Positions 1 to 64,000 of a DNA stretch of 64,000 nt are shown in pieces. Every line of letters starts with the position of its first letter. Positions within the stretch are counted from its first letter, which is position 1. Under the pieces are notes generated by a model, which saw only the letters and a program-made list of their open reading frames with translations, had not been told where the DNA came from and did no database searches. This stretch comes from Fluviicola chungangensis. GTDB lineage: Bacteria; Bacteroidota; Bacteroidia; Flavobacteriales_D; Crocinitomicaceae. A program made the position numbers and the translations under genes. The stretch lies in the NCBI RefSeq assembly GCF_007558725.1, contig NZ_VLPL01000009.1:1-64000 (forward strand). The letters are read 5' to 3'.

Positions 1-508
1 AAATCATCCACACAAATCTTTAGCGGGGCAAAGCCCCTGGTTGTTTAAGGGAAGTAATAGATTGGAAAAAGTAAAACAGAATAATTATATTTAATCATTG
101 TCTGAAAACGGGGAAGGTTACAATTGACCTGTGCTAAATAATGCTGATAAGGACAGCAAATAAGTGATTTTTTTCATAAGTATTATTTAATAAAAGCCGA
201 GGTTAAATTTTATAGTATTGCATTAGCTTTCGGCATTTATTTTGCCAATACAACACTTATATTTCAATTGTCTGTAATCAATGAAATATGCTAAAACAAG
301 ATATTACAGATCTCTTGTTTTTAATTAAATTGCTTTTTCAATAAATGGGAATTTGGTGAATAGTATCTGGTATTGCTAAATATTTTTTAGGTTATTCTTC
401 AATATTGCATTACAAAGATACCCTTCAACCTCGTAACCTATTTACGTAATGAAATCAAGTACTTTTATTTTGAACGCAACGTTAAAATTAATCTCTAAGT
501 TGAGGCTC
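1..508. other. intergenic stretch without a recognisable gene
   Basis: AT-rich, with frequent stops in all frames and no protein-like reading frame. A small GC hairpin (ggggcaaagcccc, about 26-38) is the only clear local structure. The neighbour to the left is outside the window, so this may be the flank of an upstream gene or a decayed region. Confidence 0.6.
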
Positions 509-510
509 AA

Positions 511-570
511 AAAAACACGTATTTTACACGTATTTTTCAAATTTCACGTACGTGTTTCGTACGTGTTTTT
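511..570 (-). terminator. ACGTGT-repeat hairpin, terminator overlapping a gene end
   Basis: Perfect 11-bp arms aaaaacacgta (511-521) and tacgtgttttt (560-570) enclose a second nested acacgta/tacgtgt pair. On the minus strand the 3' arm runs into a T tract just past the stop of the LuxR-type gene, so it fits an intrinsic terminator. The outer arm lies inside the last codons (the C-terminal NKNTYETRT is encoded by the repeat). Confidence 0.6.
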
Positions 571-1566
571 ATTAATTGGTTGATTATCAATCGTTTCAAA
601 ATTTGTTTCAGTTCTAAAATTTTCGCCACTAAATTTCTCTATAAAATCTTTTTTGTTAGCAGATTCTGTCTTTTTGTAAATGTTTGAGGCATGTTTCGAA
701 ACAGTTTTTGGAGTGATAAATGTTTCTTGCGCTATGTCTTCATAAGTCATACTTTTGTTTTTCAAGATCAAATAGGCAATATCCAATTCCCTTGAAGTCA
801 GTCCACTTTTTTCAAGTAATTCCGATTGCAAATCATTCAATTCATCATTCGTTGTTTCTTTTATTCCTAAAAACCCTGCTTTTTTCAGCAGGTTATATTC
901 TACTTTGCTTTGAAATAAATAGTACTTCGTATAGGCATAAAAGGTAATAATGAAACTAATATTTACTAATCCATTATTGATTGTCTGATAATCACCAAAG
1001 AAAACGACAATTGGCATGGTGGCCATAAATATGATTCCGATATAGCCAGAATATATCATGAGTTTAAAAGGTGTTTCTTCCAACTTCTGTTTTTTTCTTT
1101 TTTTCGAAAGAAACTTAACTGTAGTAATGCAAAAATATACAGAGATTAGAACCGGGAGAACAATGAAATTTCGTTTTGAAATAGCGATATTACCAGTAAT
1201 AAAATAGGTAAGAATGAAACCTACTCCAAAGGATAAAACCAAACTCCAAAATAGAACTTTTGTATTGAATAGCTTTTCCTGGGAAATGTTTAGTTCCTGG
1301 ACCAAGTAATAAAAGTAATAGGTGGCAAGTATAATTCCGCTTCCAAATGCTAAAATGTTTTGTGCGAGAATATGAATCGGAATCCGTTCGTCTGGAAGTA
1401 ATCCACTGCAAAGATTATAAAATATAAAAGCAACAATGAGAATCAAAAACCTGAATCGGGATTTGTCTTGCCTACGAGATAAATAATTTGGTAGTTGAAA
1501 AAACAAAACGATTATTTCAATGCAGGTAAAAATGAATGTTGTTAGTTTAAGTTCCGTTCCAAACAT
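544..1566 (-). CDS. seven-helix membrane protein with C-terminal LuxR-type HTH
   Basis: The first ~215 residues form about seven hydrophobic segments, compatible with a 7TM sensor. Residues ~250-297 are a LuxR/GerE helix-turn-helix (LTSRELDIAYLILKNKSM, then YEDIAQETFITPKTVSKH). I infer a one-component membrane regulator that senses a ligand or membrane state and binds DNA directly; the ligand is unknown. It begins 4 bp after the GNAT stop, so the two form an operon with the acetyltransferase upstream. The C-terminal tail is low complexity (N/T/E rich) and its last codons form part of a terminator hairpin. The architecture recurs in Bacteroidota, but I know no named homologue. Confidence 0.75.
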   Translation of the reverse strand: MFGTELKLTTFIFTCIEIIVLFFQLPNYLSRRQDKSRFRFLILIVAFIFYNLCSGLLPDERIPIHILAQNILAFGSGIILATYYFYYLVQELNISQEKLFNTKVLFWSLVLSFGVGFILTYFITGNIAISKRNFIVLPVLISVYFCITTVKFLSKKRKKQKLEETPFKLMIYSGYIGIIFMATMPIVVFFGDYQTINNGLVNISFIITFYAYTKYYLFQSKVEYNLLKKAGFLGIKETTNDELNDLQSELLEKSGLTSRELDIAYLILKNKSMTYEDIAQETFITPKTVSKHASNIYKKTESANKKDFIEKFSGENFRTETNFETIDNQPINKNTYETRT

Positions 1567-1570
1567 TTGC

Positions 1571-2143
1571 TTAATTCTCTTTTAAGTACATTTTTAATGG
1601 ATAACCTAAAGTGTTTATTTCGGAGATAACTTTGAATCCGAGCTTTTCGTAAAATGGAAAGTTTCTTTCTGTAGAAGTTTCTAAATAAATAGGTAATCGT
1701 TTCTCCCTAGCATCGTGGATAATTCTCGCCATCATTTCAGTTCCTTTAGCTCGACCTTGTTCCGCCGGATCTACACCTATATACCACAGATGGAGGAATT
1801 GAAAATCCGGATGGTGTTTTTTGATTTCGCTTTCGCGTTTTAGAACTTTTTTGACGTTTGAAATTCCCATGCATCCGAAAACCAGTTTCAGATCCCATAC
1901 AATGCTTTTTAGTGTGGTTTTCTGTTTGGACGGATCCAGTACTATTGCGCATGCCTTTTGATCTTTTGAAATATAGATCTGTCCAGAGTTTTTTCCCTTA
2001 AAGTAGGAGTATTCCATTAACTTCCTAATTCTTGCTTCGCGCTTATTATCTTGTTTAACTACAAAGTTTACAGATTTATTATCCACAAATGATTTAAGAA
2101 GAATGTCAATTACGATCTGCTTTTCGTTGATATTGTTTTGCAT
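1571..2143 (-). CDS. GNAT family N-acetyltransferase
   Basis: 190 residues with the GNAT acetyl-CoA signature in the second half: LHLWYIGVDPAEQGRAKG (~117-134) is motif A with the pyrophosphate-binding Q-x-x-A/G-x-G loop, followed by the beta5/alpha4 region ETSTERNFPFYEKLGFKV. The full length is normal for the family. Substrate cannot be told: the N-terminal acceptor region (KKHHPDF) matches nothing I recognise. It is the first gene of a two-gene operon with the membrane LuxR regulator and is divergent from a small XRE regulator, so a role in local signalling or detoxification is possible but is only inference. Confidence 0.8.
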   Translation of the reverse strand: MQNNINEKQIVIDILLKSFVDNKSVNFVVKQDNKREARIRKLMEYSYFKGKNSGQIYISKDQKACAIVLDPSKQKTTLKSIVWDLKLVFGCMGISNVKKVLKRESEIKKHHPDFQFLHLWYIGVDPAEQGRAKGTEMMARIIHDAREKRLPIYLETSTERNFPFYEKLGFKVISEINTLGYPLKMYLKEN

Positions 2144-2344
2144 TTTTTGTTTTTTGCTCGCAGAAGGGGTAAGAACAATTGTTTTACCGATTCAGTGAAT
2201 GTTTTTTGTTGATCAAAATTAAATATTTAATCGGTTTCTAGTATTTGGGTTACAAAAATACCGTAAATAAATACACCGAAAACGTGAAATTATATTTACG
2301 AAAATATTAAAAACAGCTTATCAAATTTGAGTTGTTTTGTCAGT

Positions 2345-2644
2345 ATGGCAGAAATCCACATTGGTAACGAGATTAAGAACGTTTTTGATAAGCGCGGATT
2401 TACAATAACCGAGTTCTCAAAACGTATAAAGACATCTCGTGAAAATGTGTATAATATCTTCGCTAGAAAAACAATTGATACCGGATTGCTTTTAACTATT
2501 TCGAATGCCCTTGAATTTGATTTTTTTTCATTGTATGTGCATACTATTAATCCGACAAAAGATTCGGAAATCGATAGGCTTCGAAAAGAAATTGTATACT
2601 TGGAAGAAATTAATTCACTTTTAAAGGCGAAACAATCTAAATAG
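2345..2644 (+). CDS. small XRE-family helix-turn-helix regulator
   Basis: About 99 residues from ATG 2345 (MAEIHIGNEIKNVFDKRG); an in-frame ATG six codons earlier lacks a better context. Residues ~5-60 are a Cro/C1-type HTH (FTITEFSKRIKTSRENVYNI, then LLLTISNALEFDFF). A short charged helix (~75-99, IDRLRKEIVYLEEINSLLKA) probably serves dimerisation. It is divergent from the GNAT gene, with about 200 bp between the starts, so it may control the divergent pair. No partner toxin gene is adjacent. Confidence 0.75.
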   Translation: MAEIHIGNEIKNVFDKRGFTITEFSKRIKTSRENVYNIFARKTIDTGLLLTISNALEFDFFSLYVHTINPTKDSEIDRLRKEIVYLEEINSLLKAKQSK

Positions 2645-2717
2645 GATTTTTTCAAACTCAGCATAGTATATTGTTTTTCAGTTGGCTTTGGCAAGAATAC
2701 AACATTAAAATTGTATT

Positions 2718-2735
2718 TACAACATATTTGTTGTA
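2718..2735. promoter_or_regulatory. palindromic operator upstream of XRE gene
   Basis: TACAACA-tatt-TGTTGTA is a perfect 7-bp inverted repeat with a 4-bp spacer, 33 bp before the ATG of the second XRE gene, and it overlaps a near-consensus promoter box (catatttg). This is the position expected for an autoregulatory operator. Confidence 0.6.
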
Positions 2736-2768
2736 TTGTTTTTCATTTTGATACAAGACCTTTCCAGT

Positions 2769-2987
2769 ATGGATAAGGAACGATTGCAACAATTTGGAGA
2801 AGGAATTAGACAATTGAGACGTTCCAAAAATTTAACACAAGCTGAATTAGCCAGTCGTATGGGAAGAGATCAACAATCAATACAAAGGCTTGAATCAGGA
2901 AGAGTTAATCCGACTTACTTATATCTTCTTGAATTAGCAAAGAGTCTTGAAATGGATATTTCTGAACTCGTAGCAGTTGGCAAATAA
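2769..2987 (+). CDS. 72-residue XRE regulator
   Basis: Start chosen at ATG 2769 (MDKERLQQFGEGIRQLRRSK); an upstream in-frame ATG would add 11 residues that include part of the promoter region. The whole protein is one XRE HTH: NLTQAELASRMGRDQQSIQR followed by LESGRVNPTYLYLLELAKSL. It lies behind a perfect palindrome that is probably its own operator. It has no effector domain, so it is likely a phage- or island-type repressor. The next gene (TonB receptor) is convergent. Confidence 0.8.
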   Translation: MDKERLQQFGEGIRQLRRSKNLTQAELASRMGRDQQSIQRLESGRVNPTYLYLLELAKSLEMDISELVAVGK

Positions 2988-3114
2988 ATTTTTCATTTTC
3001 TATTGAAAAAAATATCTTCCCGTTTGAATAGGTCAGTCAATATTTTTTTGTCCTTTTCAGTTAAAAGAAAACGAGAACAAAGCGAAACCAACCAATTACC
3101 AGTTTGCAACCCCG

Positions 3115-5745
3115 CTAAATCCTGACTATCAGCTTCACATTGAACCTCCGCTGTGTCAAATAATTCGGGATAGAGTAATACTTCCCGGAAACGTCCTGTA
3201 CCCACTGCTTCGAAAGCACGTTGTTTACCCCAAGTAGGTTAAATACCTCAAACGAAATGATCGCGCTTTCCATTTTCTTCAGGAAATTTCGTGTTTTACC
3301 CGGTTTGCGGTATAAAAGATCATACGACATTCCCATATCCACCCGGAAATACGATTTCATGGTTAAGGTATCTTTATAGCGCGAATGATCCGGCGGACCG
3401 TAGGGTAAACGTGAACCGTAAGTAATTCCAACCTGGCAAGTCAACTGCTGTAATCCCGGCATATGATCTTGGAACAACACTCCGACAGTTACATGCTGAT
3501 CAGTGGGTCTTCTGATATACCCTGGATTTACCCGGTTTGAGTCTACTGCCACCTGATCCTCGCTGAATCCATAAATAATCTTTTCACCTGCAGCATTGTA
3601 ATAATCGTAATAATAATCATCTTTAACGTCTTCCTTGGTAGAAAGTAAACCGAGCTTGAAAAAAGACATGAGCCCCGGAACAAATTCGCCGTTCAGGTTC
3701 AGGTCCAGCCCGGTTGCATAGGCTACTGCATTATTCTGTGCGAAATAACGTGTCCGTACATTGTCCACCTCGTAAGGATTTACGTCCCACAAGTATTTGT
3801 AGTAAGCTTCCGCTGAAAATTTAAAAGGAGACTCCCGTTTCCACATAAAAAAACTGTAATCCATCCCCAAGACAAAATGAGCGGATTTTTGCGATTTTAC
3901 ATTCGGATTAATTTGCCCTGAAAATGTGCGGTATTCTCTGTAAAAAGGCGGTTGATAATAAAGTCCGGTAGAAAGTCGGTAACGAACTCCCCTTCTGACA
4001 AACAGCGTGTCTTTACGAACATATTTGACAGGATAAAAAGTAAGGCTTAAACGAGGTGTAATGAAGCCATCGCTGTTGAAAGTGGTATAAGTGCCTCTCA
4101 ATCCATAATCCAATACCAAAGAAGACCTTCCTTCTTCAATCGTGTCACGTACAATTGTTTCGCGGAAATTTCCAATCGAATCTTTGAACTTATAGGTTTT
4201 GGAAACAGGAATATTTTTCCGGGACTTTTTCCATTCCCAGTGATCCTGAGTATAAACATTGTAACGCTGATTATCCAACTGCAGCTTGCTTTTGATTACC
4301 TCATACAAATCTACCTCATCCGTTTGTTGGTCCACTTGGGAATACCCGGCAGAATCTACAAATTTCCATTCGCTCAATACGTCATTAAAATGATCGATCT
4401 GGATTCCTGCGCCTACTTTTAATTCGTGTTTGGTATTTTTATTCTTCGGTTTAAAAATTACCGATCCGTCATGGTACACACTGATAATATCTGCATTCAG
4501 TTTATTTCGGGCGTGATTCAGAAATCCTCCTACCCCCAACACAGCAATGGAATCACCAAATGCTTCTTTGGAAGGGTCCATTTCCAATTCATTGATGAAG
4601 TATTCACCCAGGATATCAAAAGTTTCGCGCTCATCGCTTCTGAAATAGGTAAAAAAGGTCTTACCCTCGTATTTTTTGGAGGTATAATTCAAAGAAGTTC
4701 CAACCGTAGAAGTGAGGAATTTGGTCTTTTCCTGTCCTTCAAAATAAATATTGAACGAATACGCCTGGTTCGCTGTTCCAAAATCGGTCTGGCTGGTTTG
4801 AGGAGCAAATTGATAGGTATTCGATGAAACATGCCCAAGCATACTCCAGGACCAATGCTCATTGATAGTATAATTCGTCACTGCCTGGGCATCCCAAAAG
4901 ATCGGATTGTAATTTCCTTTCGTCGGAAGTGAATTCAGCAAGTATCCGTTGGCGCGGTATCTGGCTCCGAACAAGTATTGAAAACGGTCGTGTTTCCCAA
5001 CCTTATCTTCCACATGAGCTTCAACCCCTAGCAAAGAAGCCATCGCCGAAATCCGCAATGAATCGGGACGTTTGTATTTGATATCCAAAACCGAGCTCAA
5101 TTTATCCCCGTACATGGATTGAAAACCTCCCGATGAGAAGTAAATATCTTCTACCAATGCTGTATTAATAAAGCTCAATCCTTCCTGCTGACCGGAACGG
5201 GTAAGAAAAGGCCTGTTGATCAAAAATCCATTGACGTATACCAGGTTCTCATCGTAGTTTCCTCCGCGCACATTGTAATTGGAAGTCAATTCATTATTGG
5301 AATTTACACCGGCCTGGGTCAACACAAGCATACGTTCAACACCTCCGAGCACTTGTTTTTGCAAATCAATCGGTGGAATTTTGTCCAAACCATTCAGATC
5401 TTCCTTCGCTTTATTAATATCCACTTCGATAAAACCAAAATCAAAAACAACCGGGTCAAGTATAAAGGAATTCACATCCGGGATATGAACATTGCGCTTG
5501 TACTCATTTTCGGCATCAAACCGGGCAATCATCCCGTACTTTCCCGGTGCAAGCTGGACCTGGAAACGGCCTTCCTTATCGGTCGCGGTCGAAATGGTGT
5601 CTGCACCAAGGAGAAAAAGGATTTTCACGTTAGGCAACCCATTTTTCCGGTTATCCAGTACATTTCCGTTTACCTGGACCTGTGACCACAAAGCAGTCAG
5701 TGGCAAGAAAACAAGGAAAAATAATACTAGAAATCGGTTTCGCAT
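3115..5745 (-). CDS. TonB-dependent outer-membrane receptor with CarboxypepD_reg-like domain
   Basis: 876 residues, full length. Residues 1-21 are a signal peptide ending LTALWSQ. Residues ~24-105 are a carboxypeptidase-regulatory-like (DUF4480/CarboxypepD_reg) domain typical of Bacteroidota SusC/CirA-like receptors. The plug follows at ~120-240 (NVRGGNYDENLVYVNGFLI), then a beta-barrel whose end QRRFNVKLIVRI is a typical outer-membrane C-terminus. It imports a ligand using TonB-ExbBD energy. No SusD partner lies next to it, so the substrate is open; an iron-complex or peptide receptor is as likely as a glycan receptor. Monocistronic on the minus strand. Confidence 0.88.
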   Translation of the reverse strand: MRNRFLVLFFLVFLPLTALWSQVQVNGNVLDNRKNGLPNVKILFLLGADTISTATDKEGRFQVQLAPGKYGMIARFDAENEYKRNVHIPDVNSFILDPVVFDFGFIEVDINKAKEDLNGLDKIPPIDLQKQVLGGVERMLVLTQAGVNSNNELTSNYNVRGGNYDENLVYVNGFLINRPFLTRSGQQEGLSFINTALVEDIYFSSGGFQSMYGDKLSSVLDIKYKRPDSLRISAMASLLGVEAHVEDKVGKHDRFQYLFGARYRANGYLLNSLPTKGNYNPIFWDAQAVTNYTINEHWSWSMLGHVSSNTYQFAPQTSQTDFGTANQAYSFNIYFEGQEKTKFLTSTVGTSLNYTSKKYEGKTFFTYFRSDERETFDILGEYFINELEMDPSKEAFGDSIAVLGVGGFLNHARNKLNADIISVYHDGSVIFKPKNKNTKHELKVGAGIQIDHFNDVLSEWKFVDSAGYSQVDQQTDEVDLYEVIKSKLQLDNQRYNVYTQDHWEWKKSRKNIPVSKTYKFKDSIGNFRETIVRDTIEEGRSSLVLDYGLRGTYTTFNSDGFITPRLSLTFYPVKYVRKDTLFVRRGVRYRLSTGLYYQPPFYREYRTFSGQINPNVKSQKSAHFVLGMDYSFFMWKRESPFKFSAEAYYKYLWDVNPYEVDNVRTRYFAQNNAVAYATGLDLNLNGEFVPGLMSFFKLGLLSTKEDVKDDYYYDYYNAAGEKIIYGFSEDQVAVDSNRVNPGYIRRPTDQHVTVGVLFQDHMPGLQQLTCQVGITYGSRLPYGPPDHSRYKDTLTMKSYFRVDMGMSYDLLYRKPGKTRNFLKKMESAIISFEVFNLLGVNNVLSKQWVQDVSGKYYSIPNYLTQRRFNVKLIVRI

Positions 5746-5948
5746 CTTCGCTTAAACGTTGAAATGCCGAAATTAGTGTAAAGTTTTTTATTTCATCTGC
5801 GAATCCGCCGTTTTTTCAAGAATTCCTCCGGAAGAACAGCACATTTCAGTCCCCTGCAGATTTCGAACAGAGCGCAGATTAATGATTTACTGTATGTAAG
5901 CAAAGTTTATTCATCCTCCAGTGAAAAATCTGCGAGATCCGCATGAGC

Positions 5949-7532
5949 TTATTTCGTCAGATCAACCACTATTAACCCGGCTTCAAAAGGATCAATTTCT
6001 GAGTGGATCTGCTTTAGTAATTCCTTATAAGCTCCACTTGGTGCAAACTGCAGCCAATGAAAATGCCGCTCTTGCAGGGAATTCTCAGGGATTATCCGTT
6101 CCGAAATGAAATCAATGGATTGCAGTGCCTGCTCGTGTCGCTGCTTCAACTGCTTTACCAAACGCTGCTCGAAGGATTCCAGCTGTTTTTTCATCCGGAC
6201 GGTTTCTGCTTCAGCGAATGATTCCAAAGTCGCTTCAATCGATCGTGCCTTTTCGATCATGGTGGAACGCAGGGTATTAAATTCAGTATAAAGCATCGAA
6301 AGATCCAGGTCATCTTCTTCATTTTCTTTCAGAAACAACTTTTTCAGATGCTCTTTTGGCTCGAAATAGCGTTCATCCGGCCAATTCAGTTTATCCATGC
6401 GCTTTTTCAAAGCACCATCGACCAATTGAAGTGAAACACGCTGCTGAACCAAAGGAAACAACATGCGATGCACTTCAAACACTCCTTTCAGCTGGATCCA
6501 ATAAGCCATCTCTCCTCCTCCTCCGACATACACCAGATTCGGTAAGATCGTTTCCTGGTAAACGGGACGCAAAATCACATTCGGCGAAAAATTTTCCGGT
6601 TCCTTCTGAACCAATTGCTCCAGCTCTTCTTTCGAGTATATCTTTCCGTCAATTGCCAGGCCATTTGCCGTAGGTTCAATTCGTAAACGCTCACCTGCTT
6701 TCAGGTAAAACAAATTACATTCCCGCGAATTTGCCTGCGGTTTATATCCGGCTTCTTCTACTTCTTTATTTTTAGCTAAAACCGCCTGGTGTGCCAAAGG
6801 ACCGGAAATCTCGCGTAAGATTACCGGGATAAACTCCTTTTTCAGATCACGGTTATCCGGTTGCAGCACCAATACTCCGAAATCTGCAAATAACTTACTG
6901 ATGAATTCCTGCAAATACGAAGCATAATCTACTTTCTCTGAAATCGCTAGCAAGTCATTGATTTCCGTTTCCTTTCCTTCAAAGAAGGCACTGAATTGAG
7001 AAAAAACCTCCTTGAAATCACCCATATTAAAACGACCTACAGGTCCTGTTTGTGCAGATTCCCAGGTCAATTTTTGATTGAACAAATACGCAGATTTCAC
7101 TTCATCAAAATCATGATCTTCGGAAGCCATCCAGAACACCGGAACCGCTTTAAACTCGCTTTGACTTTTGTTAAACTCTTCCGATAAACGGACCACATGA
7201 AGGACTTTGTAAATCAAATATAGCGGTCCGGCAAAAAGCGTCAGCTGATGCCCTGTTGTAATGGTAAACGTACGTTCGCGCTCCAATAATTTCAGGTTTT
7301 CCAATTGACTTTCGGAAGCATAAGAAGCAATTTGACTGTTCCAAACCCGCACCAGGTTTTGCCTGTTCGCTGAAGAGTAAACTTCCTTCTTTTTTTGAGC
7401 TTGCGCATGCAGATCTGAAATGGAACTCAAGGGTGCCGTAAGAAATTGCCCGAATGTTGTCTGGTTCCCAAAAGCCTGGGAAAATGATGAAAATTGGTTG
7501 ATTTTATCTCGGGAGATTGTTGTATGACTCAT
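5949..7532 (-). CDS. bshC: bacillithiol biosynthesis cysteine-adding enzyme BshC
   Basis: 527 residues from ATG 7532 (MSHTTISRDKINQFSSF); a 14-codon upstream extension is possible but would cross the promoter. The protein carries the BshC landmarks: TFTITTGHQLTLFAGPLYLI, then VPVFWMASEDHDFDEVKS, and YVGGGGEMAYWIQLK in the middle. A coiled-coil segment (~370-460) is rich in E/K/Q. BshC adds cysteine to glucosaminyl-malate in the last step of bacillithiol synthesis in the cytoplasm. bshA and bshB are not in this window. A TACATTTG promoter box sits only 4 nt upstream of the start, suggesting a leaderless mRNA. Confidence 0.92.
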   Translation of the reverse strand: MSHTTISRDKINQFSSFSQAFGNQTTFGQFLTAPLSSISDLHAQAQKKKEVYSSANRQNLVRVWNSQIASYASESQLENLKLLERERTFTITTGHQLTLFAGPLYLIYKVLHVVRLSEEFNKSQSEFKAVPVFWMASEDHDFDEVKSAYLFNQKLTWESAQTGPVGRFNMGDFKEVFSQFSAFFEGKETEINDLLAISEKVDYASYLQEFISKLFADFGVLVLQPDNRDLKKEFIPVILREISGPLAHQAVLAKNKEVEEAGYKPQANSRECNLFYLKAGERLRIEPTANGLAIDGKIYSKEELEQLVQKEPENFSPNVILRPVYQETILPNLVYVGGGGEMAYWIQLKGVFEVHRMLFPLVQQRVSLQLVDGALKKRMDKLNWPDERYFEPKEHLKKLFLKENEEDDLDLSMLYTEFNTLRSTMIEKARSIEATLESFAEAETVRMKKQLESFEQRLVKQLKQRHEQALQSIDFISERIIPENSLQERHFHWLQFAPSGAYKELLKQIHSEIDPFEAGLIVVDLTK

Positions 7533-7536
7533 GAGG

Positions 7537-7544
7537 CAAATGTA
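7537..7544 (-). promoter_or_regulatory. TAnnTTTG promoter box of bshC
   Basis: TACATTTG on the minus strand, matching the Bacteroidota -7 consensus exactly and ending 4 nt before the ATG. Transcription would begin at or next to the start codon. Confidence 0.55.
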
Positions 7545-7716
7545 CACATCATTTTCACTTGTAGCAGTTACCATGGAAGCTAAACTGTTAAAAACCCTAA
7601 AAGAATCCGGACTCTGAATCCCGGCTTTCGCATTGAGAATTCAAGAATAAGCCCGTTAAATGAGTTTTATTCCATGTGCGGGAACACTTCCGGAATTCAA
7701 TTCGCATTTTTTAAAG

Positions 7717-7724
7717 TACTTTTG
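7717..7724 (+). promoter_or_regulatory. TAnnTTTG promoter box of the cyclophilin gene
   Basis: TACTTTTG fits the Bacteroidota -7 consensus, 17 nt before the ATG. It leaves a short A-rich leader (aaaaaaaaatttatca). Confidence 0.55.
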
Positions 7725-7741
7725 TAAAAAAAAATTTATCA

Positions 7742-8194
7742 ATGGAAGCTATCATTCGTACCGAAAAGGGAGATATGCGTGTAACCTTCTTCCAGGAAGA
7801 TGCACCGAATACAGTTGCTAATTTTGTCAAATTGGCCAAAGAAGGATTTTACGACGGACTGACATTTCACCGTGTTTTGCCAGACTTCGTCATCCAGGGT
7901 GGATGCCCGAACTCACGCGAAGGTGCAACAGGAATGCCGGGAACAGGCGGACCAGGTTACAAAATCGACTGTGAATTGAACGGAGGGAATCAATTCCATG
8001 ATCGTGGAGTGCTTTCGATGGCTCATGCGGGAAGAAACACCGGAGGATCTCAATTTTTCGTTTGCCACAGCAGAAACAATACGGCACACTTAGACCGCAA
8101 TCATACCTGCTTCGGAAAAGTCATTGAAGGGTTGGATGTAATTGACGACATCAGACAAGGTGATCGCATTTTGGCGATAGAAGTTCAAGATTAA
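7742..8194 (+). CDS. cyclophilin-type peptidyl-prolyl cis-trans isomerase
   Basis: 150 residues, a single cytoplasmic cyclophilin domain without signal peptide. Visible family landmarks: [15 protein letters not shown] (catalytic FHR and the IQGG loop), [20 protein letters not shown] (GSQFF) and [20 protein letters not shown]. It catalyses isomerisation of prolyl peptide bonds during protein folding. The gene stands alone between its own promoter and a strong terminator. Confidence 0.93.
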
Positions 8195-8232
8195 GATCAA
8201 AACGCAATGGACCATTGCGATTTTGCTGAAAT

Positions 8233-8265
8233 AAAAAAGGGTGGAAATTTTTTCCACCCTTTTTT
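8233..8265. terminator. bidirectional intrinsic terminator
   Basis: Hairpin with arms aaaaaagggtggaaa / tttccaccctttttt between the convergent cyclophilin and DUF1573 genes. Its A and T tracts on both sides suit both directions. Confidence 0.85.
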
Positions 8266-8279
8266 ATGTTTATCAAATC

Positions 8280-8720
8280 TTAATTTGTTTTCGGTGCATC
8301 AGCAGGAGTTTCCTGAGGCAATACTTTCCCGGTAATGGTCAAAATGATCGGTTCTGTAGAAGCGTTCGTTGTTACTGTAATTGTTTTTGTAAACTGACCA
8401 ACACGTTTTGTATCGTAATTCACAACAATTTTAGAAGATTTTCCTTTTGCAATAGGTTCAGTCGGTTTTTCAGCAGCCGTACAACCACAAGAAGTCTGAA
8501 CATTTGTAATGATCAATGGGGTTTTCCCGTTGTTTTTAAATTCAAAGATAAACGGCTCCTTAGAATCATATGGAATTTCCGCTCGTTCGATTTTTAACGT
8601 TTTAAAAGCCACAGGAGATTTCACTTCTGTTTTAACTTCTTTTTTCGCTTTATCCTTTGTAGTTTGTGCAAATGTTCCAAGTGAAATCAATGAAACTGCC
8701 AGAATTGCTATTACTTTCAT
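8280..8720 (-). CDS. DUF1573 secreted protein
   Basis: 146 residues. The signal peptide (residues 1-18) ends SLGTFAQ. The rest is a single DUF1573 immunoglobulin-like domain with FEFKNNGKTPLIITNVQTSC and the CGC motif (SCGCTAAEKP) that marks this Bacteroidota family. A lysine-rich linker (~20-36) follows the signal peptide. Proteins of this kind are periplasmic or surface; function is unknown. The gene is convergent with the cyclophilin gene across a shared terminator. Confidence 0.85.
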   Translation of the reverse strand: MKVIAILAVSLISLGTFAQTTKDKAKKEVKTEVKSPVAFKTLKIERAEIPYDSKEPFIFEFKNNGKTPLIITNVQTSCGCTAAEKPTEPIAKGKSSKIVVNYDTKRVGQFTKTITVTTNASTEPIILTITGKVLPQETPADAPKTN

Positions 8721-8935
8721 GTGTTTTAGTTTTAACTATACAAGAATACGAACTCTTTTTAGAATGGTTGTTTAATTAACAAAAAAATAAGACAGTTCAA
8801 GAGCTTAAAAGTTCAAAACGATCAAAGAATCCCAGTAATCAAACCATTTAAATTGCAAGTTGAACATTTAAACTTTTTGAATCTTTTAAAATTTGAACAT
8901 TTCTTTATCTTCGCAATCCATTCAAAACGAGTTCC

Positions 8936-10831
8936 ATGAAGTTACTTTTTAGTTGCATCCTGTTCCTCACCACCGGATCTTTGCTTGCACAAACACAGCA
9001 GCAGCTGGATTCCCTGGAACGGCTGCTTCCCAGAAAGAAGGGAAAAGAAAAAGTACAGTTATTAAACGATCTGACCTTCTATTACTTTCGGGCCGATGCA
9101 AAGAAAGCCATTGCTTTTGGATCTCAATCACTGAAGCTGGCTCAGACTTTGAACGACGAAACCATCCTGGCAAATACCTACAACGATTATTCCATGCCCT
9201 TTCTGACTACCGGAAATTTCCAAAAATCGGTCGAACTAAATACCAAAGCTCTGGAAATACGAACCCGTTTAAAAGACACGAGCGGAATGATCTCTTCTTA
9301 CGCAAAACTGGGAAATGGCCATTTCGAACTGGGACAATACAAAAAGGCGCAGCAAGCTTACAATAAAGCCATCTATTTTGCAAAGATTCTCGGCGATGAA
9401 AACACCTTACTTCAACTGTATCAGAACAGCGCAAATGTACTTGAAGTCAGTGGTTTTATAAAAGAAGCCCTGAAAATGCAGTTGGATGTACATGAAATCG
9501 CACTCCGCACAGACAACAAATTAGTCCAGCTCTCGAATTACGGCAACCTCGGCTCCTGCTATCAAAAATTAAAGCAATACGAAAAAGCAAGGGAAATGTA
9601 TCTCAAAGCAATACCCCTTGCCAGGGAAACCAATCAGTCGGAACAACTTGCTATGGTTTATCAGGGCTTGGGAGTGGTAGAAAGAGCTGCTGGAAACACC
9701 GATTTAGGTCTGAAATATTATCAGCAGGCATTTCAACTCTACAAACGACTGGATTCAAAAACGGGAGAAGGAATTATTGCAGTCAATATCGGGAATAGTT
9801 TTGCAGACCTGAAGCAACCGGATTCGGCTGCTTTTTATCTCAATCTTGGTCTTCAACTGGTCAAAGACACCAAATCGTACAGACAAATAATGAACGCATA
9901 CCGTGGTCTATCCGAACTGGAACTGAGCAGAAAAAATTATCAAAAAGCCGCAGAATACTTAGTGCTCCAAAACAAATACCAGGACAGTGTGACTATTTTT
10001 CAAGGAAATGAGCTCATTGCGGATGTTTTTGGGAAATACGAATTGGAGAAAAACCAACGTGCACTGGCTGAAAGCAAAGCAAAAAATGCAAAAAATCAAT
10101 TGTATCAAGCCATTTGGATCGGTATTTCTGCTACTTTGTTACTACTGTTCGTTATCGTTTTCCTGTTTTTCAGACACAAACGAAAGATTGCCAAAGAAGA
10201 ATTGGTGCGGACCAAACAGGAAGAACAATATTTGCGCGAAAAACAACTCAACGAACAGAAACTGAGTATTTCAAGAGAGTTGCACGACAACGTTGGTTCA
10301 CAAATTACCTACCTCATTTCCTCCATTGATAACCTCTCTTACATGGATGAGGAAAACGAGGTTTTGAATACCAAACTTCAGGACCTGAGTAATTTTGGAA
10401 GAAATACCATGCAGGAACTCCGCAGTACTATTTGGGCAATGAATTCCGAAGACGGAAGTATCGAAACACTCTTAACACGCATTGAAAGTATTCGCAATAA
10501 AATCCCGCTTTCAATCGAAATTCATACAAAACTGGATCAAAACCATCCTTTAAAATCAACCGAATTATTGAACCTGTACCGGATCATCCAGGAAGCGATT
10601 CAAAACACCCTGAAACATGCACAGGCAACTTGCATCCGGATCACACTGGAAGAAAAAGAAAACCGGGTAAAGCTCACCATTACGGATGATGGCAAGGGAG
10701 TTCAAACAGGAAACGCACAGGGGAACGGCCTGCAAAATATGCGTCACCGCTGTGAGCAGATCGGCGGCGAATTTCAATTGAACACATCCGAAAAAGAGGG
10801 TACAGCTATTTCATGTACATTCGTCATCTGA
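8936..10831 (+). CDS. TPR-domain sensor histidine kinase (HisKA_3)
   Basis: 631 residues: signal peptide (1-18, ending GSLLAQ), a periplasmic array of about seven tetratricopeptide repeats (~30-350), one membrane helix (~395-415), a short coiled coil, a HisKA_3 dimerisation/phosphoacceptor domain with SRELHDNVGSQITYL (His ~450) and a HATPase_c domain (LYRIIQEAIQNTLKHAQA N-box, TITDDGKGV G1 box). This is the usual Bacteroidota NarX/LiaS-like kinase with an external TPR sensor. It is followed 117 bp later by its likely cognate NarL-type response regulator. The upstream leader is rich in ttgaac/ttcaaa repeats. The signal is unknown. Confidence 0.92.
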   Translation: MKLLFSCILFLTTGSLLAQTQQQLDSLERLLPRKKGKEKVQLLNDLTFYYFRADAKKAIAFGSQSLKLAQTLNDETILANTYNDYSMPFLTTGNFQKSVELNTKALEIRTRLKDTSGMISSYAKLGNGHFELGQYKKAQQAYNKAIYFAKILGDENTLLQLYQNSANVLEVSGFIKEALKMQLDVHEIALRTDNKLVQLSNYGNLGSCYQKLKQYEKAREMYLKAIPLARETNQSEQLAMVYQGLGVVERAAGNTDLGLKYYQQAFQLYKRLDSKTGEGIIAVNIGNSFADLKQPDSAAFYLNLGLQLVKDTKSYRQIMNAYRGLSELELSRKNYQKAAEYLVLQNKYQDSVTIFQGNELIADVFGKYELEKNQRALAESKAKNAKNQLYQAIWIGISATLLLLFVIVFLFFRHKRKIAKEELVRTKQEEQYLREKQLNEQKLSISRELHDNVGSQITYLISSIDNLSYMDEENEVLNTKLQDLSNFGRNTMQELRSTIWAMNSEDGSIETLLTRIESIRNKIPLSIEIHTKLDQNHPLKSTELLNLYRIIQEAIQNTLKHAQATCIRITLEEKENRVKLTITDDGKGVQTGNAQGNGLQNMRHRCEQIGGEFQLNTSEKEGTAISCTFVI

Positions 10832-10948
10832 CGTATTGATTCATTTCGGGAATGATTGCATCTTTGCCAAGGAGAAAACGTTCTGTTTGTGATTGGACTC
10901 TTTTGATTCCGATAACTTTCCGGACTTTTAACCAATTAAACAACCTTT

Positions 10949-11605
10949 ATGATTCGAATCGCAGTAGCCGAAGACAATGCTTTCTTAGCAAAATCCATTC
11001 AGGAAAAACTAGCCCTTTTTCCCGGGGAATTGAAATTTAAATTCCATGCATTTAACGGGAAATTGTTCCTGGAAAAATTAGCAGAAGACCCGATGGTGGA
11101 TGTGATCCTGATGGACATCCAGATGCCGGAAATGGACGGTATTGAAACAACACGGACCATTTCAGAACGCTATCCGCAGATCAAAGTCATTATGCTGACA
11201 GTACTGGATGACGAAGAATCTATTTTCCAGGCGATCCTGGCTGGAGCAAACGGATATTTGTTAAAAGATGAAAATCCGCGGGTCCTGCTCCAAAGCATTT
11301 TGTCGATCGTAGAAGGCGGAGCTCCCATGTCATCCGGAATTGCGCTCAAAGCATTGAGACTGCTGCGGAATCCAATCAAACCGGATGAAGAGAAATTCAA
11401 CACGGAAAGACCGGAACTTTCCCCACGGGAAATAGACGTCCTGAATCAGCTAAGCAAAGGAATGGACTACAAACAAATTGCGGAAAACCTGATCATTTCT
11501 CCGTCAACTGTTCGCAAGCACATCGAAAACATTTACAGCAAACTGCAGGCACACAACAAAATGGAAGCCGTGAAAATTGCTCAAAAACACCGGATCATTG
11601 ATTAA
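10949..11605 (+). CDS. NarL/FixJ-type response regulator
   Basis: 218 residues. The receiver domain (1-~125) has the acidic pair E8/D9, phosphoacceptor D56 in VILMDIQMPEMDGIE, the T in IMLTVLDDE and K in LLKDENPR. The LuxR-type HTH (~152-200) reads LSPREIDVLNQLSKGMDYKQ then ISPSTVRKHIENIYSK. It almost certainly receives phosphate from the TPR histidine kinase encoded just upstream in the same direction. No target operator can be picked out. Confidence 0.93.
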   Translation: MIRIAVAEDNAFLAKSIQEKLALFPGELKFKFHAFNGKLFLEKLAEDPMVDVILMDIQMPEMDGIETTRTISERYPQIKVIMLTVLDDEESIFQAILAGANGYLLKDENPRVLLQSILSIVEGGAPMSSGIALKALRLLRNPIKPDEEKFNTERPELSPREIDVLNQLSKGMDYKQIAENLIISPSTVRKHIENIYSKLQAHNKMEAVKIAQKHRIID

Positions 11606-11992
11606 TTATCAAGAGGAATCCCCGTAATAATTGATAGTTAGAAATCCTTCAGTTCATAAGAGCGTCCACTCGCACAAGAAGTCCCGCATCCTGCTGCCAA
11701 TCCTCCAACGTAATTCCGCAATATTACGTCAGGACGTTCCCAAAAGTGTAACCCGTTTTTACCATGCAATTTGAATATTCCAGGCATCAAGTACAGATAG
11801 AGCATAGATAGAGCATAGATAGAGCATAGATAGAGCATAGATAGAGTATGAAAATGTTATGAAATTAACAAGCTGATTTACTGCAAAAAGATATCTAAAC
11901 GAAGCTCACTGATCAGGTCAGAAGCACCAAAGACGGTCTTAACGCCATAAAAAACTGCTCACAAATGTATCCCCGGAATTCCCCTTCATAAT
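11606..11992. other. intergenic region, no gene assigned
   Basis: Contains the 11-bp tandem repeat described separately. A minus-strand frame of 66 codons (11638-11838) begins inside the repeat and lacks a plausible start context or known domain, so it is not called. The rest shows no RNA gene or terminator that I can recognise. Confidence 0.5.
11795..11849. repeat. 11-bp tandem repeat, five copies
   Basis: Four exact copies of agatagagcat (11795-11838) and a fifth with one change (agatagagtat, 11839-11849). The sequence just beyond (gaaaatgttatgaaatt) recurs in inverted orientation at 29665-29690 next to a degenerate 11-bp periodic stretch, so this is a dispersed element rather than a purely local slip. 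Confidence 0.9.
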
Positions 11993-12601
11993 TTAAAAAT
12001 CTTTTGCCATATCAAGAACCTCCTTAATCGAATCATAAGTATTCTCCCGGATCATATTCCATTCCTTCTTTTCAATCCAAATTGCCTGGGTGATCGATTC
12101 TTCTTCTTGAGGAAACACCTCCATGGACCCGGAATAATGGAGTGCGTACCACCAGTTCTTCTTAATAGTCGGCCTTCCCATATACGAATAAGTATGAAAA
12201 GTGATTCCAAGAAGGTGATCGATTGTTGGTCCCTGGATACCACATTCCTCTTCAATTTCCCGAACAGCAGCTTCCCAAGGCTGTTCATTTGCATCCAGTT
12301 TTCCCTTCGGAATATCCCACATTCCATGTCGTTCAATAAATAAATACCGCCGATCACACTTTACAATCCCCCCGGCAGCATCCATAAACTCGTAGGCATG
12401 AAAAACCTGGTTAAGGGCCATGTCAAAATCCTCGTAAACAACTAACAAACAAATACTTGAATCATAAAAATTGAATTGATCCAAAAGTTTTGACAAATCA
12501 TTTTGTAGCGAATTCAGAACCGAATCATACCTCTTGGAAGGTATTTCTTCCGAGGAATCCAAAAATTCTATAACCGAATTATCAATAAAAACTTTGTACA
12601 T
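11993..12601 (-). CDS. NUDIX hydrolase
   Basis: 202 residues from ATG 12601 (MYKVFIDNSVIEFLDSSEE); longer in-frame starts would run deep into pyrE. The NUDIX domain lies at ~75-200: AAGGIVKCDRRYLFIERHG, WDIPKGKLDANEQPWEAA, then VREIEEECGI, which matches the Nudix box G-x5-E-x7-REUxEExG (here GKLDANEQPWEAAVREIEEE). It hydrolyses a nucleoside diphosphate linked to another moiety; the substrate is unknown. The N-terminal ~70 residues are family-specific. The start codon lies 7 bp from the divergent pyrE start, an arrangement common in Bacteroidota for this pair. Confidence 0.9.
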   Translation of the reverse strand: MYKVFIDNSVIEFLDSSEEIPSKRYDSVLNSLQNDLSKLLDQFNFYDSSICLLVVYEDFDMALNQVFHAYEFMDAAGGIVKCDRRYLFIERHGMWDIPKGKLDANEQPWEAAVREIEEECGIQGPTIDHLLGITFHTYSYMGRPTIKKNWWYALHYSGSMEVFPQEEESITQAIWIEKKEWNMIRENTYDSIKEVLDMAKDF

Positions 12602-12604
12602 TTG
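12597..12604 (+). promoter_or_regulatory. TAnnTTTG box directly before pyrE
   Basis: TACATTTG matches the -7 consensus and ends 4 nt before the pyrE ATG. It overlaps the first codon of the divergent NUDIX gene. Confidence 0.5.
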
Positions 12605-12608
12605 CAGT

Positions 12609-13250
12609 ATGATTTTAAATAAAGATCGAGCACTAAAAGTAGCGGAATTTTTGCTACAGATTAAAGCAGTAAAGTTACAACCAAATTCTCCATTTACATG
12701 GGCTTCCGGTTGGAAATCACCGATATATTGTGATAACAGAATCACACTTTCCTTCCCTGCAATCAGAACATACATTCGCCAGGGCTATGCAGACGCTATC
12801 CTTGAGCATTTCGGAAAACCGGATATCATTGCAGGTGTTGCAACCGGCGGTATTGCTCAGGGAGCACTTGTTGCCCAGGAATTGGGACTTCCATTCGTAT
12901 ATGTCCGCAGTTCTGCAAAAGCACATGGTATGGGCAATCAGATCGAAGGCCATTTTGAAAAAGGACAACGTGTAGTGGTGATCGAAGATTTGATTTCCAC
13001 CGGCGGAAGCAGTTTGAAAGCGGTAAAAGATTTAAGAGAAGCCGGATTGGAGGTAAAAGGATTGGTTGCCATCTTTACTTACGGATTTGACATTTCCATC
13101 AGGAATTTCGCCCAGGCAGAATGCCCGTTTGTCACCTTAACAGATTACGATCATTTGATTGATCAGGCCTTGAAATCAGATTACGTTACTTCCTCTGATA
13201 TCGAATCCTTACGCGAGTGGAAGATCAATCCTGAAAACTGGAAAAACTAA
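12609..13250 (+). CDS. pyrE: orotate phosphoribosyltransferase
   Basis: 213 residues from ATG 12609 (MILNKDRALKVAEFLLQ). It carries the OPRTase features FTWASGWKSPIYCDNR near the N-terminus, a glycine-rich GVATGGIAQGALVA loop, the flexible-loop region VRSSAKAHGMGN and the PRPP-binding motif VVVIEDLISTGGSS (~121-134). It converts orotate and PRPP to OMP in pyrimidine synthesis. It is divergent from the NUDIX gene and followed after 4 bp by a SRPBCC gene in the same operon. Confidence 0.93.
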   Translation: MILNKDRALKVAEFLLQIKAVKLQPNSPFTWASGWKSPIYCDNRITLSFPAIRTYIRQGYADAILEHFGKPDIIAGVATGGIAQGALVAQELGLPFVYVRSSAKAHGMGNQIEGHFEKGQRVVVIEDLISTGGSSLKAVKDLREAGLEVKGLVAIFTYGFDISIRNFAQAECPFVTLTDYDHLIDQALKSDYVTSSDIESLREWKINPENWKN

Positions 13251-13254
13251 GACC

Positions 13255-13653
13255 ATGTTGTTAAAGACTGATTCCTCACCGGTAAATGCTCCAGCACAAA
13301 AAGTATTCGAATTCCTTTCGGATGCCGCAAACATAGAGCAATTGCTTCCAAAAGATAAGATCTCTGATTTTCAATCGGATGAAAAAGGATGTTCTTTCAA
13401 AGCACAGGGTGGAATTGTTATTCCGTTGATCTATTCAATGAAGGAACCCAACACCAAAATTGTTATGGAATCCGGTGAAAAAGCACCGTTCAGTTATACC
13501 TTATCCATTATCTTAAAGGAAACTGGCAGTACCTGTGAAGGTCATCTCGAATTTGAGGCACAAATCAATATGTTCATGAAAATGATGGTTGAAAAGCCTT
13601 TGACGAACCTCTTCGGCGTGATGACAAAGAACCTGCAGAAACAGTTTGAATGA
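13255..13653 (+). CDS. SRPBCC-family protein
   Basis: 132 residues, one START/SRPBCC-like lipid-binding fold: N-terminal PVNAPAQKVFEFLSDAANIE, followed by alternating beta strands and a long C-terminal helix (KPLTNLFGVMTKNLQKQFE). No signal peptide. It starts 4 bp after pyrE and ends at a terminator, so the two are cotranscribed. Its ligand and role are unknown; the pairing with pyrE is seen in related genomes to my knowledge but says little about function. Confidence 0.8.
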   Translation: MLLKTDSSPVNAPAQKVFEFLSDAANIEQLLPKDKISDFQSDEKGCSFKAQGGIVIPLIYSMKEPNTKIVMESGEKAPFSYTLSIILKETGSTCEGHLEFEAQINMFMKMMVEKPLTNLFGVMTKNLQKQFE

Positions 13654-13667
13654 TCTAAATATTCATA

Positions 13668-13701
13668 AAAACAGGGGCGAAAAATTTTTCGCCCCTGTTT
13701 T
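13668..13701. terminator. intrinsic terminator, pyrE operon and birA
   Basis: Near-perfect hairpin aaaacaggggcgaaaa / ttttcgcccctgtttt between convergent genes. Its 22-bp core is identical to that of the terminator at about 26.5 kb. Confidence 0.9.
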
Positions 13702-13724
13702 ATATACCAGCTTAACATTCGGAA

Positions 13725-14486
13725 TCAGGTATTCGGAATAATCCGACCGTAGTTTGATTCAAAATTCAGCTCCTGGTTGTGATAAACCGTGATAATTCCA
13801 TCCCGTTCAACCAATAAATTCCCAATTTGATCAACTCCGCGGATAATCCCCGTAAACGGGACCGGATTCTGGCGTTCTTCCAGGACAATTTCTTCATCCT
13901 TTTTCCACAAAAAAGACTCGTAAGTCCGTTTCAGGTAATCAAAGTCAGCTTGCTGAACGTAGTGATAGAACCCGTTCAGGCTCCGTGACAATGCATCCAA
14001 AACGGTAAATACTTCGGGAGATTTTCCCGAAAGTTCTTCCAGTGAAGTGGCATATCCGACACTTTGGACAGGAGAAATATTGACACCTATTCCAACAATG
14101 GCACCTTCCACCCGTCCGTTCTTCCAATTGGTTTCTATCAATATTCCCGCAATTTTCAGACTGCCGATGAAAATATCGTTGGGCCATTTGATGGCGACTT
14201 CTTTTCGCGTAAAGGATTGAATCATCTCGCGAACAGCCAGTGCAATGCTCATATTCAGATAACACAAATGGTCAACTGACAAAAAATCAGTTTTTAAAAA
14301 GTAGGTCCCGGTAAACTGTTTCGCGCCTATAGACTGCCAATTTCGTCCTCTTTGTCCCCTCCCCGCTGTTTGGTGCTCTGCCAAAATTACAGTTCCATGT
14401 GTCAATTTCCCTTCCGAAAGTAGCTTGGCAGCATAATTGTTGGTAGAGTCTACCTCATGGATTTGGATAATTTGTTGACCAATCAT
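13725..14486 (-). CDS. birA: biotin--[acetyl-CoA-carboxylase] ligase
   Basis: 253 residues, the short form without an N-terminal repressor HTH. The catalytic domain shows EVDSTNNYA, the GRGQRGRNWQS biotinyl-AMP loop (~43-53), KWPNDIFIGSLKIAGILIE (~99-117, catalytic Lys in the last part) and GIGVNIS. A small C-terminal SH3-like domain follows. It attaches biotin to carboxylase carrier proteins in the cytoplasm. The gene is divergent from rsfS. Confidence 0.93.
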   Translation of the reverse strand: MIGQQIIQIHEVDSTNNYAAKLLSEGKLTHGTVILAEHQTAGRGQRGRNWQSIGAKQFTGTYFLKTDFLSVDHLCYLNMSIALAVREMIQSFTRKEVAIKWPNDIFIGSLKIAGILIETNWKNGRVEGAIVGIGVNISPVQSVGYATSLEELSGKSPEVFTVLDALSRSLNGFYHYVQQADFDYLKRTYESFLWKKDEEIVLEERQNPVPFTGIIRGVDQIGNLLVERDGIITVYHNQELNFESNYGRIIPNT

Positions 14487-14542
14487 GTTTTATTAACAAG
14501 TATTTGCATTTAACAATCACACAAATCAAGCTAATAAATGCT

Positions 14543-14550
14543 TAGATTTG
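14543..14550 (+). promoter_or_regulatory. TAnnTTTG promoter box of rsfS-ftsH
   Basis: TAGATTTG fits the -7 consensus and ends 17 nt before the chosen rsfS ATG at 14568. It supports that start over the upstream in-frame ATG at 14538, which would precede the promoter. Confidence 0.55.
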
Positions 14551-14567
14551 TACTTACAAATTTACGA

Positions 14568-14945
14568 ATGTATAAATTAAAAAACGACATCGATTCTAAA
14601 GTACTTTGCGACACGATCGTTGAAGGTATGCAAGAAAACAAGGCGAAAGACATCGTTGTATTAGACCTACGAAATATTTCAAGTGCAGTTACAGACTTTT
14701 TTGTCATTTGCTCCGGTGAATCCAGCGTGCAAGTGGATGGTATTGCTTCAACCGTGGCAAGACATACCCGAAAAGAATTACAGGAAAAACCATGGCACCA
14801 GGAAGGTAAAACAACTTCCGAGTGGGTTTTATTGGATTATGTAAGTGTTGTAGCCCACATTTTTTATAAAGACGCAAGACATTTTTATGAATTGGAAGAT
14901 CTTTGGTCGGATGCACTCAGAACAGATATTCCAAATTTGAATTAA
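14568..14945 (+). CDS. rsfS: ribosome silencing factor RsfS
   Basis: 125 residues from ATG 14568 (MYKLKNDIDSKVLCDTIVE). The Iojap/RsfS domain is complete: VLDLRNISSAVTDFFVICSG, SSVQVDGIASTVARHTRKEL, then WVLLDYVSVVAHIFYKD and HFYELEDLWSDA. The protein binds ribosomal protein L14 and blocks subunit joining in slow growth. It is the first gene of an rsfS-ftsH unit with a 7-bp gap before ftsH. Confidence 0.93.
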   Translation: MYKLKNDIDSKVLCDTIVEGMQENKAKDIVVLDLRNISSAVTDFFVICSGESSVQVDGIASTVARHTRKELQEKPWHQEGKTTSEWVLLDYVSVVAHIFYKDARHFYELEDLWSDALRTDIPNLN

Positions 14946-14952
14946 CTCTATT

Positions 14953-17058
14953 ATGGCTGAAAATAACAATTCAAACAAACCGAAAAGAAATCCGTATGCG
15001 ATTTACTGGATCTATGCAGTAATTGTACTAGGGATCATCGTTGCAGCTTACTACAACGGATCTTCGGACGCTCAATTGCGCAATATCAATACGTTTTATT
15101 CCCTGGCAGACTCCAGTATGATCGGAGATGCACGTATTGTAAATTACAAACGCGTGGATTTCAAACTCAACGAAGCAGGTGAAAAAGCGCTCAAAGCGAA
15201 TAAGAACCCCAAGGGAGAATTAAAATTCATCAAAAAAGCACTGGAGAAGAAAAGCAACGGGTTTTCTCAAAAGGGTACGCCTGTTTTCTCCATTGATATC
15301 GTAGACGCAGGAAATTTTGAAACCAAACTGGATGAGATTAACGAACGCTTGATAGCAAAAGGAAAAGCAACGATTTCGGCTCCTCCGGTTGAAGAACGCG
15401 ATTACTTCGGATCGATCATCGGTTTCCTTTTACCTATTTTGATCATCATTTTGATCTGGGTATTCGTTATGCGCCGCATGTCAGGAGGCGGTGGCGGAGC
15501 AGGCGGTCAGATCTTCAACATCGGTAAATCCCGTGCCCAGGTTTATGAAAAAGGAAAATCTACAAACATTACATTTAAAGATGTGGCAGGTTTGGAAGGT
15601 GCAAAGGAGGAAATCCAGGAAATTGTAGAATTCTTGCGAAGCCCGCAGCGTTATACCGAACTGGGTGCCAAAATTCCGAAAGGAGCTTTATTGGTAGGCC
15701 CTCCGGGAACAGGAAAAACCTTATTGGCAAAAGCTGTTGCAGGGGAAGCAAAAGTGCCGTTCTTCTCGCTTTCAGGATCCGATTTCGTGGAAATGTTCGT
15801 CGGTGTAGGAGCGTCACGAGTACGTGATCTATTCCGTCAGGCAAAAGAAAAAGCACCGGCAATTATCTTCATTGATGAAATTGATGCGATTGGTCGTGCA
15901 AGGGGTAAAAACAACGGTTTCAATTCCAATGACGAGCGCGAAAACACCCTAAACCAGTTGTTGACTGAGATGGATGGTTTCGGTACAAACTCCGGGGTGA
16001 TTATCCTTGCAGCAACGAACCGCGCCGACGTACTGGATGCTGCCTTGATGCGTGCAGGTCGTTTTGACCGCCAGATTTATGTCGACATGCCGGATTTGAA
16101 TGAGCGGAAGGAAATTTTCCAGGTTCACTTAAAACCGTTGAAACTGGATAAAAACATGGATATCGATTTCCTGAGCAAACAAACACCGGGATTCTCGGGA
16201 GCGGATATCGCAAACTTATGTAACGAAGCTGCTTTGATTGCTGCACGTAAAAACAAAAAGTTTGTTGAAAAACAAGATTTCTTGGATGCCGTAGACCGGA
16301 TTATCGGTGGACTGGAAAAGAAAAATAAAATCATCACCAAGGAAGAGAAACGTGCAATTGCATTCCACGAAGCCGGTCATGCGACCACTTCCTGGTTGCT
16401 GGAACACGCGCATCCGTTAGTAAAGGTAACCATTGTACCGCGCGGACGTTCATTGGGTGCTGCCTGGTACTTGCCGGAAGAACGTCAAATCACCACTACA
16501 GAACAAATCCTGGATGATATGTGTTCTGCATTGGGTGGCCGGGCTGCGGAGCAGCTGATCTTTGGAAAAATCTCTACGGGAGCATTGAGTGACCTGGAAA
16601 AGGTAACCAAACAGGCTTACGCCATGGTCTCTATCTACGGACTGAATGAACGGGTAGGAAATATTTCCTTCTATGACTCCCAGGGCCGCGATGCATTTAC
16701 CAAACCGTATTCCGATGATACAGCACGTATTATTGACGAAGAAGTAAGCAAATTGATTGAAACTCAATACCAGCGTGCCTTGAAAATCCTTTCAGAAAAC
16801 AAGGATAAACTGACAGCCCTGGCTGACAAGTTGCTGGACAAGGAGGTGATTTTCAAAGAAGATTTGGAAGAAATTTTCGGAAAACGATTATGGATCTCGG
16901 AAGAAGAAGAGAATATGGCCGTGAATACTCCGCCAAGTGAAGATTCGACTACCAACTTCGTTTCGGAACAAGGAATGGATGAAGCAAACAATTCTGATTC
17001 GAACGTGATCAATCCGACGATTGAACCGTTGGACCATACGAATAAATCGGAAGAGTAA
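14953..17058 (+). CDS. ftsH: ATP-dependent zinc metalloprotease FtsH
   Basis: 701 residues. Two membrane helices (~14-34 and ~152-174) flank a periplasmic domain. The AAA module has Walker [15 protein letters not shown] (~247), Walker [12 protein letters not shown] and the second region of homology [20 protein letters not shown]. The zinc site HEAGH lies at ~470. The C-terminal tail (~650-701) is acidic and low complexity, as in other Bacteroidota. FtsH degrades misfolded membrane and short-lived cytosolic proteins. It lies between rsfS and phospholipid genes, and a hairpin terminator follows. Confidence 0.96.
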
Positions 17059-17072
17059 TAACTATTTAAATA

Positions 17073-17107
17073 GTCCCGTCCCGGTTGAACCGGGACGGGA
17101 TATTTTT
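17073..17107 (+). terminator. terminator between ftsH and cdsA
   Basis: Stem tcccgtcccggtt / aaccgggacggga followed by tatttttt. It ends directly before the cdsA start codon, so cdsA either needs read-through or a promoter inside the hairpin region. Confidence 0.8.
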
Positions 17108-17110
17108 TAT

Positions 17111-17992
17111 ATGAAAGATGTATTGATACGCTCCGTTTTCGGGGCTTTATTTTTGATGGTTGTTTTCACTCCATTTGTTTACGATGTCAGAAACAATGGC
17201 AATATGCTGAATCTGGTATTCTATGTATTTACCATGCTGGGAACTCATGAATTGTCTGAAATGAGTAAGAAAAGCCCGTATAAACACAGCATGAAATTAC
17301 CGGCACTTTTACTGGTAACCGCCTTATTCATGCCCTTGCTGATCCAAACGGCAAAAAGTTTTTACCCGCTTTTATTCAATCCTGTCTGGGATTATTTTGT
17401 TCAAACACCGGCATTACTGGTATTGTGGGGAATCGTAATTGCAACAGTTATTATTCTTTCCTATTGGATCTTTCAAAAAGAAAAGATCGATTTTGTATTC
17501 AAAAGCCCGTTCGTATTCAACTTCTTCTACCCTGTTTTACCTATGTGGACATTGGCAATTGCTTATACCTTAACAAACAGCATCGACAAACAAATGCTGT
17601 TGATTGTGCTGTTGCCTATTTACCTGAATGATACATTGGCCTATGTTTTCGGGCGCTTGTTCGGAAAAACTCCCCTGATACCAAGTGTTTCCCCTAAAAA
17701 AACACGGGAAGGATTCATCGGTGGATTAATCGGTGCAGCCATTGTTATGATTGCCATCCTGTATTTCGCCGGGGAATTTACCACATACAACGCACTTGGT
17801 GTTGCCGGAGTATCTGTTTTAGCAAGTATTTTAGCCACACTCGGCGATCTTTTTGAGAGCAAATTAAAACGTTCTGTCAACGTTAAGGATTCCGGAAATA
17901 TCCTTCCCGGACACGGAGGAATTCTGGACCGAATTGACGCCATGCTATTCGTAGCTCCCGTTTTATACGTACTTTTGGCACTCATCAGTTAA
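17111..17992 (+). CDS. cdsA: phosphatidate cytidylyltransferase
   Basis: 293 residues from ATG 17111 (MKDVLIRSVFGALFLMVVF); an upstream in-frame ATG inside ftsH is rejected because of the terminator between them. About eight hydrophobic segments. The C-terminal CDP-alcohol-forming signature is clear: SVSPKKTREGFIGGLIGA, GDLFESKLKRSVNVKDSG and LPGHGGILDRIDAMLF. It makes CDP-diacylglycerol from phosphatidate and CTP in the inner membrane. It precedes the psd-like gene by 9 bp, forming a phospholipid operon. Confidence 0.94.
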   Translation: MKDVLIRSVFGALFLMVVFTPFVYDVRNNGNMLNLVFYVFTMLGTHELSEMSKKSPYKHSMKLPALLLVTALFMPLLIQTAKSFYPLLFNPVWDYFVQTPALLVLWGIVIATVIILSYWIFQKEKIDFVFKSPFVFNFFYPVLPMWTLAIAYTLTNSIDKQMLLIVLLPIYLNDTLAYVFGRLFGKTPLIPSVSPKKTREGFIGGLIGAAIVMIAILYFAGEFTTYNALGVAGVSVLASILATLGDLFESKLKRSVNVKDSGNILPGHGGILDRIDAMLFVAPVLYVLLALIS

Positions 17993-18001
17993 CATCATGA
18001 C

Positions 18002-18664
18002 ATGACACTTCACAGAGAAGGAACAACTACCATTATTATTGCGGTAATTATCCTTGGCTTGATCCAATGGGGAAATTACTGGCTTTACACCAAAACAGAC
18101 TGGCTCTGGTTATTCGTATTATTATCTGCAGGAGCATTGGTAATGCTTTATTTGGTCGTTCAGTTTTTCAGAATCCCCAAACGTACATTTACATTCACAG
18201 ATTCGGATATTTTGTGCCCGGCAGATGGGAAAGTAGTTGTTATTGAAGAGGTAGAAGAAACGGAGTATTTCAAAGACAAACGCATCCAGGTTTCTATTTT
18301 CATGTCACCCTTAAATGTCCATGCCAATTATTTCCCGATCAGCGGATTGGTAAAATATGTGAAATACCACAAAGGACTCTTTTTGGTTGCCTGGCACCCG
18401 AAAAGTTCAACAGACAATGAACGCAGTACGATTGTCGTTCAACACGCTTCCGGTCAGGAGGTATTATTCAGACAAATTGCCGGAGCTGTAGCACGAAGAA
18501 TCTGTTATTACACAAAAGAAGGTCAACATGCAGAAACCGGACAGGAATTCGGATTTATCAAGTTCGGGTCACGGGTGGATGTATTCCTGCCACTTGGCAC
18601 GAAATTAGATGTCAAAATCGACCAGGATGTTAAAGCTAAGTTAACGAAGCTTGGCTCATTCTAA
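18002..18664 (+). CDS. psd: phosphatidylserine decarboxylase family protein
   Basis: 220 residues, the short archaeal/Bacteroidota-type PSD. Two N-terminal membrane helices (~10-28 and 35-55) are followed by the decarboxylase domain: CPADGKVVVIEEV, IFMSPLNVHANYFPISG and KFGSRVDVFLPLG. The serine of the GS pair in FGSRVD is the expected self-cleavage site that forms the pyruvoyl group. It converts phosphatidylserine to phosphatidylethanolamine. It lies in an operon with cdsA. Confidence 0.93.
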   Translation: MTLHREGTTTIIIAVIILGLIQWGNYWLYTKTDWLWLFVLLSAGALVMLYLVVQFFRIPKRTFTFTDSDILCPADGKVVVIEEVEETEYFKDKRIQVSIFMSPLNVHANYFPISGLVKYVKYHKGLFLVAWHPKSSTDNERSTIVVQHASGQEVLFRQIAGAVARRICYYTKEGQHAETGQEFGFIKFGSRVDVFLPLGTKLDVKIDQDVKAKLTKLGSF

Positions 18665-18702
18665 TATTAATTGTATTTTTAAGCAAATTAAAACATTGAA
18701 TC

Positions 18703-18900
18703 ATGAAAAAAGCATTTGTTGCATTGACTTTATTGATGTTCGTAGGATCTGTAAGCGCTACAGTTTACGCTGCTTCTAACAACACTACTGTTTCAATCGT
18801 TAAGCACGACGATAAAAAAGGAAAGAAAAAGAAAAGCAAAAAAGGTTCTTGCTCCGGTGAAAAATCAGGAGGATCTTGCTGCCAGAAAAAAGCAGCTTAA
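18703..18900 (+). CDS. small secreted Lys/Cys-rich peptide
   Basis: 65 residues. A signal peptide (1-23) ends VGSVSATVYA. The mature part is extremely basic (KHDDKKGKKKKSKKG) and ends in a Cys cluster, GSCSGEKSGGSCCQKKAA. I recognise no domain. Such lysine-rich peptides with a CxnCC tail are seen in Bacteroidota next to housekeeping genes; metal binding or cell-wall association are guesses. Codon use and a strong terminator right after the stop support a real gene. Confidence 0.7.
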   Translation: MKKAFVALTLLMFVGSVSATVYAASNNTTVSIVKHDDKKGKKKKSKKGSCSGEKSGGSCCQKKAA

Positions 18901-18916
18901 TACATTAAACGAAATA

Positions 18917-18955
18917 AAAAATCCCGCCTTGTTAAAACGAGACGGGATTTTTTTT
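18917..18955 (+). terminator. intrinsic terminator
   Basis: Stem aaaaatcccg / cgggattttt with a long T tract, 16 bp after the small Lys-rich gene and just before the convergent DUF2147 gene. Confidence 0.85.
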
Positions 18956-18969
18956 GTGTTCGCTTTTTG

Positions 18970-19401
18970 CTATTCGGTACTTTTAATCCACGTTTGGGTT
19001 CTGTAAAATGGCCCCACATACCCTCTCACATGCAATTTGGTAAAATCATTGCGATCGATCCAAATGGCGCAGGTGTATACTTTTCCGTTCTCGGGATCCA
19101 CAATCGTCCCATCTTCCCATTCACCGCCGTCCCACTCCAATCCGCGAACAATCTGCAAACCAACCAAGGGCTGATCCTTGCGGTCGTCCGTACATTTCTT
19201 ACACTTCGGGTTCTCTTCTCTTCCCTCACGCGGGTACAAATAGGTAATCCTTCCGTACAGCTTCTCATCCTTTTTGTAAAGCTCCACTTTAGACTTTTTC
19301 TTGCCTGTTTTGTCGTCAATGGTAATCCAGGTCCCAATACAGGACTGGGCTTTTGCTACAACAAAAAATAACAGAAATAACGATGTGATGATCCATTTCA
19401 T
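18970..19401 (-). CDS. DUF2147 secreted protein
   Basis: 143 residues from ATG 19401 (MKWIITSLFLLFFVVAKAQ, signal peptide). The DUF2147 domain reads IGTWITIDDKTGKKKSKVEL, then LYGRITYLYPREGREENP with C-x2-C (PKCKKCTDD), and ends LHVRGYVGPFYRTQTWIK. It is a beta-barrel-like periplasmic protein of unknown function, common in Bacteroidota. Monocistronic. Confidence 0.88.
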   Translation of the reverse strand: MKWIITSLFLLFFVVAKAQSCIGTWITIDDKTGKKKSKVELYKKDEKLYGRITYLYPREGREENPKCKKCTDDRKDQPLVGLQIVRGLEWDGGEWEDGTIVDPENGKVYTCAIWIDRNDFTKLHVRGYVGPFYRTQTWIKSTE

Positions 19402-19608
19402 AGTTTTCGAATTTGATCCCAATATACAACTTTTTGCTATGACCGCATAATAATCAATGCACAAGGATGTCCTGCTAATCTCATTTTAGTGTCGCATTGA
19501 CAACAACTCCGTCCTGTCGGTATTCCGCATATTGTTCCCGATGCGTGCCGACCTTCCTGTCAGGACAATCGAACTGACATTTGCGGAATGTATCAAGACA
19601 CGGACAAA

Positions 19609-20187
19609 CTAATTTCCCGTCACAATCTCCACAAAATTTTTGATCATTTTCAAGCCTGCAGGAGTCAAAATACTTTCCGGGTGGAATTGAACGGCATAGA
19701 TTTTTTTCTCTGGGATTTCCATCGACATCAACACATTGTTTTCTGAAAATGCAGTCGGAATAAACGGCGATTTCTCATGGAGCTTAACCGCCCAGGAATG
19801 GTACAAGCCCACTTCAAAGCGTTCGGGAATCGCAGCATAAAAAAGTGAATCCCGCTTTACCAGCCGGATCTCTTCGGCCAATCCGTGTTTTACGATTTCC
19901 TGATTGTAAACAGTATCTCCTGCGTGAATAGCAAGTGCCTGCATTCCCAAACAAACTCCCAACACAGGAATATTCATTCGAAAGGTTTCAGCAACCACTT
20001 CCATCAGTTTTCCTGCCTGCGGAGGAAGTCCGGGACCGGGTGAAAGCACAACGGCATTATAGTTTCCGAGCAATGAACAATCGACTTCCAGGTTCGTAAC
20101 TACATCCACCCTTACCTCGCATTGTTCCAGGTAATGGACAATGTTATAGGTAAACGAATCGAAGTTATCTACTAATAAAAACCGCAT
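19609..20187 (-). CDS. pabA: anthranilate/aminodeoxychorismate synthase glutamine amidotransferase
   Basis: 192 residues from ATG 20187 (MRFLLVDNFDSFTYNIVHYL), a class I GATase: LSPGPGLPPQAGK oxyanion loop, nucleophile C79 in VLGVCLGMQALA, and His/Glu in VQFHPESILTPAG. It supplies ammonia to a chorismate-using synthase. With no trpE or pabB neighbour, TrpG and PabA cannot be told apart; a lone gene favours PabA or a dual-purpose subunit. A TAAATTTG box ends 6 nt before the start. Confidence 0.85.
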   Translation of the reverse strand: MRFLLVDNFDSFTYNIVHYLEQCEVRVDVVTNLEVDCSLLGNYNAVVLSPGPGLPPQAGKLMEVVAETFRMNIPVLGVCLGMQALAIHAGDTVYNQEIVKHGLAEEIRLVKRDSLFYAAIPERFEVGLYHSWAVKLHEKSPFIPTAFSENNVLMSMEIPEKKIYAVQFHPESILTPAGLKMIKNFVEIVTGN

Positions 20188-20193
20188 GTGGCC

Positions 20194-20201
20194 CAAATTT
20201 A
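20194..20201 (-). promoter_or_regulatory. TAnnTTTG box of pabA
   Basis: TAAATTTG on the minus strand, ending 6 nt before the ATG. It supports the short start and a near-leaderless transcript. On the plus strand TAAACTTG (20203-20210) is a weaker candidate for the divergent ridA gene. Confidence 0.5.
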
Positions 20202-20223
20202 CTAAACTTGCAAAAAAGAATCG

Positions 20224-20601
20224 ATGAAAAAGGCAATTCAAATTCCCGGAGCTCCTGCTCCGATCGGACCATACAGCCAGGCTATTGTTAGTGGAAATAC
20301 AGTATATGTAAGCGGACAAATTCCATTAAATCCTTTCACGGGGGAATTGGAAACCGGATCCATTGAAGATGCAACCCATCAAATCCTGAAAAACATTGAA
20401 GCTTTGCTGAAGGAAAATAACATGACCCTGAACCACATTGTAAAGTGCAGCATATTCATGACCGACTTAGGGCAATTTTCCGAGATGAATGCCGTTTATG
20501 GTTCGTACTTTCAGCATGTTCCGCCGGCAAGAGAAACCGTACAAGTTTCCAAATTGCCTATGAACGTACCGATTGAGATTTCTTGTATTGCTGTAAACTA
20601 A
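20224..20601 (+). CDS. ridA: RidA family enamine/imine deaminase
   Basis: 125 residues, the complete YjgF/YER057c/UK114 fold. It begins IPGAPAPIGPYSQAIVSGN, with VYVSGQIPLNP, ATHQILKNIEALL, and the signature PPARETVQVSKLPMNVPIEI with the catalytic Arg. It hydrolyses reactive 2-aminoacrylate-type intermediates from PLP enzymes. It is divergent from pabA (36 bp between starts) and is followed after 19 bp by a glycosyltransferase gene. Confidence 0.93.
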   Translation: MKKAIQIPGAPAPIGPYSQAIVSGNTVYVSGQIPLNPFTGELETGSIEDATHQILKNIEALLKENNMTLNHIVKCSIFMTDLGQFSEMNAVYGSYFQHVPPARETVQVSKLPMNVPIEISCIAVN

Positions 20602-20620
20602 TTTAACACACAACGGTATT

Positions 20621-22573
20621 GTGACCCATTCTGCTCCAAAAATTGCTGTGATCATCGTCAACTACAATGTTGTCTTTTTCCTGGAGCAATGCCTGAATTC
20701 TGTTTCCGAAGCAATGAAACAGGAACCTGCAGAAGTTTGGGTCGTAGACAATAATTCCGTGGATGGCTCCGTAGAAATGGTACGCGAGAAATTTCCATGG
20801 GTGAAAGTCATTGCCAATAAAGACAATAAGGGATTTTCCAAAGCGAATAACCAGGCAATGGAACTATCCGAATGCAAATACCAGCTGCTTTTAAACCCCG
20901 ACACCGTTATTGAAGAGGATACCCTGTTCAAAGTGGTCAACTATATGGACGAACACCCGGAAGTTGGCGGACTGGGAGTTCGCATGGTGGACGGAAAGGG
21001 GGTTTTCCTGCCGGAATCCAAGAGAGGCTTACCCACACCGTCGGTTGCATTCTACAAAATTTTCGGGATTTCCCGCATTTTCCCCAAGTCCAGGATCTTC
21101 GGAAAATACCATTTGGGTTATTTATCCGAATTTGAAACCAATGAAGTTGAAATCCTTTCCGGTGCATTCATGCTGATGCGCAAGGAAGCCCTCGACAAAG
21201 TGGGACTACTCGACGAAGCCTTTTTCATGTACGGTGAAGACATTGATCTTTCCTACCGGATCATCAAGGGCGGTTACAAAAACGTTTACTTTCCCGAAAC
21301 GCGCATCATTCATTACAAAGGAGAGAGCACTAAGAAAAGTTCGGTAAACTACGTTTTCGTGTTCTACCGTGCGATGGTGATTTTTGCACGCAAGCATTTC
21401 TCTCAAAAGAATGCGCGTTTGTTTTCGTTCCTGATTAATTCCGCCATTTATTTCAGAGCGGGGTTAGCAATCGGGATGCGTTTCATCCGAAAGATCACCC
21501 TTCCGGTTTTTGATACTTTGTATTTGTTACTGGGATTATTTGCTTTGACCAATTACTGGCAGCAGGCGCAAATCGATTTCCCGGAGCAGATCACCAATAT
21601 TCTCATCCTGTTCTATACCTTTATCTGGATGACGTCTGTCGCTTTGCAGGGCGGATACGACCAACCGATTACTTTCAGAAAATTTATTTTCGGAGGAGCG
21701 ATCGGGACTGCCTTTATCTTAATATTGTATGCGCTTTTCCCCAAGGAATGGCAATTTTCGCGCCTCTTCATTTTACTGGGAGCCGGCTGGACCATTGCTT
21801 ACTATATCCTTTCCAGGAGTATTCTTCACCTGGCAATCGGAAAACGATTCACTATCAACGGACGCAAGCACGCCAATTTTGCGATCGTGGGTTCTCCCGA
21901 GGAATTTGAACGGGTGTCGAATCTGCTTCATCAAACACAGCCGAAGATCAATCAGATTGTTTCTGTTTCCCTGACTGAGGACCATGGAAAGGATTCGCTT
22001 GGATCGATCGATCAGCTGGAACAAATTGCACGCGTTCACAACATTGATGAGATTATTTTTTGTGCCAAAGACCTAAGCGCTGCGGAAATCATTCATTGGA
22101 TGACGGCCATTCCGGATGTTTCTGTGGATTATAAAATTGCCCAGCCCGACAGTCAATACCTCATTGGGTCCAATTCCATTGAAACCGCAGGAGATCTGTA
22201 TATTCTGGAAATTAATGCGATCAGTCAGCCCGCTAAAAAACGGCAAAAAAGATTGTTTGACTTTCTGGTCGGGATCAGTTTACTGTTTACTTCTCCCCTT
22301 TTGATTTGGATGTACAGGAATAAAATCCAGTTCCTGGGAAATGTTTTCAAATTGATCAGCGGGCGGAAAACGGTTGTTTCCTACAATGACCCAAGCAATT
22401 TATCCAACAAGCAATTACCTAAGATCAAAAAGGGAATCCTTACACCAACCGACCATTTGAGCGGTTTGGACGAAAATCTGAAATCAAAACTGGACTTACT
22501 GTATGCACGGGAATATTCCGTCATTCGCGACATCCAGATTTTATGGAAAACGTGGAAAAAATTAGATCAGTAA
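20621..22573 (+). CDS. GT2 glycosyltransferase fused to a sugar-phosphotransferase-like module
   Basis: 650 residues, GTG start. Residues ~8-245 are a rhamnosyltransferase-like GT2 domain: IVNYNVVFFLEQCLNSV, VDNNSVDGS, LLLNPDT and FFMYGEDIDLSYRIIKGG. About five membrane helices follow (~265-400), then a Rossmann-like CoA-binding segment (~410-510, ANFAIVGSPEEFERVSNLL, IDEIIFCAKDL). The end (KRQKRLFDFLVGISLLFTSP, ~545-650) resembles the start of a bacterial sugar-transferase domain, but the KFRSM-type catalytic block is not visible, so this half is probably degenerate or structural. It likely acts in surface polysaccharide or lipid-linked glycan assembly at the inner membrane. Confidence 0.8.
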   Translation: MTHSAPKIAVIIVNYNVVFFLEQCLNSVSEAMKQEPAEVWVVDNNSVDGSVEMVREKFPWVKVIANKDNKGFSKANNQAMELSECKYQLLLNPDTVIEEDTLFKVVNYMDEHPEVGGLGVRMVDGKGVFLPESKRGLPTPSVAFYKIFGISRIFPKSRIFGKYHLGYLSEFETNEVEILSGAFMLMRKEALDKVGLLDEAFFMYGEDIDLSYRIIKGGYKNVYFPETRIIHYKGESTKKSSVNYVFVFYRAMVIFARKHFSQKNARLFSFLINSAIYFRAGLAIGMRFIRKITLPVFDTLYLLLGLFALTNYWQQAQIDFPEQITNILILFYTFIWMTSVALQGGYDQPITFRKFIFGGAIGTAFILILYALFPKEWQFSRLFILLGAGWTIAYYILSRSILHLAIGKRFTINGRKHANFAIVGSPEEFERVSNLLHQTQPKINQIVSVSLTEDHGKDSLGSIDQLEQIARVHNIDEIIFCAKDLSAAEIIHWMTAIPDVSVDYKIAQPDSQYLIGSNSIETAGDLYILEINAISQPAKKRQKRLFDFLVGISLLFTSPLLIWMYRNKIQFLGNVFKLISGRKTVVSYNDPSNLSNKQLPKIKKGILTPTDHLSGLDENLKSKLDLLYAREYSVIRDIQILWKTWKKLDQ

Positions 22574-22604
22574 AAAGCATTGGTGAAAATCCTATTTTTT
22601 CCGT

Positions 22605-22612
22605 TATTTTTG
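22605..22612 (+). promoter_or_regulatory. TAnnTTTG promoter box of the E2 gene
   Basis: TATTTTTG fits the -7 consensus, 33 nt before the ATG of the dihydrolipoamide acyltransferase gene. Confidence 0.5.
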
Positions 22613-22645
22613 TACGAAATTTAATCGAGAATTCTTAGTCGTTAT

Positions 22646-24010
22646 ATGGCACAAATTGAAATTCGTCTTCCAAAAATGGGAGAAAGCGTTACAGAAGCTA
22701 CCATTACCAACTGGTTAAAAGAAGTGGGTGATACAGTGGCAATGGATGAACCTTTGGTAGAAGTTGCAACTGATAAGGTTGACAACGAATTGCCTTCAGA
22801 AGCTGCTGGAGTTTTGGTTCAAAAATTATTTGAGAAGGACCAGGTTGCTCAGGTTGGTGATGTTATTGCGATTATCTCTACAGACGGAGATGCTGCACCG
22901 GCTGCACCAAAAGCAGAGCCTGCTGCCGTAGCGGCGGTTGCCGAAACTGTTTCTGCAGCTCAGGCCGTTGTTTCGAACGGAGGAGTTACTCTTGAAAAAA
23001 GCAGTGGAAATGGAAAATTCATTTCTCCGCTGGTAAGAAGCATTGCACAAAAAGAACATATTTCCATGTCCGAAATTGATGCAATCAGCGGAACCGGCAT
23101 GGGCGGAAGAGTGACTAAAAAAGACATTCTTTCTTACATCGATACACGCGGAACGAGTGCTGCTGCTGCAGCTGCAACACCGGCTCAGCCGACACCTGTC
23201 GTTTCCGCACCGGCTGCATCCAACAACGGAGCTGCTCCGGTTGTTTCAGGCGGATCTTCGTTCTTAAGCAATATCAAAGAACCGGTCGTGGTTGCAAATC
23301 CGGGAGACGAGATCATGGAAATGGACCGCATGCGCAAGCTGATTGCCGAACACATGGTCATGTCAAAACATGTATCTCCTCACGTAACTTCTTTTGTGGA
23401 AGCGGATGTAACGAACATCGTGAACTGGAGAAACAAAATGAAAAAGGAATTTGAAAAACGTGAAGGTGAAAACTTAACGTTCACTCCTATTTTCATGGAA
23501 GCAATTGTGAAAGCGATCAAGGATTTCCCAATGATCAATGTTTCCTTGTCAGGAAACCAGATCATCAAAAGAAAAGATATCAACATCGGGATGGCAACAG
23601 CGCTTCCTTCCGGAAACCTGATCGTTCCTGTTATTAAGCAGGCCGACCGCATGAACCTGACAGGAATTGCCAAATCCGTGAATGAATTGGCACGAAATGC
23701 ACGCGACAATAAATTGAAGCCGGAAGATATCCAGGGAGGAACCTATACTGTTACGAACGTAGGAACGTTCGGAAACGTAATGGGAACTCCGATCATCAAT
23801 CAGCCGCAAGTTGCGATCCTTGCTTTGGGAGCAATTCGTAAAATGCCTGCTGTTATTGAAACACCGGAAGGAGACTTCATCGGCATCCGCCACAAGATGT
23901 TCTTATCTCATTCTTACGATCACCGGGTAGTCGACGGTTCCCTTGGCGGACAGTTCGTTCGACGGGTTGCAGATTATTTGGAACAGTTCGATATCAATAG
24001 AGAAATCTAA
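22646..24010 (+). CDS. 2-oxoacid dehydrogenase E2 component (dihydrolipoamide acyltransferase)
   Basis: 454 residues. One lipoyl domain (1-~78) with the lipoyl lysine K44 in VATDKVDNELPS. An Ala/Pro-rich linker leads to an E3/E1-binding domain (SPLVRSIAQKEHISMSEIDA, then GTGMGGRVTKKDIL), a second Ala/Pro linker, and the catalytic domain ending with HSYDHRVVDGSLGG (~420-433) carrying the active His/Asp. The VDKVDNE-type lipoyl site and overall form suit a branched-chain or 2-oxoglutarate type E2 as in other Flavobacteriales. E1 and E3 genes are not adjacent. Confidence 0.92.
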   Translation: MAQIEIRLPKMGESVTEATITNWLKEVGDTVAMDEPLVEVATDKVDNELPSEAAGVLVQKLFEKDQVAQVGDVIAIISTDGDAAPAAPKAEPAAVAAVAETVSAAQAVVSNGGVTLEKSSGNGKFISPLVRSIAQKEHISMSEIDAISGTGMGGRVTKKDILSYIDTRGTSAAAAAATPAQPTPVVSAPAASNNGAAPVVSGGSSFLSNIKEPVVVANPGDEIMEMDRMRKLIAEHMVMSKHVSPHVTSFVEADVTNIVNWRNKMKKEFEKREGENLTFTPIFMEAIVKAIKDFPMINVSLSGNQIIKRKDINIGMATALPSGNLIVPVIKQADRMNLTGIAKSVNELARNARDNKLKPEDIQGGTYTVTNVGTFGNVMGTPIINQPQVAILALGAIRKMPAVIETPEGDFIGIRHKMFLSHSYDHRVVDGSLGGQFVRRVADYLEQFDINREI

Positions 24011-24017
24011 ATTTATT

Positions 24018-24025
24018 TATATTTG
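24018..24025 (+). promoter_or_regulatory. TAnnTTTG box upstream of the PorE-like gene
   Basis: TATATTTG matches the -7 consensus right after the E2 stop. If used, the mRNA leader of about 80 nt contains the hairpin at 24049-24092. Confidence 0.45.
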
Positions 24026-24048
24026 TAACTAAAAATTAAAAAGAACGT

Positions 24049-24094
24049 AAGACCCACCAACTTAAACTGTTAAACTGAAAGAGGTGGGTCTTTC
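24049..24094 (+). terminator. hairpin between E2 and PorE-like genes
   Basis: Perfect arms aagacccacc (24049-24058) and ggtgggtctt (24083-24092) with a 24-nt loop, followed by only a short T run. It is likely the terminator of the E2 gene, or an attenuator-like element in the leader of the next gene. Confidence 0.6.
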
Positions 24095-24110
24095 TTAATT
24101 TATAGCTCAG

Positions 24111-26450
24111 ATGAAATTACTACAATCTACTATTTTACTAACTCTCTTGTGTCCGTTCATGTCTTTTGGTCAATATGACTCCAAAAAGGTCATGGAGATG
24201 ATCAGCAACGGCTCCGAATCTGAATTGGTTATGGAGAGTGCGATTATGATCCAGGAAGGGTATTTCTATCAGGCAGGGCTGATCGTAGACAAACTGCTCG
24301 AATATCAACCTGCGAGTGCGAATTACAATTACCGCCGCGGGTTCATCTATTTAGAGATGTCGACCGATTTTGTTAAGGCAACTCCTTACCTGGAAAAGGC
24401 CGTATTGAAAACAGACAAAAAATACGATCCGTTCAACACCAAAGAAACGGCTGCTCCGATTGATGCGTATTTTGAAATGGGGAAATGTTACCACGCAGCT
24501 GGAAATATTGATAAGGCAGAAGAGTTTTACAATAAATTCCTCACCAGTTCGATTACGAAGTCCAACAATGTATTCTTTGCAAAACTGTATTTGGAACAAT
24601 GTAAAGTAGCACGTGCCGAAATGATGAGCCCCAAAAATGTGTATTTAAAAAACATGGGGAGTTCAGTCAACACGGCCAACCCCGAATTTTCCCCGGTTAT
24701 TTCACTGGACGGTTCTGCTTTGTATTATACATCACGCAGAAGATGGCCGACAGGAGCTTCGGATAAAGGTTTAGATCCGAGAAACAATCAATACCCGGAA
24801 GATATTTACGTATCCTACCGCGATTTCGATTCCACCTGGATGGACCCGATCAAACTGGAATTCTGCGATTCGTTGCAAAACGAGGCCACCCTGGCTGTGA
24901 GCCCGGATGAACGCCGGGTATATGTTTACCAGGATACCAAAGGAAACGGGGACATCTTCTACTCAGATTTCTCTACCAACAGATTCCAGGAGGTAACTCA
25001 CCTGGATGATAAGAAAATCAATACCAACGATTGGGAAACACATGCAACAGTGACTCCTGACGGACAGCGTATGTATTTCGTATCGAACCGCAAAGGTGGT
25101 TTCGGAGGGCGCGATATTTACTACTGCATCAAACAGAAAGATGGTTCGTGGGGAGATCCTGTCAATGCCGGACCGAATATCAATGGGCCGATGGAAGAAG
25201 AGTCTCCATTCGTTTCTATCGACAACAGCACGCTTTATTTTTCCAGCAACGGAAACAAAAGTATGGGTGGGTTCGATATTTTTATGTCCAAAGCAGACGG
25301 GAAAGGAAATTGGGGACCTGCCATGAATTTAGGTTCACCGATCAATTCCACCTGTGATGATATTTTCTATACGACAACAGTCGATGGTTTAACCGGGTAT
25401 ATGACTTCCCTTCGCGCAGACGGAAGAGGCGAAAAAGACATTTACGAAATCAAGAACAACTACTTGGGAGTTAAAAACATCGCTGTATTGAACGGTAAGA
25501 TTAACGTAATCGGTAACAAACCACTTCCTGAAGATGTGTATGTAACCCTGAGATGCCTGAACTGTGAGAACCCGTACGATCGTAAATTATTCCCGCGTTT
25601 GCGTGACGGAGTATTTATGAATTCCCTTGAGCCTTGTAAAGAATATGATTTAACATTCTCATACGAGAAAGACGGGAAGAAAAACTTCTACAACGAGAAA
25701 TTCACCACGGAATGTAACAAGGAATATTCGGAAGTTTACCGTGAATTCTGGTTAGATTTGGACAAGCAAATGATGGTGAAACCTTATTATGTGGTCGGAA
25801 CGATTACAGACAGCAAGACCAAGGAGAAATTATCAGGAGTTGCCATTACCCTGATCAACAAAAAAACGGGGGAAAAATTGTCTCAATCTGTAACAGCAGC
25901 GGCTGGTGCTTACAAGACAGATACGCTTGGCGGCATGAAGAAAGGCGATAACGTAGAGTTTGCTTTAACACTGGAAAAAGCGGGTTATGTGACCATGACT
26001 TATGATGCTCCGGAGACATTGGGCGATAATTCCGAGATCCGGATTGACCGTTCGTTGGCGAAGAACGAAGTTGGAACAGACATCGGTTTGGATGTCAATC
26101 CGATCTATTTCGACTACAACAAGTGGGATATCCGTCCTGATGCAGCAGCTGAACTGGATAAGATTGTGAAAATCATGAAAGCAAATCCGGATATCAAAAT
26201 TGAGTTGGGATCACACACAGATAGCCGTGGTACGGATGAGTACAACATGAAATTATCCGATCAGCGTGCCAAAGCTTCTGCCCGTTACATCGTTTCGAAA
26301 GGAATTGCTTCCAACCGAATTACCGGGAAAGGATATGGTGAATCGAAATTGAAAGTTTCTGATGCACAAATCAATAACATGCCAAGCTGGGATGAAAAAG
26401 AAAAAGGTCACCAGTTGAACCGTAGAACGGAGTTCATTATTGTGAAATAA
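24111..26450 (+). CDS. OmpA family protein with TPR and PD40 propeller, PorE-like
   Basis: 779 residues: signal peptide (1-21, ending PFMSFGQ); TPR region (~40-165, ANYNYRRGFIYLEMS, YFEMGKCYHAAGNIDKAEEF); a six-bladed PD40/WD40-like propeller (~185-450, FSPVISLDGSALYYTSRR, VTPDGQRMYFVSNRKGGFGG); a carboxypeptidase-regulatory-like domain (~555-640); and a C-terminal OmpA peptidoglycan-binding domain (~670-779, LGSHTDSRGTDEYNMKLSDQ). This domain order matches PorE (PG1058) of the type IX secretion system, which links the outer-membrane complex to peptidoglycan. Several such paralogues exist in Bacteroidota, so orthology is likely but unproven. Confidence 0.87.
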   Translation: MKLLQSTILLTLLCPFMSFGQYDSKKVMEMISNGSESELVMESAIMIQEGYFYQAGLIVDKLLEYQPASANYNYRRGFIYLEMSTDFVKATPYLEKAVLKTDKKYDPFNTKETAAPIDAYFEMGKCYHAAGNIDKAEEFYNKFLTSSITKSNNVFFAKLYLEQCKVARAEMMSPKNVYLKNMGSSVNTANPEFSPVISLDGSALYYTSRRRWPTGASDKGLDPRNNQYPEDIYVSYRDFDSTWMDPIKLEFCDSLQNEATLAVSPDERRVYVYQDTKGNGDIFYSDFSTNRFQEVTHLDDKKINTNDWETHATVTPDGQRMYFVSNRKGGFGGRDIYYCIKQKDGSWGDPVNAGPNINGPMEEESPFVSIDNSTLYFSSNGNKSMGGFDIFMSKADGKGNWGPAMNLGSPINSTCDDIFYTTTVDGLTGYMTSLRADGRGEKDIYEIKNNYLGVKNIAVLNGKINVIGNKPLPEDVYVTLRCLNCENPYDRKLFPRLRDGVFMNSLEPCKEYDLTFSYEKDGKKNFYNEKFTTECNKEYSEVYREFWLDLDKQMMVKPYYVVGTITDSKTKEKLSGVAITLINKKTGEKLSQSVTAAAGAYKTDTLGGMKKGDNVEFALTLEKAGYVTMTYDAPETLGDNSEIRIDRSLAKNEVGTDIGLDVNPIYFDYNKWDIRPDAAAELDKIVKIMKANPDIKIELGSHTDSRGTDEYNMKLSDQRAKASARYIVSKGIASNRITGKGYGESKLKVSDAQINNMPSWDEKEKGHQLNRRTEFIIVK

Positions 26451-26470
26451 CCCGGATTAAAAAATATCAT

Positions 26471-26512
26471 AAAAAAGGTAGGGGCGAAAAATTTTTCGCC
26501 CCTACCTTTTTT
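26471..26512 (+). terminator. strong intrinsic terminator
   Basis: Stem aaaaaaggtaggggcgaaaa / ttttcgcccctacctttttt. The core shared with the terminator near 13.68 kb is identical over 22 bp. Confidence 0.9.
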
Positions 26513-26546
26513 ATTTTCCCCATCTTTGAAGTATAACTTGTACACT

Positions 26547-27401
26547 ATGAATTTATCACTCACCCGGAATTTTGTGATGCTGGACCTGGAAACCACCGGA
26601 CTGGACGTTGCAAAAGACCGGATTATTGAAATTGCTTTGATTAAAATTGCTCCAAACGGAGAACAGAGTGAATATTACAAACGCATTAATCCAACCATTC
26701 CTATCACAAAAGAATCTGCTGAAATTACAGGTATTACAGACGAAATGGTTGCCGGGGAGCCCACTTTCGGGCAATTGGCTGATGAGATCGCCGCATTCAT
26801 CGGGGACGCGGACCTGGGCGGTTACAATTCCAATAAGTTTGACATTCCCGTTCTGGCTGAAGAATTTTTGCGCATCAACCATGTATTCAAAGTGAATGAG
26901 CGCCGATTCATCGATGTACAGAACATTTTCCATAAAATGGAACAGCGCACACTGGCTGCTGCTTACCAGTTTTACTGCAAGGAATCCATGGAGAATGCCC
27001 ACAATGCCCTGTATGATACCAAAGTGACCCTGGATGTTTTCAAAGCGCAACTGGAGCGTTATCCGGACCTTGCGAAAACAATTCCCGAGCTATCCGACTT
27101 TTCCCGTCAGGGCAACCAGGAATGGCATGATTTCGCAGGCAGACTGGCAAAAACGAAAGACGGCCAGGTGACTTACAACTTCGGGAAGCACAAGGGAAAA
27201 ACCGTTGAAGAAGTGGCAGAGTCCGAACCGGGATATTTCGGATGGATGATGGATGCAGACTTCCCCTTGTTCACGAAGCAATTACTGCGTGAAGAAATGG
27301 AGCGCATCAAGCAGAAACGCCGGGAAAAACGCGAAGGAGAAAGCGCCAACGTGAGTATGGAAGATAAATTGGCTGCACTTCAGAATAAATTCAAAAAATA
27401 A
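26547..27401 (+). CDS. DnaQ-like 3'-5' exonuclease with C-terminal ExoX-like domain
   Basis: 284 residues from ATG 26547 (MNLSLTRNFVMLDLETTG). The DEDDh exonuclease domain has D/E in MLDLETTGL, GGYNSNKFDIPVLAEEF (Exo II) and AHNALYDTKVTLDVF (Exo III). A C-terminal module (~195-245, YNFGKHKGKTVEEVAESEPG then YFGWMMDADFP) is the DUF3820-like region seen in exodeoxyribonuclease X. It probably trims DNA ends in repair. A CATCTTTG box (26521-26528) is a near-consensus promoter. Confidence 0.9.
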   Translation: MNLSLTRNFVMLDLETTGLDVAKDRIIEIALIKIAPNGEQSEYYKRINPTIPITKESAEITGITDEMVAGEPTFGQLADEIAAFIGDADLGGYNSNKFDIPVLAEEFLRINHVFKVNERRFIDVQNIFHKMEQRTLAAAYQFYCKESMENAHNALYDTKVTLDVFKAQLERYPDLAKTIPELSDFSRQGNQEWHDFAGRLAKTKDGQVTYNFGKHKGKTVEEVAESEPGYFGWMMDADFPLFTKQLLREEMERIKQKRREKREGESANVSMEDKLAALQNKFKK

Positions 27402-27508
27402 TTGAAAATGGAGCATGGGATAATTGAAAAGACTTTTCAATTGTCAATTTTAAATTTTCAATTCAATTGAACTTTTGGAACATTTGAACTATTGAATTTT
27501 AGAGAATA

Positions 27509-28120
27509 ATGAAAATCATCTGCATAGGGCGCAACTACGCCGATCACGCAAAAGAATTGAATAATCCGCTTCCAACGGAACCTGTTTTCTTTATGAAACC
27601 GGATACGGCTTATTTGCCGGCAGGAAACGACTTTTACATTCCCGACTTTACCAAAGACCTGCATTACGAATGTGAGATCGTGGTGAAGATCAAGAAAGTG
27701 GGAAAGAATATCCAGGAGAAATTTGCATCGACGTATTACGATGAGATCTCATTAGGGATTGACTTCACAGCACGCGATCTGCAGGAACAATGCAAAGCAA
27801 AAAGCCTTCCGTGGGAAAAAGCAAAGGCGTTTGACAACAGCGCTCCTATGGGAACGCATTTCCTGCCTGTCAGTTCACTGAACCTGGCTGAACTGCACTT
27901 TACCCTGAAAAAAAACGGAGAAACCGTGCAAAAGGGACACACTGCGGATATGATCTTTTCGATAGACAAAATCATTGCGTATGTTTCGCAATACGTGACA
28001 CTCAAAACCGGTGATCTGATCTTTACAGGAACACCTGCGGGAGTTGGCCCGGTGGCAATCGGAGATCATTTAGAGGGATTTATCGGGGAGAAAAAAATGC
28101 TTGATCTGAAGATCAAATAA
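27509..28120 (+). CDS. fumarylacetoacetate hydrolase family protein
   Basis: 203 residues, the short FAH domain form: CIGRNYADHAKELNNPLPTE, FMKPDTAY, YECEIVVKI (metal-binding Glu pair), and KTGDLIFTGTPAGVGPVAIG. Typical substrates of this family are acylpyruvates or oxaloacetate (keto-enol isomerisation or hydrolysis); which applies here is not visible. The flanking intergenic regions carry ttgaaaatgga-type repeats. Confidence 0.9.
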   Translation: MKIICIGRNYADHAKELNNPLPTEPVFFMKPDTAYLPAGNDFYIPDFTKDLHYECEIVVKIKKVGKNIQEKFASTYYDEISLGIDFTARDLQEQCKAKSLPWEKAKAFDNSAPMGTHFLPVSSLNLAELHFTLKKNGETVQKGHTADMIFSIDKIIAYVSQYVTLKTGDLIFTGTPAGVGPVAIGDHLEGFIGEKKMLDLKIK

Positions 28121-28175
28121 TTGAAAATGGACAATTGAGAATTGAACAGACAGAATCCATCAAAATTTTTCAATC

Positions 28176-29507
28176 TCAATTTCCAATTCTGAAAGGCCAT
28201 TCACCATTGTGTTTCGCCTTCACGAAATAAACAATGGTTCCAAGACTGATCACGCTCAATCCGGCCAGGATCATCTGCCAGCCGGTAGAAATGAGAATTC
28301 CTGTCCACAACAAGATCGCAAGGATTGCGGGAAGTGGAAACAAAGCCATTTTCCATGGGAAGAATGCTCTTCCACGTTTTTTATGAAGCAGGACCAACCC
28401 GACGGATTGCCCGATGAACTGGATCAGGATGCGCATGGCCAGGATCGCACTAATGACGTCGCTGAGTTTGAAGAGCAAACTGAAAACGAATCCCAACCCC
28501 CCAAGGAACAATAGGGAAATATGCGGAAATTGTTTCGTTGGATGCAATGTTGCAAACACTTTAAAAAAAGAGCCATCTTCGGCGGCGGCATACGGAATGC
28601 GGCTGTACCCCAAGGTTGCAGAGAATAAGGACGCGAACGCAACCCACAAAATGAGACAGGTTACCACAATCGCTGCGGCGCTTCCCATTAAGCGTTCCAT
28701 AAATAAACTGATGACAAATTCACTGTCTTTGGCTTCGTTCCAGGGAACAACGCTGGTTACACTGATATTCATGGCCAGGTACAACACGGAAATCCCCGTA
28801 ATGGAAAGAAACATGCTACGTGGAATATTCCGGGCTGGATTTTTTATCTCACTTCCCAAATGGCAGGCATTGTAGTAACCGAGGTAACTGTAAACGGTCT
28901 TTACGCTGGCAAAACCCAATGCTGAAACGAATCCATAATTCAGGGTCAGTCCATCATTCATGTGCTTAATCGGTCCTAAGAAGTTGCCGTGAGCAAGTCC
29001 ACCTGCAATAATCCACAAGATGGTCAGAATTACTCCGAACCACAAAAACACACTGATCTTCCCGATGGTTTCAATTTTCCGGTACAACAGCAATACGATC
29101 AGAATTACTACTCCCCCGCTGACAGCTTTCGAAGCATACCAGTTCAAAGGAAGGAGGTATGAAAAATAGGACGCAAACCCGATAGCCGCGGACGCGATTA
29201 CGAGCGGTGCCTGGATCATGGTTTGCCACACAAAGAGGAAACTCATAAGCCTACCTGCTTTGTTTGGTCCGTAGGCTTCTTTGAGAAAATTGTACGATCC
29301 GCCGGCTTTGGGAAAGGCTGCTCCGAGTTCGCTCCAAACAGTTGCATCGATAAATGAAAGGAGCGCACCGGCGAGCCAGGCATACAGAAAATAGGGGCCG
29401 TTCATCATGGTAATGATCATCGGCAAGGTAATGAACGGTCCGATACCGACCATGTCGATCATATTGATCGCAGTAGCTTGTCCAAGCCCTAAACGTCTTT
29501 CCAGCAT
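28176..29507 (-). CDS. APC-family amino acid permease
   Basis: 443 residues from ATG 29507 (MLERRLGLGQATAINMIDMV). Twelve hydrophobic segments with the APC hallmark GIGPFITLPMI in helix 1 and the conserved SELGAAFPKAGGSYNFLKEA in helix 3. It is a proton- or exchange-driven amino acid or amine transporter in the inner membrane. A TAATTTTG box ends 5 nt before the start codon, supporting this start. It is convergent with the FAH-family gene. Confidence 0.9.
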   Translation of the reverse strand: MLERRLGLGQATAINMIDMVGIGPFITLPMIITMMNGPYFLYAWLAGALLSFIDATVWSELGAAFPKAGGSYNFLKEAYGPNKAGRLMSFLFVWQTMIQAPLVIASAAIGFASYFSYLLPLNWYASKAVSGGVVILIVLLLYRKIETIGKISVFLWFGVILTILWIIAGGLAHGNFLGPIKHMNDGLTLNYGFVSALGFASVKTVYSYLGYYNACHLGSEIKNPARNIPRSMFLSITGISVLYLAMNISVTSVVPWNEAKDSEFVISLFMERLMGSAAAIVVTCLILWVAFASLFSATLGYSRIPYAAAEDGSFFKVFATLHPTKQFPHISLLFLGGLGFVFSLLFKLSDVISAILAMRILIQFIGQSVGLVLLHKKRGRAFFPWKMALFPLPAILAILLWTGILISTGWQMILAGLSVISLGTIVYFVKAKHNGEWPFRIGN

Positions 29508-29512
29508 ATGTT

Positions 29513-29520
29513 CAAAATTA
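29513..29520 (-). promoter_or_regulatory. TAnnTTTG box of the APC permease gene
   Basis: TAATTTTG on the minus strand, ending 5 nt before the ATG. It implies a leaderless or nearly leaderless transcript. Confidence 0.5.
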
Positions 29521-29920
29521 CGAATTATGATGATGCATGATACATACCGAAACACGAAATTCCTTCTCACTTATGAGCAGTTGTAAAAAAGCAAGGAATG
29601 ATGTCAGAAGCGCTTCATTTTTGAGTGAATATTTGCTGAAACCCAGTGAAACCGGGTGTTAAATTCATAACATTTTCATACTCTATCTATACACTACCTA
29701 TGCTGTATCCCTACAGTACCCATACAGTACCTCGCCCTGAGGTCCGGACGGAGTATTTTTGATGGTCCCGGGCTTCCCGGAAGTTACATTTGTGTGAAAT
29801 TTATTTTTTGCCAACCGGCAAACGAATCTGCATTCGCTCCCCGGCCTGTTTTACTGTAAACAAGAATTAATAAACGACTGCTGATTCAGTAATTCGAGCA
29901 GGTTGAATGTGGAGGGATAA
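29521..29920. other. intergenic region between permease and M48 protease genes
   Basis: About 400 bp without a credible gene. It contains the second copy of the element seen at 11.8 kb (29660-29738). Beyond that I see only small GC-rich inverted pieces (cccgggcttcccgg) near 29767, possibly a weak terminator. Confidence 0.5.
29660..29738. repeat. inverted dispersed copy of the 11-bp-period element
   Basis: taaattcataacattttcat followed by actctatctata is nearly identical (about 33 of 35 bp) to the reverse complement of the sequence at the right edge of the 11.8-kb array. It runs into a degenerate array with 11-bp spacing (actacctatgc, tgtatccctac, agtacccatac). Confidence 0.75.
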
Positions 29921-31900
29921 TCACCGATTCAGCATTCGCTTCTGCTCTTTGATCATTTTATCAATTTCACCCGTCATTTCGACTGTCAGTTCTTCCCAAT
30001 CGGGAAAAAAATCGTGTACAGCCCCGGTATCATTCCCCGGATTCCTTTTGGTGATTCCTTCCACATACCGGAAACGATCCACAGGACTCGGATGTGTATC
30101 TTCTTCACTCGTTTTGCGGTTGAGCGATTTTTGCAATTCACTTTCAAGATCGGATTCATCGGAAGCAAGTTCCGACAATTCGTAGAAGTTACTGTAACTG
30201 CGCTTTTGTTCTTCTGCTTGTTTAATTTCAGCATTTGCCAACATACCAAATTCAATGGAACGACGCACAACGAAGGTCAATCCATTGCGAAATGACTGCG
30301 CACCATAGGTTTCCGCTGCAATACGATCTGCGAGTACTTCCTGCAAACGGGTTGCTCCGGCAGAAATACGCGTAAAGATGAAATGATAAAACTTCAAAAA
30401 CAAAAAGGCGATACTCCACCAGGAAGCATTCCCCGAATTGTAAAGTGCAATATAATAGTTGGTCATGTCGCGTTGTACGCGCATAGCAACGCCTCCACCG
30501 GCAGTATCGCGATTGGCGAAATGTCCGTACTCATGGGCAAGAATTGCCCTGAAATCATCCTTCTGAAAGTCTTTCAAGACAGCCGCTCCCAAAACGAGAA
30601 CCCGTTTACCGCTATCCTGCATCTTAGCTCTCCACGAACCCATTTCATACACTGCCAAATCTGTTTCCGGAGTAATCCGGATTTCATCAATCGGCCGGGT
30701 GTTCAGGTCCTTTGCTACCGAGCGTGTTAGTGCAACTAATTCAGGTGCTTCCGATTCATTCAGCAATCTTCCCGGTTCTTGCAAACGGCCTCTGACAAGC
30801 AGGGATCTCAACAATCCGATGATTGTACCTCCAACAACGATCACCACAATAATAATGAGTTTAAACGCAATAATACCAGCCGAAAGCATACCGAAAAGAA
30901 GACCGCCTCCAATGGACAAAACTAAAATCACTATAATCGGCAGAGAAATGTAGTAGTAAAACCCGGCAGTATTAATCAAGATTTTATATACTTTTCGAAG
31001 CTTCGAACTTGCTTGCAAATTGTTGTTTCTGATTTGTTGCTCAATGGAACGCAATGTAATCCTGGACAAGATGATACCAACCAGGTAAAGCAATACGATG
31101 CCGCTGATCCAAACAATTACAACCACGAAAAGAATGTTCAGAAAACTCCATATTGTATTTTCAGTTGGCGCAAAACTGCCGGCAGAACCAGGCGTCGTAT
31201 AGTCAGCATTCGCTGCCAAGAATGCATTCATATCTTCCTCCGGTAATCCCAACCTGTTGGCAATTCTGATTTCTTTGGCGGCCTTTTTAGGGTCTCCGTC
31301 ATTCGCAGCAAGAATCGCGGCATAATAATGTGTTGCCATTTCGTTCTTGAAATGATCTTCCAAAAAATCGGTCGCTTCCCGAAATTGAGGCGGATTATTT
31401 TGCTGCAGCCCGATTTGTGCTTTCAATAAATAAAAGCTCACATCCTCCTTGGATTCAGGAAATAGTGCTGCTTCCCGAAGAAGCGTGTTTGCCCGGGTTA
31501 AACCAACGGAATAGGATGTTCCTGTAGCATTTTGCCGGACAATGCAGTTAATCAGTGTAATGAGATTAGAATAGGAACGATTCATTTCCACTGCTTTCTC
31601 ACAAAGAAGAAGTCCTTCAGCATGTTGCCCAAGTTCATTTTTAATACTGCCCAAACGTCTGACAACGTGATTAAACGATGGAACATGTTCATACACGATC
31701 GAATACATACTATCGGCAAAAATCAAATCGCCTTTATCCATAGCGACGGTAGCCTGCCTGAATTCATCGACATAATCCGGTGCAATGGATTGAAGTTCTT
31801 TTTCTATTGCCTGTTCTGCAACCTGATCGCGTTCTTGTCCAAGAACCGTACTTGAAAAAATCAGTACTATAAGAGAAATAAAGGTGGTGATATAATTCAT
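29921..31900 (-). CDS. M48-family metalloprotease with TPR-like N-terminus
   Basis: 659 residues from ATG 31900 (MNYITTFISLIVLIFSSTVL, signal peptide ending GQ). Residues ~30-240 are helical TPR-like repeats. Two membrane-helix clusters follow (~265-290 and ~320-375). The peptidase domain has the zinc motif in ILAHEYGHFANRDTAGG (HEYGH) with the third ligand in the RLQEVLADRIAAETYG helix (E-x3-D). It resembles HtpX/CAAX-prenyl-type membrane proteases and may act in envelope quality control. Longer in-frame starts run toward the truncated four-helix-bundle gene and lack a signal peptide. Confidence 0.88.
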   Translation of the reverse strand: MNYITTFISLIVLIFSSTVLGQERDQVAEQAIEKELQSIAPDYVDEFRQATVAMDKGDLIFADSMYSIVYEHVPSFNHVVRRLGSIKNELGQHAEGLLLCEKAVEMNRSYSNLITLINCIVRQNATGTSYSVGLTRANTLLREAALFPESKEDVSFYLLKAQIGLQQNNPPQFREATDFLEDHFKNEMATHYYAAILAANDGDPKKAAKEIRIANRLGLPEEDMNAFLAANADYTTPGSAGSFAPTENTIWSFLNILFVVVIVWISGIVLLYLVGIILSRITLRSIEQQIRNNNLQASSKLRKVYKILINTAGFYYYISLPIIVILVLSIGGGLLFGMLSAGIIAFKLIIIVVIVVGGTIIGLLRSLLVRGRLQEPGRLLNESEAPELVALTRSVAKDLNTRPIDEIRITPETDLAVYEMGSWRAKMQDSGKRVLVLGAAVLKDFQKDDFRAILAHEYGHFANRDTAGGGVAMRVQRDMTNYYIALYNSGNASWWSIAFLFLKFYHFIFTRISAGATRLQEVLADRIAAETYGAQSFRNGLTFVVRRSIEFGMLANAEIKQAEEQKRSYSNFYELSELASDESDLESELQKSLNRKTSEEDTHPSPVDRFRYVEGITKRNPGNDTGAVHDFFPDWEELTVEMTGEIDKMIKEQKRMLNR

Positions 31901-32009
31901 AAAGATTGAGTAATCGATTAGGTAAAAATAAGACGTTTCAATGAAATAGCGCATTGAATCGCATTTTATTCGCAAGCAACTCCGGATCAACGAAGAACTT
32001 TCCGGTTTT

Positions 32010-32219
32010 TTAGTTTGTTTGTACGGGAGAAATTTGTTTGTCGGCTTTACTAAAACGACCGGTACCCTCTGCAATATTTAATACGATGCTTAATGAGGCT
32101 CTTCGTAATTGGTTCTTCGTAACAACATCAATGGATTTGGTGTTTCTAAGAAATGAATAAACTTCTTTATTAAATGCCTTGGCTTTTTTGCAGACCTCCA
32201 ATTTTTCGAAATCGAACAT
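32010..32219 (-). pseudogene. truncated four-helix-bundle (23S-IVS-like) gene
   Basis: 69 codons. The first ~57 residues (MFDFEKLEVCKKAKAFNKEV, RRASLSIVLNIAEGTGRFSK) match the two full 117-residue copies at 32.5 and 40.2 kb. The homology stops after FSKADK, where it continues as QISPVQTN and ends. The conserved second half (RNFFVISRGSAFECAAVFDF) is missing, so this is most likely a deletion remnant. It is the distal member of a tandem pair on the minus strand. Confidence 0.8.
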
Positions 32220-32271
32220 GAATAGTAGATTATCAGTTTCTACTTAAGATACACATTTTGAAATTAAAAAC

Positions 32272-32440
32272 GAAACAATCCGAAGCCAGATTCTCCTCAC
32301 ACTCAATACTCACGCTCACTACTGCAAAAAGAAAAAGCAGATAGAGTTCAGTGTGAGGGAGAGTGTGAGTATGGAGGGAAAAAGAAAAAGCGAATTACTA
32401 CCGCAATTCGCTTTTTCTTTTTGGTGCGCATGACTGGACT
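32272..32440. repeat. compound hairpin repeat A with tRNA 3'-end fragment
   Basis: Order on the plus strand: a ctcac-rich arm (about 32292-32320), word aaaaagaaaaagc (32326-32338), a gtgag-rich arm (32341-32378), the same word again (32379-32391), loop actaccgc, then its reverse complement (to 32422), and finally tgcgcatgactggact (32425-32440). The last 16 nt equal the 3' end of tRNA-Leu(GAG). The element is nearly identical to repeat D at 36516-36730 over about 100 bp on the left. Confidence 0.85.
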
Positions 32441-32496
32441 TACCGACGAAGACGAGCTACAGCTCACCTTGTCGGAATAAACGTCTCATCTTAAAG

Positions 32497-32850
32497 CTAA
32501 TTATTTGTCAAATTCCCAATCATCCGAAACAACATCCGCGACAATTCATCTGCTCTCAAGTAAAATTGCTTGAACTCTTCTTCGGTTAGAATGGTTTCGT
32601 CTTTCAAAAAGTCGAAAACAGCTGCACATTCAAATGCCGAACCTCTGGAAATGACAAAGAAGTTTCTACGATCCGGTTTGCTGAATCTGCTGGAACCTTC
32701 GGCAATGTTGAGCATAATACTGAGCGATGCTCTCCTCAATTGATTTTTAGAAACAGAATCGATGGTTTTGGAGTTTCTAAGAAATGAATAAACTTCTTTA
32801 TTGAATTGTTTTGCTTTTTGGTAAACATCTAGTTTTTCGAAATCGAACAT
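32497..32850 (-). CDS. four-helix-bundle protein, 23S rRNA IVS / Avd-like family
   Basis: 117 residues, full length for the S23/IVS-encoded family (TIGR02436-like): LDVYQKAKQFNKEVYSFLRN, RRASLSIMLNIAEGSSRFSK and FFVISRGSAFECAAVFDF, closing with ELSRMLFRMIGNL. Four amphipathic helices and a basic face suit nucleic-acid binding. Relatives occur inside 23S rRNA intervening sequences and as Avd in diversity-generating retroelements; no reverse transcriptase is near here. It sits downstream of tRNA-Leu(CAG) with a compound hairpin between, and a tRNA 3'-end fragment follows its stop. It is about 90% identical to the copy at 40.2 kb. Confidence 0.85.
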   Translation of the reverse strand: MFDFEKLDVYQKAKQFNKEVYSFLRNSKTIDSVSKNQLRRASLSIMLNIAEGSSRFSKPDRRNFFVISRGSAFECAAVFDFLKDETILTEEEFKQFYLRADELSRMLFRMIGNLTNN

Positions 32851-32935
32851 GAATAGTAGAATTAAGATTACTATTTAAGATAGGAATTCTTTCTGGGATT
32901 GAAATGAGTGGAAGGTAATTATTCTTCTACGAGGA

Positions 32936-33054
32936 TCCCGCTCTCAGTTCTCACTCCCGCTCTGAAAAGAATCGGGAATAGAGTGAGTGTGAGAGCGAGA
33001 GAGGAGTGAAAAAAAAATCGGGATCTTACTACCGTAAAATCCCGATTCTTTTTT
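32936..33054. repeat. compound hairpin repeat B after tRNA-Leu(CAG)
   Basis: Same plan as repeats A and C: ctctca/ctcac-rich arm (32939-32964), word aaaagaatcggga (32965-32977), gtgag-rich arm (32978-33008), the word again (33009-33024), loop cttactaccgtaaa, and its inverse (33039-33054) abutting the tRNA 3' end. On the minus strand the last hairpin forms a tRNA terminator. The word differs from those of the other loci, but its three copies here agree with each other. Confidence 0.85.
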
Positions 33055-33055
33055 G

Positions 33056-33137
33056 TGCCCAAGACTGGACTCGAACCAGCACACCTTGCGGCGCCGCCAC
33101 CTGAAGACGGTGCGTCTACCAATTTCGCCACTTGGGC
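33056..33137 (-). tRNA. tRNA-Leu(CAG)
   Basis: 82-nt class II tRNA on the minus strand. The 5' acceptor GCCCAAG pairs with CTTGGGC before discriminator A, the D-arm reads GAAATTGGTAGAC, the anticodon loop TTCAGGT sits in a CCGTC/GGCGG stem (anticodon CAG), and a variable arm is followed by T-arm GGTTCGAGTCC. CCA is not encoded. The hairpin repeat B directly follows its 3' end. The typical leucine long variable loop agrees. Confidence 0.95.
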
Positions 33138-33285
33138 ATTCCGATTACAAAAATAATTGTTTTCCCGAGCGAATCATCACTTGATTCATATATTTTGAAG
33201 AAAACATTAGGATTTCCTCACTCTCCGTTAAGAAAGAATAAGAACCTTGCAAGCGTATGCACAGGTCGAACCAAAAAGCGGGGAA

Positions 33286-33780
33286 TTATTCACACCCGCT
33301 TTCAGTGCATTCACCCGAAGTTGAACAGGAACTTGCTTCTTTCTCTTTACCTGGTGCGGTGCATTCGGTTTTTGTTGAAGATGCTGAATTGTACTTTTCG
33401 TATGCGAAGTAAGTTAAAGCAGTAACGCTGATTGCCAGTCCGATCCAAAAGATTGCTTTTCTTCTTTTTGTTTTACGGATTTCTTTATCATTTGGAGCGC
33501 AATCGCACGCATTCCCGGTGTTGCAATTCAGCTTCGGGATCACATAGAGTGAATAATAGGAGATTGTAAAGGAAACCGCACTAATTGCGATTAACAAGGG
33601 TTCAATTACATTCATGACGGGTGAACTGGCAATGGTTGCGGAAGAAACCCCGAATAGCGAAGCTACCGGACTAGCACAAACTCCTACGCAGGCACCACTT
33701 TTGCAACACGCAAGTAATACGGGAGCAGTTGAAGTTAATCCCCCGGTGAGGATTGTCCAAATGGTTCTTTTCTGTTTCAT
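33286..33780 (-). CDS. Cys-rich MerT-like membrane protein of the arsenic operon
   Basis: 164 residues from ATG 33780 (MKQKRTIWTILTGGLTSTAP); a start six codons earlier would overlap acr3. Membrane segments lie at ~8-35, 55-80 and ~108-125. Cysteine pairs occur in the first (LLACCKSGACVGVC), in a central loop (NCNTGNACDC) and in a Cys-rich tail (SSCSTSGECTESGCE). This pattern resembles MerT/SO_0444-like metal(loid) carriers. As the last gene of the ars operon it may pass or bind arsenite or another thiophilic metal, but the specificity is inferred only from position. Confidence 0.72.
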   Translation of the reverse strand: MKQKRTIWTILTGGLTSTAPVLLACCKSGACVGVCASPVASLFGVSSATIASSPVMNVIEPLLIAISAVSFTISYYSLYVIPKLNCNTGNACDCAPNDKEIRKTKRRKAIFWIGLAISVTALTYFAYEKYNSASSTKTECTAPGKEKEASSCSTSGECTESGCE

Positions 33781-33784
33781 AAAA

Positions 33785-34852
33785 TTAAGCTTTGTCATAG
33801 TATTTCTTCTTAAACCAAAAAGCCAGGTTTACCAACGCAATTAATGCTGGAACTTCAACCAATGGTCCGATAACTCCTGCGAATGCCTGACCGCTGTTAA
33901 TTCCAAATACGCCAATGGCTACGGCAATAGCTAATTCAAAATTGTTTCCCGTTGCTGTGAAAGCAATTGCGGTTGATCTGGAATAATCCGCTCCAAAATA
34001 TTTTCCCAAAAAGAAACTGATCACAAACATGATTGCAAAATAGATCACCAATGGAATAGCTATTCTAACAACGTCCATCGGTATGCGCAGGATCAATTCA
34101 CCTTTCAGGCTAAACATTAAAATGATTGTGAATAACAACGCAATTAAAGTAATCGGAGAGATTTTCGGGATGAACTTCATTTGAAACCATTCTTCACCTT
34201 TTAATTTGATCAATAAATACCTGCTTGAAATTCCCAATGCAAAAGGGATTCCCAGGTAAATTCCTACACTTTCAGCAATTTGGCCGATACGGATGTCTAC
34301 TTTGAAACCTGTGTAACCAAAATAAGGAGGTAGCATAGTAATAAAAATGTAAGCATAAACGCTGTACAAGAGGACTTGAAAAATACTGTTTAAGGCAATC
34401 AGCCCGGCAGCATATTCACGATTGCCTTCAGCCAGGTCATTCCACACTACAACCATTGCAATACAACGTGCCAAACCAATCAATATAACTCCAATCATGT
34501 ATTCCGGATAACCGCCCAAAAACAATAAGGCCAGAACAAACATCAACACAGGACCGATGATCCAATTCAAGAGCAAGGAAGATACCAGGACCTTTGTGTT
34601 CGAAAACACGTTACCCATTTTGGAATAATTGACTTTCGCCAAAGGCGGGTACATCATCAATATTAAGCCTATTGCAAGCGGAATATTGGTTGTTCCATTC
34701 GAAAAGGAATTGATAAATCCGGTACTTTCCGGGACAAAATGTCCAATAGTAACACCCAAAACCATGGCAAGGAAAATCCATACTGTTAAAAAGCGATCTA
34801 AAAAGCCAAGCCTTTTTCGCTCATTTGCGGGAGCACAGTTATTTGCTGACAT
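33785..34852 (-). CDS. acr3: Acr3-type arsenite efflux permease
   Basis: 355 residues and about ten membrane helices. The N-terminal [17 protein letters not shown] and the helix-4 signature [20 protein letters not shown], which contains the essential Cys, are diagnostic of Acr3. [20 protein letters not shown] is the conserved helix-9 region. It expels arsenite across the inner membrane using the proton motive force. It begins 5 bp after arsC and is followed by the Cys-rich membrane gene. Confidence 0.95.
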
Positions 34853-34857
34853 ATTGA

Positions 34858-35472
34858 TTAGTTAATTAATGAAAATGCGTACAATGTTTCCAACGCAATT
34901 TGTTTGCATCGTTCATCGTATTTCTGATCTTGTAAGGGCGTATTGTCAAATTCTTTCGGGTCGTCGTAAGTTGTTGCTACCCGTAGCTCAACTCCAGGAA
35001 TGAACGGACAATTTTCCTCGGCATCACTACACGTCATAATAGCAGAAAATTCTGAACCCGGGTTTTGAGCATGATCATAGACTTTCGAAAAACAAACGCT
35101 TGGTTCGCCTCCGTCGCTGTGATAAACGTGATAAATTGGATTTTCCGAATCAGTCGTTTTCTGAACGTTAAAGCCTGCACGTTGCAATGCACTGATTGCA
35201 TGGGCATTAAATGCCGTTGCTTCTGTTCCTCCCGAATAAGTTTTGACGTTTTCTATATTGAAATAGTCAGCAGCCACTTTCGCCCAGATCTGCCCGAAAT
35301 GACTTCTGCGGGAATTGTGAGTGCAGATATACACCAAATTTGCGGGTTTGTTTTGCGCTTGTTTTGATCGGATATAATTCGAAATTCGTTCCAAAATATC
35401 TTTTCGTTCCTGTGGAATTGTATCGAATTGCTGAGTCAATTCGTCTAAGTAGTTCTTAATTTTTGCATTCAT
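34858..35472 (-). CDS. arsC: arsenate reductase, low-molecular-weight phosphatase type
   Basis: 204 residues from ATG 35472 ([20 protein letters not shown]); longer in-frame starts overlap the preceding gene. The active-site loop [20 protein letters not shown] has the C-x5-R signature. Further Cys residues in ACNA-free segments ([15 protein letters not shown]) fit the redox relay and the D-P-E-like region. This is the Bacteroidota ars-operon ArsC-like protein tyrosine phosphatase, which reduces arsenate to arsenite for Acr3. The electron donor is probably thioredoxin or bacillithiol, the latter noted because bshC is in this genome. Confidence 0.88.
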
Positions 35473-35569
35473 TGGAAATATGGTTTTTTCTTGTTTCGGG
35501 AATCGGTTTTGGGACGATCTCCATTGTTCAAATTTCATCCCTTGCATCAAAGAACACGATCGCAAATGA

Positions 35570-36043
35570 TTAGCAACAACCGCCTCCCGGAGTGCAACAA
35601 GCTTCCGAACTTCCACCCAATTCCCTCAATGCTACTTTTTCCTTTGCGGCAGGAATGCCACAAGCATCAGAAGCCAAACACGCAGTTGTTTTAGGTACTA
35701 ATACAAAGTGAGTTCCGTTGAAACTTAAATCGTATTTCCCAATCGTTCCACTTTGGTATTCCACCTCGATTTCATTATCCTCAATTCCCAATTTCTCTTC
35801 CGAAAGCTGAATGATCTTCAATAATTTACCCGGCTTCAGGCGGTGTTCAAAATCGTCGGCGTTCCACAACTGGAAATTCACTACTGTTTCTTTGCGGATA
35901 GTGCCTCCGCAATCAATAAAGTGTTTTTGAATGCTTCCCACTTCTGTAACATGGAAATGCTCCGGAACGAAAGAACCATCAGGCATTTGAAATTTGACGT
36001 TCTCTAAGTTTGGCAAAATTGCCTTGATTTCTGAAAGTTTCAT
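35570..36043 (-). CDS. DUF6428-like protein of the ars operon
   Basis: 157 residues, cytoplasmic. It contains VKFQMPDGSFVPEHFHVTEV, then VVNFQLWNADDFEHRL and a C-terminal Cys cluster EACCTPGGGCC. I recall this family (DUF6428) as a regular companion of ArsR in Bacteroidota arsenic operons; no activity is known to me. The terminal CC...CC motif suggests metalloid or metal binding. It lies 15 bp after arsR in the same operon. Confidence 0.75.
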   Translation of the reverse strand: MKLSEIKAILPNLENVKFQMPDGSFVPEHFHVTEVGSIQKHFIDCGGTIRKETVVNFQLWNADDFEHRLKPGKLLKIIQLSEEKLGIEDNEIEVEYQSGTIGKYDLSFNGTHFVLVPKTTACLASDACGIPAAKEKVALRELGGSSEACCTPGGGCC

Positions 36044-36058
36044 TAGTTGAATTTTTAA

Positions 36059-36394
36059 TTAACAACACGGTTTTTTCTCTTTATTCTCCATTTGAAGCGT
36101 GGCATTCGTCAAATAGCCTTGCAATTCTGCAATCGCCTCTTTGTCTACACAGTAACAAATCGCTGTCCCTTCAACATTCCCCTTGATCAACCCGGCGTTT
36201 TTCAACTCCTTCAAGTGCTGTGAAACGGTTGGTTGAGCCAAAGGCAATACGTTTACAATATCTCCGCAAATACAAGCATCAACCTCTATTAAATGTTCCA
36301 TAATGGCAATACGTGCCGGATGCCCCAGGGCTTTCATCCTGTTTGCCAGTCTGTTTTGTTGCTCTGTAAAATGATCTGTTTTAGTTGCTCCCAT
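36059..36394 (-). CDS. arsR: ArsR-family metalloregulator
   Basis: 111 residues from ATG 36394 (MGATKTDHFTEQQNRLANRM); the longer frame would read through the operator. Winged HTH: MKALGHPARIAIMEHLIEVD, ACICGDIVNVLPLAQPTVSQ, HLKELKNAGLIKG. The metal-binding Cys pair CIC sits at the start of alpha3 as in ArsR1, and the C-terminus ends KKPCC. It represses the downstream ars genes until arsenite binds. A dyad operator lies just upstream. Confidence 0.92.
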   Translation of the reverse strand: MGATKTDHFTEQQNRLANRMKALGHPARIAIMEHLIEVDACICGDIVNVLPLAQPTVSQHLKELKNAGLIKGNVEGTAICYCVDKEAIAELQGYLTNATLQMENKEKKPCC

Positions 36395-36400
36395 ATCTAT

Positions 36401-36428
36401 CGTAATATAACTATATTGCAATATTACG
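36401..36428. promoter_or_regulatory. ArsR operator dyad
   Basis: The 28-bp region is bounded by CGTAATAT and ATATTACG with a perfect inner palindrome ATATTGCAATAT (36413-36424). It lies 7-34 bp upstream of the arsR ATG and overlaps a near-consensus promoter box, as expected for autorepression. Confidence 0.65.
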
Positions 36429-36515
36429 ATTAATAGTTGAATAGAAAACAAAGTGGAGTATTTTTTTTGAGTTTTCGCCATCCATCCGCTGAACATCGAG
36501 TAGTTTTAACAAACT

Positions 36516-36763
36516 GAAACAATCCGAAGCCAGATTTATTTCCCTCACACTCAATACTCCACACTCACTACTGCAAAAAGAAAACGCAGATAGAGTTCAG
36601 TGTGAGGGAGAGTGTGAGTACGGAGGGAAAAAGAAAAAGCCCCTAAGGGTCAGTGTGAGGGAGAGTGTGAGAGTGAGTATAGAGGGAAAAAGAAAAAGCG
36701 AACTGCTACCGCAATTCGCTTTTTCTTTTTGTGCGTAATTCGGTCCGGAACTAGAACCATATT
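36516..36763. repeat. compound hairpin repeat D with degenerate tRNA-like end
   Basis: Near-copy of repeat A: gaaacaatccgaagccagat, ctcac-rich arm, word aaaaagaaaacgc, gtgag-rich arm, word aaaaagaaaaagc. It carries an extra internal duplication (a second gtgag-rich block, 36650-36683) and then a third word, loop tgctaccgc and inverse arm (to 36730). It ends in gtgcgtaattcggtc followed by ggaactagaacc, which looks like a decayed tRNA T-arm and 3' end. Confidence 0.75.
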
Positions 36764-37185
36764 TGAGGTTTCATAGTACTAATAACATCTACAATTCTAT
36801 TTTCTGACCAAATTCTAAAATGTTGTGTTTTACCACTCATATGTTCATACCATCCAAATTGTTTTTGAACATACTTCATGTAATCAGAGTTACCAACAAC
36901 TTTTAGAAAACCGTTAGAATCTAAAATTTCATTTTCATCAAAGCAATAAGCAGATTCATCGACAACTTGCCATGTCAAAATTTCTTCAAAATGAACAATA
37001 AATTTTTTGCTGTTCTCATTTGGCCCGATAGCATAAGCATCGTTAATTGTAATATCATTCGATATTTGAATATTTTCAGGCTCACTATTTCGGAATAATT
37101 CCAAAAACTCTATTTTCAATCCATTATCATTATACTGAATCGATTCAAGTAAAAGACTATGAGCGGTGTCTAATAATGTTTGCAT
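36751..37185 (-). CDS. uncharacterised 144-residue protein of the island
   Basis: No domain that I can name. The protein is acidic, without signal peptide or membrane helix. The middle has KKFIVHFEEILTWQVVDESA, and the C-terminus has HFRIWSENRIVDVISTMKPQ, a beta-rich ending that I associate with small immunity-like or stand-alone hypothetical proteins. It sits alone between two hairpin repeats (D downstream, E upstream), like a single-gene cassette. AT-rich compared with the ars genes. Function unknown. Confidence 0.65.
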   Translation of the reverse strand: MQTLLDTAHSLLLESIQYNDNGLKIEFLELFRNSEPENIQISNDITINDAYAIGPNENSKKFIVHFEEILTWQVVDESAYCFDENEILDSNGFLKVVGNSDYMKYVQKQFGWYEHMSGKTQHFRIWSENRIVDVISTMKPQIWF

Positions 37186-37222
37186 AATAAAGATAGAATT
37201 TATCTATAATGAGCTAGTATTT

Positions 37223-37312
37223 CCGGTCTCACTCTTCGCACTTGGTCTGAAAAATAAGGAGAGTCCTCACTCTCCTTATTTTTTTGTGTGCAATTCGGTC
37301 TAAAATTAGCCT
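37223..37312. repeat. hairpin repeat E (simple form) with degenerate tRNA-like end
   Basis: ggtctcactcttcgcactt plus ctgaaaa matches repeat C, but the middle gtgag block is absent. A single hairpin aataaggagagt / actctccttatt with flanking A/T runs follows, then gtgtgcaattcggtct. On the minus strand it acts as a terminator-like structure after the SIR2-STAND gene and before the 144-residue gene. Confidence 0.7.
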
Positions 37313-37355
37313 TAAAAAGAGAATCTATTTTTAAGTATTTGATGATATTATAAAA

Positions 37356-39899
37356 TTAATCAGGAATTTCTGGACTTATAATTGAGGGATCGAGTGTGGC
37401 TTGTAAAAGATAAGCACGATTAATCGCATCAGCAGCAATTTGCAATTTTTTATCTCTTGGATGTTGGGATGCTGAGCTATTAATTTTTTTCCTTAACATT
37501 TCAAGTTCATTAGTTCTAGCTTCACGATTTGTAATCCATTTCATTATAAAATAATAAGTACCTCTGCAATGGATATGAGGTATATGTGGATCTTTATCTC
37601 CATGACTAATCATTAATTGATTTGAGAGTTGATCAGCTTGTTGTTTGTAATCTAAGGCATGAGAATAATCGTCTTGAATAGTACTCATTTTATAAAATAG
37701 ATTACATTTTGCATTTTGGATATGGATATTTTTGGGATCAATTGACTCTGCTTGATTTATGTAATTTTCAGCCAAAATAAAGTTCCCTCCATTCCCTTCC
37801 AATTCTAGAGACCCGTATTGCAACCAAAATTGTGCATCATAGTGAAAATATGAAGTTATAGAATCATAAACTTCCCTAGCCATATTTATATCGTTTTGGA
37901 ATCGAAAAAATAGAATCTTATGATTTATAAGTGACTTGTATAAACTAAATTTTTTGGAATATTGTGAATTAATTAATTCAGGTGCTAATACAGACAAAAC
38001 TCTTATATATGCGGTTTTTAGCATATTTAGATTTGCACAATGTCTTATCATATAATCAGCAAGAATTCTATGTCTAATCATGAAATTACCAGAATTTCCT
38101 ACCCAATTAATCGTTCCATCTAGTACGTTATGCAAATAATGCAATGTTTCAATATGATTAGCTTCTGAGAAGCCTACAAAATCTTGTTTTGAGTTTGAGA
38201 ATCCTAGCTCTGTATTCAGTGCTATACATAAACATAATATTTTCGCTTCAAATGGTTCTATAGAATCAAATTCACTTTGTATGATTTCGTTAAAAGACAT
38301 ACCATTAGTAGCCTCCTTCATGGCAACAAGGATCTGTTTTTTAGCGCGAAATTTGAATTCCGAAAATCTCCTTGCATCACTCATTCCTTTTAATTTACTC
38401 AATAAGTTGTATTGATCGAGTTTAGCAATTAAAGCAGTAATTTCATCATCATCTAAGTTGGGAATAGTATATGAAAAATGCTCTGTTATATCAGGATCTG
38501 TATAATAAACTAATTTGTCTTTTAAATTAGTCCGAACTGAAAAAAGAATTATTGGAGGGTTTTCAAGTTTAGCAAATGCATGGACAAGATTAGGAATTTG
38601 TGAAAGTACTGAAGTCGCATTATCAAATATAAGGACAACACGATCTTTGATAGCCGCTAATACATCTACTATTTTATCAATTCTGGGTAGAAAATCGGAA
38701 TCAGTAATAAAAACTGTTATACCATTTTGAGATAAGTTAAGACCAAGTCTTTTGATAATGGTGGATTTTCCTGATCCAGCTGTTCCAATAATTGAAAAAA
38801 CTTTTTGTTTTGTATTAGGATGCTGTCTTGTGCACAAATCAAAAAGTTGATTATAAATATTATTTGAGATTGTTCTCGGAATATCCAAATTATTATAAAT
38901 ATCGTTCCAACTTGGATTTGTTCCTAGTAAATAAGCTGATCTTGTGTTACTAATAGTATATTCTTTTGGAACACGTTTAAAAGTTTCTGCAAAGTCACTA
39001 ACTGATTTTGTATTAATATTTGATACCGTAGCAAACTCAAGAACATTTAAAAGGTTTGGAAAAGTTTGCTTAAGTATTTCATTCTTATCTGGTAAATTAC
39101 TTGCTTTAGATTCAAGCCAATTGAAAAAATCTTCTGTTGTTCCAACGATGTGATGAACATTATAGTCATTCTTTAATATTTGCGCTTTAACAGGCGAGAT
39201 TGATGGGGTGATGATAAACGAACGAGGTCTTAACTCACCAAAACCTTCACGCCCTTCCCTAGATTCTATATACCTTTCAAACAAAGGTTCATTAAGGTCT
39301 GTTCCGATAAATATTGTGGGGTGAGTAGCATAATCATAAACGAATTGACTGTACAAAGGTTGTTCCCGCAATCCTGCCCTTGCATATTGTTTAGTGGAAA
39401 ATACAACATCTTCAGGAATACATGGTAATTTACCATGTAAGTGAACAATATGAATTTCATCAAGAGATTGGTCGCGCTCCTTGAATTCATCGTGAGGGAA
39501 AATTAATTCCCGTAACTTCTTTCCCTTTCTTGCATAAACTTTTTGGACAATGTCATCAATATTAATTGTATAAATTTTATACCAATAAGGGATTGTTATT
39601 CGATTATAAGAACTAGGAATATCCCCACTCGAAAGGTTTTCATTTAGAAAATTTGTTTTTAAATCTCTTTTAATACCAGCTCCAATAAAAGCCTGATATA
39701 AAATAGGCAAACTAGTCCCATCATACTCCCCTGGATAACCGAGGAACTGCCATAATTTTTCTCCAAGTGCCCAACCTGTCGGGAAACTCTCTCCAATTTT
39801 ATTTTTTGCATCTAAGGAAAATCCTGCCCCTAAAAACAATACGACCTCATTTCTTCCAAGTAATCGAATCAGATACTTTTCATCTTGTTCTTCAAACAT
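37356..39899 (-). CDS. SIR2-STAND NTPase, putative anti-phage defence protein
   Basis: 847 residues. The N-terminal SIR2-like NADase domain (~15-265) has VVLFLGAGFSLDAKN (GAGFS at 24-28), YTINIDDIVQKV (~109) and IHIVHLHGKLP (~150), the usual SIR2 nucleotide and His sites. The central P-loop NTPase has Walker A IIGTAGSGKSTIIKRLG (~366-382) and Walker B VVLIFDNATSVLSQ (~419). The C-terminal ~300 residues are helical TPR-like repeats (FILAENYINQAESIDPKNIH). This matches the Avs5/SIR2-STAND style of abortive-infection sensors that deplete NAD on recognising phage protein. AT-rich and in a tRNA-flanked accessory region, which suggests transfer. No partner gene seen. Confidence 0.82.
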   Translation of the reverse strand: MFEEQDEKYLIRLLGRNEVVLFLGAGFSLDAKNKIGESFPTGWALGEKLWQFLGYPGEYDGTSLPILYQAFIGAGIKRDLKTNFLNENLSSGDIPSSYNRITIPYWYKIYTINIDDIVQKVYARKGKKLRELIFPHDEFKERDQSLDEIHIVHLHGKLPCIPEDVVFSTKQYARAGLREQPLYSQFVYDYATHPTIFIGTDLNEPLFERYIESREGREGFGELRPRSFIITPSISPVKAQILKNDYNVHHIVGTTEDFFNWLESKASNLPDKNEILKQTFPNLLNVLEFATVSNINTKSVSDFAETFKRVPKEYTISNTRSAYLLGTNPSWNDIYNNLDIPRTISNNIYNQLFDLCTRQHPNTKQKVFSIIGTAGSGKSTIIKRLGLNLSQNGITVFITDSDFLPRIDKIVDVLAAIKDRVVLIFDNATSVLSQIPNLVHAFAKLENPPIILFSVRTNLKDKLVYYTDPDITEHFSYTIPNLDDDEITALIAKLDQYNLLSKLKGMSDARRFSEFKFRAKKQILVAMKEATNGMSFNEIIQSEFDSIEPFEAKILCLCIALNTELGFSNSKQDFVGFSEANHIETLHYLHNVLDGTINWVGNSGNFMIRHRILADYMIRHCANLNMLKTAYIRVLSVLAPELINSQYSKKFSLYKSLINHKILFFRFQNDINMAREVYDSITSYFHYDAQFWLQYGSLELEGNGGNFILAENYINQAESIDPKNIHIQNAKCNLFYKMSTIQDDYSHALDYKQQADQLSNQLMISHGDKDPHIPHIHCRGTYYFIMKWITNREARTNELEMLRKKINSSASQHPRDKKLQIAADAINRAYLLQATLDPSIISPEIPD

Positions 39900-40112
39900 A
39901 TAGTGTTAGATTATATACGATGTAATTCTACACAAATAAAAAGACAATAGTGCAATACTTCAATCTTAATTTCATCTTTAGGATGAACTTTTACTTTCAA
40001 TTCGAAAGTTCAAACCTTATTGTCCCACAAAGAAGGGCTTACAAGTTTTTCATTCTAATAAATATTTGTTATTGTTAATTCAAGGTAGAATTGAAGAGTC
40101 TCTATTTCGTTT

Positions 40113-40135
40113 TGCGTATGACTGGGGCTTACCGA
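40113..40135. repeat. tRNA-Leu 3'-end fragment downstream of four-helix-bundle copy C
   Basis: tgcgtatgactgggg followed by cttaccga resembles the 3' end of tRNA-Leu(GAG), and even more the fragment at 32425-32446 (tgcgcatgactggactt then accga). Both lie about 40-55 bp beyond the stop of a four-helix-bundle gene. It is likely a remnant of an attachment or recombination event. Confidence 0.65.
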
Positions 40136-40172
40136 TGTAGCTGAATTATATGGCATAAACTTCTCATGAGTA

Positions 40173-40526
40173 CTAATTATTTGACAAATTCCCAATCATC
40201 CGAAACAACATCCGTGATAATTCATCAGCTTTTCCATAAAATTGGGTGAATTCTTCTTCGTTTAAAATGGTTTCGTCTTTCAGAAAATCAAAAACGGCAG
40301 CACATTCAAATGCAGAACCTCTTGAAATAACAAAGAAATTGCGTCGATCAGGTTTACTGAATCTGCTTGAACCTTCAGCAATATTGAGCATGATACTCAA
40401 CGAGGCTTTTCTCAATTGGTTTTTGGATACTGAATCAATGGTTTTAGAATTTCTGAGAAAGGAATAAACTTCTTTGTTGAAGGATTTTGCTTTTTGGTAA
40501 ACATCTAATTTTTCGAAGTCGAACAT
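40173..40526 (-). CDS. four-helix-bundle protein, 23S rRNA IVS / Avd-like family (second full copy)
   Basis: 117 residues, nearly identical to the copy at 32.5 kb; differences are mostly conservative (KSFNKEV for KQFNKEV, RKASLSI for RRASLSI, TQFYGKADEL for KQFYLRADEL). The flanks are also shared: upstream cgaacatgaatagtag followed by a compound hairpin and tRNA-Leu(GAG), downstream aattatttg and a tRNA 3'-end fragment. The nucleotide differences are often synonymous, which implies selection on the protein. Function is probably RNA or DNA binding; no reverse transcriptase is present. Confidence 0.85.
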   Translation of the reverse strand: MFDFEKLDVYQKAKSFNKEVYSFLRNSKTIDSVSKNQLRKASLSIMLNIAEGSSRFSKPDRRNFFVISRGSAFECAAVFDFLKDETILNEEEFTQFYGKADELSRMLFRMIGNLSNN

Positions 40527-40604
40527 GAATAGTAGGTTTAAGATTACTACTTAAGATAGAAATTATTTGTGAGATTGAAAACCTGGAACGACAAATTAGT
40601 TTTT

Positions 40605-40752
40605 TTCGAGGATCCCGCTCTCACTCTTCGCACTCGCTCTGAAAAATAAGAGCATTCGTAACAATAGAGTGAGTGTGAGAGTGAGTATTGAGGGATGCGC
40701 ACAAAAAAATAAGAGCACCACTCGCGTAATGCTCTTATTTTTTTGTGCGCAT
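40605..40752. repeat. compound hairpin repeat C overlapping the tRNA-Leu(GAG) 3' end
   Basis: Plan as in repeat B: gaggatcccgctctcact-type arm, word aaaaataagagcat (40642-40655), gtgag-rich arm, then a perfect 23-bp inverted repeat (arms 40695-40717 and 40730-40752, loop 12 nt). The right arm includes the last bases of the tRNA. The word aataagagca occurs twice direct and once inverted. Confidence 0.9.
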
Positions 40753-40828
40753 GACTGGACTCGAACCAGCACATCCGTAGGAAACCACCCCCTCAAGATG
40801 GCGTGTCTACCAATTTCACCACATGCGC
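40746..40828 (-). tRNA. tRNA-Leu(GAG)
   Basis: 83-nt class II tRNA on the minus strand. Acceptor GCGCATG/CATGCGC, D-arm GAAATTGGTAGAC, anticodon loop TTGAGGG in stem CCATC/GGTGG (anticodon GAG), long variable arm, T-arm GGTTCGAGTCC, discriminator A, no encoded CCA. Its acceptor 3' strand is part of a 23-bp inverted repeat with downstream DNA. Confidence 0.95.
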
Positions 40829-41177
40829 AGTTGCGTTCTAAACGCTTGCGAATATAGTATTTTTCTTGCTTTCAAAAAGACCTGTTTGCAGATTTTAGCC
40901 TGTTTTTCATACGTACTCCTTACAATATGCCTTTATCTGGTCCCGTACCTTGCGGAATCGGACAGTATTTCTTCCGGGGTTCCGCCTGCTTTGGTCGGAT
41001 CCGGGAAATTCTGGTGAAACTTCCGGGCAGTTGTGGGGAAATACGGACAGTGTTCCGGAACAAAGATTCGTCCGGCATTTGGAATACGGTATTAGCGAGC
41101 TTGAAGGAGTAAAATAAAAAAAATCAATTATTTGTCACAAAACAACAGCTCGCCGGTCTTTGGTATAAAAAACGATT
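40829..41177. other. intergenic region upstream of the AhpD-like gene
   Basis: About 350 bp. Short plus-strand frames of about 60 codons overlap each other and look non-coding. gtccggcatttggaatacgg and similar pieces match nothing I recognise. The promoter of the next gene should lie near 41130-41170, but no exact TAnnTTTG box is present. Confidence 0.45.
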
Positions 41178-41738
41178 ATGGATACTCCTTTTTTATTACC
41201 GATCGAGAAACCAAAAGGCCTTCTTTGGAAACTGATCTATTTTATGACCCGCAAACGCTTCGGCAAAGTTATTACTCCGTTGAAAGTTATGGCCGTAAGG
41301 CTTCCTCTTAGTTTCGGAAGTTTCTCCGGAAAGATTTCAAAGCTCGATAAAAAATTACTGCTTCCCGCCGAAACCATCATGCTTGTCCGTGAGCTGGTAG
41401 CCCAGATCAATGTCTGCAAATTTTGTATGGATATCGGACGTGCGCAGACAATCGTTTCGTTCATGAACCAGAAAAAATTTGATGCCTTGCATGATTACCG
41501 TTCCAGTCCCCTGTTCTCCGAAAAGGAACGCATATTGCTGGATTTCGTCACAATGCTGGCACAGGAACGTAAAATGGAGCGCGAAATGTTTGATCAATTG
41601 GCAAAACATTACAATGAGCGTTCCATTTGCGAGATTATGTGGCTGGTATCCAGCGAATTTTTCTACAACATCGGCAATATTGGCCTGAACATTCATTCGG
41701 ATATGCTGTGTGATATCGCAAAAAAACGCGTTAGTTAA
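41178..41738 (+). CDS. carboxymuconolactone decarboxylase / AhpD-like protein
   Basis: 186 residues. The core VRELVAQINVCKFCMDIGRA (~78-97) is the CMD/AhpD signature with a CxxC pair, as in peroxidase-reductase-like alkylhydroperoxidases. A helical N-terminal extension (1-50) has no clear signal peptide. Probably cytoplasmic, with disulfide reductase or antioxidant activity. It lies 47 bp upstream of an ECF sigma factor in the same direction; CMD genes with SigJ-like ECF factors are a known pairing (ECF41). Confidence 0.85.
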   Translation: MDTPFLLPIEKPKGLLWKLIYFMTRKRFGKVITPLKVMAVRLPLSFGSFSGKISKLDKKLLLPAETIMLVRELVAQINVCKFCMDIGRAQTIVSFMNQKKFDALHDYRSSPLFSEKERILLDFVTMLAQERKMEREMFDQLAKHYNERSICEIMWLVSSEFFYNIGNIGLNIHSDMLCDIAKKRVS

Positions 41739-41785
41739 CCCATTTACAACAGACCTATTTCTCCATTTTTAGTAACTTTAATTGT

Positions 41786-42640
41786 ATGGAATTAACACCG
41801 GAAATATTCGCACTTCGCCCCTATCTCTTCAGTATTTCCTATAACATGTTGGGAATGGTGGAAGAAGCGGAAGACATTGTGCAGGACGTTTTTGAAAAGT
41901 GGATATCTGCTAAAGAAGTACAGGATGCTAAAGCCTACCTGGCCCGCATGGCTGTGAACCAAAGTATCAACCGGCTAAAGGAATTGCAGAAAAGCCGGGA
42001 AAATTATGTCGGGATGTGGCTTCCGGAACCGTATATTACATTGGAACCGGAACCTGTTCCCACCCTGGAATACGGCATGCTCTTTCTATTGGAACGCCTG
42101 AACCCCAATGAACGGGCTGTTTTTATTTTGCGGGAAAGTTTTTCGGAAGATTATCAATCAATTGCAGAGAGTACGGGACTTTCTGCCGAAAATTGCAGGC
42201 AATTGTTGCACCGCGCACACGAAAAACTCGGACGAAGCAAGCCCTTGCAGGTAGATCCGGAGAAACAACGGGCGTTCACTATTGCTTTCCTCACGGCCTT
42301 GCACGAACAGGACCGTTCGGAGCTCACCCATTTATTGCGAAACGACATTGAGTTATACAACGATGGAGGCGGAAAACGCGCAGCAGCTCTCAAACCACTT
42401 TTCGGAATGGAAAAAGTCCTGAAATTCCTGATGGGTGTTACGCAACTTCCGGAAGCCCTGGAAAGTCAGTACGAATACCGCGCTGTATTTGTGAATGGCC
42501 GTCCGGCAGCAATTATTTTCAACCGCACCACCGAACAACTGGATTCCATGCAATACATCGAAATGGATGACCAGGGAATAACGCGTTTGTTGAATATGAG
42601 GAATCCGGATAAGTTGCAGATCAGAGGGAAATTGAATTAA
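41786..42640 (+). CDS. ECF sigma factor with C-terminal SnoaL-like domain (ECF41/SigJ type)
   Basis: 284 residues. Sigma-70 region 2 (LFSISYNMLGMVEEAEDIVQ, then DVFEKWISAKEV) and region 4 (LNPNERAVFILRESFSEDYQ, SIAESTGLSAENCRQLLHRA) are followed by a ~110-residue NTF2/SnoaL-like domain (~165-284) that starts near LTALHEQDRSELTHLLRNDI. ECF41 factors are controlled by this C-terminal domain instead of an anti-sigma factor and usually sit beside a CMD, oxidoreductase or epimerase gene. Here the AhpD-like gene precedes it and is the likely target. Confidence 0.9.
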   Translation: MELTPEIFALRPYLFSISYNMLGMVEEAEDIVQDVFEKWISAKEVQDAKAYLARMAVNQSINRLKELQKSRENYVGMWLPEPYITLEPEPVPTLEYGMLFLLERLNPNERAVFILRESFSEDYQSIAESTGLSAENCRQLLHRAHEKLGRSKPLQVDPEKQRAFTIAFLTALHEQDRSELTHLLRNDIELYNDGGGKRAAALKPLFGMEKVLKFLMGVTQLPEALESQYEYRAVFVNGRPAAIIFNRTTEQLDSMQYIEMDDQGITRLLNMRNPDKLQIRGKLN

Positions 42641-43104
42641 GCGGCATCGTCGCAAGAAGTAAGCAAAAATCCCGTTAGCTATGGGGACAAAGTCTGTACT
42701 CATGCGTCAGTCTTGATACGTCCCGCTTGTTGATTGATATTTATAATTCGCAGGGCATTCAGGCCACTCGACATGACATCCGTGTATAATGCTGTCCGGT
42801 TGAGTAGTGGAACAGTACCTTTGCTTGTTACGCTGTAAGCCCTTTACAGTCCACCATTCAGCCAGCCCATGCACTCTTTCAACTTCAACGGAAAAAGCGG
42901 CTTGTGTGTTATTCTTGTAAATCGCACTGGAAGGACAACACCTTTAGTTATAAAATGTAACATTTATCACATAAAACAATATAATCTAACTTTCCACGTC
43001 TCTTTTGTGCTTTATCGTAGCGGAAAACCACATTTAACGTTTTCAGATTTGACTCGTGATACCGAATGAGTTAACTTACTTCCATAACAATTATTCACTG
43101 TATT
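42641..43104. other. intergenic region, nothing recognised
   Basis: About 460 bp between the ECF gene and a T9SS cargo gene. No RNA, repeat or clear terminator; the right half (42950-43100) becomes AT-rich and probably holds the promoter of the cargo gene. Short frames here show no protein-like features. Confidence 0.5.
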
Positions 43105-44808
43105 ATGAAGACAACACTATTCACGGTGGCGCTCCTGCTTGCGCCCTATTTTGGCAACTCTCAGCGAATCCTGGAAATTACCAACGGAAGCTGGGTCAAT
43201 CAAAACTTATCTGTTGAAAGCTTTCAGGACTTTGTCATAAGCGGTTTCACGGAAACCAATCCGGCAACAGGTTTATTAACTCCCACTTTTAAGGTTACCA
43301 ATGTTGCCGGAACTCCTTTGAGCACCTATTATGTCGATTACCCCGATGCTGTTTATTTAATGGACTTTACAATCAGGGAAGCCACAAACACCATTATTCT
43401 CACGGGAATGACGGCTGTAACGACCGGCGGAACACCTTATAAAATGATCGTAGCAGAAGTTGACTTCATGACGGGAGCACCGGTACAAAGTTCGCTTGAG
43501 TATACCTTCAGCGGAAATTCCACGGTACCTCACCAGATTATCTGCTCGGAAACAGCCGGACAGGTGACGGTAGTCGGGACTGAAATTGTAGGGACAGTTA
43601 CATCGAGCAATTATGCTACTATTCCGAAGTTCGGTTTTGTACTGGGGCTGGATATCACTAATTTCAATATCCAATCTTATCCTCCGATCGAAATGGACCT
43701 TCCGGCGACCAGCATCTGGGATTATGACATGCTGGAAAACATTACGGAAGTACCGGGAGCAGGCTACTTTATTTCGGGATCCTGCAATGCTCCTGCTTCG
43801 GGAGAACAAAACCTCATTACGCTCGGGACAGATTATGCAGGAAACGTAACATTTTCCAATATTATCGACAACACCAACTCGCGTTTTGCGGGATCTTCCG
43901 TAATGTACAATGCCCCATTGAATGTCGTTTACCTATTGGCTAACAACAGTGTTATTCACCAGTTCCAGATTGCTATATGTGATCCGCTTACCGGGGCATT
44001 CCTGACACCCTGGACACGCCATCAGCTGGCAGGATATCCGATTGGCAGCGGTGTCGATCAAAACGGTTTCCGTTTACAGCAGTCCCGGGATAATATGATT
44101 GTCATTGGGGGATATTTAAGCGCTCCGTCCGGTGCATTGCCGCAATTACTCACTCCTTTCCAAATTACACTGAAGGATAACCTGACTTTCCTGGCGGCGA
44201 AAATATACCAATCAGGCAACAACTCGCCTTTGGCGCCAAGTTATTTTGAGGAAAGCGGTAATTCTGTCTTTATCAACACTCCGGATATGATTGTGTACAA
44301 CCTGTCTTCAAACCGGACTTACCTGGTAAGCCAGAATACCATCAACGGGGGTTTTGACCTGAATGTTTCTTCCCTTTTAAGTGTTTCCAAGTGTGAAAAA
44401 CAGGCTTCGGTAAATACGTTTACAACCAGCCCGATTTGGGTAGGTCCCGGAAACTTCAATCCGCTTCCAATGTATCCGGTGAGTTATCCTTCCACCCAAA
44501 TCCCGCGCCCGATCCACCAAACAATCCTTTGCCAAAGCATCGCTCCTGCCCTTGCCGCACAAGGTCCGGGAATTACTTTATCTCCGAATCCGGCAAACGA
44601 AGTGGTTAACATCACGGTGGATGAAGGGACCATTGAACATGTCTCTGTTTATGACCTGAAAGGCAAACTGGTACTTTCACAGCAAGCCGGTGAACGAAAC
44701 CCGGATGTAATGACTCTTACTGTCGGAAAACTTGAGCAGGGAGCTTACATGATGGAGGTGACTACGAAAGGAGGAACCATTCAAAGAGAACGATTCGTGA
44801 AAGAATAA
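43105..44808 (+). CDS. T9SS-exported protein with type A sorting domain
   Basis: 567 residues. Signal peptide MKTTLFTVALLLAPYFGNSQ. The long central part is beta-rich with repeating motifs that match no catalytic family (possible propeller, ~30-470). The C-terminal ~75 residues are a Por secretion tail: ITLSPNPANEVVNITVDEGT, EHVSVYDLKGKLVLSQ, LEQGAYMMEVTTKGG and QRERFVKE. The protein should cross the outer membrane by the type IX system and stay on the surface or be released. Monocistronic. Confidence 0.85.
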   Translation: MKTTLFTVALLLAPYFGNSQRILEITNGSWVNQNLSVESFQDFVISGFTETNPATGLLTPTFKVTNVAGTPLSTYYVDYPDAVYLMDFTIREATNTIILTGMTAVTTGGTPYKMIVAEVDFMTGAPVQSSLEYTFSGNSTVPHQIICSETAGQVTVVGTEIVGTVTSSNYATIPKFGFVLGLDITNFNIQSYPPIEMDLPATSIWDYDMLENITEVPGAGYFISGSCNAPASGEQNLITLGTDYAGNVTFSNIIDNTNSRFAGSSVMYNAPLNVVYLLANNSVIHQFQIAICDPLTGAFLTPWTRHQLAGYPIGSGVDQNGFRLQQSRDNMIVIGGYLSAPSGALPQLLTPFQITLKDNLTFLAAKIYQSGNNSPLAPSYFEESGNSVFINTPDMIVYNLSSNRTYLVSQNTINGGFDLNVSSLLSVSKCEKQASVNTFTTSPIWVGPGNFNPLPMYPVSYPSTQIPRPIHQTILCQSIAPALAAQGPGITLSPNPANEVVNITVDEGTIEHVSVYDLKGKLVLSQQAGERNPDVMTLTVGKLEQGAYMMEVTTKGGTIQRERFVKE

Positions 44809-44860
44809 GCACTTTCGATTATGCATCAGCCCAGGCTGATATTCATTCAAACAGTAACAG

Positions 44861-44893
44861 AAAGGGAGATGACGCGGGTTGTCTCCTTTTTTG
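44861..44893. terminator. terminator between convergent cargo and MNIO genes
   Basis: Hairpin aaagggagat / gtctccttttttt with loop gacgcgggtt. It has one bulge and a T tract on the plus strand, while the minus strand reads the AT flank. Confidence 0.6.
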
Positions 44894-44948
44894 ATATAAA
44901 ACCTGTTGTTTTTGTTGTGAAAAACAGGTTATGGGCGAGTGTGGAGGA

Positions 44949-46094
44949 TTACCAACCGCTCCTCCACTTCTGTGCAATCCGGAGTGCTGTTTCCAACATA
45001 TAGGGCGACCAGCTTTCGGTTTTCCAGGCCGAATGCGCCAGTGTGGAATTGTTAAGCAAACGGGTTGCTTCTTCATAATTTGCAGCTTGTTCCAGGATGG
45101 AAGACAATTCCAATTGTTGCCGGTACAGTTCCAATGATTCGGGAACAGGTTCATTCAAAGACACGGCTTGCTTCAACAGGAAATCGTTATCGGGGATCAA
45201 ATTATTGCGTCCATTGAATTCATTTACAATGGCTTGCATGTGGTCAAAATCCTGCTGAAATAACTCCTGGCTTTCAGTGGTATGCAGAGCAATCCCCAGC
45301 TGTTCCAATACTACAAACTTCAGGTTCGGGCATACGGAAAGTGTTTTTCTTAAGAGCTCAAACACGGCCTCCGGAACTGCATCGTCGTGCGTATCCCTGC
45401 GAATAGTTCGTTGCGGTTGAATCCCGGACACGTCCCAACTTCCTCCTGAAATGTGAATCTCACGCACACGATCAAGCGGATATGCCCGGATAAGCGTTTC
45501 GAAATCCAATTCAAAATTCTGCAATTGACAATATACATTGTGGAGGTCGAGAATAATAAATCCATTGACCGGTTCGATCAGTCTTTCCAAAAACTCGCCG
45601 TGTCGCTGCACTTCTTCCAGCGAATACGAAAATGCCAGGTTTTCCAACCCGACGGGACAAGCGCATGCCTCCCGGATCCGTTGCAGTCGGTCAATTCCAA
45701 TACGAAGTGTTTCTTTCTTGTAGGGCACGGAGATCGGTGCACCTTTGTGGAAGTCCTCACCGGTCATGAACCCGAAATGTTCTGTAATATGATCAAAACG
45801 GAAGTTAGATGAAACCTTGCGCAAATGGTCGAGCCAGCGTTGTTGCTCTGCGGTCCATTTTCCCGAAAAAAGCGAGAAATACACTCCGTGACCAACAAGC
45901 CTTCCTTCGTTTCCAAAAGCATGCAAGAGTTCTACGAACCAAATCGGAATCTCACGCACTTTATAAAGTGTATCAAACGACCATTCGATCGCTTCTATTT
46001 TTTCCGCTGCAAATAAAGGAAGTGTCGCCTGTAAAAGCTGATTATCCAGGTTACAGGAAACAGCCGAACGGATTTTTGGAAGCAGTTGATTCAT
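44949..46094 (-). CDS. DUF692 multinuclear non-heme iron oxidase (MNIO) with C-terminal extension
   Basis: 381 residues from ATG 46094 (MNQLLPKIRSAVSCNLDN). The start overlaps the stop of the preceding precursor gene as ATGA, which argues for coupling and against the in-frame ATG four codons upstream. TIM-barrel MNIO landmarks: H69 (VGHGVYFS), E105-H106 (ITEHFGFMTG), E151-N152 (GLENLAFSY), D183/N186 (LDLHNVYCQ), H214 (REIHISGG), H236-D237-D238 (DTHDDAVPEA) and E264 (VVLEQLG). These fit the metal ligands of MbnB/TglH/ChrH/BufB enzymes, which oxidise cysteine in ribosomal peptides. The family is usually ~280-300 residues; here ~80 helical residues follow (~300-381), perhaps a fused partner/recognition domain. 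Confidence 0.88.
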   Translation of the reverse strand: MNQLLPKIRSAVSCNLDNQLLQATLPLFAAEKIEAIEWSFDTLYKVREIPIWFVELLHAFGNEGRLVGHGVYFSLFSGKWTAEQQRWLDHLRKVSSNFRFDHITEHFGFMTGEDFHKGAPISVPYKKETLRIGIDRLQRIREACACPVGLENLAFSYSLEEVQRHGEFLERLIEPVNGFIILDLHNVYCQLQNFELDFETLIRAYPLDRVREIHISGGSWDVSGIQPQRTIRRDTHDDAVPEAVFELLRKTLSVCPNLKFVVLEQLGIALHTTESQELFQQDFDHMQAIVNEFNGRNNLIPDNDFLLKQAVSLNEPVPESLELYRQQLELSSILEQAANYEEATRLLNNSTLAHSAWKTESWSPYMLETALRIAQKWRSGW

Positions 46095-46258
46095 CCCATT
46101 CCACATACCGGACAGTTGTCTCTGACCGGCTTTTCTTTTTTCGCTTTGATCTCTTTTGTTCTTCCTGAATTCACCTCATTTTGATGACAAGAAGAAGACA
46201 GGGCAGTTACCGCAACACCCAGGGTAATTGCCTGAAGCAAGGCAGGAGAAAGTTTCAT
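46091..46258 (-). CDS. putative RiPP precursor 2, C-terminal CPVCGMG
   Basis: 55 codons. MKLSPALLQAITLGVAVTAL is a basic-hydrophobic leader ending LSSSC, which looks like a lipoprotein-type or Sec signal. A hydrophilic linker NEVNSGRTKEIKAKKEKPV follows, and the end is RDNCPVCGMG-stop. It is about 40% identical to the neighbouring precursor in the leader and identical in plan at the terminus. TGA overlaps the ATG of the MNIO gene, so enzyme and substrate are translationally coupled. I infer that the two terminal cysteines are modified by the MNIO, which installs oxazolone/thiooxazole- or imidazolidinedione-like groups in known cases. Metal buffering is one possible role. Confidence 0.8.
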   Translation of the reverse strand: MKLSPALLQAITLGVAVTALSSSCHQNEVNSGRTKEIKAKKEKPVRDNCPVCGMG

Positions 46259-46282
46259 TCGGGTTGTCTTTAAAAGTTCGCT

Positions 46283-46474
46283 TTATCCCATTCCACATGC
46301 CGGACATGGCTCAGAATGCGTATTCGGTGAATTGGTGTCGCCAGACCGGTCGTCGTTGACTTGTTCTTTTTTCTTTTTGATGTCTTGTTTTTCACAAGAA
46401 GTTGTTGCAGCAGAGATCGTTGCTACAGAAACACCTAAAGTAATGGCATGCAATAAAGATGATGATAGTTTCAT
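46283..46474 (-). CDS. putative RiPP precursor 1, C-terminal CPACGMG
   Basis: 63 codons. MKLSSSLLHAITLGVSVATI leads into SAATTSC (signal or lipobox-like), then a charged linker (KKKKEQVNDDRSGDTNSPNT) and the end HSEPCPACGMG-stop. It is a paralogue of the 55-residue gene 24 bp downstream: the MKLS-x2-LL-x-AITLGV leader and the CPxCGMG tail are conserved while the linker varies, the pattern expected for substrates of one modifying enzyme. A longer in-frame start exists upstream but would include codons overlapping the DUF6629 gene. Confidence 0.8.
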   Translation of the reverse strand: MKLSSSLLHAITLGVSVATISAATTSCEKQDIKKKKEQVNDDRSGDTNSPNTHSEPCPACGMG

Positions 46475-46523
46475 AGTTTCAGAATTTTGGGGAAGGTAAC
46501 ACATTCTCTTTACATGATCAAAT

Positions 46524-47213
46524 TCATTTATTCTGCGGTGTATTCTCTTGAGGGAACGTTCGTTGACCCAAAAAAGATGCCTTCCTGATCTCCCGCATGA
46601 CCAAAAAGACCCAAACACTTTGTACAGCTGCAAAAAAGCACCAAACGGAAACCAACCAGGCTTCATAGAACAACTCTGTGGTGATCAGCGAAACTAGATT
46701 GACAGCAGCCAGAATAAGGGCATTTTTCCAACTGGAAAAGAATGGTGAAATGACAATTGCAGCGATATACAAAATTCCCGTAATTTGTATGGCGTAGAAA
46801 GCCCCCATTTGATATGAAATATGACATCCGTCGATTTGTGCACTTGCAGAAAAGAAGAGCAAACGGTAAGCCAGCATAATGGAACACGCACTCCCTGCAA
46901 ATAAAAAATAGCGGAGGATTTTCTGTCTTCGGGGATTGCGTTCGATAACCAAAAACGAAAGAGGAACCCAAAACGGCCAAATGACTTGTGCAAACAGAAG
47001 AAAAACATACTTAGCAGGTTCGTGCCACCTGGAAAAATCCGCATCAATTAAAGAAAGCCAGACAAATCCTTCGCAAAACTGTTGAATCGCAAAGAATAGC
47101 GGAATACAGGCAAAAACCACATGAATGGGTTTACGAACCTGGCTCACGGAGGCTATTCCAGCAATGGTTAAAGTTCCTCCTGCTATAAAACTTGCACTTG
47201 CAGAAAAACACAT
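46524..47213 (-). CDS. DUF6629-like multi-pass membrane protein
   Basis: 229 residues and seven hydrophobic segments. The beginning MCFSASASFIAGGTLTIAGI and the central WLSLIDADFSRWHEPAKYVF agree with a family I remember as DUF6629 (MCFSAxASF start). Inner membrane, no known activity. It lies 49 bp upstream of precursor 1 in the same direction, so it may be the first gene of the MNIO operon; a role in sensing or moving the peptide product is possible but unproven. Confidence 0.75.
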   Translation of the reverse strand: MCFSASASFIAGGTLTIAGIASVSQVRKPIHVVFACIPLFFAIQQFCEGFVWLSLIDADFSRWHEPAKYVFLLFAQVIWPFWVPLSFLVIERNPRRQKILRYFLFAGSACSIMLAYRLLFFSASAQIDGCHISYQMGAFYAIQITGILYIAAIVISPFFSSWKNALILAAVNLVSLITTELFYEAWLVSVWCFFAAVQSVWVFLVMREIRKASFLGQRTFPQENTPQNK

Positions 47214-47430
47214 CCTTATTCAATTTAGTTTGTATTTCATTGAACGGCCGTACAACCCATGTTGCACATACCGTCTATGGATATAGAAATATAATATGAA
47301 TAAATGACATAAAAGGATTAAGCGATCCGACATTTTTTTACCAAGCGTCTTTTTGTCCGACTATTTTTACTAGTATTGAAAATTCCAGACGACCGCCTGC
47401 ATTACTGAAAAATAACTAAGCGGAAAATCG

Positions 47431-47616
47431 ATGCATACCATTTTACTTTTTACCCGCCATGATCGCCGTCATCGTATTCCTGAACATGTGGGCGGTCAAA
47501 TTGCACATTTCGCATCTTATTTTATTGGCGGGAAGCTGTTTACTGATCCGTTTTATTCCGGGCTTACGCAGCTATACCAAATTGATTTGAAAGAAGAACG
47601 TGTGAAAAGTATTTAA
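47431..47616 (+). CDS. possible 61-residue protein
   Basis: A short frame MHTILLFTRHDRRHRIPEHV, then GGQIAHFASYFIGGKLFTDP, ending ERVKSI, 10 bp before the P-loop gene. It is preceded by ggaaaatcg, a modest Shine-Dalgarno-like stretch. No homology recognised. It could be a leader gene of the P-loop gene or chance. Confidence 0.35.
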   Translation: MHTILLFTRHDRRHRIPEHVGGQIAHFASYFIGGKLFTDPFYSGLTQLYQIDLKEERVKSI

Positions 47617-47626
47617 ACATTCAACT

Positions 47627-48145
47627 ATGAAAATTGCATTTAGCGGAGCTCACAGAGTAGGAAAAACCAGTCTTGCAGAAAAAATCCATGCATCCCTGCC
47701 TGAATTTTTTTTCGTTCCCGAGCCCTATGTGGCCCTGGAAGAACAAGGGCGTTCCTTTTCCCATACACCGAATTTGGAAGATTTGACCCTCCAGATAGAA
47801 CACGCGATCGAAACCGTTGAAATGGATGAATTGGATGTCATTTTCGACCGGTGTCCGCTTGATTTACTGGCTTACATCTATGTCATCGGCGGAGCTGAAG
47901 CTTCGCGGAAGTACTACCTGCAAGTCAAAGAAGCCATGGAGGAAATCGATCTGCTGGTATTCGTTCCGATTGAAAGTCCGGATGAGATCGGTTGTCCGGA
48001 AGCTGAATTTCCCCAACTCCGCCGGCAAGTCAACGACCTGTTGGAAGAATGGATCGATGCTTTTGACCTTGAAACAATTCTTGTTAATGGAACTCCGGCT
48101 GAACGTGAGAAGCAGGTCATTGAAGCAATTCTTCGTTTTGATTAA
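47627..48145 (+). CDS. P-loop NTPase/kinase, AAA_28-like
   Basis: 172 residues. It begins MKIAFSGAHRVGKTSLAEKI, a Walker A (GAHRVGKT), and has FDRCPLDLLAYIYVIGG (Walker B/DR-C motif like thymidylate- and nucleoside-kinase-like AAA_28 proteins) and VFVPIESPDEIG. Probably a small-molecule or nucleotide kinase in the cytoplasm; the substrate is unknown. Downstream of a possible 61-residue gene. Confidence 0.8.
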   Translation: MKIAFSGAHRVGKTSLAEKIHASLPEFFFVPEPYVALEEQGRSFSHTPNLEDLTLQIEHAIETVEMDELDVIFDRCPLDLLAYIYVIGGAEASRKYYLQVKEAMEEIDLLVFVPIESPDEIGCPEAEFPQLRRQVNDLLEEWIDAFDLETILVNGTPAEREKQVIEAILRFD

Positions 48146-48248
48146 ACTTTTCATTATCACCACTCGAGCTGAAATGTCGCTTACTTAAAATAAAACTTAT
48201 CCGGGGTATCCCTTTTCAATTACCGCAATCTGTGTTAATTTAGCCTTT

Positions 48249-48812
48249 ATGAATGGGCACGAATTACTCCAAAAACACATTTCGAAAACGGTGACGCTTT
48301 CGGACGATGTATTTGAATACGTGCTTTCGCATTTCAAAGAACAGCATTTCACCAAAGGACAAACAATCATTTCTGCCGGGGATAAAGTACAGCATGAATA
48401 CTTTGTGGTGGCAGGATGTTTAAAATCCTTTTACATCAACGAAGACGTCAAAATGTTCATCCTCCAGTTTTCCATGCCGAACTGGTGGGCCTCCGATTTC
48501 GAAGCACTCTACAGTGGTGAAAAAGCGAAGATCCATGTGGATTGTATTGCCGATGCAACCGTTCTGGCGCTTTCCAATGAAGACCGGGAAAAATTATGTC
48601 GGGAAATCCACGAAATGGAACATTTCTTCCGTTGGCGAACCAATAAAGGATACGTTGCCACCCAAAAGCGTTTGCTTTCCTTTATGAACAACAATGCCAA
48701 ACAACGCTACGAGGAATTGCTTACCCAATACCCGCAACTTTACAACCTTGTTCCAAAACACCTGATCGCGGCTTACCTGGGAGTTTCGAGAGAAACGTTG
48801 AGCCGCTTATAG
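48249..48812 (+). CDS. Crp/Fnr-family transcriptional regulator
   Basis: 187 residues. A cyclic-nucleotide-binding-like beta-roll (~20-110, FTKGQTIISAGDKVQHEYFV, then CLKSFYINEDVKMFILQFSM) and a shortened C-terminal HTH (KHLIAAYLGVSRETLSRL). The classic cAMP-contacting Arg/Thr pair is not evident, as in many Bacteroidota members, so the ligand is open. Two perfect CRP-type palindromes lie 70-125 bp downstream of its stop, in front of yceI, and are its likely targets. Confidence 0.88.
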   Translation: MNGHELLQKHISKTVTLSDDVFEYVLSHFKEQHFTKGQTIISAGDKVQHEYFVVAGCLKSFYINEDVKMFILQFSMPNWWASDFEALYSGEKAKIHVDCIADATVLALSNEDREKLCREIHEMEHFFRWRTNKGYVATQKRLLSFMNNNAKQRYEELLTQYPQLYNLVPKHLIAAYLGVSRETLSRL

Positions 48813-48882
48813 CATTGTGGGTTTGAGGGCGTGTATTAAGGATAAGGCAAACCAATTTCCACATCAAAATCCAATTCGCCGT

Positions 48883-48898
48883 TGTGACCTATGTCACA
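48883..48898. promoter_or_regulatory. CRP-type palindrome 1
   Basis: TGTGA-CCTATG-TCACA, an exact TGTGA-N6-TCACA site, centred 37 bp upstream of the second site and about 80 bp upstream of the presumed yceI transcription start. Confidence 0.75.
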
Positions 48899-48919
48899 TT
48901 CAATGCGCTCTTTTTCGAA

Positions 48920-48935
48920 TGTGATGTATGTCACA
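48920..48935. promoter_or_regulatory. CRP-type palindrome 2
   Basis: TGTGA-TGTATG-TCACA, again exact. A CAACTTTG box (48958-48965) 22 bp downstream would place this site near -43, the class II activator position. Confidence 0.75.
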
Positions 48936-48991
48936 CAATGGTGCACTTTTTCCGCCTCAACTTTGTGTTATTCATTTAAACAGTTCAAGAC

Positions 48992-49519
48992 ATGAAAACA
49001 CAATTTGAAATCAACAATGCAAAAAGCAAAGTAGCATGGGTAGGCCGAAAAGTAACCGGTGCCCACAACGGAACAATCGACTTCAAAGCAGGTCAATTAA
49101 ATTTCAACGATCATTTCCTAAGTGGCGGAAACTTCGTGATTGACACTACTTCAATCAAAATCCTGGACATTACGGATCCTGCAACCAATGCACAATTCGC
49201 AAGTCACCTGGCATCAGACGATTTCTTCAGCTCCGAACAATTCCCGGAAGCACGTATGGAAGTGGTACATGTGGAGCCGCGTGAAAATGGTTCTTACCAC
49301 GTAACCGGGGATTTGACCATCAAAGGAATCACACATCCCGTGGGATTCGATATGCAGGTAGATCAAACCGGCAATGCGGTTACTGCATCCGGAAAAATGA
49401 CCATTGACCGCACGAAATACGACATCCGGTTCCGCTCCGGGAATTTTTTCACGAATTTGGGAGACAATCTCATTTACAACCATTTTGATTTGAATTTCAC
49501 CCTCACAGCTGAGGCTTAA
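48992..49519 (+). CDS. YceI-family protein
   Basis: 175 residues, a complete YceI beta-barrel: WVGRKVTGAHNGTIDFKAGQ, GGNFVIDTTSIKILDI, HLASDDFFSSEQFPEARMEV, VTGDLTIKGITHPVGFDM. It lacks a signal peptide, so it acts in the cytoplasm here. YceI proteins bind isoprenoid-like lipids. First gene of a four-gene unit (tautomerase, NTF2-like, nitronate monooxygenase) led by two CRP-type sites. Confidence 0.92.
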   Translation: MKTQFEINNAKSKVAWVGRKVTGAHNGTIDFKAGQLNFNDHFLSGGNFVIDTTSIKILDITDPATNAQFASHLASDDFFSSEQFPEARMEVVHVEPRENGSYHVTGDLTIKGITHPVGFDMQVDQTGNAVTASGKMTIDRTKYDIRFRSGNFFTNLGDNLIYNHFDLNFTLTAEA

Positions 49520-49531
49520 CACGTTACAGTC

Positions 49532-49750
49532 ATGCCAGTTATCAATATAGAGTTAACGCGCGAAGGCGTTACACGAGAGCAAAAGAGAGCGCTCATCCAG
49601 CAAGTAAGCGATGTGGTTACAAACATCCTGAACAAAGATCCGAACCTGACACATGTAGTGATTCGCGAAATCGATACCGACAATTGGGGATACGGTGGCG
49701 AACAAGTATCTGTGTTACGAGAACAGGGAATCACTGCCGACAAAAAATGA
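49532..49750 (+). CDS. 4-oxalocrotonate tautomerase family protein
   Basis: 72 residues. After Met the catalytic Pro-1 is present (MPVINIELTREGVTREQKRA), followed by LIQQVSDVVTNILNKDPNLT and HVVIREIDTDNWGYGGEQV. Typical 4-OT fold with keto-enol tautomerase-type chemistry; substrate unknown. Its TGA overlaps the ATG of the next gene (ATGA at 49747-49750), so the two are translationally coupled. Confidence 0.92.
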   Translation: MPVINIELTREGVTREQKRALIQQVSDVVTNILNKDPNLTHVVIREIDTDNWGYGGEQVSVLREQGITADKK

Positions 49751-50193
49751 AATTATTCACCATCGCGCTGATGTTGTGCATCCGGCAAGGCATCAGCGCA
49801 CAAATACTGAAAATCATGGAGACAACAAACAATACGGCAGCCGTTGTGACAGTAATCAACCGGTATTTTAAAGGAATCGAAACAGGCGACACGGTTCTTT
49901 TGGGGCAAACCTTTCATTCGGACGCACTTCTTTTCGGGGACATTAACGGCGTACCGTATGCCAAAACACGCAACGAATATTTGAGCGGTGTCGCAAACCG
50001 GGTAAGTCCCGACAAATCAGGTCAACCGTTTGAAGCGGAAATCCTGTCAGTCGAGGTGATCAATTCCATTGCGACGGCTAAATTACACGTGAGGATGTAT
50101 GCGTTCAATTACTATAATTTCCTTACGCTTCACGAGACTGAAAAAGGTAAATGGCTGATAGTGAACAAGACGCTTACAAATGTTATTGATTAA
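49747..50193 (+). CDS. secreted NTF2/lumazine-binding-like protein
   Basis: 148 residues from ATG 49747 (MKLFTIALMLCIRQGISAQI, signal peptide). One NTF2-like domain: VVTVINRYFKGIETGDTVLL, FHSDALLFGDINGVPYAKTR, KGKWLIVNKTLTNVI. It resembles lumazine-binding/DUF4440-type proteins. It probably binds a small ligand in the periplasm. Coupled by ATGA to the tautomerase gene. Confidence 0.85.
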   Translation: MKLFTIALMLCIRQGISAQILKIMETTNNTAAVVTVINRYFKGIETGDTVLLGQTFHSDALLFGDINGVPYAKTRNEYLSGVANRVSPDKSGQPFEAEILSVEVINSIATAKLHVRMYAFNYYNFLTLHETEKGKWLIVNKTLTNVID

Positions 50194-50212
50194 TTCCTTA
50201 AATTCATTCATT

Positions 50213-51286
50213 ATGTGGTACAAGACAAAAGCAACTGAATTAATGGGGATTGACTATCCCATTTTACAGGGACCTTTCGGTGGAGGCTTATCCACACCGG
50301 AACTGGTTGCAACAGTTTCCAATACGGGCGGTTTGGGAGGTTACGGAGCATACAGCATTTCTCCACAGGAGATTTACGATATGGATCAGCGCATCAAAGC
50401 ATTGACCGATAAACCTTACAATCTGAACTTATGGGTTTCGGACACGGACGCAAAAGACGGAACAGTCAGCGATGAAGCGTTCGAACAAACAAAAGCCGTA
50501 TTCAAGCCGTATTTCGATGAAGCCGGTTTGGAACTTCCGGCAAAACCGGATTTCAAAACACGTTTCGAGAACCAGGTTCAGGTCATTTTGGATGTGAGGC
50601 CCAGGGTATTCAGTTTTGTTTTCGGTATTCCCTCTCCATTCATCCTGGAAGAAGCACGGAAACGTGGAATTTTACTGGTTGGAAATGCCACCACTCTTGA
50701 CGAAGCAATAGCATTGGAAAATGCAGGCGTGGACGCAATTGTCGCATCCGGTTTCGAAGCCGGAGGACACCGTCCGTCCTTTTTGGAACCGGCTGAATTA
50801 TCAACAACAGGAAGTTTTGTATTGACTCAACTGGTTCGGGAAAAAGTAAAACTGCCGGTCATTGCAGCCGGTGGGATCGCATCAGGAAAAGGAATTGCTG
50901 CAGCCTTTACCTTGGGTGCAGATGCAGTGCAAATCGGAACAGCATTTTTAGCAACAGAAGAATCGGGAGCATTGCCGGCACACCGGGAAGCCCTATTCTC
51001 AGATGCAGCGAAACAAACCCTGTTGACTCGATCTTATACCGGACGGCTAGGACGTGGAATCAGCAACCGGCTGGCAAAAGAAACCAGCGGGAAAGAAGTA
51101 CAAATTCTCCCCTTCCCGCTTCAAACTGCTTTCATGTCCTCCTTGCGGAAAGCCGCTTTGGCTCAAAACAAATACGACCTGGTTTTATTCTGGAGCGGTC
51201 AGATTGCCCCTGTTTTGAAGCACCGGAAAGCAGAAGAGTTGATGCACGCATTGATCGAGGAAACAGGGAAATTGATGGGATCATAA
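50213..51286 (+). CDS. nitronate monooxygenase family protein
   Basis: 357 residues from ATG 50213 (MWYKTKATELMGIDYPILQG). FMN-dependent NMO/2-nitropropane dioxygenase fold: GPFGGGLSTPELVATVSNTG, LNLWVSDTDAKDG, DAIVASGFEAGGHRPSFLEP (catalytic His region), VIAAGGIASGKGIAAAFTLG, ADAVQIGTAFLATEES. It oxidises alkyl nitronates, for instance propionate 3-nitronate, protecting respiration. Last clear gene of the CRP-site operon. Confidence 0.92.
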   Translation: MWYKTKATELMGIDYPILQGPFGGGLSTPELVATVSNTGGLGGYGAYSISPQEIYDMDQRIKALTDKPYNLNLWVSDTDAKDGTVSDEAFEQTKAVFKPYFDEAGLELPAKPDFKTRFENQVQVILDVRPRVFSFVFGIPSPFILEEARKRGILLVGNATTLDEAIALENAGVDAIVASGFEAGGHRPSFLEPAELSTTGSFVLTQLVREKVKLPVIAAGGIASGKGIAAAFTLGADAVQIGTAFLATEESGALPAHREALFSDAAKQTLLTRSYTGRLGRGISNRLAKETSGKEVQILPFPLQTAFMSSLRKAALAQNKYDLVLFWSGQIAPVLKHRKAEELMHALIEETGKLMGS

Positions 51287-51358
51287 AAAAATAATCTGCT
51301 ATGAACAAAACCATTTATGGAATGTTGTTCTATTCGACATCTCTATCCAAATTTATTT

Positions 51359-51688
51359 ATGAAATACGTCCTGTTTTCCGTGCTTTCCTTTTTGACAATA
51401 AACCAATCCCTTGCTCAATCAAGCATCCCGGACACAAGCAACCACACGGACCAGATCCAAATCAGGGGACAAAGAGGCGATAGTACATTTTACTACATCG
51501 ATGGAATTAAGGTCCGTAAGACTGCCAATGTGACCGGAACAAGAATTGAAGACATTTTCATTATTACAGGCGGTATTCCCATAATATACGGAGATCTAAA
51601 CAGCAGCATGTTCCGCATTAGTCCAACCCCTGATCCTGCAATCAAACACAAAACCTGTGAAAAGGAGCAAAATTTGGTAACGGAATAA
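51359..51688 (+). CDS. small secreted protein with TonB-plug-like segment
   Basis: 109 residues from ATG 51359 (MKYVLFSVLSFLTINQSLAQ, signal peptide). The mature part has IQIRGQRGDSTFYYIDGIKV, similar to the plug motif of TonB receptors (R-G-x-...-V-DG), and GGIPIIYGDL, but no barrel follows. It may be a decayed receptor fragment or a stand-alone plug-like protein. No domain is certain. It ends with a hydrophilic tail. Confidence 0.6.
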   Translation: MKYVLFSVLSFLTINQSLAQSSIPDTSNHTDQIQIRGQRGDSTFYYIDGIKVRKTANVTGTRIEDIFIITGGIPIIYGDLNSSMFRISPTPDPAIKHKTCEKEQNLVTE

Positions 51689-51880
51689 ACTGTAAAAGGG
51701 AAACCATCAACCGGGTACACTCCTTCTTGCAGCGATTTGTTTATGAATAGAAAAGTAACTAACAATCAACCCGTAATCGTATTATCGGGGGGAAACCCTT
51801 CATATGCCATTTTTATTCCTTACGCAATTAAATTTCGCGGTTAAAATAGTAGATTTGCAACAAATTTTTAAATCACTATT

Positions 51881-53746
51881 ATGATAAGAAGACTACACTT
51901 ACTTATTCTTGCGTTTACATTTTTTGGTTTTAAAGCCTATGCCCAACCTTGTTCTGCTGTAATCAGCGCCACAGATTCCCTGATATGCTGGGGAGACAGC
52001 ATTACCCTGAATGCTTTGGCAAACGGGCCGGATAATCAGCTGGATGCTTCGAATACAGCTGGAAATAACCATCGCGGTAACATGTTTGACATCGTTGCAA
52101 CCAATGCCGTAACGATTTTGTCATTCGACGCTTCCCCGATGTCAAATACAACTATCGAAATTTATTACAAGGTTGGTACCTGGAACGGATTTGCCAATAC
52201 CCCTTCAGCCTGGACGTATATCGGTTCAGCCCCCGTAACTTACACCGGCGGGTTCTCACCGGTACCGGTAGATGTGAATATCACAATCCCAGCCGGACAG
52301 ACGTATGCATTCTACGTAACGTCGAATACCTCCGCAGTTAGTTTGAACTATTCAAACGGTACGAATGTCGGAAATATTTACAGCAGCGATGCAAACATCA
52401 CTTTCCTGGAAGGAGGAGGTCTGGAATACCCGTTTACACAAAATACAGGTGCTGTTTATCAGCCCCGTGTCTGGAACGGAAGGATCCATTATGCTTTGGC
52501 TAACCAACCCGGAAGTACGCTTACCTGGGGTACCGGAGAAACAACTGCGTCCATTCCTGCAGCACCAACAGCTACAGCAACATATACCGTGTCTGCTACT
52601 GTTCCCGGGTGTCCCGCAACATTGGCAGATACATTGAATGTGGTCGTTTCTATTCCGGTTGTAACTTCGAATAGTTCTCCTGCCGTGTGTTCCGGAGACG
52701 AACTGCTTCTTTATGGTTCAGGAGCCGAAAGCTATGCCTGGACCAATGGCGTAACAGATAGTGTTCCCTTTGAAGCAACGACAACTACAACTTATGTCGT
52801 GACCGGTACCGATTCGATCGGATGTACGGATACCGATACGGTAACAATTACAGTAAACGAACTTCCAAACGTGAATGCAGGTGCCGATTTCAGTGTATGT
52901 GAAGGAAACAACATCACGTTAAGCGGACAAGGTGCAAATACCTACATCTGGAACAACGGAGTGACGGATAATATGCCATTCGAACCGGATACTACGGCTG
53001 CGTACATTGTAACCGGAACAGATACCAACGGTTGTGTTAAAAACGACACAATTACAGTAACAGTTAACCTTTTACCGGTTGTTTCTGCCGGACCGGATTT
53101 AGACCTTTGCCAGGGAATACCACATACGTTCTCAGGAAGCGGTGCACAAACATATACCTGGGACAACGGCGTAACCAACGGCATTCCCACAATCCCAATG
53201 AACGCAACTTATACCGTAACCGGAACAGATGCCAACGGTTGTTCGGCGAGTGATCAAATGAACGTTACCATCCACAATGTGATGTCTTCTATCTTTTCAT
53301 CAGGAGGAATCCTAACTGCAGGAGTATTGGTTGATATGTCCGCTCAGTGGATCAACTGCTCCGATATGTCCATCATTCCGGGTGAAACAGATGTTATTTT
53401 TGAACCTGCACATGGCGGAAGCTATGCAATCATCATCCAGGATAATGTTTATGGTTGTATCGACACCTCCAATTGTGTGGACATTCAATTTGCGGGAATC
53501 AACGAAATGCCTACTGCCGGGTTGAACATTTACCCCGTTCCGACCAATGGAAAAGTGACTGTTGCTTCTTCAGAATCAGTGATCGAACACCTGGAGCTGA
53601 TCGATGTACTTGGAAAAGTATTGGAAACCTCCGAACCGAATACGCTTCAAACAGAACTGGACCTTTCTGCATACGAGTCTAATACCTTCTTCCTGCGTAT
53701 TTACCGGGCAGGCCAGATGAGCTTGTTGAAAGTAGTAAAAAACTAA
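51881..53746 (+). CDS. T9SS-exported protein with Ig-like repeats
   Basis: 621 residues. Signal peptide MIRRLHLLILAFTFFGFKAY then AQ. The N-terminal part (~25-210) is a beta-sandwich-like region. Three ~70-residue immunoglobulin/PKD-like repeats follow (~260-465), each ending in TATYTVSATVPGC-, TYVVTGTDSIGCTDTDT- or AYIVTGTDTNGC-type strands. The C-terminal sorting domain has GLNIYPVPTNGKVTVASSES, LIDVLGKVLETSEPN, NTFFLRIYRAGQMSLLKVVK. A surface adhesin-like protein. Terminator follows. Confidence 0.87.
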   Translation: MIRRLHLLILAFTFFGFKAYAQPCSAVISATDSLICWGDSITLNALANGPDNQLDASNTAGNNHRGNMFDIVATNAVTILSFDASPMSNTTIEIYYKVGTWNGFANTPSAWTYIGSAPVTYTGGFSPVPVDVNITIPAGQTYAFYVTSNTSAVSLNYSNGTNVGNIYSSDANITFLEGGGLEYPFTQNTGAVYQPRVWNGRIHYALANQPGSTLTWGTGETTASIPAAPTATATYTVSATVPGCPATLADTLNVVVSIPVVTSNSSPAVCSGDELLLYGSGAESYAWTNGVTDSVPFEATTTTTYVVTGTDSIGCTDTDTVTITVNELPNVNAGADFSVCEGNNITLSGQGANTYIWNNGVTDNMPFEPDTTAAYIVTGTDTNGCVKNDTITVTVNLLPVVSAGPDLDLCQGIPHTFSGSGAQTYTWDNGVTNGIPTIPMNATYTVTGTDANGCSASDQMNVTIHNVMSSIFSSGGILTAGVLVDMSAQWINCSDMSIIPGETDVIFEPAHGGSYAIIIQDNVYGCIDTSNCVDIQFAGINEMPTAGLNIYPVPTNGKVTVASSESVIEHLELIDVLGKVLETSEPNTLQTELDLSAYESNTFFLRIYRAGQMSLLKVVKN

Positions 53747-53790
53747 AAAACAACTTCCCGGTTGACATTCATCCTTTGTCAATTGACCTT

Positions 53791-53823
53791 AAAACCTCAG
53801 TAAACAATGTTTACTGAGGTTTT
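53791..53823 (+). terminator. intrinsic terminator
   Basis: aaaacctcagtaaaca / tgtttactgaggtttt hairpin, 45 bp after the T9SS cargo gene. Confidence 0.9.
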
Positions 53824-53988
53824 CCATTTTAAATCCCCGATGGCTTTAACGAATTTTAAGGGTTTAAATCGTTTAAAAGATCGATTTTATGCAGTAACTT
53901 TATTCATTCAAATTACAGCTTTATTTCATTCATTCATTGACCGAATACTTCATCCAACTCACGGTCAATCACACTTAAAACGAACACC

Positions 53989-55098
53989 ATGCGCAAAGGA
54001 TTTGTATTTACACCCTATTCCGCTCCTGAGCAATCTCCTTTTGATCGGCTCTTTGAGATTTTTAAAGAACTTATTACACACACTTCCGGTGATTTTGATG
54101 AGGCCATTGAGTGGCTTCGTGTCCTGGACAAAGAATATGAGCTCACCACTCCCGATTACACTATTGACGATTTTGTGGAAGATCTTCGCAAAAAGAACTT
54201 CATCCGTGACAAAACGGGTCAGGAAGGAAGCGGCGGAGCGGAAATTACCGCTAAAATGGAACGGGCAATCCGTCAGCATGCTTTGGAGCAAATTTTCGGG
54301 AATCTGAAGAAAAGCGGAATCGGGAATCACCGTACCAAGTACAGCGGAAACGGAGACGAACAAACAGGAGATTACCGCCAATTTCATTTCGGAGACGGAT
54401 TGGAAAAGATTTCCATGACGGAAAGTCTGCGAAATGGGCAAATCAATAACGGGATGGGTGAATTTCAACTGCATGAGCGTGACCTGGTCGTAGAAGAAAG
54501 TTTCTACAAAGCACAGATGAGCACCGTTTTGATGATCGACATCAGTCACAGTATGATCCTGTATGGCGAAGACCGCATTACTCCGGCAAAAAAAGTGGCT
54601 ATGGCTTTGGCAGAACTGATCAAAACCCGTTATCCGAAAGATACGCTGGATATTTTGGTGTTCGGGGATGATGCGTGGGCTATTGAAGCAAAAGATCTTC
54701 CCTACCTGGAGGTGGGACCCTATCACACCAATACGGTTGCCGGACTGGAATTGGCAATGGATCTGTTACGCAGAAAACGCAACACGAATAAGCAAATCTT
54801 CCTGATCACGGACGGAAAACCGAGCTGCGTAATTGAGCCGGATGGCTCTTATTACATGAACTCAAACGGTTTGGACAAATACATCGTGGACAAATGCTAC
54901 AGGACTGCACAACAGGCGCGTAAACTCCATATCCCGATCACGACCTTTATGATCGCCCAGGATCCGTATTTACAGCAATTCATCCAACATTTTACAGCGG
55001 CAAACCAGGGAAAAGCATTTTACACGGGAATCCAGGGATTGGGGCAAATGATCTTTGAAGATTACCAGGCAAACCGGATTAAACGAATCAGAGGATAG
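53989..55098 (+). CDS. von Willebrand factor type A domain protein
   Basis: 369 residues, no signal peptide. The N-terminal ~170 residues are helical. The VWA domain begins VLMIDISHSMILYGEDRITP (MIDAS DxSxS form: DISHS) and contains DTLDILVFGDDAWAIEA and IFLITDGKPSCVIEP. It lies 142 bp upstream of an AAA ATPase gene of the MoxR/Mg-chelatase type, the usual pairing for metal-insertion or chaperone-like complexes. Substrate unknown. Confidence 0.87.
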   Translation: MRKGFVFTPYSAPEQSPFDRLFEIFKELITHTSGDFDEAIEWLRVLDKEYELTTPDYTIDDFVEDLRKKNFIRDKTGQEGSGGAEITAKMERAIRQHALEQIFGNLKKSGIGNHRTKYSGNGDEQTGDYRQFHFGDGLEKISMTESLRNGQINNGMGEFQLHERDLVVEESFYKAQMSTVLMIDISHSMILYGEDRITPAKKVAMALAELIKTRYPKDTLDILVFGDDAWAIEAKDLPYLEVGPYHTNTVAGLELAMDLLRRKRNTNKQIFLITDGKPSCVIEPDGSYYMNSNGLDKYIVDKCYRTAQQARKLHIPITTFMIAQDPYLQQFIQHFTAANQGKAFYTGIQGLGQMIFEDYQANRIKRIRG

Positions 55099-55184
55099 AA
55101 AAGGTTCAAAGGAATTCAACTGAGAATGGAGAAAGTAATTATTCATGAACAATTATCAAGTTAGTTTATAGTGTGCATCAAAAA

Positions 55185-55208
55185 CTATTGAACTATTGAA
55201 CTATTGAA
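55185..55208. repeat. 8-bp direct repeat, three copies
   Basis: ctattgaa repeated exactly three times in the leader of the AAA ATPase gene. Part of the ttgaa-rich intergenic theme of this genome. Confidence 0.8.
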
Positions 55209-55240
55209 ACAAATTAAACACACACATTGAAACAACACGT

Positions 55241-56704
55241 ATGGAATCAATTAAAACACTGGGTGAACTAAAAGCTTCGGGATACCAGACAAAAAGCGTT
55301 AAAGAAGAATTGCGATCGAACTTAATGGAAACATTCAAGTCCGGAAAACAGGCTTTTGAAGGAATACACGGATATGAGAATACCGTCATTCCGGAATTGG
55401 AACGCGCCATTTTGGCAAAACACCATATCAACTTACTCGGATTGCGTGGTCAGGCAAAAACACGCTTAGCACGGTTGATGGTCAATTTACTGGACGAATG
55501 GATGCCGATCGTCGAGGGTTCGGAAGTGAATGACGATCCATTGGCTCCGCTTTCCCGTTATGCAAAAGACCTGATAGCGGAACATGGAGATGCGACTCCG
55601 ATCGCCTGGATCCACCGGGAAGAACGTTTTGCTGAAAAACTGGCCACACCGGATGTAACCATTGCAGACCTCATCGGGGATGTGGATCCAATCAAGGCTG
55701 CGAACATGAAATTGTCTTACGCGGATGAACGGGTAATCCATTTCGGAATGATCCCGCGTGCAAACCGTTGCATTTTTGTGATTAACGAATTACCGGATCT
55801 CCAGGCTCGAATACAGGTTGCGTTGTTCAATATCCTGCAGGAAGGCGATATCCAGATTCGGGGTTTCCAGTTGCGTTTTCCAATGGATATTCAATTTGTA
55901 TTTACGGCAAATCCGGAAGATTATACGAATCGCGGGAGTATTGTAACTCCGTTAAAAGACCGCATTGGGTCCCAAATCCTGACGCATTACCCGGAAACGA
56001 TCCGGGTTGCACGCACTATTACCGAACAGGAAGCAAAACTGGAAGGCGATCAGAAAGAAAACATCACTGTTCCGGGATTAGCTATGGACCTGATCGAGCA
56101 AATCGGATTTGAAGCCCGCAACAGCGAGTACATAGATGTTAAAAGCGGTGTAAGCGCCCGCATGAGCATTTCGGCTTTTGAAAACTTAGTGAGTGCCGCG
56201 GAATTGCGTGGCTTGAAGAGTAAAAGTCCGAAAACCAGTGTTCGACTGGCAGATTTCCAGGGAATCATTCCTGCACTGACAGGAAAAATGGAATTGGTTT
56301 ACGAAGGCGAACAGGAAGGAAGTACTTACGTGGCCGAGCAATTGATCGGAAGGGCTGTCAAAACCCTGTTTGAAAGTTATTTTCCGAAAGTGGAGAAACT
56401 GGAAAAACCAGGGGAAAGCGGACCTTACCAGGAAATCGTGGATTGGTTCTTCGAACAGGATGAATTTGTCCTTTCGGAAGATGCAGATGATCTTACGTAT
56501 CATGCACAACTGGATTCCATTATTCCTTTGGAAGCACTGATCCAAAAATACCAGCCGAAAGTAGCTCCGTCCGAGAAACATTTCCTGAAGGAGTTTGTTT
56601 TGTGGGGATTGGTAGAAAGCAAAAAACTAAGCAAATCACATATGAATAACAACACTACGTTCAGTGATCAATTCAGTTCCTATGTACGCGGTGGATTAAA
56701 TTAA
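55241..56704 (+). CDS. AAA ATPase, MoxR/magnesium-chelatase ChlI-like
   Basis: 487 residues. The P loop is LLGLRGQAKTRLARLM (GLRGQAKT, an alanine where GKS/GKT families have G), followed by ANRCIFVINELPDLQARIQV (Walker B / sensor region) and FVFTANPEDYTNRGSIVTPL (sensor 1). The C-terminal part is helical. With the VWA gene upstream it forms a MoxR-VWA module, probably a protein-remodelling or cofactor-insertion complex in the cytoplasm. The unusual P loop is seen in a Bacteroidota subfamily as far as I recall. Confidence 0.88.
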   Translation: MESIKTLGELKASGYQTKSVKEELRSNLMETFKSGKQAFEGIHGYENTVIPELERAILAKHHINLLGLRGQAKTRLARLMVNLLDEWMPIVEGSEVNDDPLAPLSRYAKDLIAEHGDATPIAWIHREERFAEKLATPDVTIADLIGDVDPIKAANMKLSYADERVIHFGMIPRANRCIFVINELPDLQARIQVALFNILQEGDIQIRGFQLRFPMDIQFVFTANPEDYTNRGSIVTPLKDRIGSQILTHYPETIRVARTITEQEAKLEGDQKENITVPGLAMDLIEQIGFEARNSEYIDVKSGVSARMSISAFENLVSAAELRGLKSKSPKTSVRLADFQGIIPALTGKMELVYEGEQEGSTYVAEQLIGRAVKTLFESYFPKVEKLEKPGESGPYQEIVDWFFEQDEFVLSEDADDLTYHAQLDSIIPLEALIQKYQPKVAPSEKHFLKEFVLWGLVESKKLSKSHMNNNTTFSDQFSSYVRGGLN

Positions 56705-56714
56705 TCTCCAATTG

Positions 56715-56813
56715 ATGAAAAAAAGAATCCTGCTTACTTTCGGAATTATCACATTAGTGGTATTCGGAATGATCTATTATTTCACTGATCATTTTCATGT
56801 ACCAATGTGTTAG
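56715..56813 (+). CDS. possible 32-residue membrane peptide
   Basis: MKKRILLTFGIITLVVFGMI then YYFTDHFHVPMC-stop: basic start, one membrane helix, short polar end with Cys. It lies 10 bp after the AAA gene and just before a terminator, so it would be cotranscribed. Too short for homology judgement. Confidence 0.4.
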   Translation: MKKRILLTFGIITLVVFGMIYYFTDHFHVPMC

Positions 56814-56851
56814 AAGAGACGGACATTCCGATTCATCCGATCAACTAAAAC

Positions 56852-56884
56852 AAAAAAGGGAACCCGCATGAGGTTCCCTTTTTC
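56852..56884. terminator. intrinsic terminator between convergent genes
   Basis: aaaaaagggaacc / ggttccctttttt hairpin with a 7-nt loop (cgcatga). Confidence 0.9.
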
Positions 56885-56903
56885 ATCAGTGTAAAACCGA
56901 TGA

Positions 56904-57569
56904 TTATTTTCCAGCCAATGTAATGGTTGTTTTTCCTTTTGTTGTGCTAGTATTGCTTCCGGAAGTATATGTATTTCCAATTTCAGCTTCTAACTGCAAC
57001 TCATCTTTCTTAGACTCTTTAACAGTATAGACCATTACGTTCTCACCTGTCATGTAAGTATCAGAGCTTGAAGATGTCTGAGTTGTGCTTCCTGCAGTGT
57101 AAACTGAAGTAGTTGATTCAGACAATGTATTGAACATTACGCGCTCATTCTTTTTGAAATCATCACCTTTCGTTTTTCCAACAAAAGCCCAAGTTCCACT
57201 TGCAGTCATTGTCACTTTAGTTGTTGTGTTCACTCCAAAAACTACATCTGTAGTAGTAATGTCTCTTGTAGAAGTCCATGTACCATCTTTATCGATCGTC
57301 ATTTCGTTCATATTAACTGTACCTGTTTGAGTTGTTGTAGTTGTTGACCCACCGTTTGGAGTATCTTCCGTTGTCATAGTAGCAGTCGTTTCTGTCAACG
57401 ATGTTGTGTAAACAGTTTTGTCACCGTTTGATTCTGTGTCAGTTTCTGTCTGGCTGTACTCGGTTACTTTCCACTCATTAGCCATTTTACCTTTAGTTGA
57501 TTTACCACAAGAAGATAATCCAACAGTTAAAAACGCAACACTTAAGGTGCAATAAAAAATCTTTTTCAT
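56904..57569 (-). CDS. Thr/Ser-rich lipoprotein
   Basis: 221 residues. Signal peptide MKKIFYCTLSVAFLTVGLSS followed by lipobox Cys-21 (GLSSCGKS). The mature chain has an unusually high threonine/serine content (SLTETTATMTTEDTPNGGST, GSTTQTSSSSDTYM) arranged as beta strands, like lipocalin-type DUF families (KMANEWKVTEYSQTETDTES, DGTWTSTRDITTTDV). Probably an outer-membrane lipoprotein of unknown role. A TACATTTG box (57595-57602) lies 25 nt upstream. Confidence 0.8.
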   Translation of the reverse strand: MKKIFYCTLSVAFLTVGLSSCGKSTKGKMANEWKVTEYSQTETDTESNGDKTVYTTSLTETTATMTTEDTPNGGSTTTTTQTGTVNMNEMTIDKDGTWTSTRDITTTDVVFGVNTTTKVTMTASGTWAFVGKTKGDDFKKNERVMFNTLSESTTSVYTAGSTTQTSSSSDTYMTGENVMVYTVKESKKDELQLEAEIGNTYTSGSNTSTTKGKTTITLAGK

Positions 57570-57594
57570 TATTGTAAGTTATAAATTAGTGAGG

Positions 57595-57602
57595 CAAATG
57601 TA
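57595..57602 (-). promoter_or_regulatory. TAnnTTTG promoter box of the lipoprotein gene
   Basis: TACATTTG on the minus strand, giving a leader of about 20 nt. This spacing contrasts with the leaderless set. Confidence 0.5.
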
Positions 57603-58026
57603 CCACTATTCTTACAAAAGCCAAACTTTTAACAAAAAGATAACCAGTAATTTCCTGATATGCCTGTCAGTTTAAGTTCCTGTTAACAAGCGGGAAACCC
57701 GATTTATTAAGAATTTAGTTCATTTCCAGGGAATTTTCGTGAAGTAGAATGGATTCTCGTATTAACATTTCGGATAAATCCGGTTTTGAATTTTAGCTTT
57801 AATTCCAGTTTCCCGTTCTTCATTCCATTCCCGTTTTTTGTTTTATGAGATAAACACGCCGGCTGGTTTGTATTGTCCTCCTCATTATGCACTTGCTGCA
57901 AGCTATCCGATTCAACCATTCACCTTCAAAAAATGAGTATTCAGTCAACAGACTAAAAATAATGTTGCTCTTTTTTGCACAAAACGGCTTAAAATGCTGA
58001 CCTTTGCACTAGAAAATATATTCAGA
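57603..58026. other. intergenic region, nothing recognised
   Basis: About 420 bp between divergent genes. It contains AT-rich stretches and a short gcgggaaacccg hairpin (57691-57702), possibly a minor regulatory structure. Small frames here show no protein-like composition. Confidence 0.5.
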
Positions 58027-58440
58027 ATGATTCGATTCATCTTTTTGGCTCCACTAATCGCTCTTGCCTTTGGTTTTATGAAGGAGGAAAAAAACAAGTT
58101 CCCTATTGAAAGCACGCTACCCGTTCACCCGCACGAATTGGACGATACCCTGCGCATCAATGACCTGATCTTTGCGGATTTCTTTTCACCGAACGGTGAC
58201 GGATACAATGACCATTTCATCATTTTGAATGTATTGAACTACCCGGGGAATTACCTGAAAGTATTCAACCGCTGGGGAGAAACGGTTTATTATGCTTCCC
58301 CATATCTGAACTTGTGGGACGGCAAATCAAACCAATCGAACCCAATGCTCGGTGAAGAATGTTCACCCGGGGTTTATTATTTTGAATTCAACGACGGAAT
58401 GGGAAATATTGCGTCCGGGAAAATAACATTGAAACGATGA
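58027..58440 (+). CDS. small secreted CHU_C (T9SS type B sorting) domain protein
   Basis: 137 residues from ATG 58027 (MIRFIFLAPLIALAFGFMKE). Apart from the signal peptide almost the whole protein is the gliding-motility-associated C-terminal domain: FSPNGDGYNDHFIILNVLNY, PGNYLKVFNRWGETVYYASP, CSPGVYYFEFNDGMG, KITLKR. Normally this domain sits at the end of large cargo; here it stands alone as a mini-protein. Its TGA overlaps the start of the PorP/SprF gene, so the two are coupled and probably form a partner pair at the surface. Confidence 0.87.
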   Translation: MIRFIFLAPLIALAFGFMKEEKNKFPIESTLPVHPHELDDTLRINDLIFADFFSPNGDGYNDHFIILNVLNYPGNYLKVFNRWGETVYYASPYLNLWDGKSNQSNPMLGEECSPGVYYFEFNDGMGNIASGKITLKR

Positions 58441-59378
58441 GAAAAATTTACTTCCTTTTGGTGTTCCTGACATGCACCTTTGTCTCCCATTCACAATTAA
58501 GAAGTTTGTATAACCAATACATGCTGAACCAGGCAGTATTCAATCCGGGTTACATGGATATTTCAACCCGGTTCAGTGCCACATTGAACTTTAGAAAACA
58601 ATGGATGACTACGCCAGAAACTCCCATGACCTTTACTGCGAACGGGCATTACCACTTCACCAAAAATCACGGTATCGGAGCAATTGCAATCAGTGATTTT
58701 GCTGCAGGAGTGAACTCCCTGGAGATCGGAGCAGTGTACAATTATCACATTTGGCTGGGCGAACGGACAGCACTCGGATTAGGAGTTAAAGTGGGGTATC
58801 AGCAACGTTCCCTACAAACAGACTACATTTATTTCAGTGAAAAAGAGCCGACTTTAGATAACCGTGTTTCCAGAGGTGTAAACCTGGGAGTCGGTCTATC
58901 CATTCAATCTCAAAATTTTGACTTCGGGGTTTCGATGCCAAGTATATTCGACAATGCATTGGCCAATCCTTCAAATATTTACACTACCACATACAATCAT
59001 TTCTATTCGCACATTGGTTATAAGATCCGTTTCAACGACAACATTATTTTGTATCCCACAGCCATGGTACGCATGGTGAAAGGCTCACGTTTGAATATGT
59101 CTTTTGACGGACACTTCTTATTCGGTCAACTGGTTTGGGTTGGCGGCGGGTACCAATCAGACAATTCAGTAACGGGAAGTTTGGGTTTCTTTTTAGAAAA
59201 AGGATTGCGTATCGTTTATACCTACCAGACAAGTACATTCAGTCCGCATAAGACCACCCTGGAGCACACACATGAAATCACGTTAAACTTTGCACGAACG
59301 ATTGATGATCTGCCATTCGCCAAACGGAAGTACACTACCCGAAAAGGAGGACAGTTCCGCAAGAAGCTGAAGTGGTAA
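58437..59378 (+). CDS. PorP/SprF family type IX secretion membrane protein
   Basis: 313 residues. Signal peptide MRKIYFLLVFLTCTFVSHSQ. The conserved opening LRSLYNQYMLNQAVFNPGYM and the outer-membrane barrel (GAIAISDFAAGVNSLEIGAV, GVKVGYQQRSLQTDYIYFSE) are typical of PorP/SprF proteins, which bind T9SS type B (CHU_C) cargo at the cell surface. The cargo-like CHU_C protein overlaps it upstream by ATGA, a pair known from flavobacteria. Confidence 0.93.
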   Translation: MRKIYFLLVFLTCTFVSHSQLRSLYNQYMLNQAVFNPGYMDISTRFSATLNFRKQWMTTPETPMTFTANGHYHFTKNHGIGAIAISDFAAGVNSLEIGAVYNYHIWLGERTALGLGVKVGYQQRSLQTDYIYFSEKEPTLDNRVSRGVNLGVGLSIQSQNFDFGVSMPSIFDNALANPSNIYTTTYNHFYSHIGYKIRFNDNIILYPTAMVRMVKGSRLNMSFDGHFLFGQLVWVGGGYQSDNSVTGSLGFFLEKGLRIVYTYQTSTFSPHKTTLEHTHEITLNFARTIDDLPFAKRKYTTRKGGQFRKKLKW

Positions 59379-59450
59379 ATAAATCCCGGGCAGCTTAGTC
59401 GCAGCCCTTTCATCCATCTATTTAAGGGAAATTAAAACGGGATCCTGTCT

Positions 59451-60242
59451 CTACTCCTTGTTTTTCTTCGTTCGGAAAATGATGATCGGAACGATAAAAA
59501 TGGCAAGGGTTAATCCGGAAATGAACAGGTCGAATTGCTCCGATTCAATCCACCCATAAGGTCTGATCAAGTACCCGGCAGCATTTGTATATTCGGTAAG
59601 TTTAACCAACAATGCCAAACACAATTTCACTCCTAAAATACCGATTACCAGGAAAGCTGAGTTTTCGAGAAAGGGATATTTCTCCATCAAGACCACAAAA
59701 TATTTCGCTACATAACGCATCGCCAAGATTCCGATAAACACACCGGTACAAATCAGTATCACATTGTCTGAATAAGCTACGACCGCAAAAATGTTATCAA
59801 TTGAGAAAACAATATCCATAAACTCCACCGCCAACACCGTAGACCAGAAAATACCAATTACACCGACAGTTCCGCGGTAAATGAAACTTTTCTTTGTGAC
59901 TTCCACTTCCTCGTCTATTTTTTCCTGCACACTTTTCGCCGCGAAATGCTTCACAGCCATGTAAATCAGGTAAGCTCCCCCAATCGGTTTGAACCACCAG
60001 ATACTCAGGATCGATTCCACCAGTACCAAAGCAAGTCCGCGGAAGAGATATGCACCGAGAATTCCGTATTTCAACGCTTTTGCCTGTTGCTCTTTCGGCA
60101 GATCTTTTACCATGGTTGCAAGTACCGCCGCATTGTCGAATGACAAAATAATTTCAAGCAATAAGATACCAAGGATCAACAAGATAGCATTCACCGGATG
60201 TTCGGTCATTAGTGCTGCAAATTCATGGAATTGGTTCATCAT
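59451..60242 (-). CDS. TerC/YkoY-like integral membrane protein
   Basis: 263 residues and about seven helices. It carries the TerC hallmarks: LEIILSFDNAAVLATMVKDL (acidic FDNA motif in helix 2) and VEFMDIVFSIDNIFAVVAYS (second copy, DxxFSxDN). The charged loop at ~90-120 (KHFAAKSVQEKIDEEVEVTK) is typical. Probably exports Mn or another metal ion. Start at MMNQ or MNQ cannot be separated. Confidence 0.9.
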   Translation of the reverse strand: MMNQFHEFAALMTEHPVNAILLILGILLLEIILSFDNAAVLATMVKDLPKEQQAKALKYGILGAYLFRGLALVLVESILSIWWFKPIGGAYLIYMAVKHFAAKSVQEKIDEEVEVTKKSFIYRGTVGVIGIFWSTVLAVEFMDIVFSIDNIFAVVAYSDNVILICTGVFIGILAMRYVAKYFVVLMEKYPFLENSAFLVIGILGVKLCLALLVKLTEYTNAAGYLIRPYGWIESEQFDLFISGLTLAIFIVPIIIFRTKKNKE

Positions 60243-60378
60243 AGGATCCTGCGTATTCTGGGTCTGCGTCTTAACAGGTCGTAAAGATAGGATTAATTGA
60301 AAAGTTAAAATGGAGAATTGAAAGGTTTTCTGAAAATCATCCCGTTACTTCTGCGTTAATTCCCTGTGTAATTGAATT

Positions 60379-60582
60379 GTAACTCCCTCTTCAAAAGCTG
60401 TCGCTTGTCCCTCCTTACTTCCGCACTAACGTTTGTCGTAACTCCCTCTTCAAAAGCTGTCGCTTGTCCCTCGTTACTTCCGCACTAACGTTTGTCGTAA
60501 CTCAGTCTTCAAAAGCTGTCGCTTGTCCCTCGTTACTTCCGCACTAACGTTTGTCGTAACTCAGTCTTCAAAAGCTGTCGCT
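60379..60582. repeat. 59-bp tandem repeat, 3.5 copies, upstream of uvrB
   Basis: Units 60379-60437, 60438-60496 and 60497-60555 and a partial one to 60582. Unit 1 and unit 2 differ at one base, unit 2 and unit 3 at two bases. A more decayed partial copy precedes unit 1 (60340-60378). The last unit runs into the uvrB promoter box. The near identity implies recent expansion. Confidence 0.95.
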
Positions 60583-60588
60583 TTTTCT

Positions 60589-60596
60589 TATATTTG
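60589..60596 (+). promoter_or_regulatory. TAnnTTTG box of uvrB
   Basis: TATATTTG, ending 4 nt before the uvrB ATG (60601). It lies directly after the last partial unit of the 59-bp repeat. Confidence 0.55.
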
Positions 60597-60600
60597 TTTT

Positions 60601-62625
60601 ATGGATTTCCAACTCACTTCTGAATTTAAACCGACAGGTGATCAGCCTGTTGCCATTGAACAATTGGTTAGCGGAATCCGCGACGGACATTTTGCTCAAA
60701 CCTTGTTGGGTGTGACCGGAAGCGGAAAAACCTTTACGATGGCAAATGTAATCCAGCAGGTGGAAAAACCAACCCTGATATTGTCCCACAACAAAACACT
60801 GGCTGCCCAGCTTTACGGCGAGTTCAAACAGTTCTTCCCGAATAATGCGGTGGAATACTTTGTGAGTTATTATGACTATTATCAGCCGGAAGCCTATTTG
60901 CCGGTCACAGATACCTACATTGAAAAAGATTTGCAGATCAATGATGAAATTGAAAAACTGCGGCTTTCTGCTACTTCTGCCCTGCTCTCAGGAAGAAGGG
61001 ATGTAATTGTGATCGCTTCCGTAAGCTGTATTTATGGTATCGGAAACCCGAACGAATTTGCCAATTCCATTATCCCGATCCGGATCGGTCAGTCGTTCCC
61101 TCGCAATAAATTCCTGCTTCGGTTGGTCGAAAATTTATATTCCCGTACGGAAGCCGAATTCAAACGCGGGACCTTCCGTGTAAAAGGCGATACCGTGGAT
61201 ATTCACCTAGCGTATGCCGATTATGCATTACGTGTAGAGTTTTGGGGAGATGAAATTGAACGCATCCGCACAATCGATCCCGAGAATAATTCCGAAATAG
61301 AAGTTTTCCAGGAAATCAATATTTATCCCGCAAACATTTTCGTTTCCAGTCCTGAGACCACTCGAAGAGCAATTGACCAGATTGGTGAGGACATGGTCAT
61401 CCAGGTCGAAAATTTCAAACGTGAAGGAAAAATACTGGAAGCAAAACGCCTGGAAGAACGCACCTCTTATGATATGGAAATGATGCGTGAATTGGGTTAT
61501 TGTTCCGGAATCGAGAACTATTCACGCTATTTCGATCAACGCGCACCGGGAACACGTCCCTTCTGTTTGTTGGATTACTTCCCGGATGATTATTTGATGA
61601 TCGTAGACGAAAGTCACGTTACCATGCCTCAGATCCGCGCCATGTATGGAGGTGACCGCGCACGCAAGATCAACCTGGTCGACTACGGCTTCCGAATCCA
61701 GGCTGCGATGGATAACCGCCCTTTGATGTTTGAAGAATTCCAGTCATTGATCAACCAGATCGTATATGTTTCTGCTACTCCAGCCGACTTCGAACTGGAG
61801 CAATCCGAAGGGGTGGTAGTGGAACAGCTGATCCGCCCTACCGGCTTATTGGATCCTATCATTGAAGTGAGACCAAGTTTGAACCAGATCGATGATTTGG
61901 TCGAGGAAATGCAATTGCGCATTGAAAAAGACGAACGCACCCTGGTAACCACGCTGACCAAACGGATGGCGGAAGAACTCCAGAAATACCTGGACAAACT
62001 CGGAATCGCTTGTCGTTATATCCACTCGGATATCGATACCATTGAGCGCGTAGAGATTTTACGCCAGTTGCGCTTAGGCGAATTCGATGTCCTGATAGGG
62101 GTAAACCTGCTGCGTGAAGGACTGGATTTACCGGAAGTGAGCCTGGTAGCGATCATCGATGCCGACAAAGAAGGATTTTTACGAAACGAACGTTCGCTGG
62201 TACAGACAGTTGGCCGTGCAGCTCGGAACGTCAACGGGCGCGTGATCATGTATGCCGATAAAATGACCGATTCCATGGCGCGGACCATTTCGGAAACGGA
62301 GCGCAGAAGAGCGATGCAAATGGCATACAACGAAGCGAACGGCATTGTTCCGACTGCATTGAACAAGTCCAAGGAGGTCATCCTCAAATCCACGAAAGTG
62401 GCTGACGGTGATCCGGAGACACGTTCACAAAAAGCATATTACGCTCCGAACGAATCCGGATTAGTGGCTGCGGAGCCGTTAGTAGATTACCGCGATCCGG
62501 AAGAACTGGAAAAAGCGATTGTTGCGAAGCGTAAGCAAATGGAAAAGGCCGCGAAGGACTTAGACTTCATTGAAGCTGCGCGCTTGCGGGATGAATTGTT
62601 TGAATTACAGGCTCGTAAAAAGTAA
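60601..62625 (+). CDS. uvrB: excinuclease ABC subunit B
   Basis: 674 residues from ATG 60601 (MDFQLTSEFKPTGDQPVAIE); an in-frame extension into the tandem repeat is rejected. Walker A LLGVTGSGKTFTMANVIQQV, the beta-hairpin region YYDYYQPEAYLPVTDTYIEK, helicase motifs VDESHVTMPQI, VSATPADFELEQS and GRAARNVNGRVIMYAD, and the C-terminal UVR domain (ELEKAIVAKRKQMEKAAKDL, FIEAARLRDELFEL). It loads damaged DNA for UvrC incision in nucleotide excision repair. Confidence 0.97.
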   Translation: MDFQLTSEFKPTGDQPVAIEQLVSGIRDGHFAQTLLGVTGSGKTFTMANVIQQVEKPTLILSHNKTLAAQLYGEFKQFFPNNAVEYFVSYYDYYQPEAYLPVTDTYIEKDLQINDEIEKLRLSATSALLSGRRDVIVIASVSCIYGIGNPNEFANSIIPIRIGQSFPRNKFLLRLVENLYSRTEAEFKRGTFRVKGDTVDIHLAYADYALRVEFWGDEIERIRTIDPENNSEIEVFQEINIYPANIFVSSPETTRRAIDQIGEDMVIQVENFKREGKILEAKRLEERTSYDMEMMRELGYCSGIENYSRYFDQRAPGTRPFCLLDYFPDDYLMIVDESHVTMPQIRAMYGGDRARKINLVDYGFRIQAAMDNRPLMFEEFQSLINQIVYVSATPADFELEQSEGVVVEQLIRPTGLLDPIIEVRPSLNQIDDLVEEMQLRIEKDERTLVTTLTKRMAEELQKYLDKLGIACRYIHSDIDTIERVEILRQLRLGEFDVLIGVNLLREGLDLPEVSLVAIIDADKEGFLRNERSLVQTVGRAARNVNGRVIMYADKMTDSMARTISETERRRAMQMAYNEANGIVPTALNKSKEVILKSTKVADGDPETRSQKAYYAPNESGLVAAEPLVDYRDPEELEKAIVAKRKQMEKAAKDLDFIEAARLRDELFELQARKK

Positions 62626-62650
62626 ATTTATTTAACGAAGATGATACAAT

Positions 62651-62735
62651 CATAGACTGTAGACAACAGACTGAAGACTTTAGACAAAATCGTGTCTTTG
62701 GTCTTAAGTCTTCCGTCTTTAAGTCTAAAAAAACT
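62651..62735. repeat. agact/agtct inverted repeat cluster after uvrB
   Basis: Multiple agact-type words and their complements (agactttagac, gtctaaag, gtcttaagtctt) form an imperfect extended hairpin that can act as a terminator of uvrB and ends in a T-poor run (aaaaaaac). Typical Bacteroidota intergenic repeat. Confidence 0.6.
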
Positions 62736-62740
62736 GAAGC

Positions 62741-63121
62741 ATGAAAAAAATAATTCTCCTTACTACCCTGACACTTGTTCTTTTCGCCTGCAACAAACCC
62801 CTCTTGAAATACAATTCCGACTTTGAAGGGACCTGGTATAGCGAACCACAATACAATTCGGTGATGGGTGTTTTTGTAAGTGACGAACTGGTCTTTTCCG
62901 GAAAAGAAGGAAGTTACCAGGTAGATTGTCAAGATACCTGTTCAACCAACTTATGCGAATGCACGGGTAAAATCACCGGAACACCTGAAATCAATAAGCA
63001 GCACACGATCATTCGTTTAAATTCCCAAACTCCCCGCACCTTTTCGTTGGACGCAGAACCTTACGAACAAGGCGGTTCCTGGTATATGGAGGTGGATGGG
63101 AAGAAATATAAGAAACAGTAG
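62741..63121 (+). CDS. small lipoprotein
   Basis: 126 residues. MKKIILLTTLTLVLFACNKP is a lipoprotein signal with lipobox LFAC (Cys-17). The mature chain has two Cys pairs in QDTCSTNLCEC and a beta-rich composition (KYNSDFEGTWYSEPQYNSVM, EPYEQGGSWYMEVDGKKYKK). No known domain. It may be an outer-membrane or periplasmic lipoprotein of unknown function. Confidence 0.75.
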   Translation: MKKIILLTTLTLVLFACNKPLLKYNSDFEGTWYSEPQYNSVMGVFVSDELVFSGKEGSYQVDCQDTCSTNLCECTGKITGTPEINKQHTIIRLNSQTPRTFSLDAEPYEQGGSWYMEVDGKKYKKQ

Positions 63122-63264
63122 GAACACGACGCATCGTGCCTGCTGTTTATGAATCACATACGTATTATTGCACCTCAGTGCACAATGTTTTTCCGTTACC
63201 TACCATTTTTCGGCGAACGGTACCCCTATTTTCCGCTCAGTGATTAATTTCGCAAACAAAAACT

Positions 63265-63576
63265 ATGAACTTCAAATCTGTTTTGGGTGCGTTGCGTATT
63301 GTCGCAATATTGGAAGGGATTTCCTTTCTTTCGTTTTTGGTGACCATGCCTTTGAAATATATGATGGACATTACCGCTCCGAATAAGATCGTAGGAATGG
63401 GTCACGGGTTGTTGTTCATTGCCTATGTCTTTTTGGTGTTCTGGGCTTCGACGGAAACCAAATGGAGCGCCAAAACCAAAATCTGGGCGTATGTGGCTTC
63501 CCTGCTCCCTTTCGGGACCTTTGTAGCGGATGCGAAAATTTTCAAACCGACGCAGGAATCCCTGAAATCCATCTGA
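63265..63576 (+). CDS. DUF3817 membrane protein
   Basis: 103 residues, three membrane helices (~8-30, 47-65, 75-92). The motif GMGHGLLFIAYVFLVFWAS (HG in the middle helix) and the start LGALRIVAILEGISFLSFLV are the DUF3817/YdzA pattern. Function unknown. It is followed 22 bp downstream by comB. Confidence 0.88.
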   Translation: MNFKSVLGALRIVAILEGISFLSFLVTMPLKYMMDITAPNKIVGMGHGLLFIAYVFLVFWASTETKWSAKTKIWAYVASLLPFGTFVADAKIFKPTQESLKSI

Positions 63577-63598
63577 TTTTAGTACCTTCGCTCTTAAT

Positions 63599-64000
63599 AT
63601 GGATACACGAAAACTGATCGAAGTGTGCTATACTCCGGGTGAGTATGCTTATTTTAAAGATGAATTTGAGATTGTGGTAGTGATTGATGTGTTGCGTGCA
63701 ACCTCAGCTATCTGCGCTGCTTTCGACAACGGAATTGCATCCATCATTCCGGTTCCAACCGTGGAAGAAGCCTGGGAATACAAGCAAAAAGGCTTCCTGG
63801 CGGGTGCGGAACGAAAAGGTCAGATCGTGGAAGGTTTCGACTTCGGGAACTCCCCTTTTTCCTATATGAAGGAAGAATTCAAGGGACAGGAAGTCGTATT
63901 GACTACAACCAACGGAACGAAATCCCTCGATGTTGCAAAAGATGCGGAGATCGTAGTGGTCGGTTCCTTTTTAAACCTCAATCATTTGAACCAATGGCTG
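63599..64000 (+). CDS. comB: 2-phosphosulfolactate phosphatase, partial at window end
   Basis: 134 codons to the window edge (MDTRKLIEVCYTPGEYAYFK). ComB hallmarks: VVVIDVLRATSAICAAFDNG, AWEYKQKGFLAGAERKG, FDFGNSPFSYM and VVLTTTNGTKSLDVAKDAEI. In coenzyme-M pathways it hydrolyses 2-phosphosulfolactate; in bacteria without CoM its substrate is not settled. The start is ATG 63599; the 3' part is outside the window. Confidence 0.88.
   Translation, partial: MDTRKLIEVCYTPGEYAYFKDEFEIVVVIDVLRATSAICAAFDNGIASIIPVPTVEEAWEYKQKGFLAGAERKGQIVEGFDFGNSPFSYMKEEFKGQEVVLTTTNGTKSLDVAKDAEIVVVGSFLNLNHLNQWL

Follow-up and report, generated by a model that had tools for sequence, protein, structure and literature searches.

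A three-gene Fluviicola locus that probably encodes a pair of DybA-type lipidated RiPPs

Precursor peptides with a CPACGMG C-terminus were described in 2023 for 115 gene clusters, and this C-terminus is converted by the enzyme ChrH (PMC10214503). According to the accessible text of a November 2025 preprint (PMC12636315), other Bacteroidota carry shorter precursors with an additional lipobox cysteine; these DybA/DybH "DAG-RiPPs" combine the lipobox Cys with a CPxCGxG motif, and a partner protein is absent. DybH alone caused a −4 Da change, forming a macrocycle and a hydantoin; the seven-residue motif was enough for enzyme recognition, and DybA was triacylated in E. coli. The same source presents the chemistry for DybA/DybH, ChsA/ChsH and HymA/HymH, gives C-terminal helices after the barrel as a common property of the ChrH/DybH subfamily, and reports one myxobacterial homologue yielding both the −4 and the +10 Da products as a mixture; its main text, as accessible, contains no mention of two or multiple precursors, paralogs or Fluviicola. 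Tandem precursor genes are mentioned for bufferin clusters in the accessible part of PMC12452194. A literature search on Fluviicola RiPPs returned no title on such peptides among the matches listed.

We analyzed a 64,000-nucleotide window from Fluviicola chungangensis (assembly GCF_007558725.1, contig NZ_VLPL01000009.1, positions 1 to 64,000), in which three genes on the minus strand very probably form an operon for two DybA-type lipidated RiPPs ("DAG-RiPPs"). Read 5' to 3' on that strand, the order is a DUF6629 membrane-protein gene (46524..47213), the first precursor A1 (46283..46474, 63 aa), 24 bases, the second precursor A2 (46091..46258, 55 aa) and a predicted ChrH/DybH-type MNIO (DUF692) enzyme (44949..46094, 381 aa; a TIM barrel followed by C-terminal helices). 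A1 has its lipobox cysteine at Cys27 and the core CPACGMG (46286..46306), the predicted site of the macrocycle and hydantoin; A2 has Cys24 and the core CPVCGMG (46094..46114). The stop of A2 overlaps the ATG of the enzyme gene (ATGA); the mechanical ORF of the enzyme is 385 aa, starting at 46106. The original prediction had named two paralogous precursors (63 and 55 codons) with MKLSxxLLxAITLGV leaders, the two C-terminal motifs and the ATGA overlap, and all of these are present on the minus strand. A DNA pattern for CPxCGMG followed by a stop had exactly two matches in the 4.27-Mb genome, both within the A1/A2 locus, with 0 matches for the reversed control in the genome and 0 in 100 shuffles of the window. 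A genome search with the enzyme as query returned only itself, with no second copy at E 0.001.

Comparison with family models revealed that both precursors pass the cut-off (40 bits) of the NCBIfam model NF050125 (ChrA_rel_RiPP), A1 with 52.9 and A2 with 62.6 bits; they fall outside the chryseobasin precursors proper (NF050124, cut-off 50 bits), with 17.3 bits for A1 and no listed match for A2. The original prediction knew of no described family that ends in CPxCGMG, but such families exist: CPACGMG is the chryseobasin signature (PMC10214503, accessible part), CPxCGxG with a lipobox Cys is that of the DybA-type lipoproteins (PMC12636315, accessible part), and an NCBIfam model for such precursors already exists. 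The PROSITE-like lipobox pattern matched at Cys27 of A1 and Cys24 of A2, and in 17/17 Fluviicola precursors versus 0/2 chryseobasin-type controls. It was unmatched in both precursors of L020 and in that of L022, though a Cys stands at that place, as well as in the shortened L027 precursor and the first L018 precursor. The pattern scan of 36 loci missed the second L023 precursor, which was seen in other scans. Across the genus, pN/pS of the last 7 codons was 0.05 for A1 (9 genomes) and 0.03 for A2 (8 genomes), against 0.28 and 0.34 in the signal part, and 0.52 and 0.43 in the linker; the ratios are rough since synonymous differences are high (0.55–0.78). In both precursors, strong purifying selection acts on the last seven residues, and the signal part and linker are less constrained. 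These results identify A1 and A2 as predicted DybA-type (DAG-RiPP) precursors, lying adjacent to the enzyme, ending in CPxCGxG and carrying a third Cys in a lipobox. Also supported is the earlier view of the locus as an MNIO gene with a pair of precursors that are secreted or lipid-anchored and probably modified at their two terminal Cys.

The enzyme carries a PF05114 domain (107.5 bits, cut-off 25), and its structural model, with a fold nearest MbnB/TglH, has three helices after the barrel (residues 321–336, 340–348 and 364–378). A PDB sequence search returned only TglH and a Haemophilus DUF692 protein. The ten candidate metal ligands proposed from the sequence (H69, E105, H106, E151, N152, D183, H214, H236, D237 and E264) are correctly numbered in the 381-aa form and are all invariant (10/10) in 31/31 aligned enzymes, the window's own sequence included. 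Seven of them (E151, N152, D183, H214, H236, D237 and E264) align with identical TglH residues, and the remaining three have no clean match to a solved structure. With its PF05114 domain, C-terminal helical bundle and conserved candidate multi-iron ligands, the enzyme is, on sequence grounds, a member of the ChrH/DybH subfamily.

A species-genome scan, which reaches close relatives only, found 28 enzyme loci, all Bacteroidota by title; 6 of 392 sampled genomes of the phylum, the own genome included, had an enzyme match. Within Fluviicola, the enzyme was found in 9/14 genomes with a precursor directly upstream in 9/9, and these nine genomes hold 17 C-[P/T]-x-CGMG-stop ORFs directly upstream of the enzyme. 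The stricter CPxCGMG-stop pattern had a match in 0/5 enzyme-less Fluviicola genomes, one of them 83% complete. The looser pattern gave one unrelated match each in G012, G002, G001, G010, G009 and G006; four genomes had a single match to the reversed control of this pattern. One enzyme-less genome (G007) has genes matching both flanks, with other genes between them. The original prediction had looked to precursors beside the MNIO genes of relatives, and a precursor stands beside 36/36 distinct ChrH-like loci (of 41 fetched, five were repeats of a contig already included). This count leaves aside the short enzyme of G032 (L038/L051) and five distant MNIOs (L039–L043, 23–28% identity), at all of which the precursor pattern had no match, despite an upstream ORF in G032 ending, by eye, in ACGMG. 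In that genome (L038:1-1530), a 292-aa MNIO frame follows the ACGMG-ending ORF and precedes a small ORF, a layout that by eye resembles cyanobacterial MelH/MelHc (PMC12636315, accessible part); the contig may be a contaminant. In Dyadobacter sp. CY312 (L027) the enzyme frame is interrupted, and this locus was excluded from the enzyme alignment and tree. In G012 (L037) the A1 core is CTACGMG, Thr replacing the Pro of the other Fluviicola precursors.

Two precursors were found in 8/9 enzyme-bearing Fluviicola genomes versus 4/27 other loci (L009, L018, L020 and L023), counts that treat related genomes as independent. Mean identity in the genus was 59% for A1–A1 and 58% for A2–A2, versus 41% for A1–A2 of one genome; the A1/A2 split had a support of 89/95 and appeared in 91% of bootstrap trees, on only 64 columns. 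These comparisons indicate that A1 and A2 are two old paralogous lineages, separately conserved in the genus Fluviicola. Their linkers also differ: net charge ranges from −4 to +1 in A1 and from −1 to +5 in A2, and an extra Cys occurs in 7/9 A1 linkers (the window's A1 has none) versus 0/8 A2 linkers (Fisher p 0.002, related genomes counted as independent). The A2 linker is more basic than that of A1 in 8/8 Fluviicola pairs, and the signs are opposite in 6/8, the same-sign-type exceptions being G010 (−4/−1) and G013 (+1/+4); the window's linkers carry −1 (A1) and +3 (A2). As a rule for all twins, opposite charge fails outside Fluviicola, where, among the four twin loci, the linkers are oppositely charged in L018 and L020, identical in L009 and both acidic in L023. 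As a tentative and rather unlikely interpretation, one MNIO might produce, instead of the same product twice, a charge-complementary pair of anchored macrocycles (an acidic, often Cys-bearing A1 and a basic A2) that act together.

Outside the genus, a Chitinophagales MAG (L018:7393-7704 and 7831-8010) has two precursors before one enzyme, one without a lipobox Cys (NF050125 33 bits, cut-off 40) and the other with it (56.7 bits); this locus may give a soluble and an anchored product. Precursors of Saprospiraceae and others outside Fluviicola (L007, L009, L016, L017, L023, L024, L028 and L048) have further linker Cys, many with acidic residues, and these Cys may serve to enlarge the ring or to bind metal.

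We weighed the DAG-RiPP assignment against other readings of the same genes. The enzyme could be a maturase of the ChrH type, S-methylating its product as well (+10 Da), as the shared C-terminal motif and its best NCBIfam match, the ChrH model NF050165, would suggest. The alignment to this model is nearly full-length, reaching position 361 of 363, but the score of 384.8 bits falls short of the cut-off of 600, which two chryseobasin-type enzymes pass with 694.7 and 668.2 bits. A tree of 36 enzymes grouped the nine from Fluviicola in a single fork (91/82) and placed the two chryseobasin-type enzymes by themselves, behind a long 100/98 branch that parts them from the enzyme studied here; in addition, A1 and A2 carry a lipobox Cys that is absent in two ChrA-type controls. 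We therefore consider S-methylation improbable. Because support is weak (91/48) for the fork joining the other Bacteroidota enzymes, and the L051 row is very long, we draw from the tree the sole claim that the enzyme, by its sequence, is not ChrH proper; given the weak fork, its kinship to DybH as against an unsampled methylating branch is uncertain. Since the enzyme stands apart from ChrH proper, an unmethylated product would be expected. Copper buffering by thiooxazole groups of the bufferin/oxazolin type, with which the locus has the enzyme superfamily and signal peptides in common, is extremely unlikely: the enzyme scored 88.9 bits with the BufB model (cut-off 310) and 71.8 bits with HvfB (cut-off 360), far below membership, no DUF2063 or DoxX match was found among the ten proteins scanned around the enzyme, and neither precursor has an EGKCG motif or a Pfam match.

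It is similarly hard to credit that the cell leaves the CPxCG ends unmodified, to serve on lipoproteins as knuckles that bind zinc or copper. CPxCG is also found as half of zinc ribbons, and the extra Cys of most A1 linkers would fit such a role; against it, an MNIO with all candidate ligands kept co-occurs with the precursors. Homologous pairs were, moreover, modified on co-expression (PMC12636315, accessible part). The extent of the operon bears on another arrangement, with DUF6629 as a fourth gene and its membrane protein as partner. This gene lies on the same strand, 49 bases upstream of A1, and was included in the range originally proposed (44949–47213), but its distance upstream of A1 is ~4 kb in L005 and ~5 kb in L002, and the 8 kb of flanking sequence upstream in L003 and L006 contained no match for it, the flanks of the other Fluviicola loci being shorter. 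Furthermore, a promoter-like element (46491..46522, minus strand; TTTG at 46522..46519, TACCTTCC at 46498..46491) lies just upstream of A1 and begins one base after the DUF6629 stop. Bacteroidota promoters resemble TTTG, 20 nt and TA[C/T]CTT, and this arrangement aligned upstream of A1 in 7/9 Fluviicola genomes, being absent in G010 and G012; a sigma-70 and terminator scan gave sites no more frequent than in shuffles. The shifting place of DUF6629 in relatives and the element after its stop ruled it out as a partner, leaving a four-gene operon a very slim chance; the unit is therefore A1–A2–enzyme, and of the proposed range the three-gene part stands while the DUF6629 gene does not.

Clustering of 337 neighboring ORFs of at least 90 aa from 29 loci (smaller proteins and short contigs lay outside its scope) revealed no conserved partner protein: the enzyme was present in 29/29 loci, and the next largest cluster in only 6. 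Most of the 40 clusters listed were confined to one genus, and four of those listed spanned more than one group (5, 4, 2 and 2 loci). A large T9SS-sorted secreted protein (window 43105-44808) adjoins the unit in 5 of the 6 Fluviicola loci under comparison; G003 has two tandem copies of it.

For the DAG-RiPP assignment of the three-gene unit, gene content, homology, conservation, the lipobox pattern and the lgt/lspA/lnt homologues are direct observations; the chemistry and lipidation of A1 and A2 would follow those of the characterised relatives. The cytosolic MNIO would recognise the CPxCGMG terminus of A1 and A2 and use O2 to strip four hydrogens (−4 Da), such that the sulfur of the first core Cys joins the former second Cys to close a macrocycle, and the Gly-Met part becomes a hydantoin, with one free thiol remaining. 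After modification, the signal peptide would export both precursors, Lgt would add diacylglycerol to Cys27 (A1) or Cys24 (A2), LspA would cut at these residues, and Lnt would probably N-acylate them. Two peptides, 37 and 32 residues long, are the predicted end products, each tethered to the membrane and bearing its ring at the end away from the anchor. The genome encodes homologues of Lgt (119.6 bits, slightly above cut-off), LspA (53.3 bits, below the cut-off of 73.95) and Lnt (225 bits, above cut-off). As to function, we can offer only the guess that a surface-exposed pair might bind an outside ligand, e.g., a metal ion or cell-wall precursor. One enzyme with two separately conserved precursors in a genus provides a natural comparison for the function of the anchored ring, which also bears on whether the linker sets the partner or the position in the envelope.

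Among described systems, DybA/DybH of Dyadobacter crusticola and relatives resembles the locus most in its short lipobox-Cys precursor with a C-terminal CPxCGxG, its ChrH-like MNIO with a C-terminal helical bundle, and its minimal cluster in which a partner protein is absent (PMC12636315, accessible part). It differs in genus, the enzyme being 58–61% identical to seven Dyadobacter enzymes, and dyb shows one precursor whereas the Fluviicola locus has two divergent ones, A2 ending in CPVCGMG; this Val-in-ring motif is absent from the variants reported in the accessible part of PMC12636315. Chryseobasin ChrA/ChrH of Chryseobacterium shares the identical CPACGMG core and the enzyme subfamily (PMC10214503, accessible part), but ChrA is longer and without a lipobox Cys, ChrH forms a separate clade with an S-methylated product, and the cluster holds further genes. 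Methanobactin MbnBC and pearlin TglHI act on other substrates to give other products, have partner proteins and lack the C-terminal helical domain (PMC12636315, accessible part). This kind of peptide was already described in 2023 and 2025. The pair reported here adds modestly to it, the fresh point being that the two divergent precursors are of old origin, each conserved in its own right, and differ in the charge of their stalks.
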